Part shown: one piece after another, positions 1-64,000 of the stretch | Numbering within the stretch: the first letter of the stretch is position 1 | Layout of the letters: every line of letters begins with the position of its first letter | DNA from: Coptis chinensis | Lineage: Eukaryota; Streptophyta; Magnoliopsida; Ranunculales; Ranunculaceae | Direction: 5' to 3' | Length of the DNA: 64,000 nt | Assembly: GCA_015680905.1 (NCBI GenBank) | Contig: CM027380.1 | Location: 105,677,001-105,741,000, forward strand | Notes under the pieces: model-generated | The model's input: only the letters and a program-made list of their open reading frames with translations | What the model was told of the DNA's origin: nothing | The model's database searches: none | Program-made: the position numbers and the translations under genes

Positions 1-400
1 TGTGGAGTTGGAGTTGGAGTTGGAGAGAGAGGGTGTTCTAGAACTAGGGTATTTGTTCTAGAAGTAGGAATATTACCATGAAGTTGAGTAGTTGAATTAG
101 TGAGATTGTAAAATGAGGTGATTCCAAGCTTTGTTCTCCTGTACCAACTCATGATTCTGATGTTTAAAACTTGTTTGTGGAGTTGGAGTTGGTGTTTTAG
201 ATTTTAGATCTTGGAAAACTACAAGTAGGAATCTTACCATGAAGTGAGATTCCAACTCATGATTCTGATGTTTGTGGTTTGTTGGAGTTGGAGCTGGAGT
301 TGGTGAAAAGTGAAAAGTGAGAGGTGAAACAACTTTTGTTTTTCTTGTTAGACGAGACAACAAGCATTGTGGATCCGTTAGCTCTCTTCGGCCCATATTA
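1..400. repeat. GGAGTT-rich repeats and a diverged direct repeat
   Basis: The hexamer GGAGTT recurs at 1-30, 177-196 and 283-303. A longer direct repeat shares the words ACCATGAAGT and CCAACTCATGATTCTGATG, at about 77-170 and 228-270, with the first copy longer. No convincing gene lies here: the open frames are low-complexity. 400-700 is purine-rich with GA tracts and also holds nothing I recognise. Confidence 0.5.
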
Positions 401-702
401 GGCCCATACTGTTATTACTAGATAACTACAAGGCAGTGGGGGCGTGAACGGAGGTAGAGAAGAGAAAGGGAGAAATGAGTTTGTGATGGGGGGAGAGAGA
501 GAGAGTTGGGTTTGGTTGAGAAGGATGGAGGGAGAGGAAGAGGGAGAGAAAGACTGAAGGAGGGAGATTGAGGCTGTGTAAATCACTCTTAGATTGTGAG
601 TAGATTGTGAGAACAGTTTAGAGGAGAGATTGGGAGAGGTTGGAGGCGAAGACAAGAGAAAATGAGAGAGGGGTATAACACCCGGCCTTTTCTTTTGTTT
701 TC

Positions 703-703
<1 letters not shown>

Positions 704-741
<38 letters not shown>
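704..741. repeat. (AAT)n microsatellite
   Basis: About twelve uninterrupted ATA/AAT units lie directly before the proposed 5' end of the Helitron. Sequence beginning TAATAG follows the second Helitron-like 3' terminus at 14,204, as would be expected if the host target was an AAT-rich site. Confidence 0.9.
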
Positions 742-742
<1 letters not shown>

Positions 743-897
743 CTTCTATCTTCTTTCTATCTAATAAAACATGGAAGTGTGGGGCCGAAGAATCCAGATC
801 CAATGTACCGCAATTCGGTTTCAACAAAATATGACTGGCGAAAAAGGCGGCTCAAATTTGGTATGTTGCTTCATTCCACAACATCCGGATCCATGCG

Positions 898-1040
898 ACT
901 TCGACTTTCTTTTTTTCATCTCACAAGAACACTCGACTTTCTCGACTTTCTTCTTCTTGCTTGAACTTTCGACTTTCTTCTTTGCGCTGAACTTTCGACT
1001 TTTCGACTTTCTTCTTGCCCATAACACTTTCGACTTTTCT
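898..1040. repeat. CGACTTTY iteron-like array near the Helitron 5' end
   Basis: Seven copies of CGACTTTC or CGACTTTT start at about 902, 934, 943, 970, 996, 1004 and 1031. Two form close pairs (8-9 bp apart) and the others are spaced 26-32 bp. The intervening sequence is pyrimidine-rich. It may be a simple minisatellite. Its place about 150 bp inside the proposed 5' end also fits a protein-binding repeat, but nothing here proves that. Confidence 0.6.
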
Positions 1041-1600
1041 TATCACAAGATCATCATCTCCCGGTGGTATTTTCCTCTCTCGGTTCTTCACCGGTTTTAG
1101 TTCAGCATTAGTCATTTTTTGCCTTTTTATTTTTTGTTTTTTAGTTGGCACATTACTTAGTAGTAGTTTTAAAACTCCAAAGGAACAACCTTTTCCACCA
1201 TTCCCCATCAACATAATCCACTTTGTGGTAATGGGTAGAGTTTCATAAAGAAGGGGATGGGCCGGATGGTTATGGCCAAGTTGTAAAAACAAACAGAGTC
1301 GTGTTTGGCTGCATGGGTTCTATGGTTAAGTACTTAAGTAATGGTGTGGTTGTTAACAATCATTGACTTGAATCATAACACAGATTGTTGTATTCAAATT
1401 GTTTGACAAAATGGCTTCTTCCTAAATGTTGAGTGGATGGAAAGCAAGTTGAAATGATTCTTGCATTGCTATAATAGTTTATGTTAGGGTTGCTATCTTT
1501 TTAAATTTTGTATGTATTATCTTGTGGTTTAGCTTTTGTACAGGACTTGAGTTTCATAGAACATGCTATCTTTTATCTTTTTTCTTACAGGACTTGTGTT
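1041..1600. other. Non-coding stretch inside the Helitron
   Basis: AT-rich sequence with no recognisable gene. From about 1,570 it shares words such as TTACAGGACTTG with 8,520-8,560, marking the start of the FRIENDLY-derived direct repeat. Confidence 0.4.
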
Positions 1601-1608
1601 TTTCTTAC

Positions 1609-1782
1609 AGGACTTAAGAAGTTTTTTCCTCACTCACAGCTCTATGAAACCGCTTACTCGAGGCATCACTCCATTTGAGTGTTTGAGAATCGGGACTTCG
1701 TAGAAGCTAGGGATCTTGTGGAAACGGGGAAAGTTCGGTTGGCGGTTTTTTTTTTTTGGTGTTTCATCCTCTCGAGCCAATT
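1609..1782 (+). pseudogene. FRIENDLY (CLU-type) exon fragment, copy 1
   Basis: This stretch is a direct repeat of 8,590-8,764 at roughly 90% identity by eye. One frame reads EARDLVETGKVRLA, which resembles the segment just before the tetratricopeptide repeats of plant FRIENDLY/CLUSTERED MITOCHONDRIA proteins (mitochondrial distribution). It lies upstream of the Helitron replicase, whereas the second copy lies downstream. It is a lone fragment: no further FRIENDLY exon follows before the replicase. Confidence 0.6.
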
Positions 1783-3856
1783 CGACGATTTTGAACCAAA
1801 GCTTTCCTTCTTCAAATGGTGGACATTCGGCGTTTTCTTTGGGACACTCTTTGCTAACACCATCCTACGTATGTACAAGACAATGTGGGTTGGAGCGTCG
1901 GCTATGGGCTTACAAAATTTGGGTGACAATTTCAATATTAATCTTTTTAGTTGGAACACCATTCTATAGACACAAGGTACCCTTGGGAGTCCCTTTACCG
2001 GTATATGCGGGTGTTGGTTCTTTGCTATAAGGAAATGGATGATACATTCCAAGTGATCCAAAAGAACTTTATGAGCTTGACATGGCTGAATATGCTAAAA
2101 AGCGTATACGGGATTGATTCCACACCTTCTTTGAGGTTAGTTTTTCTACTGCCAGGTTTTTTCTTACTAATGGATAACATACCGAACATAATAAAAAGCA
2201 TAAAATGAATTCAAACTTGGACAAGTCCGACTTGATTCAACTAACTTAGCAACTTGACTTGGTATATCAATTACTAATCGTCGATACTTCTATTATAGAT
2301 CAAATATAGTGTCGACTAGACTTGACGAATGTGTTTTGTAGATCAAATATAGTGTCAACTTGACTTGGCAATTTAATGTGTCGACAAACTATGAAGTGCA
2401 CCTTGACGAATGTGTTTTGTATTTTTCAGAGCTTTTCGATATCAAAACAACAGTTAAAGCCGACTTTCTATGGTTCCATGGTAGTGCGTGCCAAGATATC
2501 GCCACGCCCATTGCAAAGTCCAAACTTCCATTTCATTTGTTTATCTTTTTATATTTTACAGGATCGCATGGATAAGGGTAAACGCCCAATGGACCCTTCT
2601 AAGGATCAATCAAACAAGAAAAACAAATTTTTGTTCGGTCCAAGATAAACTCTTCCTCCAACCACCTACTCCTCGGCGACACGCCGGCTCCCGGGTAATC
2701 CTATCACTGGCTCCAATAAATGCTTATGTTGTCCGTTCATTATCATTTCTTTTGAACCGCTTATTTGGTTTATATAGCTTCCGACGCGACCAATTCTCAA
2801 CAAAGGGAAACGCCCTTTGGACCCTTTTTAACAAAGCAACAAAGAAATAGCCCCCCAAGATAGGCTCAATCTTCAACCGCCTCTTGGCTTTTCGGTATTT
2901 CTTGCCGACTATTGTATTTATTTCCCCACTTACGTTCTTTTTGTTTATTACCATTTCTTGCTTTATTCATATCCTTCGGTCCACATTTTTTAAAAATTAT
3001 GACTACCATTTCTTGCTTTATTCATATCTAATTTATTCCTCTTTCTCCCCATCCGTCTACTTACTTAAGAGAACAACCCCTTTCTCCGACAAAGAGGTAG
3101 AACTAACAAAAGCAATACTAGGACAACAGTGCTTTCGAAGGGAAAGAGAAAGGATCACTAAAGAGAAAGGCATTTCAAACTTCGCCAACCGAGGTGTACA
3201 AGCACTCACAGCGTCGTCATTAGCCACCGGTGATAGGTTCAAAGATTAAATGCCTCTCCTTCACTTCCACGAACTCCATCTAAATCTAACGGGCGGCGAA
3301 AGCACAAAGTACTACTGATTACACCTCATGCGACACCATGCGGGGCGCCTTTCTTCTTCTCGAGTCTCTTCAGAAATCTCTATCGTTCCTTAATCCTCGT
3401 CGGGGTTGTTTACGCTCCCGAAGAACATGTCGCATCGAGTGCCCATGTTGATTCAATAAATCAAAACAATGAGATCTTCGTTAACGCAGACTCACCAAAA
3501 TGCAAAGGTTAGTACGGGGTTCAATGCACCTTTCTCTTGGTTCTTCCGGTTTACATTTTAAAAAAAACTATAATATTCTTCTACATTCTTTGCGGTCTTG
3601 TAATTTGCATGTCTACTACCTCATCATTAGTCCATACAATACCACTTCGTCAAATGCACTTCAACTTCGCGATCATCATCAACTACCGAAATTCACGGTA
3701 TACTTCTTCACATTTATTAAAACAAGAATACAAAAAATTAGCTCCTTTGTCTAAATAATTCTTTCCTCATACGAGACCACAACCATTTGGAGATCCCTCC
3801 GATCTTGTGAGGATATTCACCGTAATGGTTTTGACCGTCCATTTACGCTGCTAATA
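1783..3856 (+). other. Helitron region upstream of the replicase, no clear gene
   Basis: No intact reading frame is recognised. The word TTGACGAATGTGTTTTGTA occurs twice, at 2,323 and 2,402. Two diverged copies of a segment translating to KGKRPMDP and KGKRPLDP, followed by similar asparagine- and lysine-rich stretches, lie at about 2,570-2,660 and 2,800-2,890. They may be remains of a duplicated N-terminal part of the Helitron protein. Confidence 0.4.
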
Positions 3857-6800
3857 ATGCCGACATCGGTGATGATGAAGACGGTCGACAATATTCTGGC
3901 GACCGTCCCGATTGAACAAGGAAGACACTCCTTAGGGAGAATGGATGTTCAATGCCCATTTTGTAATGCACTCCATTGGATGGATGAGCGGCTAACCAAA
4001 TCATCATTATCACATCCTCGATTTGGGACTTGTCGTTTTGCAAGGAAAGTCAAATTGCCTCCACTACGACCATTACCACCGGCTCTTAAAGCTCTATATG
4101 ATGGAAATGATCGCAAGTCAAAGTCATTTCGCAAAGTACATGAGGCAATACAATCAAGCTTTTGCATTTACGAGCCTTGGAGGAAACGGCGTGTGTTTAT
4201 TGGACGAGGTCCACGACCTTTACTATCCACGGTCAATTTGCGTCATGGAATTTGGAGCTCTAATTCGACTTTGGTGCATCCAACTTACTCTCAACTTTAC
4301 ATATATGATCCCGTCTGCATTGGAGTTACGTCAACTTCGTAATCGGGTTTGAACACGGATGTTCTTAAAATCATTCATGAAACTATGCTCCGGTATAATC
4401 ATTTTCTCGCTATTTTCCGCCATGCATACGATGTTCTTAGATCGCCTCTCTTGACCATGGTGATAACTTCAACATCCCTGCGTATTTGCATTCGGATTGC
4501 TACTAGAGGCGGACGTCGTTACAATTTGCCAACATGAGATGAGATTCTTTGTCATTTTACGGGGATGGCGTGAACGGGAAGCATGCGAGATATTGTCATC
4601 TATCTTAAAGGAGGGCAAGAATTCATGCAAATTAGTGAATGTCATCCAGCTTACTTGCCTTTGCATTATGTGCTAATGTTTCCTTCAGGAGATCTTGGGT
4701 GGTCACCTGATATGAGACGTTCAAACAGTTTAACTGCAGCAGCCACTAATGACCGATTGACACAGATGGATTTCTATTCTTATCGGTTGTTTGAGGCATA
4801 CGGAGAATATTACGCAATCTTATGAGGGCACAAAACTGTTCCCAAGAGTTTGTGGTTGATGGGTGGGCAGTGACTGAACAAAACAAAATGAGATATTACA
4901 GGCAACAACAAGACAAGCTTTGGGCCGAACTTTATCAAGGTATCACTGATGTCGCAGCTGAAGCTTTCGACCCAAACCAAATAGGAAGACGAGTGGTCTT
5001 ACCAGCATCTTGTGTCGGCAGCCCAAGGCACATGTTCGAAATTTTTCAAGATTCCATGGCCATCACGCGTTACAATAAGCATCCTGATATATTTCTCACT
5101 ATGACTGCAAACCCACACTGGGAGGAAGTTATTGATGCATTGTCTACGCACCAAACCGCAACTCATCGGCTTGAGGTGGTGGCCCGTGTCTTTGAACTAA
5201 AGCGAAGGGCCTTGATGAAGGAAATTAAAAAAAAAAAGGTGTGCTTTGGTAATGCGGTTGCACATGTCTACACCATTGAGTTTCAAAAACGGGTTGCCAC
5301 ATATGCATGCACTTATATATCTTCAACATTCGACAAGATCCGCGTACTGCCGGGTTGATCGCATTGTATGTGCAGAGTTTCACGATCCGGAAGTTTAACC
5401 CGATTTGTTTGGACCGTCCTCACATGTATGGTTCATGGTCCATGTGGACTAAAAATCCTAACTCTCAGGTGCATGGTAAATGGTCAATGCAAGCATCACT
5501 ACCGGACTTTTGCGGATGTTACCACCATGGATAAAGATGGATATCCCATCTACCGTCGCATTGACAATGGTAGATCATATATTAATGAGAGGGCATACAG
5601 TTGATAATAGGGATGTTGTTCCTTATAATCCTTATCTTTCTAAAATGTTCAACCGCCACATTAATGTCGAAGTTTGTCTTTGGGATCCGTTGTGTTAAAT
5701 ACATTCACAAGTATATATTTAAAGGGCATGACAGACAACAATGGTGTCTGATGACTTGGATGAGATCCAACAATACTTGGATGCGAGATACATTGGACCC
5801 CGAAGTTTGTTTGGAGGTTGTTAAGTTTCCATCTGCACGAGGAGATTCCCACGGTTATGCGCTTGGCACTTCATCTCCCCGAATGCACCACGTAGTTTAT
5901 AAAGCGATTTAATCGGTAAATGATATACTATCAAAGAGTCGAAGCATCGAAGTCAACTTTATTTGCCTTCTTTGAGTGTTGTGCATCAGATCCAAGAGCA
6001 AGCAACCTCACTTATCAAGAGTTCCCGGAATACTACGTCTAGAACAAACAATCACAGACTTGGACATACAGAAGACAAGAAGGAAGATTTGCTATTGGTA
6101 GAATGTATTTTGCCAGTCCCTAACTCCGGTGGCGATTTTACTTGCGGCTTACTTCTCACGCGGTTGTAAAAGGACCCCATTCATTTGATGATCGAAGAGG
6201 ATTGGAAATGGTCCGCCACTTCCAACTTTCAAAGATGCCTGTTGTTGCGCGGACTTCTGGAGGATGACAGTGAATGGGTGCAATGTCTACAAGAGGCTGC
6301 AATTATGCAAACTGGATATCATCTTCGCCGACTATTTTGTGTTATTCTCGCAGAGTGCAATCCTTTGCAACCCCATACACTGTGGCATGATTTACGGAAA
6401 AATATATGTGATGACCTTCCACACAAGCTTTCGCGACACTATTCAACATTCAAGAACCTACCCCCTTCTTTGAAGTGCAAGATTACGGTTTATTTCTCTT
6501 AAATGAGATTCTAATAGAGTCGGGTAAATCACTAGCTAATTTCCCTCCGATGCCGATGCCTCGTTAACTACCGGATGGAACTTAGTACATTTGCAAATCG
6601 TCTCATATATGACCAACGGCAATTTCAGTTTGACCCCTCAAAATGAAAAAGCACATAGCAATGGGGTACTCCTTAATGCGAGCAAAATTCTCGTGATAAA
6701 GCGTTGATAGATTCGGTTTCCAAAGATGAAGGGAAGCTATTTTTTTTAATGGAGCGTGCGGGAACAGGGCAAAACTTTTGTCTACAACACAAATCGCCGC

Positions 6801-7864
6801 TCAATTGTCGTCTTTGAGGGCATATTGTTATTATGGTTGCTTCATCGGAATAGCTTCATTATTGGCGGGTGGTCGATGACTCACTCAACTTTTCGCGATC
6901 CCAATAGATAGTCTTGATACCTCGTTTGTGGGTTCAAGAAGAATTCAATACATGCGAATTATTCGGGGAAGCTAAACTTATTATTTGGGATGAAGTCCCA
7001 ATGCAAAACAAGTTCTGTGTGGAGGCAGTTGATCGGACACTCCGGGATACTCGCGACAATAATAAACCTTTCGGTGGAATAACAGTGGTGCTTGGTGGTG
7101 ATTTCCGTCAATGTCTTCCAGTTATACCCAAAGGGGTTCGGGAACAGATTGTGCGTACTTCCTTGCGCTCTTCCTTCCTCTGGAATCACATTCATGTTCT
7201 AACTCTTGCCCAGAACATGCGATTGGAAAATGGAAACTCTGCAAATATTGCGTTTGCAAGTTTCTTAATGGAGGTACCAAACTTTGCATTTTCCTTTCTA
7301 CTATTTTCCTTCATTCTAATATTCATTTGCATCCTTCTGTGTACTATTTTTATTCGTACTAATATCATTACTATTTTCTCCTTGCCACGCTTAGATAGGA
7401 ACTGACCCAAGCGAGACAGTTGAACTACCCTCCACAATTCGACGATGTGCAAATCTTCAAGATCTTATTTCTACTACATATCCTCAGCTTGATCAAGCTT
7501 CCATTGTTACACCTGAATATTTAACTGATCGCACAATTTTATCAGCACGCAATGATGATGTCAACGACATTAATGCAACTGCTTTAAATATGTTCCCAGG
7601 GGAAAGCACTCTCTTTCTAGCTGCAGACAAGATGACAGACGAGGATGCAACCAATCCAGCCAATATTAATCAATGACTATAAATAAGTCACAAGGACAAT
7701 CAGTGAAATATGTGGGAATTGACCTTCGCACTGAAGTTTTCAGTCATGGTCAATTATATGTTGCCCTATCAAGGTGCACTTCTTCAGACAGAATCAGTAT
7801 TCTGCTCCCTCCAAATTCGGGAAATCATACCCCAAACTTTGTATACCCAGAAGTCTTACTATAA
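3857..7864 (+). pseudogene. Helitron Rep/PIF1-helicase protein (broken)
   Basis: In order along the strand: a cysteine-containing N-terminal motif CPFCNALHWMDERL near 3,950; the long Helitron-helicase-like block (RYNKHPDIFLTMTANPHW near 5,070); the HUH nuclease motif GLPHMHALIYL at 5,291-5,323; and the tyrosine-bearing KYIHKYIFKGHDR at 5,695-5,733. The PIF1-type helicase follows: a damaged Walker A near 6,755-6,790, Walker [10 protein letters not shown] at 6,976-7,002, and GGDFRQ near 7,100. An intron probably spans 7,274-7,394. The C-terminal INKSQGQS and [12 protein letters not shown] lie at 7,680-7,780. The usual stretch before INKSQGQ is missing, an internal deletion of perhaps 60 or more residues. 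Frame changes occur at several points, for example just before the HUH motif, so no full protein can be made. In a live element this protein would nick, unwind and re-join the element's single strand. Confidence 0.93.
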
Positions 7865-8195
7865 TTCGTAAGTTCTTTTCCCATTTACTTTGAGTAGTTT
7901 CTCATTTATTTCATGGTCATCAAATTTATATATTTGTATTGGCTCTGACTTGGTTAATGTGCTTCATTCTATTTATGTAGTTCTGCGACTTGGAGTGTAT
8001 TTCCATTTTGTCCGTTTCTGTGCTGGAGACTTATCCGGTGTGTTCCTTCCCTTTTCTATGTTGAAGTGCCCTTTTTATGTTACTGACTTACTGTTCTTAT
8101 TTGTCATTCTTTTATTATTGCAGGTTTGACTGTGCAAGATTTTTGAGCAAAAAAATGGAATTTTGGGAGCCTTTCTCATTAGGAAATTTTCCTTT
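7865..8195 (+). other. 3' flank of the Helitron replicase
   Basis: AT-rich sequence with no gene recognised. It looks like an intron or untranslated tail of the replicase gene, including a splice-acceptor-like TTATTGCAG at about 8,115-8,124. Confidence 0.35.
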
Positions 8196-8341
8196 TGGAG
8201 ATTTATGGTTTTTTTCATCGAGTGACTGAAGTTTTGAATTCTCAGATGATGGAATTTTCTTTATTTTTGGTACTTGAAACTTTTATGCTGCTAGGAATCA
8301 ATATGTAGTTTGATACTGCTAGGAGTCAATATGTAGTTTGT
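8196..8341 (+). repeat. First copy of an ILR3-intron-like piece
   Basis: 8,196-8,280 matches 12,275-12,355, the sequence directly before the ILR3-like last exon, over about 80 bp with few differences (both contain GTGACTGAAGTTTTGAATTC). Here no coding exon follows. Instead a tandem pair of TGCTAGGARTCAATATGTAG occurs at 8,288-8,341. It supports two head-to-tail units within the Helitron. Confidence 0.7.
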
Positions 8342-8589
8342 TTATTTCTGTTGTTTCTACTTTTCTCGATGGAGATTATGATATCCCAAGGTTCACTTTT
8401 ATTTTTTTTTTGTTGCGGTGAATTTATGATTCCAGAAGTTACCGTGTTTTCATCCAAATAATGAGGTTTTCCTTGATATGCCGCCTAAAGCATAATACTA
8501 GCATCTGATGTGATTTCATAAGCTTTACAGGACTTGAGCTTTTACAGGAGGCTTGTGAGTTGTGTCATGCCTAGGAGAAGAAAACCAGG

Positions 8590-9524
8590 ATAGCTATTAA
8601 GAAGTTTTTTCCTCACTCACAGCTCTATGAAACCGCTACTCAGGCATCACTCCATTTGAGTGTTTCACGAATCAGGACTTGTAGAAGCTAGGGATCTTGT
8701 GGAAACGGGGAAAGTTTGGTTGGCTGAGGTATTTTTTTTTTGTGTTTCATCCTCTCTGAGCCAAGCTAGGGACTTCCCGTAGAGATTTCCTTTTTGTTTT
8801 ATTAGATAGATTGGTGAATGCTATGTTCTGCTCTGGGAATTGTTTAAGGGAATGCTTAATGGGCTTACACTTTGTCTGGCCATTGCATTTTCCATACCGC
8901 AAGTATGCTCTTTCCATATACCCACATTTCATGGTTTCCATTTTCTTTTTCCCTTTTTAAGCATCACTTTTTAGTGCTACCAACACAATAATTTAACTGC
9001 TCTGTGCTTCTGTTTGACTGCGGGTGCAGGTTACTGGTTCCATCCATCGAGAGGTTGCAAATTGCTGCCGGTAATTACTATTTATATATTGACTTTTCTC
9101 CCTTCTTATATACCCCTTGGTTTCTTTTTCTGTTATCACATATCTGTTGGGTGGATGAGACATCTATTGTTCTTCCTTACCAACTATCTTAGTGGTACCA
9201 TAATATTTTTTCTGAATTTTCTTTGAAAACTAAGGTCTCATCGTCAATGCAAAAGATTGTCCATTTATTATCTTTTCTGTGCGACTCTTGCATTGACGAG
9301 TTTTTTAACTGAAAACATAATGTAGTGAGTAGATCTGGTATTTATAGTGTCTGTAATTTTTTTATGTGCTGAGTGTTGATAATGTAATTTTTCTTTCATT
9401 AGGTACCTTGCAATGGTTCTATATCATGCTGGAGACATGGCAAGAGCAATAATGCAGCAGCTCAAAGAACTTATCATAAATGACCGCAGCCTCGGATTGG
9501 ACCAGCCAGATACTGCTCACATGT
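8590..9524 (+). pseudogene. FRIENDLY (CLU-type) exon fragments, copy 2
   Basis: Three exon pieces are in order. One ends at 8,728 with EARDLVETGKVWLAE and a GT donor. A second at 9,030-9,070 encodes VTGSIHREVANCC and ends in a split arginine codon. A third starts at 9,403 and encodes YLAMVLYHAGDMARAI, then LKELIINDRSLGLDQPDTAH. These match the tetratricopeptide region of plant FRIENDLY, a cytosolic protein needed for normal mitochondrial spacing. Introns keep their GT/AG borders, so the capture was at DNA level. Only this C-terminal region is present, and it is cut off in the third exon where the STELLO fragment begins. FRIENDLY sequence resumes at 11,999. Confidence 0.85.
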
Positions 9525-9639
9525 ACCAATTAATCTGTCAATCCCCTCATAATAATAGTTGTAGAAGGGAAAACTCCTCCATAAAGCAGCACACAAAGAG
9601 CTTTCAGATTCCTTATTTAACGTTCACATTGGAATTGGG

Positions 9640-11936
9640 TAGGCCCCGGGCGACTATTGGTCATGGAGATCGGATACTGCATTAGAGTGGAGACTACTTT
9701 ATGGCAGGATATTTAAAACTGTGATTATTCTATCTGAGCAGAGCAATTCAGAGCTTGCTGTTGAGCGTGGCCAATTGGAGCAAGCATACAAGTAAGTTCT
9801 CACTATAGTACTTGTTCTTTGATGTGTATATACAGTATCAAAATAGTGGCTACACTATTCAGTTAGGTTTAATATAAGTCAAATTCTGGGAAGTTTTGAC
9901 GTATAACAATCTCTTACATTATTCTTTCAGGATTGTACATTGTAGTGCTCTTATTTCTTGCTGATCTTTTGATTTTGAAAAGTTTAGGTGCTTTTATGTG
10001 TTTATTAACCAGCCAATACTCGTCATTCCTCAAAAGCCCAAATAGTCAAAGGAGCAGAATGCTAAATACTTAACCTAGGATCCTAACATTTCATCGTGAC
10101 TTCCTCGTTGACAGGACTGTATCAACACTAACCTGATGGTAGTCCTATACTCATATGTACTCCTATCAGTACTCATTGACTTAGTGCAAAGGCCATGCAT
10201 GGTACCAAGCCGTTTTAGTCCAGCCTATAGACCCCCCTCTCAAGACATGAACCTTGAACAAGGGATTGGATCCAATACCAGATGCTAAGATTTAGAAGTT
10301 ACAGTATAAGCATGACATCTTTTCATAGGGTCCAAAGAAGCTTTACAATCGAATAACATAGAATTAGATTAAGTGAGTCTCCAACTGAAAGTTTATGTAG
10401 AGGTCACTTAATAGGCAAACATTGAGGCTTGATTGTCCTTAAGTGGATTGCTGTAGATTTAAACCCATTTTGCACACAGTTGTGGAGGGATTTGGCAAGA
10501 AACTGCATTCATAAAAGAGGGAGTACCTATTAAAGAGCACCTACTCCTAGCCTTCTCATCTATTTTTGTTGTTTATGCTTGCCTGAGACATATGTTAAGT
10601 TCATTGCAAGTACTTTTTTATGTGGGTTGACTTAACGACCACAAGAGATTCCACCTTTCAGACCGTCTTTCATTCTTGTTAGCGTGCGGTTTAATAGCCT
10701 GTTTACTGTAGTGCTGTATGATGTCTAACCTATCAAACCAATTCCAACATGCTTTACTGCTGATACTTGATAGTGATAGAAGTGAAAAGCATAACATAAA
10801 ATGGCTATGTTATAGTTACTCTTACACATTGAGGATTTCTTGGACGTGTACCTGAATGTAATGCTACTGTTATTTTTTCGAAGGTGGCTTCAGTGTACTG
10901 CTTCTTTAGTTTTAGTTTTTTTTTTATTTTTTTCCTTTTGTTCTTTTTCTTTTTTTTGCTGTGTGCTGTTTAGGGTGTGTGTGTGGGACTGTGGGGGGGA
11001 TCTGGGCCTGTTTTGGGTGTGGTTGAGTGCGTTTGTGGGCGTGTGTGTGTGTAATGCTACTTTATACTTGTTTTCTTGGCTGAAGGTGTGAACAACTCCC
11101 TCACCATCTGTTTATTTAGTAATGCACCAAATCTTTAGAAATCTTTACTTCTCGAAAACAAGGCACCTGAGTGATACATAGTGTGGCATAAAGTTGGCAG
11201 TTTGACTTGACTTCAGTACTCCACCAATGCTACTTTTCTTCTAATGACATAGTTGTTATTGGATCTTACAGATATCTGCCCAAGAAATTTGACCGGTATA
11301 CAAGTGCAGAAAGATTCCTATTCCTCCAAGATGACACCATTCTTAACTATTGGAATCTACTACCAGCGGACAAGAATAAGCTATGGATTGCAGACCAGGT
11401 ATTAAAGTCTTAGACTCTTAGTAAACACTAAATGGTGTGACACATGTGATGAATATTTTTTATCTAACTTTTTGTTCTATCAGGTCTCCAACTCTTGGTT
11501 CGCTGTTCCTACAAGAGGGAACGACCCAGCATGGTTTTCAAGTCAGGCAAATAAGATGGTGAAGAAAGTAGTGAATACAATGCCAGCTCATTTTCAGGTC
11601 AGTTACAAGGAAAATGGCCCCGCCAAAAACAGCCTAATTCTCTGCAGTTCTGATGTTTTCTATGTTCCCCGACGCTTTTTGGGGGACTTCAAAGATCGGG
11701 TTGGTCTGGTGGGAAATTTAGAGATCCATCACAAGTTTGCCATACCCATGTTCTTTTTGGCCATGGATTCACCGCCTCACTTTGACTCCGTGTTCAATAA
11801 AATGATCTATCGGACAGATATTCCTTCCAAAAACTCTTCAAGCATTTATTCGGCTCTAGCACCCGCTGTGCATCCATGGAGTGTGGCTAATGAGCCTGAT
11901 TTCATAAAGCTGGTTAGAATCATGGCAGAAGGTGAC
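9640..11936 (+). pseudogene. STELLO (DUF288) gene fragment inside FRIENDLY exons
   Basis: Exon pieces: about 9,688-9,791 (YGRIFKTVIILSEQ, then ELAVERGQLEQAYK), 11,272-11,398 (YLPKKFDRYTSAERFLFLQD) and 11,484-11,936 (KKVVNTMPAHFQVSYKENG, SSDVFYVPRRFLGDF, YSALAPAVHPWSV, DFIKLVRIMAEGDP). These match the C-terminal half of STELLO proteins, Golgi glycosyltransferase-like factors that assist cellulose synthase assembly in Arabidopsis. Splice sites are intact and the first intron is about 1.5 kb with long T- and GT-rich tracts. The fragment replaces the junction between two FRIENDLY exons and reads in the same direction. It lacks the N-terminal membrane anchor and the stop of the parent gene, so it cannot make a working STELLO. 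Confidence 0.88.
9792..11271 (+). other. Long intron of the captured STELLO fragment
   Basis: It begins GTAAGTTCTC and ends TCTTACAG. It holds no coding sequence I recognise. 10,900-11,060 is dominated by T runs and GT-rich simple sequence. Confidence 0.7.
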
Positions 11937-11998
11937 CCTTTCAGATTATTGTTGGCTTGTGTATGTGTGTCACTGAATAACTGGTTTCATTGTTACAG

Positions 11999-12276
11999 CT
12001 ATGGCAATATGGCTCTCTTCTATCCTGGTCTAAACCAAACGGAGCTCGCTCTACGGCATATGCCCCGTGACATTGCTCCTACAAAGTTTATCATGTGGTC
12101 CTGATCATCCTGACGTGGCTGCAACTTTCATAAATGTAGCTATGATGTACAAGGACATAGGAAAGATGAATACAGCTCTTCGTTATTTGCAAGAAGCCTT
12201 AAAAAAGAATGAGCGCCTTCTTGGTGAGGAGCATATTCAGACCGCTGTATGCAATCATGCTTTGGCCATGCTATCA
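11999..12276 (+). pseudogene. FRIENDLY (CLU-type) exon fragment, continued
   Basis: After an acceptor (TTACAG at 11,993-11,998) the sequence reads SYGNMALFYPGLNQTELALR and then, in another frame, CGPDHPDVAATFINVAMM, DIGKMNTALRYLQEALKKN and ERLLGEEHIQTAVC. This is the most conserved tetratricopeptide stretch of FRIENDLY. A frame change lies near 12,060-12,090. Upstream, the STELLO frame reads through the apparent intron into the first residues, giving one open frame 11,484-12,104 that joins the two genes. The exon is cut off after NHALAM, where the ILR3-like sequence begins. Confidence 0.85.
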
Positions 12277-12619
12277 GCATATTTATGGTTTTTTTAATCA
12301 AGTGACTGAAGTTTTGAATTCTTGGATGATGGAATTTTCTTTATTTATGGTTTTGGCACTTTGTTTATGTAGTCCGAGAAAAATGAGCTTCGTGATGAGA
12401 AGCAAAGGCTGAAAGCAGAGAAAGAGAAGCTGGAACAGCAAGTTAAAGCCATGACTTCTCAGCCAAGCTTCATGCCTCACCCTTCTGCCATTCCAACTGC
12501 ATTTGCTCCCCAAGCTGATGCCATTCATCGGCTACCCTGGAGTTTCCATGTGGCAATTCATGCCACCTGCAGCAGTTGATGCCTCACAGGATCATGTTCT
12601 TTGCCCTCGGGTTGCTTAA
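12277..12619 (+). pseudogene. ILR3-like bHLH last exon with upstream intron sequence
   Basis: 12,277-12,372 is intron-like and repeats 8,196-8,280. The exon 12,373-12,619 begins after TTATGTAG and encodes EKNELRDEKQRLKAEKEKLE, then QPSFMPHPSAIPTAF, and after a frame change GYPGVSMWQFMPPAAVD and SQDHVLCPRVA plus stop. This is the leucine-zipper and C-terminal tail of ILR3/bHLH105-type factors (iron and auxin-conjugate responses). The DNA-binding basic helix-loop-helix exon is absent, so it is a fragment only. The stop codon and what seems to be 3' flank are retained. Confidence 0.88.
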
Positions 12620-13542
12620 AATGGCATTCTTCAATGACTATGTTAATTGTTATCTGTGTGACTGTTAATTGTTGACTATGTTAATTGTTTAAAGTCAAAT
12701 ACTTGATTAGTGGATGATGACTGCTATTAAAAATGGTTGAACTCCTATTTTAGTTTTTGGGTTTATGTGGATCATTTGTAAATGCTAATAAGGAGATTTT
12801 GACTTCAGTTATTGGGTATTGACATCTTTTGGAATTTTTCAGCAAAAAAGGACATCTTTTGGAACCATCTACAACTAATTTGTTACTGAGTGGTTTTGGA
12901 GTAGGCGAGTAGTCTGATACTCAGATGTGTTGCTCCCTTTCTATCTCTGTTTTAGGAGCATCTTCATTTGTATATTTTGGCATAGAGCAGTCTGACATAT
13001 GCCCTACAGTCACAAAGTTTCCGTATAAACTTCACTTCACAAACATCAGAGAAATGTTTTTATTCCCATATGAACATTATTTTGCTTCACATAACCTTTT
13101 CTGCTTGGTACATAACCTTTTGTTGTTTGTGATGACTTGGTACATAGTTCATGAACAATGGAGATCAAGTAATAATGGCAGTGAATGCATATGCATTTGA
13201 ATTTGCTAAACCGGAATATATAAACCTTCTTTGACAGTCTTCGTTGTCTCACGCCAAAGCCTTTAAAAACATGATTTTATAAGATTGCAAAGAGCATCTA
13301 CATCGGACTCCAAACAACGAGAATCAAATAGAATGTAAACGATTATGAAACACCTAAACCAAAACATTTTATTCGAAAAGCAATTGCACCTTATCTGTTA
13401 GGAACTGACCACTCAAGTCACCTCTGCTTATTCTTCTTTTTCTTTCGATAATCAAGTTACCAAGTAATGTTTTGGTGTAAATATGTACATGGGCATGCAA
13501 AGGTACTAGGTAGCGTGCGTTGAAGGCATGGCGAGTTGTTCA
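12620..13542 (+). other. 3' part of the Helitron, no gene
   Basis: AT-rich sequence, probably the captured 3' flank of the bHLH gene followed by element sequence. Nothing coding was recognised. Near 13,490 it becomes GC-richer towards the terminal palindrome. Confidence 0.5.
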
Positions 13543-13569
13543 GTGCCGTACGGCACGGGCAAACCCTAG
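13543..13569 (+). repeat. Helitron 3' terminal palindrome and CTAG end
   Basis: GTGCCGTACGGCAC (13,543-13,556) is its own reverse complement. After a nine-base spacer comes CTAG (13,566-13,569), followed by T. A hairpin about ten bases before CTRR is the diagnostic Helitron terminator, which defines the end of strand transfer. Confidence 0.88.
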
Positions 13570-13570
13570 T

Positions 13571-14204
13571 ATCTAACAAAACAGGGAGGAGTGGGAGGAC
13601 ATATTCCACGTCATAAGGTGAGACGTGGTCGACACACCCCCTAACCATAACCACTCAAAACTCATAGAGGGTGAATTAAAAAGTTTTTATAGGGTGAGTT
13701 AAACAGTTTTTCTCACCTTACCCACCCCACACAAAAAAGTTAATATTTGACAAAATTTTTATGGGTTGAATCTTTTATGGGCTTGGAACCATGAGCATGG
13801 GCTCAATTAAAAAAAAATGGTAATAGTGGGGGTAGGCATCCAAAAATCAGGCAAAAGGCTGGACTTATAAACTGTTGAGCCTCCAAATTTGACATGATAC
13901 TGTACAATTGGCTGACCCAATTGATGTTATTGGGCTTATGGATAATGGGCATTTGGGCTGGCCTTGCGCCGCTGACGAGTTGTTTCGCGCCAAAGGCGCT
14001 CATACATTTTACCGGAAAGGCGTGACGAAGTTGTTTAAGTACCAAAGGCGCTGGCCGGCCTTGTGCTTAGCGACATGTTGTTTCGCGGTGGAAGGCGCTG
14101 CGTTCGCATCGCCAGTATGCCTTGCGCCGAAGGCACAACGAGTTGTCGGGTAGCACGACAGGCACGTTGAGGTCTCACGGGCCGTAGGCACGGGTATACC
14201 CTAG
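13571..14204 (+). mobile_element. Second Helitron-like unit or tail ending in CTAG
   Basis: It starts with ATCTAACAAAACAGGGAG, similar to ATCTAATAAAACATGGAAG at 759-777 inside the main element's 5' end. It ends with an imperfect hairpin (ACGGGCCGTAGGCACGGG, about 14,177-14,194), a short spacer, CTAG at 14,201-14,204 and then TAATAG. Between 13,960 and 14,165 there are several GC-rich near-palindromes such as GCGCCAAAGGCGC. It may be a small non-autonomous Helitron joined head to tail with the first, or the original end of one longer element. Confidence 0.55.
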
Positions 14205-15240
14205 TAATAGATAAAGCAAAAGATATGATAACTATCAGCTTAGGGATAAAAGTTCCGTAAGTAAATAGATAAGTTTCAACCCTTGTTTTTCGGGGAGAAA
14301 AAAAAAAAAGGTATTCTTTGGTAGAGTTTTTGGGGAAAAACACAGCGAGAGTTTTATAGAGAGGAAAGAAAAAAAAAATAGGGGGGTTTTACTGACAGCA
14401 GAAAAAGAAGATTTTTCTGATAGCTGGTTGATAGTCGGAGCGCACTAAAGGTGAGTAGATACCTTCAACGATATAAAAGATTACACTTTGAAATCTTTAA
14501 AACACTGTTTTATTGTTGGATCATTGTTTTTTTTTGTCGACTATAAAATTATTGGAAATTTGGTTGTATACGCATGTAGCATGTATTGTTTTGAACTAAA
14601 TGGTCTAACCAGAGAAAAACTAAACTTATAACGCAGAACAGATATACTGCAACTTCGTCGTCTGATATCGATGGAAGGTTGAAGACTTTATCTTTTGTTT
14701 AACCATGAATGGAGTCGAGTATTTCATTGTTCTTAGATTAAATCAAAACTTGTTGTGAGTGTAAACTGTTTTCATTGATGTCTGAGGAATTCTATATCTT
14801 TGAATTGTTTCTGAAGATTGAATTGAATGGTGGTTGTGGTAGATTTTAATTGGTTGTTAGTGTCGCGAGTTTGGGGCTGTTGAAGCTCGGGAGGAGCAGC
14901 AATGGCGTCCTGAGTTTTGGTGGTTTGAATTATTGTTTTAGTTTGAATTTGGTTGTGAGATTGTTGTTGGGTTGAGATGGATTGTTGGTGGTTGATTGGG
15001 TGCTGGAGAGGGGACGATTGAAGCTTTACAGAGTGTTAATAGCAAAAAAAACGATTTTTCACAGTATAAGGGAATCACGAATTGTTGGTATAGGTACATG
15101 GGGTTTTTCTCCAGGAGTCAAACCCGTGGATTTTATATTGGAGATAGATGGCCGGTGGTGGCTGCTGTAGTGGTGGAGGCACCGTGAGGAAGAGGAAGAA
15201 GAAGAACGTCCTGTTCTTTTTTTTTTTTTGGCTGTTGGGC
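14205..15240. other. Gene-free stretch
   Basis: AT-rich with G- and A-runs near 14,300-14,390. Short open frames at 14,980-15,190 resemble no family I know. No gene is called. Confidence 0.4.
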
Positions 15241-15243
15241 TTA

Positions 15244-15545
15244 GGCTGAGTCCAATGGCTCCCTATCCCTTTAAAAGTAGTGCTAAAGTCAATAAAGTAG
15301 AGCTAAAGTCAACAAAATAGAGTTAAAGCTAGTCAACATATTTTACTCTCTATATTTATTTTTCTATGTATATATACAAAGGATTCTACTCTCTATCTCT
15401 ATTTTACTCTCTCTATATATAGAGAGTAAAATAGAGATAGAGAGTAGAATCCTTTGTATATATAAAGAGGAAATTAATGATAGAGAGTAAAATCTGTTGA
15501 CTTTAGCTCTACTTTTAAAGGGATAAGGAGCCATTGGACTCAGCC
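15244..15545. mobile_element. Tourist-like MITE with long hairpin
   Basis: Terminal inverted repeats of nearly 40 bp begin GGCTGAGTCCAATGGCTCC and end with the complement. They are flanked by TTA at 15,241-15,243 and 15,546-15,548, the target duplication typical of PIF/Harbinger elements. The centre (about 15,369-15,463) is a near-perfect palindrome, with arms around TCTACTCTCTATCTC and an eight-base loop, so the whole 302-bp element can fold into one stem. Confidence 0.88.
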
Positions 15546-15660
15546 TTAGGCCGATATAAATGGGTGGGCTTGAACTTTTTTTTAAATTTTCATTTTTGGC
15601 CTTAAGTTTAGACTTTGGGCCTTAGTCTCTGGGCTTTTGGGTTAGACGAGTTTAGGTCTA

Positions 15661-15765
15661 GTTGACTGCTGTTGACCTGGCTGGTTGACTGCTGTTGACC
15701 ATTGGCAGGTTGACTTTGACTGTTGACCAGGGTTGACTTTGACCATTTGACCAAAATTTGACTTT
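15661..15765. repeat. Dense cluster of TTGAC (W-box core) words
   Basis: About eleven TTGAC words occur in 105 bp, many as TTGACC or TTGACT, partly in repeats of the form GGTTGACTGCTGTTGACC. TTGAC[CT] is the WRKY-factor site, but the same words also build LTR repeats in plants. No gene starts near enough to assign a target. Confidence 0.6.
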
Positions 15766-18700
15766 TAACTCGGATTATGATTCGGTCTATTAGGATAGGT
15801 CTAGGGCTATTAGCAGGTTTGTCTTTAGGCTAAGACCCTTCTATATACGTGTGTACGTGTATTAACTACTATGTGATATTTCAGTTTTATACACAACGTT
15901 ATGACACTTATACATCCATGAAATTAATAACACGTAAACCAAAAATACATGAATCAAGATACTCATTCGTTCTCTGAAATAATATATGCAATAAAGTTCA
16001 ATAATGCGTAAACAAATTTACCACCTCTTTTAGAACTCTCCATGCCTCAAGTTTTGGAATTGAGTTTTATGACTGTTGATGTCATATGTTAGGTGGACAT
16101 TTATTGAATGTGTCATAAATGGCCCGTTAGCGTTATCTATGGGTATTCATTGAATGTGCCATGAATGACCAGATTGTTTGGACTGCCCTAGAGATGAACT
16201 AAGGTATTCGTCTTGCGGGTTAGTTGTATTGATTTGATTATGCGAGTGTGTTTGGGCTTACTTTTGAATACCTATAGGATATCTACATATGTTATATAGA
16301 AGTTCTAACTTTCTTTTGCAGGAGGGTAGGACTTAATAACATTTTGTGTAGGGACGCGGTCCTACCCTTATACAGCAGTGGATATCGGTAAGTTTTAATT
16401 CAATGACTTAGTTATTAAAACAAGTTATTATAATAAGTTAATAAAATGGAAGTCTTGCTTGGGAAGAAACTATGCCGGTTGAAATAACGGAACTACCTAT
16501 CTTCCAAGCTGAGAATGATTAAGTTAGGATATATTTAAAGTGATAGTTTGATAAGTAAAGACTGGAAATGTTTTTATGTGGTTAGTCTACTCATACCAGC
16601 AAATTTCATTTTGCTGACCCATGTTTGATTTGTTTTGGCAACGTGGGTGTGTTCTTGGGAACATAGGTGGAAGGCAGTGGAACCGCGGCGTGTGATTTGG
16701 ATTCTTGCCTGGAGCAGTCCGTTAGTTCTTTTATTAGGTCTGATTCTAATTGGAATGATGTAATAACGTAGTTTACTTTTTAGCATGACATGAGAACATG
16801 GTAGTGATGACTTTTATTCAGAGAGTTTGTTTGATGTTTTATTTGGACGGAAGATAGTTTAATAAAGTGATGGTGGAAAAATTATGGGGATTGTGCAGTT
16901 TAAGTTGATTCTTTTATGATATGGCTGTTAGGGTTTTGTATGTGTTGTATCCACCCCGTCATAGTCTGGGTTTCTAAACAAGTGAACATAGTGATGTTTG
17001 AGATATTTATATTTCAAATATACACTTTGTTATTGTTTAGAAATTCGGGCTGTGACAGGGGGGTACGGTTAGACACAAAGTAAGGGTTATTTGGGGGTAC
17101 GGACAGACACCTGGGAGAGTGACACGTATGAAGTGGTTTTTTGTGAGTGTTGAATAGTGACCTCAAGAGTTCGCTCACTCTCACGGATTATTGCATTCAT
17201 GGGTCTAACTGATAACCACAATTTAGCCCAAGTCATCCACCAAACCGAAAGTCAATGCCAAAATTTAGCTTCAATTAATTAACCAAGAAATTGGGCCAGA
17301 GAGCCTGGTTTTAAAAAAAAACATCTTAAAAGCTGGACTAATAATTTTTTTGGGTTTTAATACCCTTTAATTTCTTTTCATCGGTTTTATAGAAAATCAT
17401 TAGAATTTGGGCTTTTGACTCGAGACCGCTCGCCAACTGTGATATTTTTGAGATAATTTTTTTTTTTTTTTTTCCCTTGCAAAATAACTACTTAGCAGAT
17501 AAATAACCACTTTTAAATTATTTTTTCTTCTTCTTCTTTACATAACTTTTTTAAGTTTATGCAATCACCATTCTTTTAATCTCCTCTCAATTTAATCTTT
17601 TCTTAAAAGCACATGATGCTAATCCATGAGCCAAAACAATTCCTAATCATCTAATGAGCAAGGCACTGTTTGGAGAGCAATGAGCAAATCTCCTGCAGTA
17701 GAGGCAGCAGTGAAACCCACAATGATATCTCAGATCCTAATTTTTCTTTGGGTTCACATCAACAAGTTCGGACTCGCTGATATAGATTTAATGGTTTGTA
17801 GGAGCGATCGAGAATCATGAATGGAAAATCATTGTTTGAAAAACTACATTTGTGTGTGTGAATTTATTAAATTCCTTTACATTACCCTTTGTTTGGGCAT
17901 AGAATTATACAGAGTTATAAAATGTGAATTTACTTTGACAAAATTGTGGGAGTGTGTAATTTTTTAGGGAAAGTGTAGGAGAACACCTTACTTTTACCTG
18001 ATTGATGTTCAACAGTTTCGGTTTGTGATTATCAATGGTATTAATGGTGTATTCTTTTCTTTTACTTGACTGTACTTCTTCCTCAACACCTCGTATCTTT
18101 GATGTTTGCCATGTTAGTTTTGATGCACATGACTCTCCCCTTATTTTATAGGTTTGTAAAAGCCCCATCTTAAATCTTAAAATCAGTGATTTTGAATTGT
18201 ATGGATAATTGGATATACTTGCAGATTCTATGAAAAACGTTTTACTGAATGCAAACATTTTAAAATGTAGAAACACCACGTTATAAACTTATACCTTAAA
18301 TGATTTATATTTCTATGTGCTTACATTTCCAAACAATCATAGATGTCATAGGCATGTTCCATAAAATAAGAATCAGTTCCATAAACAACAGCATGAAAGT
18401 GGCACTCGCTTTCCTCAACACGAAATTTCCCGCAAATAATACGAATACCAGCAAAAAGTTGTTCACACATAACCAGGCATAGGTCTTGCTTCCCTAGATG
18501 AAAGACAAACCCCGGTGGCTCCCCATAATCTGATTCTGTGGATGTAGGATCAATGAACCTTGTTGGAGTTGTTGCCTCCTCTAAGCAATTGAGGACTGCA
18601 CTCGTCTAAATTGTAGGCAAAGAGTTGTCCAAAGTGTTTATATACGTAGAGCATGTCTTCTACAATGAAATCGAGGTCTCCCAGGAGTGCATGTAAACAC

Positions 18701-18790
18701 GTTAGTGGCGGTGCTGGCAGAGGTGCTTTCAATTCGAATGTGTATGCAGGGGGGGCATACGTATTTGAGTATTTCCGCAAAAACATACAA
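15766..18790. other. Gene-free AT-rich region
   Basis: No gene is supported. A right-hand end reading GGGCTGTGACA at 17,047-17,057, with an internal TTTCTAAACA/TGTTTAGAAA inverted pair at about 16,971 and 17,035, resembles the terminus of a Ty3-type LTR. Six Gs follow it, and six Gs also precede 14,387, but the left end lacks the usual TG/CA, so no element is called. The minus-strand frame 17,905-18,279 (124 codons) has no recognisable family. Confidence 0.35.
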
Positions 18791-18795
18791 AACTT

Positions 18796-18808
18796 AGTCC
18801 CACATCGG
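18796..18808 (+). promoter_or_regulatory. snRNA-type upstream sequence element match
   Basis: GTCCCACATCG matches the plant U-snRNA upstream element RTCCCACATCG exactly. An AT-rich TTAATAAGTC lies about 27 bp downstream, but the sequence after it does not resemble U1-U6 or U3, so this may be a promoter relic. Confidence 0.35.
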
Positions 18809-19206
18809 GCGCTTGGATGTGTTTCTAATCCTTAATAAGTCAATTATTCACAACATGTATCGCCGGGCTTGGTAACTCTAGCTTGTAACCTTAGTAGGGG
18901 CTAAAAATTGGATGTATGGTTGGGGCGTGCTTAAATTGAAGCATTTTGTAGTGTAGTGTAGTGTAGTGTAGTTTCGATAAATTGTAACCAAATTAAGCTT
19001 ATTTATCAAATATCTTAAGGCCAACTCCATAAACGAATGTCCTTGTAGAAAACACTGGTGAACATCACACAAATCTTAAAAGTCTTGAGTTTGATCAGCA
19101 CCTGTTTCGTTGGGTTTTATGTTACAATAGTTTCTCAATACAAAAAGTGGTCAACAACTTTTTCTCTTTTTCCTTTTCTGTGGGGGGGAGTCGTGTTAAT
19201 TCACAA

Positions 19207-22200
19207 TCAATGCCACTCCAATCCACCCAAATTCGTTGTGGCTCCCATACCCTCCCATGCATCACTACAGCCAACTTCTTCACTATCAACCCCTTCCATG
19301 TCGCAGTCCCACCAGCCACTTCCATTTGCATCTGAAAAACAAACCGACAGAATAACTATTACGTTTCTGAGATGTAATCAGACAATGTAGACCACTTTTC
19401 TGTGAAGATAACATTGGACAGTTTCTGTTGACCAAATAGTTATAAGACTTGTTATTCCTGGTAACTGTAAAACATTGGACAGCTTTCGTCCGACGAATTT
19501 TGGATTTACATGGTTTCTATCTAAAGTGTCATGCTACAAGCCTTCTTTACTCTCACATTATCCATCTACATTCAAATATATATATACATACTATCATGCA
19601 TATATAGGAATGGATCTACTGCAGTCACACTTTTCAAAAGACACAAATTAAAGAACACCAGACGACCTTTTCAATTATTAAATACACTCGAATCATTGGG
19701 ATATTGCGAAAAGTTCAAGGTTGTTATATTCTGACGCGATCATAACTATATTTCCACTAGGTTTGGCAAACTGACAGCTAGAGAAATTTACTTACAATGA
19801 TTATAGAGAGGTTTTTGTTTCTCATCCAGGACAAAAGTAGCATCTCTTCTCCTCTTTGGCTTGGGCTTTGGATCATCTCCAAGTATCAATAAGTGCTTTG
19901 AAGCAGCAGGCCTCTGTTCTCCACCTTAAAAGAAAAAAATAGGAAAGAAAGAAAAGGCAGAAAGATAGGTAGATAAATACATGATTTCCATGTAAAGCAA
20001 ACCAAGTTAGCAAACTCATGTAAAATGAGATGAGATCTTATGCATTACTTTTGATGCAATCAGATAAATTAGGTTTTTTTTATAAGTAATATTTATTCAG
20101 AGGGTGTTGTGCAAAGCTCAAAAAAAGTACGACTGGTGAGTGAGATCCTCACTTGAACATGAAAACAAAGAAAAGAAACTACAACTCTTTGCACAATAAA
20201 CCTACCAGTACACATCACACGCCAATACGCCATTAATTACATTTGGCCAATCTAAAGCAAGGTCTCTGTCCCTTTGAAAATAAGTGGACATCCAGTACCA
20301 AAGCAACCTTTTCACTTCTAACACTGTGTTTTGAGCAGAGAGGAACTTGTTCTAAAGATGTGGTTATTCCACGTCTTCCACAACACCTATATCGTCGCAT
20401 ATGGTGATAGCCTCTATAATTTGGTTCCAAATCCCACCCCGCTCCTTCTCGGCCAATGCGATAAGAAGAACTCAACTGAATCAGCTTGAGCAAGCAATGG
20501 AAACGCCAGTACCATTGGCTGTAACAGGTGTGACCATACCTCCAAAGCAAAGGAGCAATGCAAGAAGAGATGGCAGATTTTCTTCTCAAACCAATCACAC
20601 ATTGGGCAAGTTGGAGAAACAATAGTACCCCTGTGTAGTAGCTGATCAGCGGTTAAGATGCGGGCCAATGTACTCTCCCAGTAGAAGATTTTCGAAACCA
20701 GCTCGGTAGAAAAAGAAATGGGCGTTGAGCCTATTTTTGTTTAGGTGGTGAGAGAGCTTCATAAAAGGAGCTTATGGAGAACACCACATTCTTTGTCCAG
20801 CGCCACAAACACCTATCGTCTTGGTCAGTTAGGGTCACATTGCTGAGTAGCACTGCTAAGTTAGCGTACTGTTGCACTTCCCAATCGTTACAATATCTTT
20901 ATAGGAACAAGTTCCACGCCAAGTGACCATTATCACAATGAGCGAACTCCTGAACAAGTCCCCTAGCATTAGTAGAGGCCTGAAATGTTAGAGGGAATTG
21001 TTAAGCCAAAGGCTTGTTGCCAACCCAAGTGTCCAGCCAAAAGTGACATTTATTGCCGCTTCTCACACTAAATTCAACACCATTCTTGAAATTTGGGCAG
21101 GGCATTCAGAATACCTTTCCAGAGACTGCAGCCATAGGCTCGAGTGGTTGGGTTAGGCCACCATGTTGATCCGCACCATATTTAGCTACAATCACTTCAT
21201 GCCACAATGAGGCAATGAGCCTTCTTCTGTAAGTATCTCCATAACCACCGACCCAGAAGAGCTTGGTTCATGGTTTCTAGCCTTCAAATCCCAAGTCCAC
21301 CCTCTAATTTAGCCAAAGAAACTATATCCCAGGAAACGAGATGGTATTTCCTACGATCTTCAGTAGATCCCCAAATTAAATCTCAGATCAATCGCTCAAT
21401 TGCTTCAGCCACACCCACTAGAATAACAAGCAGAGACATGAAGTAGGTAAACTTGATAAAACACTACCTGCGAGGATCAACCCGGCTCCTTTTGAAAGTA
21501 GTTTCATCCTCCACCCTCCTAATCTTCTCTGAACAGTTTCAATGACTAGGTTCCATACTGATTTATTTTTGTAAGTGTCCCCTAAAGGCAGACCCAAATA
21601 TCGGCAAGGTAGCTGATCAACTGCACACCCTATAGCTTGTGCTAAGGAATCCATGTTATCTACTTTGCCTACTGCAAATAGAGATGTCTTAGACATATAT
21701 TTGTTTTCAGGCCAGATACAACTTCAAAGATGAGGAGTATGGCTTTGATAACCAGAACTTGGGAAACTGAAGCTTCGAGCAGAAATAAGGTGTCGTCAGC
21801 GAACTGAAGCACTGCCACTTCAGGACCATAAGGCGCTGGTTTAAAACCTCTAATATAACCCAAATCCAGTGCTTTCATAACCAATTTACAAAGAGCTTCG
21901 ATGACAACATTAAAGAGAAAAGGAGATATGGGGTCGCCTTGGCACAACCCCCTCTAACTACGAAAGTAACCTGCCGGGTCAACTGGTCCTAGCTCAAGTT
22001 TGGTACGTTTTATTGCCCCGAACAATTCCATTAGTACAGTTGATTTTGAAAGAGGATAGGCACCATCCATTGAGGAAAGGGATGGTTTGGCACAGTGATT
22101 CGGGCGGTTGGTGACCCCTTCGAGAGTTGCGGGTCGAGCAGCAAATATGAAACATATACGGTATCTGGTCAGCAAGAAAGACACTCTATGGGTACAATGG

Positions 22201-25043
22201 GTGCGCAAAAACTTAATAATGAACAGGAACTTCTGGCAACTCAAAATCCCAAATGACTGTTCTTGGAGCTGTCGGAACATACTCAAAAACAGGAAAGAAG
22301 CAACTTATATTGCTAGGCACCAGATTGGAGATGGAGGTAACACAAAACTATGGCTCTATCCAAATAAGGGATCAAGAGGGATCTAAGCAGTCACTAGTTC
22401 CAGTAACACAACTCCAAAGACTCTTCTAGGGAATTTACATTGTAACACAGACTCAGGCGCAATATACCCGTAAGAACCAGTGACGCATGACCTGGCATTG
22501 TCACTACTTCCCCTTCATGGTTAAATGCCTTTGCTAGTCCAAAATCTGCAACGCAAGGGCTAAAATCTTCTTCCAAAAGAATATTGTTTGATGAAGATAT
22601 GTTAGTCCCTGGCTACTCGAAACACTGTTGTAACCTCTTAGGCCAATCCTACAACACCCCACCTTTGTCTCCATGCAAAACCTCCTACAAGCTGCCATTC
22701 TCCATGTACTCAATCAAAATTCTATAACCTTCACCCACACAGCTAACAACAATTTCACAATATTGCCATGGTTAATCATTCCCAATATCTCCTCTGATGG
22801 AAAAGCCCAATCAGTTTCAGGCTTCTACCTACCAGCCCCAACCCTTTCAACCACAACCATTTGACCGGCTTTAAGCCTCCCCTTGTAAACATTACCAAAC
22901 CATCAAGACCCAAAACTAAATTCTACACTGTTAGTGCATAAAATATACACTCTCCATTGATCCCAATCTATGAAATGATGTCAGCTTCCATGGAAGCAGT
23001 CTTTTCCCGTCAATTGTTCTTCTTTTAGTCTTAACAAACCAGAAAACCAAAACAAGAACCGCTAAAGATAAACAGAAAATTGCCCTAATCAAAAACCAAG
23101 TGCTGGCCTTCGTTTTTGAACATGGAGGGAATGGTTTCAAATCTGGACTACAAAGACCTGCATTTCCAATTAAAGTATAAACATACAAACATAACTAAAT
23201 GCAGGCGGAATTCTTCCTTCAAAACTGTTAGAAGAGAGCATTATATATATTTTCACTTCAAATTCACTAAATCGCTTGGAATCTCTCCAGAAAAGTTCTT
23301 AAAATCATCGAGAAAGTTTAAAACGGGAAAACTCTCGAGTTCACTAGGTATGTCCTGACAAATTCAACACAGTTCAATAGCTCACTCTACTAAGAATTTT
23401 ACCAGAAAACATATTCCCCTGAAGTTTGACAAATATTGCAAATTTTCATTCCCATCATATATTGTGTTGACGCGCACAAAAACTGATTCCTACTTGCATC
23501 ACAAAGGTTTCATCACAAGAAGATCAAATTTTCCATGTGAACTATGAAAGAGTATAATCAGTGCATTTCCAGTCAAAATGAACGTCTTAGAGTAGCTATA
23601 GATGAAAACCAGGCTGTAAGATACTCTGACACACCCCGATCCCCCTCCTTAAGGTATCACTGGGTCTTGTACATTGCAAACAGCCAACAGAGCTAGAACC
23701 TACAAGAGACCTGTTTCATCAAAGGTAAGGACAAGGTCCAAAAAAGGTCAACAATTCAATTGCATTCTTGAACCACCCTATGCTTATTTCTATTTCACTG
23801 TCCGGGGGCGGGGGTTGTTTAAGGACATTTAACTCCAAATAGCAACCTAAGCAAGAAATTTTTTGGTGCCCAAGAATGTCTATTTCTCTCCTTCTACCAT
23901 TTTCTCCCACCTTCATGAGAACTCAAAAATCCAAGCGAGTTCACATAGCAACTGGACCCATTTTTACACTCCTATAGGCACTTATAAAATGCCTAATATC
24001 TCCACATCAAACCAACCAAACAACTAAGCAGAATCCTAATAGGAAGACATCTCAAGCTTCCATCAAAACCATCCAGATGCAGCTTATACCTCCTAGTGAT
24101 GGGCGATGGTTATTGATAGTTCCAATGTATATCGTTTACAGTCAATCAAAGAGCTTGTTAATTGTAATTGAACAAGAACATAGCAGTACTATCAACTCCC
24201 TTTTTATTGCTAGTCATTCTTACTAAATATTCTTCACATTCTTCCTCTTATATTTCTTCTGCACCCCATCTTCCACTTTAACAACATGGGCATATACTAG
24301 TCAATCATCATAAATGGCATTGTAATAATATATTTATCATGGTAACTTTCTTCCTAGAAAAGAAACAATACTCTTAAAGCAGGTAATTGAAACAAAGGTA
24401 ATCAATCAATATAGGTAAGACTAAAACATACCAGTGGACGAAACTCGAAAAGGATTCCATTGTCTCGAATCTTTCTCTTCGGGTGTCGTCTCAGACTCTC
24501 CAACTTCATTCCCACAACTTGGACCATCACATTGTTCTTTCTCTATTCTAGAATGTTTAATAAATTGCCGAAAAACAGTTTCGTCAATACAACTATCATT
24601 CTTCACTCCTCTTTTCACCCCAATACATTCATCATCAAACACTCCAACTACATCTCTCCCTTCCCCCACCAACGAAAAGTGTTTCTGCATTATAAATGTT
24701 TCTTAAAACACGGGGCGTAAAATGAATAGAAAGTTGAAATGATGGAATATACCTGGACTGTTTTTGGTTGGGTAAAATATTTTTTTTCCAGTTTACGGTT
24801 CAGGAAATCAGACAGAGAAATGCATGAGCTCTTTTTTGGTTGTTGTTTAGTCTTTGGCAAAGCTTCCTGGTCAGTGTCCTTGCAAAAAAAAAAAAAAAAG
24901 CAAATAATTAAGAAATGAAAATGAAGTTGGGTAAGAATGAAGAAAGAAAGTTACCTGTTAATGATGGATGATTTGAAGATGAAAGATGAAGGAAGAGGAA
25001 GCTGGCCAATCTCTCTAACTGCTGCTAGTTTTTTTGACTTCAT
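19207..25043 (-). CDS. Plant-specific conserved protein of unknown function, five exons
   Basis: Exons on the minus strand: 25,043-24,955 (MKSKKLAAVREIGQLPLPSS), 24,878-24,753 (ISLSDFLNRKLEKKYF), 24,684-24,432, 19,924-19,796 (LILGDDPKPKPKRRR) and 19,331-19,207 (GSGWWDCDMEGVDSEEVG, ending GGLEWH and stop). The basic KPKPKRRR and the tryptophan-rich tail WWDCDMEGVD match a plant family of about 240 residues with no assigned function. Exons 2 to 5 splice in frame at GT/AG sites. The exon 1-2 join does not: exon 1 leaves two bases and exon 2 starts in phase zero, next to a 16-base A run, so either a small indel or a base-calling error is present. The 4.5-kb third intron holds a LINE and a receptor-kinase relic. 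The call as a gene is firm. Whether it is functional is open. Confidence 0.75.
20072..21960 (-). mobile_element. L1-like LINE, 5' truncated and decayed
   Basis: On the minus strand the reverse transcriptase core is seen at 21,947-21,669 (QGDPISPFLFNVVIEAL, LQFADDTLFLL), then RRLGGWRMKLLSKGAG near 21,500, then the zinc-binding RT tail at 20,668-20,414 (ARILTADQLLHRGTI, CPMCDWFEKKICHLFLHC). The FADD catalytic motif is intact. Frames change several times between 20,670 and 21,420. A T-run at 20,072-20,081 (an A-tail on the minus strand) marks the 3' end. The element sits in intron 3 of the plant gene above. No endonuclease domain is present, so it is 5' truncated. Confidence 0.85.
22090..22400 (+). 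mobile_element. Inverted LINE fragment
   Basis: On the plus strand, opposite to the neighbouring LINE, the sequence reads KKDTLWVQWVRKNLIMNRNFW, then CSWSCRNILKNR and IGDGGNTKLW. This is the linker region between the reverse transcriptase and its zinc-binding tail in plant L1 elements. It corresponds to a segment downstream of the RT, so ordinary 5' inversion during insertion of the adjacent LINE does not explain it. It is probably a separate fragment. Confidence 0.75.
22394..23600 (-). pseudogene. HSL2-like LRR receptor kinase relic
   Basis: From high to low coordinate on the minus strand: remnants of leucine-rich repeats (NNMFSGKI-type words, 23,200-23,450); GNAGLCSPDLKPFPPCSK with a following membrane segment (FCLSLAVLVLVFWFVKTKRR) near 22,990-23,170; a kinase N-lobe piece (NHGNIVKLLLA, ENGSL) near 22,680-22,830; and the activation segment CVADFGLAKAFN at 22,500-22,560. 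The residues fit HAESA-like 2 type receptors. Frames change several times, and most of the catalytic loop and the C-lobe are missing, so it cannot be functional. It lies in intron 3 of the surrounding gene, in the same orientation. Confidence 0.75.
23601..24420. other. Intron sequence without recognisable gene
   Basis: AT-rich part of the long third intron of the conserved gene. The minus-strand frame at 23,719-23,916 has no family resemblance. Confidence 0.4.
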
Positions 25044-26338
25044 CTCTTTTTTCGCGCTTCTGTCTTTTGAGTTTTCAGACTACGACTCAATTTGCCTCAC
25101 TTTTTCAATTACAAAAGCGGTTTTTATCGGCCCGCGTATACACATGTATCCAGATTTGGACCAATGAGAAGCTGCGGTCCACAAATTCGCTCTCTTTTTT
25201 GTTTTCTCCTTTTTATTCTTTATTCTTGGGCTTGGCTGTTAGGCTAAGTCCAATAATGCGCCAAAACACCACATATTACGGAAATTTTGATGGAATGGTG
25301 CGTCAAAACACCAAATATCACCGAAATTCTGATTTAATGGTGCATCAAAATGCTAACCGGGGGCCAATTTCGGATCGGGCGGATAATGTAAGTTATAGTT
25401 TTTGGATAATATATTTTTAATCTAAATATATAAAGCGCCAGAGTTTTAACGAGATAGTTGTGAACCAAACAAGTCTAACCAAACAGGCAGCATGAGTGGT
25501 GGGTAGAAGAAATCTAAGCCAAGATAGAATTTATTTTTTTTTCCACACGCCTTTGAGAATGGCGGCTGGAGAGTCCAAAAATAAAAATCATTTTTTTTAT
25601 TATTTTTTCTTCTAAATCATCGCATTTTAGTATTTTCTTTTAGGTAATTGAGAATGGATTTAACGGAAACATATATGTTTAAGGTTAAAAATAACCACGG
25701 GTTGATGATTGGGAACTCGGGTATACTACGGGTTATTAGGTTAACATGGTGTGGTTTAACCCAAACCATTTATTTGATGGGTTTGGAAAGGTCAACCCTT
25801 AAATGACCAAAAACCTTTTTCCCAATCCAAACCCGCTAATTTACACTATCGGATTATTGTGGTTTAGGTTCGTGTACAAAACTGCCAAACCATTGAAAAG
25901 AGAGTCCCAAATAAATAAAACAAATCCTAGGCACTTAGCGAAAAGCACCTTGGGAACTGTATCGCTCGTTTGTATCTGTTTGTGCTATGCACCTTTCTTT
26001 CCGTTCATAAAAACTACTTATCAAACAAAAATAAAAATAAATAAATGGGTAACGTAACGTGTAGGAAAAAACACGGTACAATGGTTGCTTCTAGTGCGAT
26101 TCAATTCTCCACAACCAGATAAAGATTCCCATACCCTTAAAATTTTCATGTAAATGGCGCTTAGCCAACGCATGAAAACTTTCACAATCAACCAATGGCA
26201 TGTACAGAGCAAACAAACTAAAATCTTGACGCGCCTCCTCAACTCCATACTATACAATTCTAAGTTATCTCAACATTAATTATAATTGATGCCTTTTGTT
26301 TGAGATTACACAATGTCTTAGCTGATAATGCATCTAAA
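25044..26338. other. Intergenic stretch with MITE-like fragments
   Basis: TTAGGCTAAGTCCAATAATGC near 25,240 resembles the end of the Tourist-like MITE at 15,244. It is followed by three diverged repeats of AATGGTGCRTCAAAA (25,290-25,350). 25,690-25,870 is rich in GGTTTAACCC-type words. On the minus strand 26,250-26,090 keeps an open frame of about 50 codons just past the MRS2 stop, family unknown. No gene is called. Confidence 0.4.
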
Positions 26339-29116
26339 TTACGAACTCAACAGCTTCTTCCATCTGGCATAGCCAAGCAGGAGCAGAAAGATCAAGAAAC
26401 AGATAGCCGAGATGACATCTACAAAGGGCCCAAAGACACCGTTGATTTCAAACAATTCGCAAGGAATGTTCATACAAAATATTCCGGCTATAAGAGTCTC
26501 GGCAGCTATGGCAAATGATGCAATGGTTAATGTCAGCTGCAGTTGAATCAGTTCATTTCTCTGGTTGTCAAGTTGAATATTAACATTGTCTTCTGTGTCA
26601 TCAATGTACTCTCGCATCTGGGGATTTAGCAAGAAACCAAGTTGAGACATACAAAAAGGCAACACTTTCAATAAGCCAAATATTAATCGTTTTGACAGTG
26701 AATAGTAAAGTAAATTGATACAGCCATGCACCTTTGAAAATATTTTCGCAAAACAACAATTCATTATAATAAGGTACTTGGTGATAAATATGCAGAGTGG
26801 GGATAACAAAGAATGCATGTAAACATGCTTAAAAAACCTATTACCTACTATCTTCATTAGCAGAAAAAAAAGTCTATGGCTCCTGAAAGCGGCAAGAGCA
26901 ATGTGACCAACAGGGCTTACATGTTTCACCAATTACCCGCTAAGAAAAAGAATAAAGAGTGTCAAAAATTAGCATACATGGGCTTAACAATGTAAGTGAG
27001 CATGCAAGGAACAATCTATGGGAGCATGCATGCAAACCGTTTCACTCTGTTTTCTGCATTGGCATTTTAGGATAAAGGCGTGGATCTTGTATCACCACAG
27101 ATCACTCTGATTTCTAAAGAACACCAACTTCAGCTTCCAATTTCATCACTCACTTTTAGCCAATGGAAATGTAAAAAAAAAAGAGAACCTAAAGAGATAC
27201 GTGGCTGTCATGGGAAGCCATGCACTCATGATGTGCCAGAGAATCGATTGCATTACATAATAGAAACAATTTATCATAATTATAATGATACAGCCGAGAA
27301 GTCATATTCGGAAATCTCAAACAATATTTGATAAAGCAACAAGGGCAAAGGTGGCAGTAAAAATTTGGAACAAACACTTCCCAGATGCGTGAAGCTCCAT
27401 ACACAATTTTTTTTCCTGCCTAACCGCTTTATGCAACTATGTTCTCCACATATTTTTTTTTTATAAAACCAATCAACTTTACAGAAGACATTAACAATAA
27501 TTCGTCCAAACAGAATACAAAACTTCGTACACCAGTGACCAGTCAAACTATATTACCAGAAAACAGAACTCACCAACAAAATTTTGTTACGAGTCCCATC
27601 CAGCTGCATAAAATATGCCTCAAGCAACATCTCCAAATCTTCCACATCATTGTCATCTGAATGGTTGCTAGCAATCAAACTTGCACTCATATTGGAACTA
27701 AGACGACGCAGATTCGGAGCAGCACTGACAATAGTATTTGAAGCTGCAGGTCCCATTAACGCTTCAAACTGTGATTTTCGATCCATTTTCTTGTCAAATA
27801 TAATTGTGCCATATCTTCATTGTCATCTAAAAGATGTTCAATTTCATCTCTAACCTGATGAGAAAAGGTATGTATTAGCCTCTGAAGTAGCTGAATCGGC
27901 AGAAACAGGGAAAAGTACACCACACACTTTTAAATTAATGCTACATTAGAATATAAAAGTAAATTATATCATCATCCCCCAAAAATCCACTTTAAAATTG
28001 TGATACTGTTTTGATCAATCAATACAAGGTCTAACTACTATCAATACTATTTACATTTCACTAAACTAAGCATGAACATATTTTCGAAGCATTAGGAAAA
28101 ATAAAAACCAGTCTATGAAAATTGAATATATACGTATACACTAAGTCTCTAATATATAAAAACTTGAGCCTATTCTTTCTATCTTCATTAGATGAACACA
28201 GAGACATAAAATGGTCATGGCGTTAAAGCAAACAAATTATTTGTTATTGTGTACCATTATGCTACATTGCAATCTCTACAAAAGGTAAATATATACAAAA
28301 CATCATCCATGTACTGTACACAATAAACACACCTTTTGCACGCGAGCCAGAAGACAGGTAAGATTGCTTTTGAGACTCCTCACAAGTTCAAGATTTTTAG
28401 TACTAACATTTCTAGACAATTCATCCAATACAGGATAAGCATCTCTCTCAAGATCAGCTACACTAGAATCCAAAAATGTACATACAACTTCTAATGTAAT
28501 CTCAAGTACTTGAAACTCAAATGGTAGCTCACATTGCAAACCATCTGCTGCTTCAGGTACCGGTAACCATTGCCCACCTGTCGAAGAGACCAATTCTTTC
28601 CCATCTATTTGACAATCCTCATTATTCTTGGGCTGGTTTTTATGTAAAAGCTGTTGCCTCAATTGATCGATGAATGGTAAAACTTCTTGGCATAAAGGAT
28701 CTAATAACAATACTTCTTCCGCTGTCACTATCGCCTTTATAAACTCCAAATTTACAACCATTGCTTTTTCTCTAGCTGCCATCAAAATTATCATATAAGT
28801 TTTTTTTTATTATTATTATTTTTTCTAATGGGGAAGAAAATTTACCAAGAATGTTGGAGGATTGAGAGAAAACAGGACCAAGAATCCTCAAATCTCTAGC
28901 AGGTATGGAAACGCATTTGATGATGGTGCTTTTTTCGCATTCATTCGACGACTTCTGTCTCGCCGAGTCGATTGAACCGCATCCATAATCGGGCACCACT
29001 GGCTTTCTTTTTGGCTTTGGTGGTGGTTGAGGAAGACACGACGGCGTTGTCAATAAGTGGTGGCGGTGGAAGTGGTGGCGGTGGCGGGGCTGATTAGGAA
29101 TTTCTATTAATTTTTT
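26339..29116 (-). pseudogene. MRS2/MGT-type magnesium transporter, broken (unit A)
   Basis: Four exons: 29,116-28,846 (LWMRFNRLGETEVVE, RDLRILGPVFSQSSNIL), 28,775-28,333 (REKAMVVNLEFIKAIVTAEE, DLERDAYPVLDEL), 27,854-27,574 ([38 protein letters not shown]) and 26,617-26,339 (EYIDDTEDNVNIQLDNQRN, two membrane segments, stop). It is closest in feel to MRS2-3/MGT4, a CorA-like Mg2+ channel. Defects: an AATG duplication in exon 1, a one-base loss in exon 3 near 27,770, and the signature GMN loop reads CMN in IAGIFCMNIPC. Each frame break alone would abolish the channel. Its 5' end is joined to CLASP exons. Confidence 0.88.
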
Positions 29117-29296
29117 AGCACAATCAGCAATTTGAGGGAGCACACGCACAACTTTGCAGTTACGCAACATCTGAAATATGAATATTATTTTTATCAAAAG
29201 TAGCATATAGATTAAAAGAAAATAGAAAATTATACAAACAATTTAGTAGTACCATCTTTAAGCAGTTGTCTGCAGATTCAGCAATCACAAGTACAG
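29117..29296 (-). pseudogene. CLASP exon fragments joined to MRS2 (unit A)
   Basis: Exon 29,296-29,253 (TVLVIAESADNC in the CLASP frame) and exon 29,170-29,117 (LRNCKVVRVLPQIADCAK), separated by a GT/AG intron, match consecutive middle exons of plant CLASP, a microtubule-binding TOG-repeat protein. The second exon runs straight into MRS2 sequence. The first is cut at 29,296, where FKBP62 sequence begins. Confidence 0.82.
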
Positions 29297-30190
29297 CTGA
29301 ATGTAACCTTGGGCTTGTCTATAGAGTGCCTTAACATTCGTACTATCAAGTTCTAGCACCTACAAAATTTTTATCGCAACATTAATCCTCAGGCCCCTTG
29401 GTTTGATGTGATTTGAGTTGTAGGTATAAGTTAATCTGCAGTTACCTTTGAGCAAAGCTTCTCTGCTTGTTTGTAGTCCTTTAGCTTCAGCTTGCAAGCT
29501 GCATTATTCAAATTGCAGCTTACCTTCAGAACCTTGGACTGTTTCTTTTCCTCTTCACTGAAGTTGGTGTCATATTCAATAAAATTTCCAGCCTGATTAC
29601 AAGGAGATTTTCATGCAGTTGCAATAAAATGAAATCATCTCTAAGATTATTCGATCCTACTAAAAACTTTCTTACCTTTTCATATCTTTTTGAAGCCTTA
29701 GCATATTTTCCAGCTTTGAATGCTACATTTCTTTCCTTTTTCTCATGTCCCACGATTCTCTCTCCTATTGATAGAAAAGGAAAATTTTAAATTCGCTCAT
29801 ACCAAGCACAATGCAAGAGCCGTACAAAGAGAAATCACACTAAAGATACCTTGACAAAGGATTCAAGCTCAACTTCATAGTATAGTATAATGTGGAATTA
29901 GGGGGAAGAACAACCATTTCTTGCTTGGATTCAGATGAACCGAAACCATCCATATTCTGGAGCAATAGTTGACTCTGCAACCTCCCCTTTCTTCATTGTC
30001 ATGACAGCTCTATCAAGTCCATCAATAACTTGCTCTGCAAAATGTAAAGACTACACTTCAGTATCAAGTTTAATCATGATAACAAAGAAAGCATGCCAAA
30101 TCCAGCCACATGAAAAATTACCTTCATCCATCTTGAACTCAAATGGCCCCTCATCAATCTTCAGGTAAACACAGTTCCATCTTGCAAAAG
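29297..30190 (-). pseudogene. FKBP62/ROF1-type immunophilin fragment (unit A)
   Basis: Exon pieces on the minus strand: about 30,190-30,130 (LKIDEGPFEF), about 30,033-29,930 (QVIDGLDRAVMTMKKGEVAE), about 29,920-29,850 (VVLPPNSTLYYEVELESFV), about 29,750-29,690 (AFKAGKYAKASKRYEK), 29,594-29,449 (VSCNLNNAACKLKLKDYKQA) and 29,360-29,297 (VLELDSTNVKALYRQAQGYI). These are the third FK506-binding domain and the tetratricopeptide region of ROF1/FKBP62, an Hsp90 co-chaperone. Both ends lie inside a CLASP exon: GTTCTTTT on one side, CTGTACTTGTGATTGC on the other. The N-terminal FKBP domains and the calmodulin-binding end are absent. Confidence 0.85.
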
Positions 30191-30550
30191 AACCTGAAAG
30201 CAAGATGACAATGTCAGACAAATGAGATAATATTAAGCTTGGAATGAACATTAGCACATGAATACAGATGGCAAAATGAAGAGATAAAAAGGTTTATTAT
30301 TAAGAAAAATAAATAATTAATCCTTCAATTGAAGAAAAAGGGGAAGGACCTCTTCGTAAAAAACCAAATCTTCTTCATGTTTTCGTTCAATTGTGTAATA
30401 AAAATGAAAATTAATTTTCCGCCACAAGAACTAACTCAAGTTCCTGCCCCTTTTTATCCCAATCAATTTCAATGGTGGGAATGTGGGTTAAGATGCTCCA
30501 GTCCTCCTCTCCCCTACGTTCTCTCCTAGTAATAATAGGGCAGCCGTTGA
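30191..30550 (-). other. NLR 3' flank and CLASP intron-like remnant
   Basis: It contains GGTTCTTTTG and an intron-like stretch homologous to 56,545-56,830 in unit B. It also holds the out-of-frame remainder of the NLR C-terminus (30,430-30,570), which in unit B encodes the last 40-odd residues. Confidence 0.6.
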
Positions 30551-33199
30551 TTACCAATTCGCGAAGCATGTAAGTGGTTTCAACTCCTCTGGTTTGAAAT
30601 CAAGGTATTGGCAACCCCGAAAAGTCAATTGTTGAAGTGACGTGAGTTGGTTTAATCCTCGGGGGAGAGAGGAATGCGGAAAAAAATAGATTGAAAGAGA
30701 TTTGAGGTTGTTGTTGTGGGTGAGGGACATTAACGATTTTGAAAGAACACCTAAACGGCACTGTAATACCAGAGTTTCAAGCCAAGGAGGAAAAAGGTAG
30801 TGCGGTTCCACCTTCAAATTTGGGCAATTACAAAGGTCCAAGTATGTAATATTGGACATCATCGTCCAAGTAGTAGGGAGCGTGGAGCCAACATAGTTAT
30901 ATATTTCCAATCGTTCCAAGCTTTCTTTATGTGGTTGGAGATTTTCAAGAACACCTTCCATCCTTAGTATCTCCTCTTCGCTGCTGACGTGTCCAATATA
31001 TGGCCTATATAACTCATATCCGAAATTCAACATCAAGGTTGAAATGTTTTTCTTTTTCTGCAATTCTGCCTGCTTGGCCTCATTCACACTTTTTACATGC
31101 CTTAACCCCATAATACATAGCCTTCCTTTTAGAAAATTGAGATTTCCTAGTTCCTCAATCCCGGACCCTTTGATGCTTCCATCACTCACAACAAACTTAC
31201 TTAATGTTCGAAGCTGACTCAATCGCTCAATGCCTCCTCGCGGATAATACTTTAAATTCCCAGTGCTTTCAACTTCCAAATGTCTTAGGTTAGAAAGCTC
31301 GCCAATTCCTTCTGGCAGTTTGCAAAGATCATAACACTGGTTAAGCTTCAATATTTGCAAATTAACTAGACTTCTCACTGTCTCAGGCAATTCCTTCAAT
31401 CTTGTGTTGAAAGACAAATTAAGGTACCGAAGATGTAATAATCTACTCACTTCACTTGGAAGTACTTCAAGGCCAGGATCACTATATTTATAACTCAAGT
31501 CCAAGGTCCTAAGACATGTCAACTGGTGTAATGCACAAGGTACCAACGTGGACGATTTGGCTACCAGCGTGCGTAACTTTTTGGCTTCATAGATAGATGG
31601 ATTTTCTACATCATCAACTATCAAATGACGAATCTTTTGACTGATAATTTTCTCATTATTCACCAAAACAGAGCAATCAGCTTTTGTGAGGAACTGGGCA
31701 AAGTCATGTACGAGATCATGCATCTTGCATTTGAAATTTTTTCCATCATCGTCTTTCTCAAAATCTTGGAAGAATGAACGCATCGCCAGAGCATCAAAAT
31801 ACTCGACACCAACCTTCTCTAGCTCTCTTGCTCTATCAGAACCGAGATAACCTTGAGCCATCCATAGCTTCACCAACTGATCCTTCTCCATTTTGTGGTC
31901 TTTTGGAAAGATTGCACAGTACATAAAGCATCGTTTCAAAACTGATGGCAAAGCGTGATAGCTCAACAGAATAGCAGGTAAAAAACCTTCTACTTGTGTT
32001 TCCCAAATGGCACTTTCTAATACACCCATCCAATCTTCTTTTGCTTGTTTGCATCGCATTAGACTTGCTAATGTCTTGACAGCTAGTGGAACACCTCTGC
32101 ACTTCTTTGCGAGTTCTTGTCCAATTCCCTTCAGTTTTTGGCACTCTTCTTCCGATCTTCCGCAAAAAGCTATTTGTCTGAACATGTGCCAACAATCATC
32201 TTCTGATAATTCTACCAGCCTGTGTATATAAGTTGAACCGATCATCTTCGCAACTTTCTCATTACGTGTGGTAATGATGATTTTGCTTCCTCTCTCACCA
32301 CCATTCAGAGATAACTTCAATGGCTCCCAACAGTTGGAATCTTCAGTCCAAACATCATCTAGCATGAGCAAAAATCGTTTTCCTTTTACGGAGTTACACA
32401 AATGCTGATGTAGAAGTTCCCACCCAACCACATTTTCTGGTAGCTTCTCTGTAGTAGCTTGTGCAATGATTTCTCTGGCAACCCTTTCACGATCAAAAGG
32501 ATCAGAAACACAAACCCATATTTTTTTCAGCTCAAAGGCGGTCGTGATAGTTTCTTCGTTATACACTAGCTGCGCAAGAGTTGTCTTGCCAAACCCAGCA
32601 GTTCCAACTATTGACAAGATAGGTGTTGGAACCTGAGTTTCTTGTTGACGAGTCTCACATAGCAGCTTGCCTAGTATCTTTCGTTTGTCATGATCCCGAC
32701 CAAATATCACTGATACATCCACAACAGAGCTAGTGAGTTGTCGAGGTTCCTCATGACTATGACTCTGAACGAGGCCTAGTTGATCCTTGCTAAGAGCAAT
32801 CACATCTAGTCCTTCTCTTATGCCTTTAATCCCATGAGCAATGTTGTGGCGTACACCAAGATGTTTAAAGCAAGCACACAGAGATAACAAGTAGAAACGC
32901 ACCCTATTGGCAACGTGAGGGCCATTAGCAGAAATGAGAATTCGTGTGTTCCATTCATCCAAAACATCCTCTGCATCATACATCACATCTTTGAGCTGTC
33001 CCAACCAAACCTTAACTGCATTATCATGTATTTCCTTCTTTTCAGCGTCTTCAAGCACCGCTTTAACCAAACGGAGCTTAGTCTCGAGGTTTTGTAATTC
33101 TTCACGAACCCCCACCACTAACTGCACCTCTTGTGCAACTTCTATTCGGATGAATGAGGTCAACTGATCCAGGACAACAGAAAGTATCGCTTCAGCCAT
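30551..33199 (-). CDS. CC-NBS-LRR disease-resistance protein, RGA-like (unit A)
   Basis: A single-exon frame of 882 residues from a clear ATG. Coiled-coil domain 1-160 with the EDVID-type DAEDVLDEW at 75-83. NB-ARC: P-loop GTAGFGKTT at 199-207, kinase-2 LLMLDDVW at 277-284, GSKIIITTR at 304-312, GLPL-type CRGVPLAVKTL at 367-377, CFMYCAIFPKD at 424-434, MHD at 493-495. Leucine-rich repeats run from about 545 to the end. Such intracellular receptors bind ADP/ATP and trigger defence on pathogen sensing. Compared with unit B, one base is missing near 30,570, so the last 45 or so residues are replaced by TCFANW and stop. All nucleotide-binding motifs are whole, so it may still be expressed, but the C-terminal change leaves function uncertain. 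Confidence 0.92.
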   Translation of the reverse strand: MAEAILSVVLDQLTSFIRIEVAQEVQLVVGVREELQNLETKLRLVKAVLEDAEKKEIHDNAVKVWLGQLKDVMYDAEDVLDEWNTRILISANGPHVANRVRFYLLSLCACFKHLGVRHNIAHGIKGIREGLDVIALSKDQLGLVQSHSHEEPRQLTSSVVDVSVIFGRDHDKRKILGKLLCETRQQETQVPTPILSIVGTAGFGKTTLAQLVYNEETITTAFELKKIWVCVSDPFDRERVAREIIAQATTEKLPENVVGWELLHQHLCNSVKGKRFLLMLDDVWTEDSNCWEPLKLSLNGGERGSKIIITTRNEKVAKMIGSTYIHRLVELSEDDCWHMFRQIAFCGRSEEECQKLKGIGQELAKKCRGVPLAVKTLASLMRCKQAKEDWMGVLESAIWETQVEGFLPAILLSYHALPSVLKRCFMYCAIFPKDHKMEKDQLVKLWMAQGYLGSDRARELEKVGVEYFDALAMRSFFQDFEKDDDGKNFKCKMHDLVHDFAQFLTKADCSVLVNNEKIISQKIRHLIVDDVENPSIYEAKKLRTLVAKSSTLVPCALHQLTCLRTLDLSYKYSDPGLEVLPSEVSRLLHLRYLNLSFNTRLKELPETVRSLVNLQILKLNQCYDLCKLPEGIGELSNLRHLEVESTGNLKYYPRGGIERLSQLRTLSKFVVSDGSIKGSGIEELGNLNFLKGRLCIMGLRHVKSVNEAKQAELQKKKNISTLMLNFGYELYRPYIGHVSSEEEILRMEGVLENLQPHKESLERLEIYNYVGSTLPTTWTMMSNITYLDLCNCPNLKVEPHYLFPPWLETLVLQCRLGVLSKSLMSLTHNNNLKSLSIYFFPHSSLPRGLNQLTSLQQLTFRGCQYLDFKPEELKPLTCFANW

Positions 33200-33555
33200 T
33201 TTTTTTTATTGATCAACAAAGAAGAAATGAGATACAAGAAGCTTAGGCTGCTTTAGTAGATTTTGAAGTGTGAAGACTAATAATGGGAGAGGAAGACCAA
33301 ATCAAGAGCCAAATGAATGTACGTGTCTGATAATAGCGTCATGATGTTTTCTAATTTGTTGGTTTCTTGTTCATTGCGATACTTTTAAGTCTTTTAACTG
33401 TTAACTCTATTTTGGTAAGTGCCAATGTTTTCTGAACTTTCAATCACATTTCGCGTAAAATGTCGACATTTCTTATTATATTCAAAATACCCAAACAAAT
33501 GTCTGGCAATTACTTTTGAGACTAGAGTAAAAAAACAAAAAACCAAGGTAATTAA
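33200..33555. other. Upstream region of NLR-A
   Basis: The first 50 bp and 33,255-33,465 match the region upstream of NLR-B (59,605-59,660 and 60,300-60,575), so this is shared promoter-side sequence and the right-hand end of the duplication. No further gene. Confidence 0.6.
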
Positions 33556-34390
33556 AGGCTCTGTTTGGCATCGTGAAATTCTGTAGTACCTGACCATATT
33601 TAGGCTATGTATAATTTGTAGTGGATACTCCAAAAGTAATCAGTATAGAGACTGTTTGGTCCTTCAGATTTGTCTGGTACTGTTCTTCATTTTTTTTTTA
33701 TTAATTTTCCAAATTAAATGAAAATAACATTAAATTTTCTAGAAAAAATAACCACAAATCAACCGAAAGATAATCTAGATTAGTAATTTCAAAATGACAA
33801 CCAAATTTCAATTCAACATAATTCTAACATAATCTCCCTATAATTTGAAGTCCAACAAAAAGAAAAAAATAATTCAAAAACACTACCAATAGAATGTGAA
33901 GATAGAGAGAAGATTGAAAGTATAAAAAGGAGGAAATTGTGAAGATGGTTCTTTAAATACCCAAATTCTATTTGTGGGTAATGCTTTGGTTTTTGTTTTT
34001 CAAATACACAAAAGAGAAAATGGTGGGAGTTATAACTTAAAATGGAAGAAGTGACAAATATTTACGGTGGTCGGTTGAGATCGGAATGGAGACGGTGGAG
34101 AAGAAAAAGTCATAGAGTGGGTGAAAAAGAAGGCTTATGCAAGTTCTCGGTTTTTTTTTTTTTTTTTTTTTTGTTTTTTATTTTTTTATTTTTTGTGATT
34201 AAGTTGAATGAATATCGTTATCTTACATTTCCAAAGAGATAACATAATCCTTGTTATCGGGCCATTTTTGTTCTCCTTAATCACAAGTTGTGGCCCATAT
34301 TCTGAAAATGGACTGGACCAAACAACTAAACATTTTATAAAAGGTCTTATACATTATACAGGCTACCGAACCATGCTGCCAAATAGGCCC
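33556..34390. mobile_element. Tourist/Harbinger-like non-autonomous element
   Basis: The ends AGGCTCTGTTTGGCATCGTG and the complement of GGGCCTATTTGGCAGCATG are imperfect inverted repeats. They are flanked by TAA at 33,553-33,555 and 34,391-34,393, the usual Harbinger target. There is no transposase; the interior is AT-rich with a 20-plus T run near 34,150. The matching region of unit B lacks it. Confidence 0.6.
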
Positions 34391-34826
34391 TAAGGGTCTA
34401 CTTGTCGTTTTGATTTGTCTACTCTTTAAACTTTTAAAGAGAAGGTTTTGGTCTAAGCAGTTACAATCGGTTTTCGGACCTAATCGATCGAGGAGCCATA
34501 TGTGATTAATCAGTTAATCGGTGATTAATTAATGATTTAATCAGTTATATCAAACAATAAATTGGTCCCAAGGCTCAATTTTGGGAAAAATAAAGTCTAG
34601 AGGACACGGTTTTTTATGAGTAACTCACAAGGACAAATTTTGGAAAAATTAACTCACGAACCCACTATTTCAAAATTAGTAACCCTCAAGGACAAAATAA
34701 GTTGGCCCCGTCTTTTTACATTTTTTAAAATGCCAATTATACCATTCAGTAAAAATAACCCTAAGAACAAATGGCCCGGATTTAAAATAAATATTTTCCG
34801 ATTTTACCTTTCTGTCATTTTACTAT
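34391..34826. other. Spacer between duplicated units
   Basis: AT-rich. Includes two diverged repeats of TAACYCWCAAGGACAAA (34,620 and 34,680). No gene recognised. Confidence 0.4.
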
Positions 34827-35240
34827 GAACAATAAGTGTTCATACCTTCTGCTGGTATATGAACAATGATTGTTCATATCAAAATAGGTGAATGTACCTC
34901 ATACAATATATTGATGTATGAACATTGAATGTTCATACCAAAAGGATTATGAACATTCAATGTTCATACCTAAAGGACCAAGGACTATGAACATTGAATG
35001 TCATACCCAATCAATGTTCATACCCAAAGACTATGAACATTGAATGTTCATATCCAAAGACTATAAACATCGAATGTTCATACCCAATCAATGACTATAA
35101 ACATCAATGTTCATATACCCAATCAATGAACATATCATAGTCCTTTGGGTATGAGGACAATGTATGAACATTCAATGTTCATAGTCTGGTCTCCTTTTAA
35201 ATATGAACATTCAACATTCATAGTCCCTCAATTGCATTCA
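34827..35240. repeat. Array of 21-bp palindromes
   Basis: About ten copies of a 21-bp palindrome, arm TATGAACATT, centre G or C, then its complement. Clear perfect copies are at 34,917-34,937, 34,948-34,968, 35,035-35,055 and 35,163-35,183; others have one or two changes. Spacers include CCAAAGGAC- and CCCAATCA-type words. The array ends exactly where unit B begins. Each copy can form a hairpin, and neighbouring copies can pair with one another. Confidence 0.85.
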
Positions 35241-35244
35241 GAAT

Positions 35245-35737
35245 GGTCATGGCGTTAAAGCAAACAAATTATTTGTTATTGTGTACCATTATGCTACATT
35301 GCAATCTCTACAAAAGGTAAATATATCTGAGAACATCATCCATGTATGCGTACCACAATAAACACACCTTTGCACACCGTTTTAAGGCGGGTAAGATTGC
35401 TTTTGAGACTCCTCACAAGTTCAAGATTTTTAGTACTAACATTTCTAGCCAATTCATCCAATACGGGATAAGCATCTCTCTCAAGATCGGCTACACTAGA
35501 ATCCAAAATGTACATACAACTTCTAATGCAATCTCGAAAGTACTTGAAACTCAAATGGTAGCTCACATTGCAAACCATCTGCCGCCGCCAGTACGGTAAC
35601 CATTGCCCACCTGTCGAAGAGACCAATTCTTTCCCATCTATTTGACAATCCTCATTATTCTTGGGCTGGTTTTTATGTAAAAGATGTTGCCTCAATTGAT
35701 CGACGAATGGTAAAACTTCTTGGCATAAAGGATCTAA
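35245..35737 (-). pseudogene. MRS2 exon 2 and 3' intron remnant (unit B)
   Basis: Homologous to 28,205-28,710 of unit A. Exon 2 reads DPLCQEVLPFVDQLRQHLLH, then loses frame near 35,585, then DLERDAYPVLDELARNVSTK. It stops at TCTAA (35,733-35,737), the target duplication of the Copia insertion, and resumes at 48,445. Exons 3 and 4 with the membrane segments are absent from unit B, so this copy cannot encode a channel. Confidence 0.88.
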
Positions 35738-38700
35738 AGTGAAATTTTGGAGTGAAAAAATATAAGAAAGAGAAAAAGAGATCAATCCAGAATAAACTGT
35801 TCTTGCTCTATCCCACTATTTATTATGTCTTAACAAGTATATTTACACCCACAGGTACACCACTTAACAACCACACAATGCTACTTACACCCATTACTAA
35901 AAACACCCAAAATAATAAAAACAATACTCTCACACTCCCCCTCAAGCTGGAGCATAGAGATCAAACATGCCCAGCTTGGCACACATCCGAGAAAAGAGAG
36001 CTCTCAACAATGGTTTGGTAAGAATATCACCCAACTCGTCACACGATTTGACATGCGGAGTGACAACCTCTTTGCTCAGCATAAGATCCCGAATGAAGTG
36101 GCAATCGACCTCAATATGCTTTGTATGCTCGTGAAAGACAGGGTTATTAGCAATAAAGATGGCGGCTTGATTGTCACAAAACATTTGCATAGGGTTAGAA
36201 GAGCTAACACCCATCTTTTCCAAAAGTGAGCGCACCCATTTCATCTCGCATGCGGTATGGGCCATAGCTCTATATTCCACCTCAGCACTAGAACGAGCAA
36301 CAACACTTTGTTTCTTACTTCGCCATGTCACAAGGTTCTCCCCAACAAAGGTACAATAGCGGAGGTAGATCGCCTATCGTAGAACTACTACCCAATCAAG
36401 ATCGAATACCCACGGATCTCACGGGATGGTGAGGGTCGATAAAGGAGGCCCTTGCCAAGTGCACCTTTTAAGTATCGAAGAATGCAAAATATAGCATCCC
36501 AATGTGGGTAGCGAGGGGCATGCATAAACCGGCTAACAACACTAACAACAAAGGTAATATATGTGGACGTGTTACGGTAAGATAAATCAACTTCCCAACA
36601 AGTCTTCTATAACGACTAACATCAAAGAAAAGGGTCACCATGTTACGCATCAAGTTTCATAGCGAGAATCCATAGGAGTATCAAAGCGGTAGTGAGCCAA
36701 GTGTGCCCGTCTCGAAAAGTAGATCCATCACATACTTCCGTTGACATAAATATATACCTTCTTTCGATCGTGCAACTTCAATACCGAGAAAGTAACGAAG
36801 AATGCCTAGATCCTCGGTATGAAATTGTTGTCCCAAGCAAACTTTAAGGTCTTCAATACCAAAAACATCATTCCCATACAAAATAATATCATTCACATAC
36901 ACAATAAGAACAATAATCCCAGAGGAAGAGTGTCGAGTAAAAACTGAATGGTCAGAGCTAGAGCGTTGAAATCCATACTGAATAACAACAAAACTAAACT
37001 TATCAAACCAAGCTTGTGGGGGACTGCTTGAGCCCAAAGAGGGCTTTCTTCAAATGGCATACTTTATGTTCATTACCAGATATAACAAACCCCGGTGGTT
37101 GATCCATATAAACCTCCTCATGCAAATCTCCATGTAAAAAGGCATTTTTAATGTCCAACTGATACAAAGGCCAATCACGACTAACTGCTACTGCAATAAG
37201 TATTCTGACAGAGTTAAGTGGAGCAACAGGTGAAAATGTCTCCATGTAATCAACACCATAGGTTTGAGTAAAACCTTTTGCCACCAACCGCGCCTTGAGG
37301 CACTCCACGGAACCATCTGGGTGATACTTAATGGTGAACACCCATCTACAACCAACTGTTTTCTTTGTAAATCTGAGATCCCATGTCTGGCATAAAGAGC
37401 ACGCATTTCTTCTTCCATGGCTAGTTTCCAGCCCAAAGATAGTAAGGCTTGCTGGTATGAACAAGGAATGGAAATAGCAGACAAGGACAAGGCAAAAAAT
37501 TGCAAAGGAGGGGAAATTCTATGGAATGAAACAAAATTGTAAATAGGGTGTTCTGTACATAAACGTTTACCTTTATGAACTGCAATTGGCAAACTAGGAC
37601 TAGCAGATGGAGGTGGAGTAGGTGTAGCAACCTCAGGTGAAGAAGGCGATTGTGTAGGAGCAGGTGCACAAGGACACAAAGGTATCAGCGATCGCCGCTT
37701 GGCGGCCGATATACCCGCAAAGGTTTTTCAATAATAGGTGGAGGTTTAAAAGGAAGTGAAGTTGGGATGGTAGGAGATGTAGGACTAGAATGGCGGATGT
37801 TGGACTAGAGGGGGCGCGGTTGAGCAACTTCAATTTTGGAAGGTGATTGGGTGGAGGTGATGCACAAGGCATCAACTGAACCGTCCTTCAAAAGCGCCTA
37901 TATATATACCCGCAAAAGTTTTTCAATAGTAGATGGCAATTTAAAAGGAAGTGGAATAGGGACGGTAGGAGATGGATGTAAAGGCGGACTCCCCCTCACA
38001 AGAAGCAACTAAATCTAGATTGAGTTGTTTTCGAGGAAGGAGTGAAGAATGAAGTAGACTCGAAAAAAGTAACGTCTGCGCTCATATAATATCGACGAGT
38101 CTCTGGACTATAGCATCTATATCCTTTTTGTGTATGAGAATATCCAACAAATACACATTTAATAGCACGGGGGGACAACTTATCTCGACCAGGACCAAGA
38201 AGATGGACAAAAGACACACAACCAAACACCCTAGGAGGGAGACTAAAGGAAGACACACCAGGATAAAGAATCGAAAAAGGAACTTGATTGTTTAAAACAG
38301 ATGATGGCATGCGGTTAATTAAATGACAAGCTGTAAGAACAACATTTGCCCAAAACAGCTTAGGTACATGCATGTTAACCATAAGGGTACGAGTCACATC
38401 TAACAAGTGGCGTAATTTGCGCTCAACAACACCATTCTGTTGAGAAGTTCCTGGACAAGTTGTTTGATGGATTATACCATGGCAAGCACAAAAGTTTGCA
38501 TACAAGTCCGAGTGTACTTTCGGTAGCATTATCGAGCGAAATATTTTAATCGCTTTATCAAATTGTGTAACAATTTCATTATAGAAAGTAGTGACAACTT
38601 TAGGTAACTTCGAGCGATCTTTCATTAAATATAACCAAGTCATTCGAGAGCAATCATCAACAAAACCACAAAATACAAGAAATTCCTCAAACTTTTAACT

Positions 38701-39456
38701 CTTTGTAGGACCCGGATATGCGTAGGACTACATCAAACACCCCTAATTGGCGGCTTTCTAAGCGGCGGAAACTACTACGATGATGCTTGCCTAAGCGGCA
38801 AGCTTCACATTCCAAAACACTTACGGGACTCAAACTAGGAATAACATGGCGTAACTTAGCAATAGATGGATGACCCAATCGATAATGCCACTGAAGTAGG
38901 GCTATTGTAGAACTGAAAATCGATGCAGAAACAGTAGTGCCAACATCCAAAAAATATAGGCCATCTCTCTCATGCACCGAACCAATCACCTTCTTCATCG
39001 GAGGTCCTGAAATATACAAGAAGTAGGAGAGAAACTCACCGAAACCTTTGTAATGCCTTTGTAAGTTGACTAACGGATAACAAATTAAAAGGAAATTGTG
39101 GAACATATAGAGCCGGACGATAGAGACATGGATGTTGGTAGGATTAATATCACCTTGGCCAAAGCACCGCCGAAAGGAACCATCGCCAAGGTAATACTAG
39201 ACTTTCTTGGAATGAAAATGATGAAAGAGAAGGTATGCCGGACATGTGGGCACTAGCTCGAGTCAATGACCCAAGAGGTAGATGGGTCTTTGGACAATAC
39301 CACGCTGAATTACTTGAACTAGCCCGCGGTAGTTGTAGGTATAGAAGAAGATGCACGCATAGAACCAAGCTTCTGGATGATTTGGTCAATTTGAGCAGAG
39401 ACATCGGGAGATCCAGCTGATCCGCTGAATTCAGAAGTAGTTACACCTCTCGAGGC

Positions 39457-40408
39457 TAGGGGTGACTTCGGATCGGATCGGATTAACCTCCTTCGGAATT
39501 TTTCCAAAATTTTTTCGGAACCTAATATGCTAGCCAAATCCGATCCAATTTTTTTGGATTCAAAATATATTTCCAATTTAAGTAACTTTCGGAAATTTTG
39601 AATAACTTCGAAAATTTCGGAATACTTGGTAAATTTTCAAAGATCTCTTTACTTTCAATTATTTTTGGAATATCATACACCAATGTTCATTGTAGGGAGA
39701 GAAAACCATGTCCACAACACCAATGTGTAACAACAAACGCACTTGTTTCTTGAGAAAACCCATTTTCATTCAAACAAGTGATCCAAGAAAAAACGAGAAA
39801 AAGAACCGCGACCACCAATAGCAAGCATTGCATTTTGTTGAGGTGCGGGTATTTGTAATGTTTCAATCTTTTTTCGTGTGTGGAAATTAGGCGTGAAGTT
39901 AATGCATAAATAATGGATTATGGTCTTGGACTCTAAGTAGCTTTACATAATATTCTATCTATTGGAATTTGGTTTTGGATTGGTCCAGGAAGTCATTGTA
40001 TGACTCAATGACATTTTTTTTTCATATCATTGTTGTTATGGCAGACGGTGTAATGACAGTAGAGTGGTCCAATTCAAGTAGGGAAGTAGCGGCTAGGTTA
40101 TGTTTTTGTTTTTTTTTTGGAAGTAAAAAACTAGAAAATGAATGAACGGTCGAGATCTAATCAAGTGGATAGTGATTAGTGAGAGAAGTATATATTTTCG
40201 GAATAAATTGGCAATAATATCGGAAATTTCGGAATTTTCGGATCGGATCGGATTTTAGAATTATATCCAAATCCGATCCAATTTTTTTTCAGAATTTTCG
40301 GAAATCGAAAAATCGGAAAATCGGCCCATGAAAACTACACCCAGAGCCAGACCAATTTCGAGTCGGATTTCGGAAAAATCGGAAATTCGGCAAAAAGAGA
40401 CACCCCTA
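39457..40408. mobile_element. hAT-type MITE inside the Copia element
   Basis: Ends TAGGGGTG and CACCCCTA, with a perfect 8-bp target duplication CTCGAGGC at 39,449-39,456 and 40,409-40,416. Both sub-terminal regions are full of CGGATCGGATCGG-type and TTTTCGGAA words. At 952 bp with no transposase it is non-autonomous. The 8-bp duplication and TAGGG ends are typical of hAT elements. Confidence 0.9.
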
Positions 40409-42536
40409 CTCGAGGCAGTGGCAAAAAGAGAAGTAACACATGAAACTTGATTGGCATATGCAGGTTTTCCATGCTTGTCCCAACAATAGTCCTCTGTATG
40501 TCCAATCTTCCCACAAAAATTACATTTTCGATCCTCACGAGGAGCTGAACCCCGACCACTAGGGGAAAAAATAGCACCATGGCCAACACAGCCCCCACGA
40601 CCACCACTACGACCGCCCCCACGACTACCACTACGGCCGCCACCACGACTACCACTACGGCTGCCACCACGGTTTTCAGCACTAGAAATCAAGGCAGAAG
40701 CCTCAAAAGGGGCTGATGGAGTTGAATGCTCAACAGATGCACGAGATAATCGAGAAAATGCATTGGATGATGTAGGCAATTTTTCTCCAACCAATATTTG
40801 ATCTTTAAACACTTTATACTCTGGATCAAGACCATATAGCAATAATGCCACATGGAACTCCTCCCTCTAAGCCTTTTGTACCTCAACATCCCCATTGAAA
40901 GGTTGATATAAAATAAGTTCCTCCCATAAACCCTTAAGAGTACTATAATACTCGGCTAAAGGTCTACCAACTTGTTTTGTGGCAAACATCTTCTCGAATA
41001 TCTCGTAAATGCGAGAGATGTTTTTCTCTTGAGAATAAGAATCCTGGAGAGACAACCATATCTTCTTTGAGCTATCAAGAAACTGAACATTGGACGCTAC
41101 TTGTGGTTCCATACTACATCACTATGGAGTCATCACTCAACCAATCCTTATAGTTACTATCTGTTTTAGGTGGGGGGTCATCTTCTAAATACTTCGACTT
41201 TCTCTTGGCTCGCAAATACACCTTTACAACATGTGCCCATGGTAGATAATTCTGGCCATTGAGTTTCATGGAGGTTATTTGTTTGGCCATGTCATCATTC
41301 ACATGGTATAAATTAGCTTTCTCATCATTACCAGTCTTCAATGGATCAGTTGATAAGTACCCAAAAACTGTGTTTTAAACCCCGTAGAGACATTACAATT
41401 TGGTTAATTATGTGTTTAATAAATATAAATTAATTGTATTTTCATGTTTTCACAGATTTCAAACACACAACGATAAAATACACATATATAGAACCTGCCT
41501 TTTAGCATGAAATACAACCTAATAAAGCTTGGACTTGAAAAGCTTCAGTATCAGCTCATTTAAAGCTCCAAACTACTAGGAAAACTCATGGACTCAGAAA
41601 CAAGTTGAAGAATCTAGACTTGAGTCCCTAAGTCAGCTAAAGAATCAGCTAGAAAGTCAAGATAAAACTTCAAATGACGATATCTCCCGTATCCTAACTT
41701 TGATTCAAGCACTCGACCAGCCAAAATGATCAGCGCAGAAAACTCTACACAACGGTATAAAGCTTCCAAAAAATGGTCGTACGGTTTGGAATATGAAGAC
41801 AAAGCCAAAGCCGGTTACTATTTAAGCCCAAGCCAAATCCCATTACTATTCCAGAGAATATTCCTAGAATATTCCCTATAGAATATTCCATAGAATATTC
41901 CTATAATATTCTCTAGATGATATTATATTTTATTTGTAACCGTTAGATTTATATTAGATGGATTGAATCCAGACCATCAGAAAAACTATAAATAGAAGGT
42001 CTGAGTTTTAATTTTTTTCATGGAATAGTTAGCATTCCATCAATAAGGAGTAATGTAGAATTTCTTTTTTAGGTTGTAATGCAAAATTTTTTATTTAGTT
42101 TATAATATTTAGTTTAATTTTATTTCCTTTTAATTAGTTTAATTTCTTAGTGTTGTGATCTCGGAGCAGAAACTCTGCCCGAGTGAAGACTATCTCCATT
42201 AGGGAGTTTTGTCTCGACAATCCATAAAAGACTAGGAATTGAGTAAGTTCACCCAGAGTTAGGGTTCTTAGTCAATTCCACCTGCTAATAACACTCGCTC
42301 AGAGATGACGAGTCGTTATTAGGGATCAAAAGTCGAGATAGACTCGTTAACGGAGATGGGATTCGCTTGTGGGAGAGAGATTTTGCAGTTTTAAGGAAAA
42401 GTGAACGAAATAATGGAGATGGGATTAGATCAATGACGCTTGTTGTTGGGGATCGAACTTCGGGTTTGCGACAAAGGGAATACTAAACCTAAAAAAAAAA
42501 AAAAAAAACCCTCCCTCGTATCTTTCTTGTGACCTG

Positions 42537-45039
42537 TGATAAGAATTTAATTTTGACGTTACTCCAACTCACACTTATATCAATTGTCTTACTCTCAAAT
42601 TATGTTGAAATATAGCTCGAGTAAAGGTATCGTCCCATGCCTAACATTAAAGCACGTGTTCACAATTAGGGGTGTTCATGGGTCGGTTCTTATTGGTTTC
42701 GGTTCTGGGTCTATTTTTAGCGGTTCCTATCGGGTTCGGTTCTTTCGAGTTTTTTCTTATATTTTAAAAGCCCGGACCCATACCCATTAATTAAGTCGGT
42801 TCCGGTTTCGATTTCGGTTCCTTATCGGGTTATACATTTTTATTGCTAAAATTATTATTTTTAGTTATATAACCGATATAAAAGTTAGTTTACGGCGACT
42901 ATAACACTTGTCATCGATATTTTTGTCCTCTCAAGAAGTAATGATCCTAAATTTAATAATATTTGAAAGTTATCTAAAAATTTTAAATAAAACATTATAC
43001 ACATGTGTATATTTTAAATCGAACATATGTATATTATACTATCGTATGTCGTCATATATAGAATAAATACTACATGTACCACAATTGTTAGTTAGCATTG
43101 CATTATTTGTTATCTAATATATATACATGTAATATATCAAGCACGCATTACTGCGTTCATGCATTAGTTAATATAGGCAGTGCATTAGTTAATTCATAGT
43201 ATCTGTATAAACATTATTATTAATATTTATAATCATATTTAATGTAATATTATAAAAGATGTATTTAATAACACATATTCACTATTATGCTAAATGTTAT
43301 ATATATTTAATATAATTTTACTCCTAACAAATATAGACTATATATAATAATAATGTTTGGGTTTGTCTTTATTTAGTGTAATATAATACTAAATTCTATA
43401 TATCAAAATCAAACTAATCGGTTCCGATTTCGGTTTGGGTACCCATCGGTTTTTTACTATTCGGTTCTAACGGTTTCGGTTATTTATCGGGTCGGTTCTT
43501 AAAGACCCACTTTAAATGGGTCTAATATTTTAGGACCCAGAACCGCTATAAACGATTCCGGTTCCGGTTTCAGTTCGGATAATTGGGTACCCATGCACAC
43601 CCCTATTCACAACTTAGCTAGACTAATCACAAGAAACCTTTAATGAGAGAAGGCTTTAGATGGAAGTTTTTACACTACTCTTAGATTATTTTACCTTAAC
43701 TTACAAGTTACGTAAACTTTATTTGTACTTACTTACACAGAGAATTTAGAGAGAGAGAAAAATATGTGGAAAATTATATGTGGAGGATTAACTCCACTCT
43801 TGCAATGATAACTATCATTTTTAATCAATTCATTACAAGAACTATAATCATTATTGGGTTCATAGACAAACCCAAGAATAATACCAAGTTTAATTCTTAG
43901 TGGATTTATCTTTATCTCTAAGACAACCTACTAACATGTGGACTTATTATGGTACTCTATTTCTAGAATACCATAACAAGTCCTAGTTTGTTATCATCAT
44001 AAACTATTTTGGAGTTCATGTTGATAACAAACTTGTGAAAATTTGAAGTAATGAAATACTCCATTAATGGAGCTTCTCTTCACATGAGTATTATCAACCC
44101 TCCACAAAAGAGAGTTTTAGCTCACGATCCTAGGACCTATGAACTACTTACAAGATAACTAGAGATTGAGAAGAAGAATAAGAAGAAAAAGAAGTTTTAT
44201 TACTAAAATTATAGCTACTTCTACAACTAATTTAATCTTACTCCTACATACTAATTTAGAGAAAGAGAAGAGAGTGAAGGGCTACAAGGCCACAAATCAC
44301 AAGTGAATTAGCTAGTTTATTTAGAGCATCACCCCTCCTATTTATAGTTTCATAGGAGTGAGATGGGTGGCCAAGATTACATCTTACATTTTCAATCCAA
44401 AGATTAAAATTAATCTACTTTTATAATAGAATTTACTATTCTTTATTTTAATTTAAGTGAAAAAATGGGTGAATAGTAATTCCCATTACAAGATAAATAA
44501 TTAAGAATGGTTTATGCACTTATTAAGTGGAGAAAGTAGGTGATTATAAACTTCCACTTAATGACATCATGATGAATAGTAATTAGATTTTTACTTTGTC
44601 TTGGTTCAGACCTGTTTTATCCCTAGTCCATTAAATTGATGGAAACTATATACCATTGTGTAGAGCTTGTTACGATGATCATTTTGACAGGTCACACGCC
44701 CAAAACGGAGTTCGGAGTCAAAAGATATGATTTTCCGAAGTTTCGTTGATTTTTCTGCAAGATTTGACCCGAAATTGACCATTTTGACTAGACTTGCTTC
44801 ATGGGTTTGATTTAAACTTCCAATGGGCTTCTTTTGGACGTGATAAAAAGGTTTTGTTTCCAATTAGCATATTCACCTTATTTCCATGCCAAAATACCGA
44901 TTTTTTTTGAAATTTCATCATTTACGTGTCGAAACCTGCAAAAGTATGAAAATACAATTAATTTGCATTTATTACACACATAATTAACCAATATGTAATG
45001 TCTCTACAAGGTTTATATTACAATTTTGGGTGCTTATCA
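42537..45039 (-). mobile_element. Inverted solo LTR of a related family
   Basis: Starts TGATAAG and ends CTTATCA, with target duplication ACCTG at 42,532-42,536 and 45,040-45,044. Read on the minus strand its start (TGATAAGCACCCAAAATTG, then GTAGAGACATTACA) resembles the LTR start of the surrounding element. There is no internal region, so it is a solo LTR left by recombination. Without the MITE inside it is about 1.56 kb. A TATA-like CTATAAATAGG lies near 44,340. Confidence 0.88.
42667..43605. mobile_element. hAT-type MITE inside the solo LTR
   Basis: Ends TAGGGGTGTTCATGGG and CCCATGCACACCCCTA, with target duplication TTCACAAT/TTCACAAC at 42,659-42,666 and 43,606-43,613 (one difference). 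Sub-terminal parts repeat GGTTCGGTT-type words; the centre is AT-rich. At 939 bp it is close in length and ends to the MITE at 39,457. Confidence 0.92.
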
Positions 45040-45044
45040 ACCTG

Positions 45045-46679
45045 CCTGTTAGTTTATGCCGAATAAATCTTAATCATATTCTAACAGTATTTAGGAAACT
45101 TGAAAGTTGAGGTTACTTAATTAGGACCGTGCTTGCACGAAACCCTCCCTCGTATCTTTCATGTGACATGCCTTGTTAGTTTATGCCATCGAAAAAAAAA
45201 TAAAAAAAAAAAAGTTAGTCATATTTAGTAATAAAGGTCTTGATTCCTTTTATGTAATGAATATTGTCTAGAAATCTTACATTAGTATTAGAATTATGAT
45301 TGGTTCTTAGAAACTTGTGTTGATATGTACGCAATAGTTTTTACATCTTTTCATAAATTTTCATGCAATGAGTGTCAATGACTGTACATAATAGTAAGTT
45401 TCTGAGACCCACGGTTAGAATACTTAAATTCCAAATCCTATGAGAATCTAGCCATAAAGCCTCAACATAAGTGTATTTGAGTAATGACCCAAGGATAAAC
45501 AATTCCGAGTAGAAAAAATCATATGTCCATTTGTTTGATCACTATAGTTTATCCTAAGCGAAAATTTAGGCATTCTTTGGAACCGATATAGCCAAATAAA
45601 AAAATATACAAACCCAAGAATAATGTATTTCTCCTAGTTTTCCCTGTTGAGCTTTTATATTAGCCATTTCATTTTTCAACCATAATTTCTTTATCCATAT
45701 CCATATCTGATGAGTTTGAGAAATATGATGAAGAGCATAAAAGAGAAGAGAAAGACCTATACAAATACGAAAATTCGTTCTATCAGTTGGCGCCGATTGA
45801 TAAATCCAATTAGTTGTGTCAAAACCAAGAAAAAGTAAATTCCATAAAAGAAAAAAAAATCAAAGTTATAAACTCCAAAAATAAAATCAGATGGAGTAGA
45901 AAAGCCAAAAAGGGCAAAGTATGGAACCGTTTTGAAACAAAAGAACACTAGATTTTCTCTAGTAATTATATATTTGAAGACCATATTTTCTCTAACTCAT
46001 TATTTTGTTATCCCTTCCATTCTTTCTAAACCATTTCCTAAGCCCCGTAATACCTAATAAAAGTCATTTAGCTCAATTAGGATATGTTAGTGTGATAGTA
46101 AGTGGTAGACGTGATTGATCGACCTTGGCTTCCTTGGACGTCATTGAGAATGTGAGGAAACGTGTGCCCACTGCATTGGAGTGAGCAAAATCTGAGTGGT
46201 AAAAATTATGAGAGAATTTGTGTTTCGACACATACCTGTGAGAACCTACTTAAAGACGCTCTCCAAAAGATTCAGAAACGACCCTACTTGTACATTTCAT
46301 TGTAAAGTTCCCTGCACGCATATTCATCTGTAAATGTTTTGATTATTGTATATTTATTAACGTAGGCTTCAAAGGAATTAATCTTTGTTCCCCGCTTGTG
46401 AGATGTATAGATATATGATATCTAATTTAGGGAACAAGTCTTTATTACTGAGTCGTTGTAGTATAAATGAAGTTTGTGGGTATTTTCTCTGAAAAACTCT
46501 CACGAGGCTATAACTCGTCCACTAGGGAACTCCTGGTAGTTTAAGGCCTTGTTGCATACGGTTAATGCAATAGCACTCTGAAAAACGAGAATTAGCTTAG
46601 GACTACACATTTTTTGTCACTTATCTGTTTAGTGTCTCTCCTTTGCTTGAGGACAAGCAAAGTGCTGTTTGGGGGTGGT
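45045..46679. other. Interior of the non-coding LTR element
   Basis: No gene. A word of about 45 bp (CCCTCCCTCGTATCTTTC to GTTAGTTTATGCC) occurs at 45,145-45,190 and, split by the solo LTR, at 42,510-42,536 plus 45,040-45,062, showing a short tandem duplication older than the solo LTR insertion. Confidence 0.6.
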
Positions 46680-47709
46680 TGATAAATACCCAAAAACTGT
46701 GTTTTAAACCCCGTAGAGACATTACAATTGGATAAATAATGTGTTTAATAAATATAAATTAATTGTATTTTCATATTTTCATAGGTTTCAAACACACAAC
46801 AATAGAAAATACACACATAACATGCCTTTTAGCATGAAATACAACCTAATAAAAGTTTGGACTTGAAAAACTTCAATATCAACTCATTTAAAACTCCAAA
46901 TTGCCAAGAAAACTCATGGACTCAAAACAAGTTGAAGAATCCAGACTTGAGTCCCTAAGTCAGCTAAAGAATCAACTCGAAAGTCAAGAGAAAACTTCAA
47001 ATGGCGATATCTCCCATCTCTAACTTTGATTCAAACACTCGACCTGCCAAAATGATTAGCACAGCAAAAACTCTACGCAACGGTATAAAGTTTCCAAAAA
47101 TGGTCGTACGGTTTGGAATATGAAGACAAAGCCAAAGCCTATTACTATTTAAGCCCAAGCCCATTACTATTCCAGAGAATATTTCTAGAATATTCCCTAA
47201 AATATTCCTAGAATATTCTCTAGATATTATATTTTATTTGTAACCGTCAGATTTAGATTAGATAGATTGAATCCAGACCGTCAGAAAAACTATAAATAGA
47301 AAGTATGAGTTTTAGTTTTTTTTCATGGAATGTTTAGCATTCCATCAGTAGGAGTAATGTAGAATTTCTTTTAGAGTTGTAATGCAAAATTTTCTTTTTA
47401 GTTTATAATATTTAGTTTAATTTTATTTCCTTTTAATTAGTTTAATTTCTTAGTGTTGTGTCTCAGAGCAGAAACTCTGCCCGAGTGAAGACTATCTCCA
47501 TTAGGGAGTTTTGTCTCGACAGTCCATAAAAGACTAGGAATTGAGTAAGTTCACCCAGAGTTGGGATTCTTAATCAATTCCACCCGCTAATAACACTCGC
47601 TCAGAGATGACGAGTCGTTATTAGGGATCAAAAGTCGAGATAGACTCGTTAACGGAAATAGGATTTGCTCATGGGAGAAAGATTTTGCAATTTTAAGGAA
47701 AAGTGAACA

Positions 47710-48247
47710 AAATGACAAACCGACCGCTGTATCTACAGTTAAATCATCAGCCATTAAGTAAAACAAATTTCTGAACTTGCTAACAAGCACCAAACACTAG
47801 AGTTTTCTCAAGCACTAGGAGTGCAGAAAAATCACAACACTTGCTAGGGACTTTTCTCAAACACCAACTATGTAGGAAGAGAACCCAAAGAACACAAATC
47901 ACAAAGAAAAGTTCGTCGCCATACAACACGCTTAGGAACACCACAGGAGTATAGCTTCAAACAAGGCACACTTGCCTTTGACTATCAACAGAAAATAGGA
48001 GAGTAAAGTACCACAACTTTAACAAGACAGCCCACCCAATATACATATAAACATCACCTCACACACACAAACAGCTGCACACCTTCACAATCACCACAAC
48101 ACCCTAGATTTACATCTAGGGTCACACACCAAATATCAACCCTTTTTAGGTTTTCTTTACCACAAACTTTTTTCAAACAAGACCAAAAAAAAAAAAGAAG
48201 AAAAGAATAGGAGTTAGAACTGAACAAGAGTTCTTGTTCTGATACTA
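47710..48247. other. Copia leader between the nested element and its 5' LTR
   Basis: Untranslated leader of the Copia element on the minus strand, with a primer-site-like TAGTATCAGAAC next to the LTR. No coding region. Confidence 0.6.
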
Positions 48248-48444
48248 AGTGAAGTTTTGAAATGGAAAAATATAAGAAGGAGAAAGAGAGATCAATCTAG
48301 AATAAACTGTTCTTGCTCTAACCCACTATTTATTATGTCTTAACAAATATATTTACACCCATAGGTACACCACTTAACAACCACACAATGCAACTCACAC
48401 CCATTACTAAAAACACCCAAAATAATAAAAACAATACTCTCACA

Positions 48445-48838
48445 TCTAATAACAATACTTCTTCCGCTGTCACTATCACCTTTATAAACTCCAAATTTAC
48501 AACCATTGCTTTTTCTCTAGTTGCCATCAAAATTATCAAATAAGTTTTTTTTTTAATTATTATTTTTTCTAATGGGGAAGAAAATTTACCAAGAATGTTG
48601 GAGGATTGAGAGAAAACAGGACCAAGAATCCTCAAATCTCTAGTGGGTATGGAAACGAATTTGATGATGGCGTTTTTTTCGCATTCGACGACTTCTGTCT
48701 CGCCGAGTCGATTGAACCGCATCCATAATCGGGAACCACTGGCTTACTTTTTGGCTTTGGTGGTGGTTGAGGAAGACACGACGGCGTTGTCAATAAGTGG
48801 TGACAGTGGCGGGGGCTGATTAGGAATTTCTATTAATT
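48445..48838 (-). pseudogene. MRS2 exon 1 and start of exon 2 (unit B)
   Basis: Exon 1 reads LWMRFNRLGETEVVECEKN, then RDLRILGPVFSQSSNIL, and lacks the AATG duplication of unit A. A stop (TAA) interrupts the lysine run upstream (KAKK, then ASGSRLW). Exon 2 begins REKAMVVNLEFIKVIVTAEE and is cut at TCTAA by the Copia element. The upstream end is joined to the CLASP exon at about 48,840. Confidence 0.88.
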
Positions 48839-49205
48839 TTTTAGCACAATCAGCAATTCGAGGGAGCACACGCACAACTTTGCAGTTACGCAACATCTGA
48901 AATATGAATATTATTTTTATCAAAAGTAGCATATAGATTAAAAGAAAATAGAAAATTATAGAAGCAATTTAGTAGTACCGTCTTTATGCAGTTGTCTCTG
49001 CAGATTCAGCAATCACAAGTACAGTTATGACAACAAGCTTGAAAAGAACCTGAAAGCAAGATGACAATGTCAGCAGAAATAGTAGCAGATAGAGAGAGAG
49101 AATTTGTCCAAGAAAAGGCAAACTTACTGGAATGAACATCTGAGCACATGCCTAAAAACCTCCCAGAAGCTCCTTCGATAATAAGCACAACAGATGGCTA
49201 GCCTA
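48839..49205 (-). pseudogene. CLASP middle exons joined to MRS2 (unit B)
   Basis: In order on the minus strand: an exon at about 49,195-49,135 (KELLGGF, stop, ACAQMFIPV), an exon at about 49,050-48,980 (LFKLVVITVLVIAESADNC) and an exon at about 48,897-48,844 (LRNCKVVRVLPRIADCAK). They precede the CLASP exons at 49,336-55,035 in the parent gene yet lie after them here. In unit A the middle exon is split by FKBP62; here it is continuous. Confidence 0.85.
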
Positions 49206-49335
49206 CAGAGAGAAACCCAACCAAAGATAAAAAGGTTTATTAATTGAAAAAATTAATAATTAATGAATACTGAAATGAAGAAAAAGGGAGGGACCTCTTC
49301 TTCTCGTTCAATTGGGCTTCTGTAAAATACGAAAT

Positions 49336-52300
49336 CTAATGGTCTCTCATATAAATACCTTTGTCAAAGAAATTGATACAAGTCACAAGATTCTTCTCAT
49401 CTTCACTTACTAATAGAGGAACAATAACCTGCAAAGTTAATAAAAAGGGTAAATTGGAGCAAAGGAAAAATTTATCAAACAAAGGCAAAGGCACACTGTA
49501 AGCAGTAAACGAAAACAAATATTATATTATTTATATATGAAGGGAAAACTGAAAAGCTTGATACTACAAAAGTGAAATTGAGGGATAGTGTGTACACATA
49601 GAGGCATTGTCATGTGACAGAAATTATGTACTTTTCAGATTAATTTAATGTCATAACTTGTGATCCACGAGATCTATCAAATAAGACTAACAGTAAATAA
49701 CAAATTCAAAACAACAGTTTTATTTATTTCTAAAAGACATGTGATGTGTTTAAAAGCACAAAAGCATGCCCTGGAGGCACAAAGGTTGTAGAAAATATGA
49801 TTCGACCTATTGGGTTGGCTGGGAGTGACGCGGGCACTGGCAACCACTAGTGTGTAAAACACACTGTAACAGGTATATAAGGACTTGTTACACACACTGT
49901 GCTGCGAGCATTTTTGGGTATCTACATTGAGTCCTTTGCATAATGAATGAAGGCGTGCAACCACCCTTCTGTTCAGCATTCAGTGATCAGAGGCTACATT
50001 CAGACATACATATATATGACAAACGGAATCAACACAAATATTAAAAAACTTGTATACAACATAATTTTTCTCAATTGACTTACAGTTAAACATCTGAATG
50101 GATCATACTGACATAATACAATGGTCAAACATCGCTCTGCTTCACTAGAAACCTGAACAAAAAGAGATTTGTCAAAGTATGATTTAAGTATTAAAAATCG
50201 AGGAAAAAAAATGATTTGAGTATTAAAATCTGTATCCCCGAAAAAAAATTTACCTGTTAGCACAACCTCAACAAAAAATGATTTGAAAGTATCAAGAAAA
50301 ATATTTAGGATTAATAGTCTTAGTATCCCAAATGAACATAATTAATCCAGCACGGATCTGGAAAAACAAAGACCTGATTGGTGAGCATTTCAACTAACAA
50401 TGAAAGTGCAAGTTCTCGGATCAAGGAATCAGGATCATCCAGCACCTCCAATACAACTGTGAGAATCTGGTTAAAATACTGCCCACAGACAGTCTAAATA
50501 ATATTAGTAAGAAATGTAATGATTAAATAGTCTGTGCTGATAAGTACGTTCAGGTCACAAAGAATATTTGTTGCTCTTGAAAAACCATGGATAATCAAAA
50601 GAAAAGGAATACGAGAAAATTCTAGAGATTCCAGAAGAACACTGAGAGCTGGACACTTAAGAGTCTATGTAATCAGTATCTACGTTCCAGAACCATCATA
50701 AACCGACACTTCTAAATAATATAAGTTCCTACTATTTGATTCTCTATAGCATTAAAAGGGTAATGTTGACAACCAATGCATTTAAGAACCTCTTAAGACG
50801 CTGTACACATATATTATATTGTTTCAACTGTAATGTAATCATGTACCAATATGTTTTTATATCCGTCCTTAAGGAGATGAGGTTTCATGATCATGTGTGT
50901 AACTGTGATACAATTATGTTGCAAGTTGAATCTTCTATGAAGGAAGTCTTTATGAGGGTTGATTACTCTTGTAGCTCCTTCCCACAAGTAATCTATTTTA
51001 CTCCTCCCCGCCCCCAGTTCCTATACTCTAGATAAGTGGAATCATGTTTTAAATTGCTCAATAATATCTCGCCAGTCATAAGAAGCTTCAAAGATATTGA
51101 TTCTGGAGCAGAAATCGTTAGGCATTTGGAATGGGGATATCAATCTTGGACTGGTAACACAATGAAGTAAAATCCTCTAAACACCAACAACATGACGAGT
51201 GAATATCTATCTTCTACACAGGATTCAATTTTGCCTATGGAGATTATGAAGGGGAAAACAGAAGTAATGAACTCAAGCACTGAAGATTTCGGATGAAAAA
51301 GAAAGAAAGAACCGAAACAGGAGAAAAATACATTGAATAGAAGATTTGCGTAGCCTGGTAATAAAAAAAACTACCATAAAATCAGAACAGAGCTTGAATG
51401 CAAGGAAATGGAACCTTGCTCCAGACTAATTGATCATTAGCCACTGAAAGATCGATCAGCTGCTGAAGTGCAACACGCTTGCTTACACTTTCATTCTCAT
51501 CACTGCCATTGCAAATCTGCACGTAAGTACAAAACATGATTTCAGAAAGGAGTTTTCCAAACAAGTGATGAGTTTCACATATTCTCATGTACATGAGCAA
51601 AAAAGCATTTCTCTAAGAATATATTTCTAGCTTCATATTTTCAGGTCTTACCTGATGCAGAATTTGAGGGATGCTAGTCCCTACATCTGGAGTGGAACTG
51701 GTTTTGGTAACTGTTAGCTTCTCATGATTAAGGTCCAGTTCTGAACTTCTGTTACCAAGCGTTAATACTGGAACTTCTCCATGACCAGAGCTCCCCATTC
51801 CATTAACGTCTAATCTTGGAGTTGATAATGAACTCTCTAAACCCATGACTGGATCAGTATTTTCCAGATGGGTCGTCCACAATCCCATATTTTCAACCAC
51901 ACCATTCACATTTGATGTCAGATCCATGCTTTTGGAAGTAACAACCTCCAGATAATAACTAGAATCAAGACCCTGATATAGCTGATCCCGAGTATCATGT
52001 GAACCTTCATGCCCAATAGAGCCTAAGATCAGAATCGATTCCTGCATGGAATTCCACTTCCTTCCACCTTCACTATCGACGGAACCAGCAGAATACCTTC
52101 CGAAAAATTGACTTTTCTTTGATGCTCCTGCATATCCTTCTTCAGAAGAAGTTCCTACAACATCAGACTGCTCGAAAAAAAAATTTAGAATGCTGTTGCT
52201 CTCTTCTGTTCTGCAAAAAGTTCATGAGGTCGACCTCTATACGAGGCGTGAACTGTTTAAGCACTCGCCTCAAGGAATTTTGTTCTTCAATTGACAGACA

Positions 52301-55035
52301 AAGAATGAAATTCAGGACAGATGCTGAATCAAAATGGGAATAAACCGCTATGATACATGTTATAGCTGCTTCCTTAAGTTTTGTATTCTTGTCATGGACC
52401 AAAGGTGCCAACTTAGCAAGCCACAATTTCAGGATGCCACTGTTACCAGAACCTTCAGAATTTATTGAGTTCTTGTTGAAGGAGTTGATAGCAAACTCAA
52501 TAACAGCCAACTTCGCCTTTGGTGAACGTTGCTCATCAAGAGAACGAAGCAAAGCAGGAAGGAGAGAATCTATACCATAGGTCTTACTCACAGTTTCTAG
52601 AGTTGTTGAGCAAGACTGGCGAATTAACTCTTTTTGGTCGATTAACCTTGAAAAAACATGAGGCAGGATCCTCTCGATATAACTTTCAAAAGGCTTTCTG
52701 CAAGAAGGAATCATCTCAGCAAGTGTTGAAAGAGCTGCCTGTGCAACTTTATGGTGAGGATCATCCAAGTGTTTGAAAAACAACTTCATAACCTTCTCGA
52801 AACTCTGTGTAATTTCTTGGACACCTTTTGCCCCTTGCTGCAGCAAAGTTCAGAGATAATTAAAAGCAGAAACTCTGGCAGACCAGTCAGAACTAGAGCT
52901 CAAACCCTCCATCAAAGCATCATTAAGAGACACTGGACCCTCCATGTAACTTGGCATTTCACCAAGTGCAAGTTGGCTATCATCAAAACTATTTCTATTG
53001 TTAGCAGATACCCGTCCAGTCACATGTTTTCTCAAAAGCGGCCTCTGGAAATTGGGGATAAAATTGTTTTGTGAATCCCTGAAACAGGGATCTTTATAAG
53101 GTGTGTCTAGATATTGCCTATCCATATGTGTGTTCAAATATCTTCAGTTGATCCTCATATCAGTATTTTCTTCAATGTGACTCTCATCCTGCAGTCTCTC
53201 AGAAGTTCTCTTGGCAGTATATGATGAAAAAGGCTCAGTTGACAGGCTGCTGTGGTAGGAAAACTTGCTGGGATCTTTGGAAGCATGAACCTGAGCACTG
53301 ATAAGATTGGATGTTATTAAACAACTGCTCTGACTACTACCTCTAGAAATATTGGAGGCAGTTGAATCTGCCAATACTGAATCCATGAGATGACTTGAAG
53401 AAGAAACAGCAAGAGGAAATGGTGGATCACGAGCTGATGGAGTGTCAACTCCTGCACTAGGGGAACAGTGATTAAAGCTTAGACATTAAAGAAATGGTTA
53501 ATAAATCCATAATGCAGTAAATTGTTAAAATAAAGTTCTGTATGGATAAACTTATTCAGAATGAATAATTACAGTGTAATATTAAGTATGTAGTTGAGCT
53601 GAAACATTCCGTACCATGGTCCAAACTAGTCGATCGCAAAGGCTTGTCAGATATATCCAAACCTCTCAGCATGCTTTCAATAGTACTAACTTTTTGTTTA
53701 CTTGCATGCAGCACACTTTCAAGACTTCTCTCAGTACCTTTTCCTAAAGATTTTGCTTGCGATAAAACAAGACCAGAAGTGAGAGGTGTTCCTGAGGGCA
53801 GAGTTGCACTCCTGTCTTCTTCTTTTTTGATAACAAGTTGCACTCCTGTCCATTGCAACAATTGCAGAAGTTCCGTACCCAGGTACATTAGAAGTAGGTG
53901 TTTGGGATGGAGTACGCAATGATTGCACCCCTCTATCATGAAGTGAAGGAGAAGCATATCTCCTGTGGACACCACCTTCTTCTTCATTTATAACCTATAC
54001 AGAATTGCATCACATCAAGCACTAAGTTTTCATATCATCACTAAGGGATCCCATGAATAGATGGAAACAAATACCCTTTGAATGACAGGATCAAAAGATG
54101 AGAATAGACGCCTGGAATGTTCTGGCCAAGTTTTTGTAAACATCCGATAACAAGTTCTCGCAGTTGATCGCACCTGCAAAGTTTCATTTCCCACTAGGTT
54201 TATATTAACTGACAAACTAAAATATCTACTTTCCCTAGTACGTAATTGCCACAAATAAATTATTCATCAGCATCTTTTCTACCGTAAAAGAAGATGTAAT
54301 TCAAAATTTTAAATGTGTAATTAAGTCAATAGCTAAATGCCAAGAAAGCAAAAACAACCAACTATAAACCAAAATACTTGTCTTTACTTATTTTACGTAG
54401 GTAAAGTTTCACTAACTGTTGAATTCACATTAAATCATAAGGATCTTTATTTCTAACTAATTTATCTGGAGAAAACGTGTTCCAAAAAAGACCTACATGC
54501 AAAAGGTGGGGGAGAATGAAAAGCTTTAAGACCAAAATTTAAAGGTCTTAACAAACTTGGTTCTCTTAACCAAGTCGTGTACATAAATGTGTGCACACTC
54601 ATTTCCACAAAACAAGGATTTATGACATTGAAAGATATATAAAATCCTATTCAACTGCATGTACATTAGTCTCTCCCTAAGACTTTACATAAGATTTTAC
54701 TAGACCCGACACTCCAATAGTCTTAGTTAGAATTCAAAATTCTCATATAAAATTGTAGTCATAACCCATCAACCAGAAAAATAATACCTCAATCATTGCG
54801 TCTGCTACACAGCACTTTATTAGATCTTCATAAAGATCTGCCACTCGTTGTATTTCTGGTGCATCTGCCCAGTACTCGAGTATCAGAAGTGCATAGACAC
54901 AACACCTGCAGCATAAAATGTAATTATTTATTAAATAAAATAAATAAATAAAACCTTCCACCTTAAACAAGAGGCACAAATAAATATACCTGGCACGGAG
55001 CACTGCATTGCGGTCATTTTTATTTATGACTTATG
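49336..55035 (-). pseudogene. CLASP C-terminal half (broken)
   Basis: Exons on the minus strand from NDRNAVLRAR (about 55,030) through YALLILEYWADAPEIQRV, RSTARTCYRMFTKTWPEHSR, the serine-rich linker (GYGTSAIVAMDRS; ERSLESVLHASKQKVSTIES) and the TOG-like block 52,846-52,163 (KVMKLFFKHLDDPHHKVAQA; LLPALLRSLDEQRSPKAK; KQFTPRIEVDLMNFLQ). The last exons carry VLEVLDDPDSLIRELALSLL (50,470-50,370), SEAERCLTIVLCQYDPFRC (about 50,100) and IVPLLVSEDEKNLVTCINF (about 49,400). CLASP stabilises cortical microtubules. The copy is dead: in-frame stops replace the arginine after FNYL near 52,847 and a residue near 53,140, and small insertions lie near 53,850. The N-terminal TOG domains and the final exon are absent. 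Unit A has no equivalent. Confidence 0.9.
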
Positions 55036-55559
55036 ATGCTGTCTTATGAAGTTATGATTTGTGCTTTGCAGACTAATCACTTGAGCACTGAAAGAGAATC
55101 TGAGAATGCAAACCAATTTTGAGCAGTTAGAATTCTGAGGTATCACCTTGGTCATTCATACTTCCTCAAGAATCAAGATCATCCATCTAACGGGCTTCAC
55201 CATGGCACAAATTTCACATCTGTTGCAATACATATAAACCTAGCAAATGAAATCTGGGTTCAAAGGGAAAAAACAAAGCAGAAAACACACTAAATTTCAA
55301 GACACCACCCCTAGAGCAGAGGGGAGCTAATAAAGCTAAGGAAATACGTAGTATCCTTTCATCAATAATCAGAAATATGTAATGAGAAAATATCCTTTTC
55401 ATCAATAATCAGAAATATGTAACGAAAATATCCTTTTATCAATAATCAGAAGAGTTTTACAAAGACTCTAGACTCAAGACCGTAACCCTACCAACTACAA
55501 AGATTAAGAAATGTTGCAGCTCTAACTACTAAGACGTCAACCAGACACACAACCCAGCA
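55036..55559. other. Junction region without gene
   Basis: AT-rich. A short tandem repeat (ATCCTTTTCATCAATAATCAGAAATATGTAA words) lies at 55,350-55,450. It separates FKBP62 and CLASP exon fragments. Confidence 0.4.
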
Positions 55560-56541
55560 AACAGAAGACATCAATTGAACTGAACACAGTCGTCCATCAC
55601 ACCTCATTGTCAATGCTTGAGCTCTGCAGCTTATGCTGCTGCTTTCTGCAGATAGATAATATTCGTCAGGAGAACAGTCAACTTAAACCAAAGATAAGTG
55701 GCCCTCACAATTTTTTTTTAAAGGCCAGCGACTTACATTAGTATCAAGTGTTTCTAATTTGCTCATCTTGGCAAATATGTTGCCATAAAACTGAGCGCCT
55801 CCTTATTGAACTCCTTCATTTTTTCCTTCAAGACTTTATAGTTTATACTCCAGCTTTACGTCCCTAATTCCACAAAGATTCCACCCCAACATACCTTTAG
55901 TCAAGAGACATTGGACATCAATGAATTAGCCGATACAATAAAAAGGCACAATACATACCTGTTGTTGGGATCAATTTCCAACGCCTTCTTAATATCGATC
56001 TCAGCAAGGTCCAAATCAGCCTGCCAAATGTAAGCTTGGGCTCGTCTATAGAGGGCCTAAACAATCGCACTCTCAAGTTCTAGCACCTACAAATTATTAT
56101 CGCAACACTAATCCTCAGGCCTCTTGGTTTGATGTGATTTCAGTTGTATCTAGAAATTAATCCACAGTTACCTTTGTGCAAAGCTTCTCTGCTTGTTTGT
56201 AGTCCTTTAGCTTCAGATTGCAGCTTACCTTCAGAACCTTGGACTATTTCTTTTCCTCATCACTGAAGTTGGTGTCATATTCAATAAATTTTCCAGCCTG
56301 ATTACAAGGAGATTTTCAGTCAGTTGCAATAAAATGAAATCATCTCTAAAATTATTCGATCCTACTAAAAACTTTCTTACCTTTTCATATCTTTTGAAGC
56401 CTTAGCAGCGGCTTCAATTTTTTCAGGTGTGTTCATGTCCCACGATTCTCTCTCTTAATGATAGAAACGGAAAATTTTAAACTCACTCGTACCAAGCAAA
56501 ATGCAAGATCCATACAAAGAGAAATCACACTGAAGATACCT
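55560..56541 (-). pseudogene. FKBP62/ROF1 C-terminal half (unit B)
   Basis: Exon pieces on the minus strand: tetratricopeptide words KLKDYKQAEKLC near 56,200; QADLDLAEIDIKKALEIDP at 56,020-55,962; DVKLEYK and AQFYGNIFAKMSKLETLD at 55,870-55,740; then degenerate tail. This extends further downstream than the unit A copy, which ends at QAQGYI, but lacks the FKBP-domain exons seen there. Relative to unit A, 21 bases are missing in the LNNAAC exon. At its upstream end (56,541) it joins CLASP sequence directly (VVITVP then FVKG). Confidence 0.85.
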
Positions 56542-56841
56542 TGACAGGTACAGTTATGACGACAAGCTTGAAAAGAACCTGAAAGCAAGATGACAATGTC
56601 AGCAGAAATAGAGAGAGAATTTGTCCAAGAAAAGGTGAAGTTACTGGAATGAACATCTGAGCACATGCCTACAGAGATAAAAAGGTTTATTATTAATTGA
56701 AAAAATAAATAATTAATGAATACTGAAATGAAGAAAAAAGGGAAGGACCTCTTCTTCTCGTAAAACACGAAATCTTCTTCATGTTTTCGTTCAATTGTGT
56801 AATGAAAAATGAAAAATTAATTTTCCGCCAGAAGAACTAAC
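56542..56841 (-). pseudogene. CLASP exon remnants next to NLR-B
   Basis: Homologous to 49,020-49,310 and, more weakly, 30,190-30,430. It keeps ACAQMFIPV (about 56,665-56,640), an intron and LFKLVVITV (56,575-56,548), then switches to FKBP62. The rest is shared 3' flank of the NLR genes. Confidence 0.75.
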
Positions 56842-59604
56842 TCAGTTTCTGCTTCTTTTAATATCTTCGCCATCAATTTCAATGTTGGGAATGTGGGTTA
56901 AGATGCTCCAGTCCTCCTCTCTGTCCTCCTCTCTCGTAATGATAGGGCAGACCCAGATTACCAATTTGTGAAGCATGGTGAGTGGTTTCAACTCCTCTAG
57001 CTTGAAATCAAGGGATAGGCCGACTCGAAAACTCAATTCTTTAAGTGACGTGAGTTGGTTTAATCCTTGGGGGAGAGAGGAATGCGGAAAAGACGAGATT
57101 GTAAGAGTCTTGAGGTTGTTGTTGTTGTGGGTGAAGGACATTAACGATTTTGAAAAAACACCTACATCGTACCTCAAGTCCAGAGTTTCAAGCCGAGGAG
57201 GAAAAAGGTAGTGCGGTTCCACCTTCAAATTTGGGCAATGTAAAAGTCTCAAGTATGTAATATTGGACATCATCCTCATCCAAGTAGGGAGCGTGGAGCC
57301 AACATAATTTTGTATCGACAATTTTTCCAAGCTTTTATGTGGTTCCAGATTTTCAAGAACACCTTCCATCCTTCGTATCTCCGCTTCGCTGCTGACATGT
57401 TCAATATCTGGCCGACCTTCTTTATATCCGAAATTCAACCCCAAATATGAAATGTTTTTCTTTTTCTCCAATTCTGCTTGCTTGGCCTCATTCACACTTT
57501 TTACATGCCTTAACCCCTTAATAGATAGAATTCCTTTTAGAAAATTGAGATTTCCTAGTTCCCCAATCACGGACCCTTTGCTGCTTCCAACACTCACAAC
57601 AAACTTCATTAATGTTCGAAGCTGACTCAATCGCTCAATGCCTCCTCTAGGATAATAATTTAGATTCTCAGTGCCTGCAACTTCCAGATGTCTTAGGTTA
57701 GAAAGCTCACCAATTCCTTCTGGCAGTTTGCAAAGATCATAACAAAAGTTAAGTTTCAGTGTTTGCAAATTAACTAGACTTCTCACTGTCTCCAATTCCT
57801 TTAGTATTTTATTGCGAGACAAATCAAGGTACCGAAGATGTAATAATCTACTCACTTCACTTGGAAGTACTTCAAAGCCAGGATCACTATATGTATAACT
57901 CAAGTCCAAAGTCCTGAGACATGTCAACTGGTGTAATGCAGAAGGTACCGACGTGGATGATTTGGCTACCAGCGTGCGTAACTTCTTCGCTTCATAGATA
58001 GATGAATTCTCTATATCATCAACTGTCAAATGACGAATCTTATGACTGCTAATTTTCTCATTATTCACCAAAACAGAGCAATCAGTTTTTGTGAGGAACA
58101 CAGCAAAGTCATGTACGAGATCATGCATCTTGCATCTAACAATGTTTCCATCTTTGTCTTTCTTAAAATCTTGGAAGAATGAACGCATCGCCAGAGCATC
58201 AAAATACTCTACACCAACCATCTCTAGCTCTCTTGCTCCATCAGAGCCGAGATAACTTTGTGCCATCCATAGCTTCACCAGCTCGTCCTTCTTTATGTTA
58301 TGGTCTTTTGGGAAGATTGCACAGTACATAAAGCATCGTTTCAAAATTGACGGCAAAGCGTGATAGCTCAACAGAAGAGCAGGTCGTAAGAAACTACTTT
58401 TCTTGTGTTTTCCAAATGTCACTTTCTAATACACCCATCCAATCTTCTTTTGCTTGTTTGAATCGCATTAGACTTGCTAATGTCTTGACAACTAGTGGAA
58501 CACCTCTGCATTTTTCGCGAGTTCTTGTCCAATTCCCTTAAGTCTTTCACAATCTTCTTCCGATCTTTCTGAAAAAGCTATTTGCCTAAATATGTGCCAA
58601 CAATCATCTTCCGACAATTCTACCAGCCTCCGTATATAAGTTGAGCCGATCATCTTTGCAACTTCCTCGTTACGTGTGGTAACGATAATTTTGCTTCCTC
58701 GCTCACCACCATTTAGAGATAACTTCAATGGCTCCCAACAGTTGGAATCTTCAGTCCAAACATCATCTAGCACGAGCAAAAACAGCTTTCTCTTTACGGA
58801 CTTGCACAAATGCTGATGTAGAAGTTCCCACCCAACCACATCTTCTGGTAGCTTCTCTCTAGTAGCTTGTGCAATGATTTCTCTGGCAATCCTTTCAAGA
58901 TCAAAAGGTTCAGAAACACAAACCCATATTTTCAGTTTAAAGGTGGTCGTGATAGTTTCTTCGTTATACACTAGCTGCGCAAGAGTTGTCTTGCCAAACC
59001 CACCAGTTCCAACTATTGACAAGATAGGTATACGAACCCGAGTTTCTTGTTGACTAGTATCACATAGCAGCATGCTAAGTATCTCTTGTTTGTCATGATC
59101 CCGACCGAATATCTCTGATACATCCACAACAGAGCTAGTGAGTTGTCGAGGTTCCTCGTGACTATGACTCTGAACGAGGCCTAGTTGATCCTTGCTGAGA
59201 GCAATCACATCTAGTCCTTCTCTTATGCCTTTAATCCTATGAGCAATGTTGTGGCGTACACCAAGATGTTTAAAGCAAGCACACAGAGATAACAAGTAGG
59301 AACATACCCTATTGGTAACGTGAGAGCCATTAGCAGAAATGAGAATTCGTGTGTTCCATTCATCCAATACATCATCTGCATCATACATTACATCTTCGAG
59401 CTCTCCCAACCAAATCTTTACTGCACTATCATGTCTTTCCTTCTTTTCTGCATCTTCAAGCACCGCTTTAACCAAACGGAGCTTAGTCTCGAGGTTTTGT
59501 AATTCTTCACGAACCCCCACCACTAACTGCACCTCTTGTGCAACTTCTATTCGGATGAATGAGGTCAACTGATCCAGGACAACAGAAAGTATCGCTTCAG
59601 CCAT
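56842..59604 (-). pseudogene. CC-NBS-LRR gene, second copy (unit B), broken
   Basis: It starts with the same MAEAILSVVLDQLTSFI as unit A and is very similar throughout. The coiled coil and NB-ARC (59,604-58,510) keep GTGGFGKTT, LFLLVLDDVW and GSKIIVTTR. One base is lost in the GLPL motif at about 58,512, giving AKNAEVFH and stop. A net four-base gain with a stop lies at about 58,385-58,410. The following frame (58,400-56,842) carries CFMYCAIFPKDHN, KMHDLVHDFAVFL and the leucine-rich repeats, and ends EEDWSILTHIPNIEIDGED, the C-terminus lost from unit A. So the two copies are broken at different places. B cannot make one full receptor but could give a truncated CC-NB protein of 370 residues. 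Confidence 0.92.
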
Positions 59605-59678
59605 TTTTTTTATTGATCAACAAAGAAGAAATGAGATACAAGAAACTTAGTGCCAATGAGATTAAGATTACAGAAGTG

Positions 59679-59940
59679 TTAAATTGAATGTCTCGGCTGA
59701 GCAACCGCCGGTTCATTAAAGGTCAAAGTGTTAAATTCGGTTTCTTGGTTCGGTACTTTTAGAATCGGGTTTGGGTCATTTGGGTTTGGGTTATTGGTAT
59801 TGGGCCTTAGCCATTTGATGTAACGGCTGAGATCAAAATTTGTAACAGCATTAAGTCCACGGTATTCAATGGCTGCCATGTCATATGTTGTTGCTGCTTC
59901 TTCCTGTGTAGCTGGAAGTAAAAGCAATAAAAGGTCAGGG
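59679..59940 (-). pseudogene. AP2/ERF exon fragment (WRI/ADAP-like)
   Basis: Minus-strand [20 protein letters not shown], then [17 protein letters not shown] and an asparagine-proline tail, match the end of the second AP2 domain in WRINKLED/ADAP-type factors. Only this exon is present, within sequence inserted upstream of NLR-B that unit A lacks. No start, no first AP2 domain. Confidence 0.8.
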
Positions 59941-60223
59941 GTAAATCGAGAAAGATAATTAATTTGAAATTCGGTGGAGAGTTGAAACTTTAAAAAGCCG
60001 TTCGGGGTTGCTGATCTTCTCTCCAACTAACTAGTTTGACTGTTTTCTTAATTGAAAATGTTTAAATAATTTTTCGAAAGTAACCTTACATGCACATTGT
60101 AATCAACAGCTGTCTAATTACCAACTGTCTACAATGTAACTGTATTTCATACTGCAAAATTAAAATCCCTGAAGACATGGGAATTTTGTGTTTTCACGTA
60201 TTTGTACTTTTGTATGCTAACTT

Positions 60224-60325
60224 AGGAATAAGAAATTTCTATTGTCATAGAAATGAGATTTTGAACTTAGTGCCAATGAGATTTAGGAATAAGAAATTTC
60301 TATTGTCATAGAAATGAGATTTTGA
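60224..60325. repeat. Tandem pair of about 60 bp upstream of NLR-B
   Basis: AGGAATAAGAAATTTCTATT and the following 22 bases occur at 60,224 and again at 60,284. The linker CTTAGTGCCAATGAGATT also occurs at 59,647, where the AP2-bearing insertion begins, suggesting the insertion duplicated its junction. Confidence 0.75.
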
Positions 60326-60575
60326 AGTGTGACGACTAATAATGGGAGAGGATGACGAAATCATGGAGGGATACACTGGAGTCAAGTATGCAAGTTTGTG
60401 AACCATCCAAGCCAAATGAACATGCATGTGGATGCAATGAATGCACGTGTCTGATAATAGCGTCATGATGTTTTCTAATTTGTTGGTTTCTTGTTCATTG
60501 CGATAGTTTTAACTGTTAACTCTATTTTGGTAAGTGCCAATGTTTTCTAAACTTTCAATCACATTTGGCGTAAAA

Positions 60576-61060
60576 AAAACAAAATTTCAATCACATTTCA
60601 ATCAATTTCAATCTATTTTGGTAAGAGAATACACGTCCTTTTTGCTGGACTGGACAAGAGGATCGTATTCACGTCTTATTTAAGTGTGAATGGACTAAAA
60701 CTATCTGGTTTGCCTCAAATTTGGAGGGCATAAGAGCAAGTCCAATGGAGAGTAGTTATAATGGGCTGCTAAAAGATGTCACATAGGCCTTTTAGCAACT
60801 CCAACCAAATTTGGCAGTCGAAATTCGAAAAACCAGTCCAATTGACACTTTTAGCAGTTGTTAAGTTCAGGATACAGACGGCAGAGTTTATGCCGTCAAC
60901 AAACGCTATAACGCACAAATATCTTCTCAATCTCCCCTCACTACCAAAAACAAACTCGAGAAACTCCTCTCTCCTCACTCCTTCATTTCTCAATCCCCAT
61001 TTTTGTACTCAATACTCGTAAGTTTCACTCTCTCCTATTGAAATTCGATTTTAGAAATAG
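60576..61060. other. Gap right of the duplication
   Basis: AT-rich sequence with a MITE-end-like GAGCAAGTCCAATGGAGAG near 60,735. No gene. Confidence 0.4.
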
Positions 61061-61061
61061 T

Positions 61062-61185
61062 TTGAATGTTTGAATGTTAATTGAATTGAGGGTTAATTGA
61101 ATTGAATGTTTGAATGTTAATTGAATTGAATGTTTGAATGTTATAATTGAATTGAATGTTTGAATGTTGAATGTTGAATGTTCTG
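61062..61185. repeat. Minisatellite GTTTGAATGTTAATTGAATTGAAT
   Basis: About four imperfect tandem units of 24-30 bp built from TTTGAATGTT and AATTGAATTGAA, ending in short GTTGAAT repeats. Looser copies continue to about 61,400. Confidence 0.8.
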
Positions 61186-61439
61186 CGATACTATTGCTCT
61201 GTATGAGATTGCGATATTGTTGATTGTGAGTTATTTTGATTAGTCTAATGTTGAATTAAAATGTTGAATTGTTTGTTGAATTAGAACGTTGGAATTGTGA
61301 GGTTAAATGGATTAGTTTAATATTTGTTGAATTGTTTGTTGAATTAGAATATTGGAATTGATGTTAGAATGTTAGTTTGAAATTGTATGTTTTGTTTAAA
61401 TTGAAGTTATAAAGAGGATATTGTTGATTGAATTGCAGG

Positions 61440-63500
61440 TGCCATGCAAAATGAGTAACAAGGGTAAATGATTTTTCGATCGAAAATCAGTTACTAGATT
61501 GACACAAGAGTTGATGTCAACGTTAAACGTCGATGAAGAAAACGAAGGGTATAGTTTGCAAAACCCTCCAGTAATTCAATTTCCAAACCTAGTCGATCCA
61601 CTAACACATACTACATTGGTTAGAAGCTCTGAAACTCACATCTCTCATCGTGTAAATATGGTAAGCATTTGATCGTTAAATTTGATTTCTTTAACATCAT
61701 AATTTGTATTTTTTTTTTAATTTTAATGAAGTGTTTTGAATAAATGTTTAGAGAAGGGGGGGGGGGGGGGAGAGATGAAATTGCGATGTTGTTGGGCATC
61801 CGTGAACAATTGGTGGAAGATAATGCTTGACAAAGGAGATTGTTTTGAAAGCATAAGAAATGAAATTTTACAATCTCCATTTGGGTCATTGTTTCGATGT
61901 GGTTATCAAAATGCCGACCGTGGTTTGATATACACTTTGATCGAGCGGTGGTGGGACACAACTCACACTTTCCACTTACCACAAGTCGAGATAGGCATCA
62001 CTCTAATGGATGTTACTATGCTCACGGGAATGAGTGTAGGAAAGGGAAAGGCCGTTACGTTTGGAGAAAGTCATTTCACGACTTTTGATTATGCATGAGT
62101 AGCTCCTAAATGTGCGTTTTATTATCCGTATATTGCTGCATTACAGCCTTTCTTACGCTTAATGAAAAGACAACTCATAACTTTTATTGCCTTTTTCAAG
62201 TTATGGAGTATTTCAGACCACTTATCATAAAAGTTGCGTCTTAGCACCAAAAGGAGCCTTAATCACGCTTATTATAAAGACCAGTAGCTGCTATGGAAAA
62301 ATGCTGAGAAAGTCAAAGTCAAAGGTCAATGTCAATAGTCAAATCCCTCAAATGAGAAGACCAGAGATGGTGGCCCTTATCTCAAAATATGATGACTTTC
62401 TCCCTAATCTTATCTTGGTCAAGAAGGCACTAAAAAGCAAAAGTAAAAGTGAAGTGTGAGGTGTATAGTTTTTAATGGAGAAGGGCAAATCTGTAGAAGG
62501 TAAAAGTAGGGGTATATAATCAAAAAGCAAGAGAGAGATACATTATCCATTGTCTTAGGATCCAAACCATTTGGTTTGTTTAATTTCTTGTCTTGTTTTT
62601 CAATTAATGTTTTTATTTTCTTGTTTTTTTATTCCATTTCAATCAACTTGTTATTTCCTTGTTCTTATTTCAATCTTTAATTTTTTTTCACTTGTTCTCA
62701 TTTCAATGTTTTAATCAATCTTCCCTTTCATGTTTTCAAGTCATTTCAATACAACAATAAAAAATTTCAAGTTTTAATTAGCTTAGAACCATTCTAATCC
62801 ATACAAGAGTCTACCTTTCTTCTTCACATCTCCCTCACTCAAACTCTAAACAATTTAGGATGAACCTCACTCTTAAAATAACTTTTTGAAGTATACTCAC
62901 CACAATCTAAAACTTCAATACACAACAATGTTGGCCGAATATAAAGCCGGAGCATTGGGCTAAAGGGGGTATCAAACCATCCTTTTTTGTGAATGAATTC
63001 ATGGGAAAGAAGAAAGAGAGTGGCGAAGGTTGGTGCATGACGGGTACAGATCGGGAAAAATATTTGTAAACATTCTATTTTTACTTAATCTCGTAGTGTT
63101 TCTTCCCCACGGGTGATAATTCACTGAGATTAGGTTGGATAGAGTGTTTGGTTTGGTTAGAATACATATATCAGTATAATTGGGGTGATGCTATGTTCGG
63201 AGCTTTGATTTACGTATTGGATCAAGCGTGCCGAGTCACAACTAATATTACGGATGGTCAATGTGGTGGCTTCACCCTTCTTTTACAAGGGGTCTTATAT
63301 TAAATTACTTACAAGTTTGATTTTGATATTTGTTTTTATAATAATATTGGTGGCATGAGTACGTCAAGGATATGGACCGAATATGGCTCCTCTTTTGAGA
63401 CCGAATATAGACTGAGATATCGTCCCACATATTAGAGCATGGATGAATGACTTTAAAGATTGCCAAAGTGGTCAAGGATGCCACAACATTCACTTAGACC
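61440..63500 (+). pseudogene. Plant mobile domain (MAIN-like) gene relic
   Basis: Blocks on the plus strand: a leader with NPPVIQFPNLVDPL near 61,560; the core frame 61,790-62,098 (NNWWKIMLDKGDCFESIRNE, LIERWWDTTHTFHLP, VTMLTGMSVGKG); and, after a gap of about 900 bp, LGWIECLVWLEYIYQYNWGD, GALIYVLDQACRV and GGFTLLLQG at 63,130-63,300, then a degenerate tail. This is the PMD fold found in MAIN/MAIL proteins and in transposons. Frames break several times and an AT-rich insert fills 62,100-62,920. A run of about sixteen Gs lies at 61,756-61,770. Confidence 0.8.
62100..62920. other. Insert within the PMD relic
   Basis: AT- and T-rich sequence with repeated TTTCTTGTT/TTTCAATC words and no recognisable gene or clear element ends. 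Confidence 0.4.
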
Positions 63501-63536
63501 GAAACCAACTCGAGACTAGGTCGGCATTAGCGATAC

Positions 63537-63989
63537 CAGTGTTATCAGACTTGGCCAGGCCGGCAATTTGACCCAATAAACTGGTGAACCGATCCCCTAA
63601 CCGGGCTAGGTTTATGATCAGATCATTTAAGCAATTGACCCAGTGTGGAACCGGTTAGCTTGGGCGGTTTTCTCATAAACCCAGCTGAACCGGACTGTTA
63701 ACTAGTGGGCCGAGCCAATGCCAGTCTGACTAATTCTGCTATTCTTAGTAAATCAAACATAAATTGTTTATAAGCATACTCGAACCTTGGTCCCAAGGAA
63801 ACTCAATCTTACCCATCAACTCATCTGCCACTTTTTCCCCAAAGTGTTGCTGATATATGTAGGTATATACATATATTTAGTACAAGTAATGACCCATTTG
63901 GTCACCCGGTAACCCTCTTGGTTGAACCATTAACCCGATGACCCGGTCTTTTCACCGGGTTGACCTAAAATTGGGTCCGATAACAATGG
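63537..63989. mobile_element. MITE-like element at the right edge
   Basis: The ends CCAGTGTTATCAGAC and the complement of GTCCGATAACAATGG are imperfect inverted repeats. The sub-terminal parts alternate ACCCGGT- and CCGGTT-type words. No coding capacity and no clear target duplication. Confidence 0.55.
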
Positions 63990-64000
63990 GCGTCTGATGG

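Follow-up and report, generated by a model that had tools for sequence, protein, structure and literature searches.

Before-and-after copies of a Coptis chinensis Helitron family point to stepwise uptake of host gene fragments by internal break repair

We propose, with a probability of roughly 0.8, that copies of a Helitron family in Coptis chinensis gained host gene fragments stepwise through the repair of internal breaks and then transposed. The genome contains copies that lack the fragments, copies that hold them and copies that have lost fragments again; element sequence flanks the fragments and runs on to the same 3' end. A single genome thereby preserves what preceded and what followed each of four uptakes, as well as one loss that left a scar and the single parent loci. 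The window, that is, the whole stretch of 64,000 nucleotides that was analysed, corresponds to C4:105,677,001-105,741,000, and the genome searched comprises 935.6 Mb in 116 contigs.

Judged by its Rep and PIF1-type helicase domains, its TC and CTAG ends, its palindrome and its A/T insertion, the window element is a member of a rolling-circle Helitron family. This element, copy A, extends on the + strand from the shared 5' TCTATCTAATAAAAC at 756 to CTAG at 13569, limits that are set by copy-to-copy matches with differing flanks. Its replication initiator/helicase region (3755-8035, + strand) is broken, with Pfam matches at 4795-5355 (Helitron_like_N, PF14214, E 9.2e-42) and 6908-7402 (PIF1 helicase, PF05970, E 7.4e-37) only, and the replicase is split over several broken frames, which agrees with the replicase relic described in a sequence-only reading of this DNA. 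About 290 bp are missing at 7666-7674 of copy A, between 9-bp repeats, and are retained in copies B, C, N and O. Comparison of the copies delimits a 3' region (13117-13569, + strand) in which the palindrome GTGCCGTACGGCAC stands shortly before CTAG; in copy O the palindrome is altered. The same reading had placed the 3' end at 13569, which proved exact. The CTAG end is shared by other insertions, being followed by T and by differing flanks in 14 of the 16 copies (A to M, plus O), and in copies N and P the sequence stops short of it. Where the end is kept, the matches of other copies reach a right limit corresponding to 13570-13580 of the window, and there the flanks differ.

The 5' end had been put at 742, a position that holds only if a TC-rich extension specific to copy A (742-755, preceded by A) is counted as part of the element. 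The end common to the family is TCTATCTAATAAAAC at 756 (the 5' ends of the 15 other copies were read; that of B ends in G), and most matches of other copies to copy A begin at 756-758, those of B, F and O beginning at 753, 747 and 744. An A immediately precedes TCTATC in 11 of 16 copies (B, D, E, F, G, I, J, K, L, M and N). Copy O has a TC-rich 5' extension shorter than that of copy A, copy P starts with a repeat of TCTATCTAA with an A in front, the 5' end of copy C is ambiguous, and that of copy H adjoins the CTAG of another Helitron.

A second, short Helitron (13570-14205) adjoins the first head to tail, and its 5' end, TATCTAACAAAAC, follows directly after CTAG and is without the usual TC. 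Copy H (L071) has a similar TC-less junction at its 5' end, as do two other loci (L086 and L091); a further locus (L087) has the full TC and another (L088) a longer TC-rich form. Farther to the right lies a MITE-like foldback element (15237-15552) in which 56-nt inverted arms (93%) surround a palindrome with 86-nt arms (91%). A genome count of CTAG+T16 gave 342 places versus 70 for the backward-read pattern, and we set it aside as uninformative on this Helitron.

The family, defined by FRIENDLY and/or ILR3 pieces, has at least 16 copies, labelled A (window) to P; this count is a lower bound, since the best 40 of 71 candidates were scored in one search and the best 40 of 361 in another. Uninterrupted insertion sites were sought by joining, for each of 13 copies, the host flanks of the two sides and scoring the best 40 of 2,627 candidates, the joins of copies C and H being imprecise, with 5' flanks cut by a loose pattern. 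Among the matches listed, such a site was found elsewhere in the genome for five of the 13 joins: B (99% across the join), D (200 of 200 bases), E (94%), L (99% and 98%) and M (best 96%). When one uninterrupted site was aligned for each of these copies, those of B, D, E and M were exact at the A/T join and that of L had one extra T. For copy A, whose right flank is another Helitron, no uninterrupted site occurred among the matches listed. Insertion thus took place between A and T with no target duplication (of the 16 copies, 11 have A before the 5' end and 14 have T after CTAG), and Helraiser is reportedly also partial to A/T targets. As read from these flanks and sites, assembled gene packages were inserted into A/T positions.

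All captured fragments lie on the + strand, the strand of the replicase, and retain introns, as the sequence-only reading had stated. That reading recognized FRIENDLY, STELLO and ILR3-type pieces, all of which we find, and missed a fourth, the fragment of a PTR2-family transporter. Sequence matches trace the four to source genes on four other contigs, namely C7 (FRIENDLY), C8 (STELLO), C9 (ILR3-type) and C6 (transporter). Because they lie on different contigs, the parents do not stand side by side in this genome, and a pre-existing cluster in the captured order is not present here.

The FRIENDLY capture comprises a left half (8683-9624, + strand) and a right half (11938-12269, + strand), both of which match the same stretch, in the TPR part, of a CLU-type gene on C7; the Pfam search places TPR_12 within 12034-12288 (E 1.6e-16). 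This gene is presumably FRIENDLY. A CLU family search of the genome gave three matches, all at one place on C7 and hence a single gene. The stretch that was captured (L025) is on their strand and 3' of them. We also considered FRIENDLY-like loci at 85-88% as parents and dropped them, as the CLU search returned one gene (C7) and these loci resemble one another beyond the gene. They constitute a second repeat family with a larger FRIENDLY piece (L027, L028, L029, L030, L032, L035 and L036), 85-88% identical to the window over 8683-9624 and 87-91% identical to the gene, with common non-gene sequence on the left and other right-hand sequence in three of them (L030, L035 and L036). This second family is perhaps an independent capture by another element. 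To the left of the FRIENDLY piece, genome matches define an 88-bp border piece (8595-8682, + strand) for which no source was found outside the Helitron family, all 25 of its 25 genome matches being family copies. The notion that the repeated segment 8597-8764 is FRIENDLY throughout was dropped, as similarity to the gene begins at 8683 and the preceding 88 bp are confined to the family.

STELLO (9625-11939, + strand, with introns) does not lie beside FRIENDLY; it is nested within a FRIENDLY intron. It matches its parent on C8 at 100% over 9626-9674 and at 97.9% over 9675-11939 and lacks 148 bp of the parent between these two pieces, at 9674/9675. The single genome match to the STELLO family lies on C8, within an open stretch of 539 aa continuing into the captured exon. 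In the Pfam search the frame 11406-12104 gave only a weak, irrelevant zinc-finger match, and its identity comes from the parent gene. Frame reading showed that this frame (+ strand) runs from the last STELLO exon through the FRIENDLY intron into the FRIENDLY TPR exon, the border having removed the STELLO stop and the reading continuing in frame through 20 codons of intron. Copies B, D and E likewise have an open frame across the junction, E with a stop within the STELLO part.

The ILR3-type piece (12354-13105, + strand) is the last exon of a bHLH gene plus following sequence. It matches C9:66,936,596-66,937,521 in two pieces, 12354-12883 and 12906-13105, and at about 12883-12906 it lacks 154 bp that the parent has. 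The parent is presumably ILR3-type, its upstream exons matching PF00010 and bHLH_IRO3 weakly and below the cut-offs; the parent loci on C7, C8 and C9 otherwise bear out the gene identities given earlier. The transporter fragment (1777-2324, + strand) derives from a gene at about 27,229,000-27,230,230 on C6, a PTR2 member of the POT family (E 8.3e-47 and 7.7e-44), to which it is 88% identical in the window and 92% over 1,254 columns in copy L. Pfam searches of 12373-12573 (ILR3) and 1704-2027 (transporter), the latter the one frame covered in 756-3754, identified neither piece, and here too the identities come from the parent genes.

The states preceding the captures are preserved. Five relatives that lack these fragments (L057, L059, L060, L061 and L062), read as 3.3-kb stretches, have the sequence corresponding to 8061-8594 and that from 13117 onward to the 3' end, separated by 157-162 bp; L059 holds 8061-8594 in two pieces. 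In the family, these 157-162 bp are replaced by the 88-bp piece, FRIENDLY, a 71-bp self copy and ILR3. Self-comparison shows that the 71-bp filler (12281-12351, + strand) is 93% identical to the element's own 8201-8271 (+ strand; sequence D1), the likely donor, which occurs once in the stretches of the five capture-free relatives. Four copies (M, N, O and P) hold FRIENDLY and ILR3 and have neither transporter nor STELLO. Seven (F-L) also carry the transporter, a piece of 1.2 kb in L, within FRIENDLY near 8765, together with a second, shortened border-plus-transporter segment near the 5' end, and five (A-E) carry STELLO.

The 5' segment is itself a duplication. Its left junction in copy A (1534-1613, + strand), as read by eye, resembles about 8521-8596 with small inserts, and copy comparison identifies 1614-1780 (+ strand) as a second copy of the FRIENDLY-border segment 8597-8764. 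In copies N, O, P and M (L094-L097), the earliest stage, 1534 is followed by about 66 bp and then by about 2411. These 66 bp or so were replaced by the duplication, with AGCT shared on the left. In copy C a piece corresponding to 9273-11461 lies inverted within the 5' transporter copy.

The site of the inner transporter is clean in all four of the earliest copies (M, N, O and P) and in the FRIENDLY gene, and the insert shares CCA and TTC with it at its borders. In copies A, B and C the clean site is replaced at 8761-8776 by CCAAGCTAGGGACTTC. Because the end of this sequence equals the right end of the transporter insert, which is seen in six of the seven copies that hold the insert, we conclude that the inner transporter was once present in A, B and C and was then lost; the scar is CTAGGGACTTC at 8766-8776 (+ strand), the last bases of which are shared with the site. 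An earlier view of ours, that A, B and C never had an inner transporter, was dropped once the scar was found. Copies D and E are deletion derivatives without the 8761-8776 stretch.

The STELLO site can be read straight through in the FRIENDLY gene and in nine of the 11 STELLO-free copies, those that were printed. STELLO replaced nine bases of the FRIENDLY intron (GTATACTAG in seven of nine), with CT shared on the right and one extra base on the left; copy G has the same 9-bp spacing and copy M is deleted there. Copy D retains 28 STELLO bases to the left of 9675 that are absent from A, B and C, and the 148-bp deletion of A, B and C is therefore later or separate. At the right border of the FRIENDLY/ILR3 package, CTTTTG is shared with the ILR3 gene. 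Across the six borders compared (both of STELLO, both of the inner transporter, the right one of ILR3 and the left one of the 5' duplication), zero to six bases are shared, as raw counts without chance expectation. What is found is thus a set of internal borders with short shared sequence, local loss of bases and relatives in the pre-capture state, as is expected of filler-DNA capture.

A tree of the 16 copies over 11938-13569, rooted at its midpoint, places M-P on one side of a branch (99/97) and F, H, I, J and L in another group (100/100), with G and K joining M-P (100/100 for the six). The three copy groups need three changes on this tree, against a mean of 7.5 after shuffling, and as low a number was reached in none of 200 shuffles. 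Copies A-E lie together near the midpoint root, at a cost of two changes by parsimony and of one change in 15% of bootstrap trees. The monophyly of the STELLO copies is not firm in the tree; we argue for a single STELLO event because its insertion borders are shared. Rooted on M-P, a root of our choosing, the tree is compatible with the transporter and STELLO each having been gained once and the inner transporter having been lost. Gaps aside, STELLO differs from the gene at 30 of 2,268 aligned columns in copy A and at 22 of 2,263 in copy B. The small number of mismatches in copy A suggests that the last uptake was recent, about one million years ago at a substitution rate near 7e-9 per site and year.

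We suggest that every fragment came in during the repair of a break within a copy, with another locus as the template, probably through synthesis-dependent filler DNA with template switching, and that the altered copy would then have transposed by the usual Helitron route. First, FRIENDLY and ILR3, jointly or separately, would have replaced about 160 bp between 8594 and 13117, along with the 71-bp self filler. The transporter fragment may then have entered the FRIENDLY intron, after which the FRIENDLY-border/transporter segment would have been copied to the 5' region. Loss of the inner transporter, leaving its scar, and entry of STELLO into the FRIENDLY intron would follow, in either order. 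Finally, in copy C, the 5' transporter piece would have received an inverted copy of a FRIENDLY-STELLO piece. Filler-DNA repair fits this series because the sites are internal, the losses small, the shared sequences short, one filler self-derived and the secondary copying inverted. The claim that a Helitron moved the fragments is supported by the copies, their common ends and the dispersed parents, with two amendments: the source genes number four instead of three, and capture proceeded in nested steps.

Recombination or gene conversion between copies could lie behind the 5' duplication and the mosaic appearance of copy A, which we consider improbable, if less so than the readings that follow. 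Copies A and B are 98% identical over 8560-12660, 86% over 753-1780 and 92% in the replicase, with H and I at 94% there. The drop in the 5' and replicase parts (753-7674) reflects either recombination between copies or unpolished assembly, so that part of the divergence may not be biological, and small indels between copies may likewise be assembly errors. Such exchange leaves the first entry of host genes unexplained.

A variant of internal break repair, in which Rep itself cuts at a cryptic internal CTAG and repair from other loci then captures genes, seems quite unlikely to us, slightly more so than recombination. At two of the four acquisition sites the right-hand break of the pre-capture sequence can be placed just after CTAG, 0-2 bases past it for STELLO and 1-7 for FRIENDLY/ILR3 according to how shared bases are assigned, and the adjacent CTAG is present in seven of nine printed pre-STELLO copies and in four of five relatives at the FRIENDLY/ILR3 site. 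A binomial calculation based on the local density of CTAG, counting the two as lying within 0-2 bases, yields about 0.002 over eight borders, a value framed after the pattern was seen and with the favorable placing of the breaks. At the other two acquisition sites there is no CTAG at the break.

It is less likely still that the fragments were acquired by 3' read-through, in which the end is overrun, downstream host DNA is taken along with a new end, and an end of the old type is regained by recombination. This route has been demonstrated experimentally for Helraiser (PMC4778049). In the present family, element sequence lies on both sides of the fragments, and 13117-13569 is the same in the five fragment-free relatives. 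The transporter and STELLO sit inside a captured gene with few bases replaced, and the sites for the transporter entry, the 5' duplication and the STELLO entry are clean in other copies. Read-through does not predict this pattern, because the uptakes are internal and the 3' region is unchanged.

We give very little credence to the idea that the fragments were brought in by other transposons inserting into the element, such as a small Helitron or MULE with STELLO. A second repeat family with a FRIENDLY piece does exist in the genome (seven fetched loci), but the gene is at least as close to that family as the Helitron's own FRIENDLY piece. At the STELLO and transporter borders, which coincide with gene sequence, we saw no transposon ends, terminal motifs or target duplications, and element bases were lost. 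A pseudogene cluster or segmental duplication without a Helitron, for which we found no supporting point, can be dismissed given at least 16 copies with common ends, differing flanks and uninterrupted sites for five, exact in B, D, E and M.

We favor internal break repair, and this reading bears on a debated matter, as gene uptake by Helitrons has been attributed both to 3' read-through and to internal-break repair (PMC6544945). The word filler is absent from the main text of a 2026 review (PMC13317346), and we found no literature on a Helitron with STELLO among open-licence papers. The family resembles Helraiser in its Rep/helicase, 5' TC, 3' CTAG and a hairpin near the 3' end; unlike Helraiser, for which PMC4778049 describes capture by 3' read-through, its captures are internal. 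Hel1A of Spodoptera frugiperda made stepwise internal acquisitions with 2-13 bp junctions to the source loci, which were read as filler DNA (PMC6544945). Stepwise internal acquisition and short end junctions are common to both, whereas the insect element acquired short regions and the present, replicase-bearing elements took up multi-exon pieces of up to 2.3 kb.

The closest parallel is in maize, where, according to PMC3288121, ZmhelA3, ZmhelA4 and helitron_mc1 captured genes stepwise and the putatively autonomous ZmhelA1 contains eight predicted gene fragments. As in those Helitrons, a Rep/helicase element gained several fragments stepwise, copies differ in their fragment sets, and there has been internal loss. 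Unlike the maize elements as described there, the present family preserves pre-capture sequence at four sites and single parent loci, shows one capture nested in a captured intron, and includes a lost fragment with its scar. Stepwise capture has thus already been published for maize and moth, and what is new here is an unusually complete and legible record, in which the borders are legible to the single base and an order of events can be proposed because the before and after states and the single parents have been kept.
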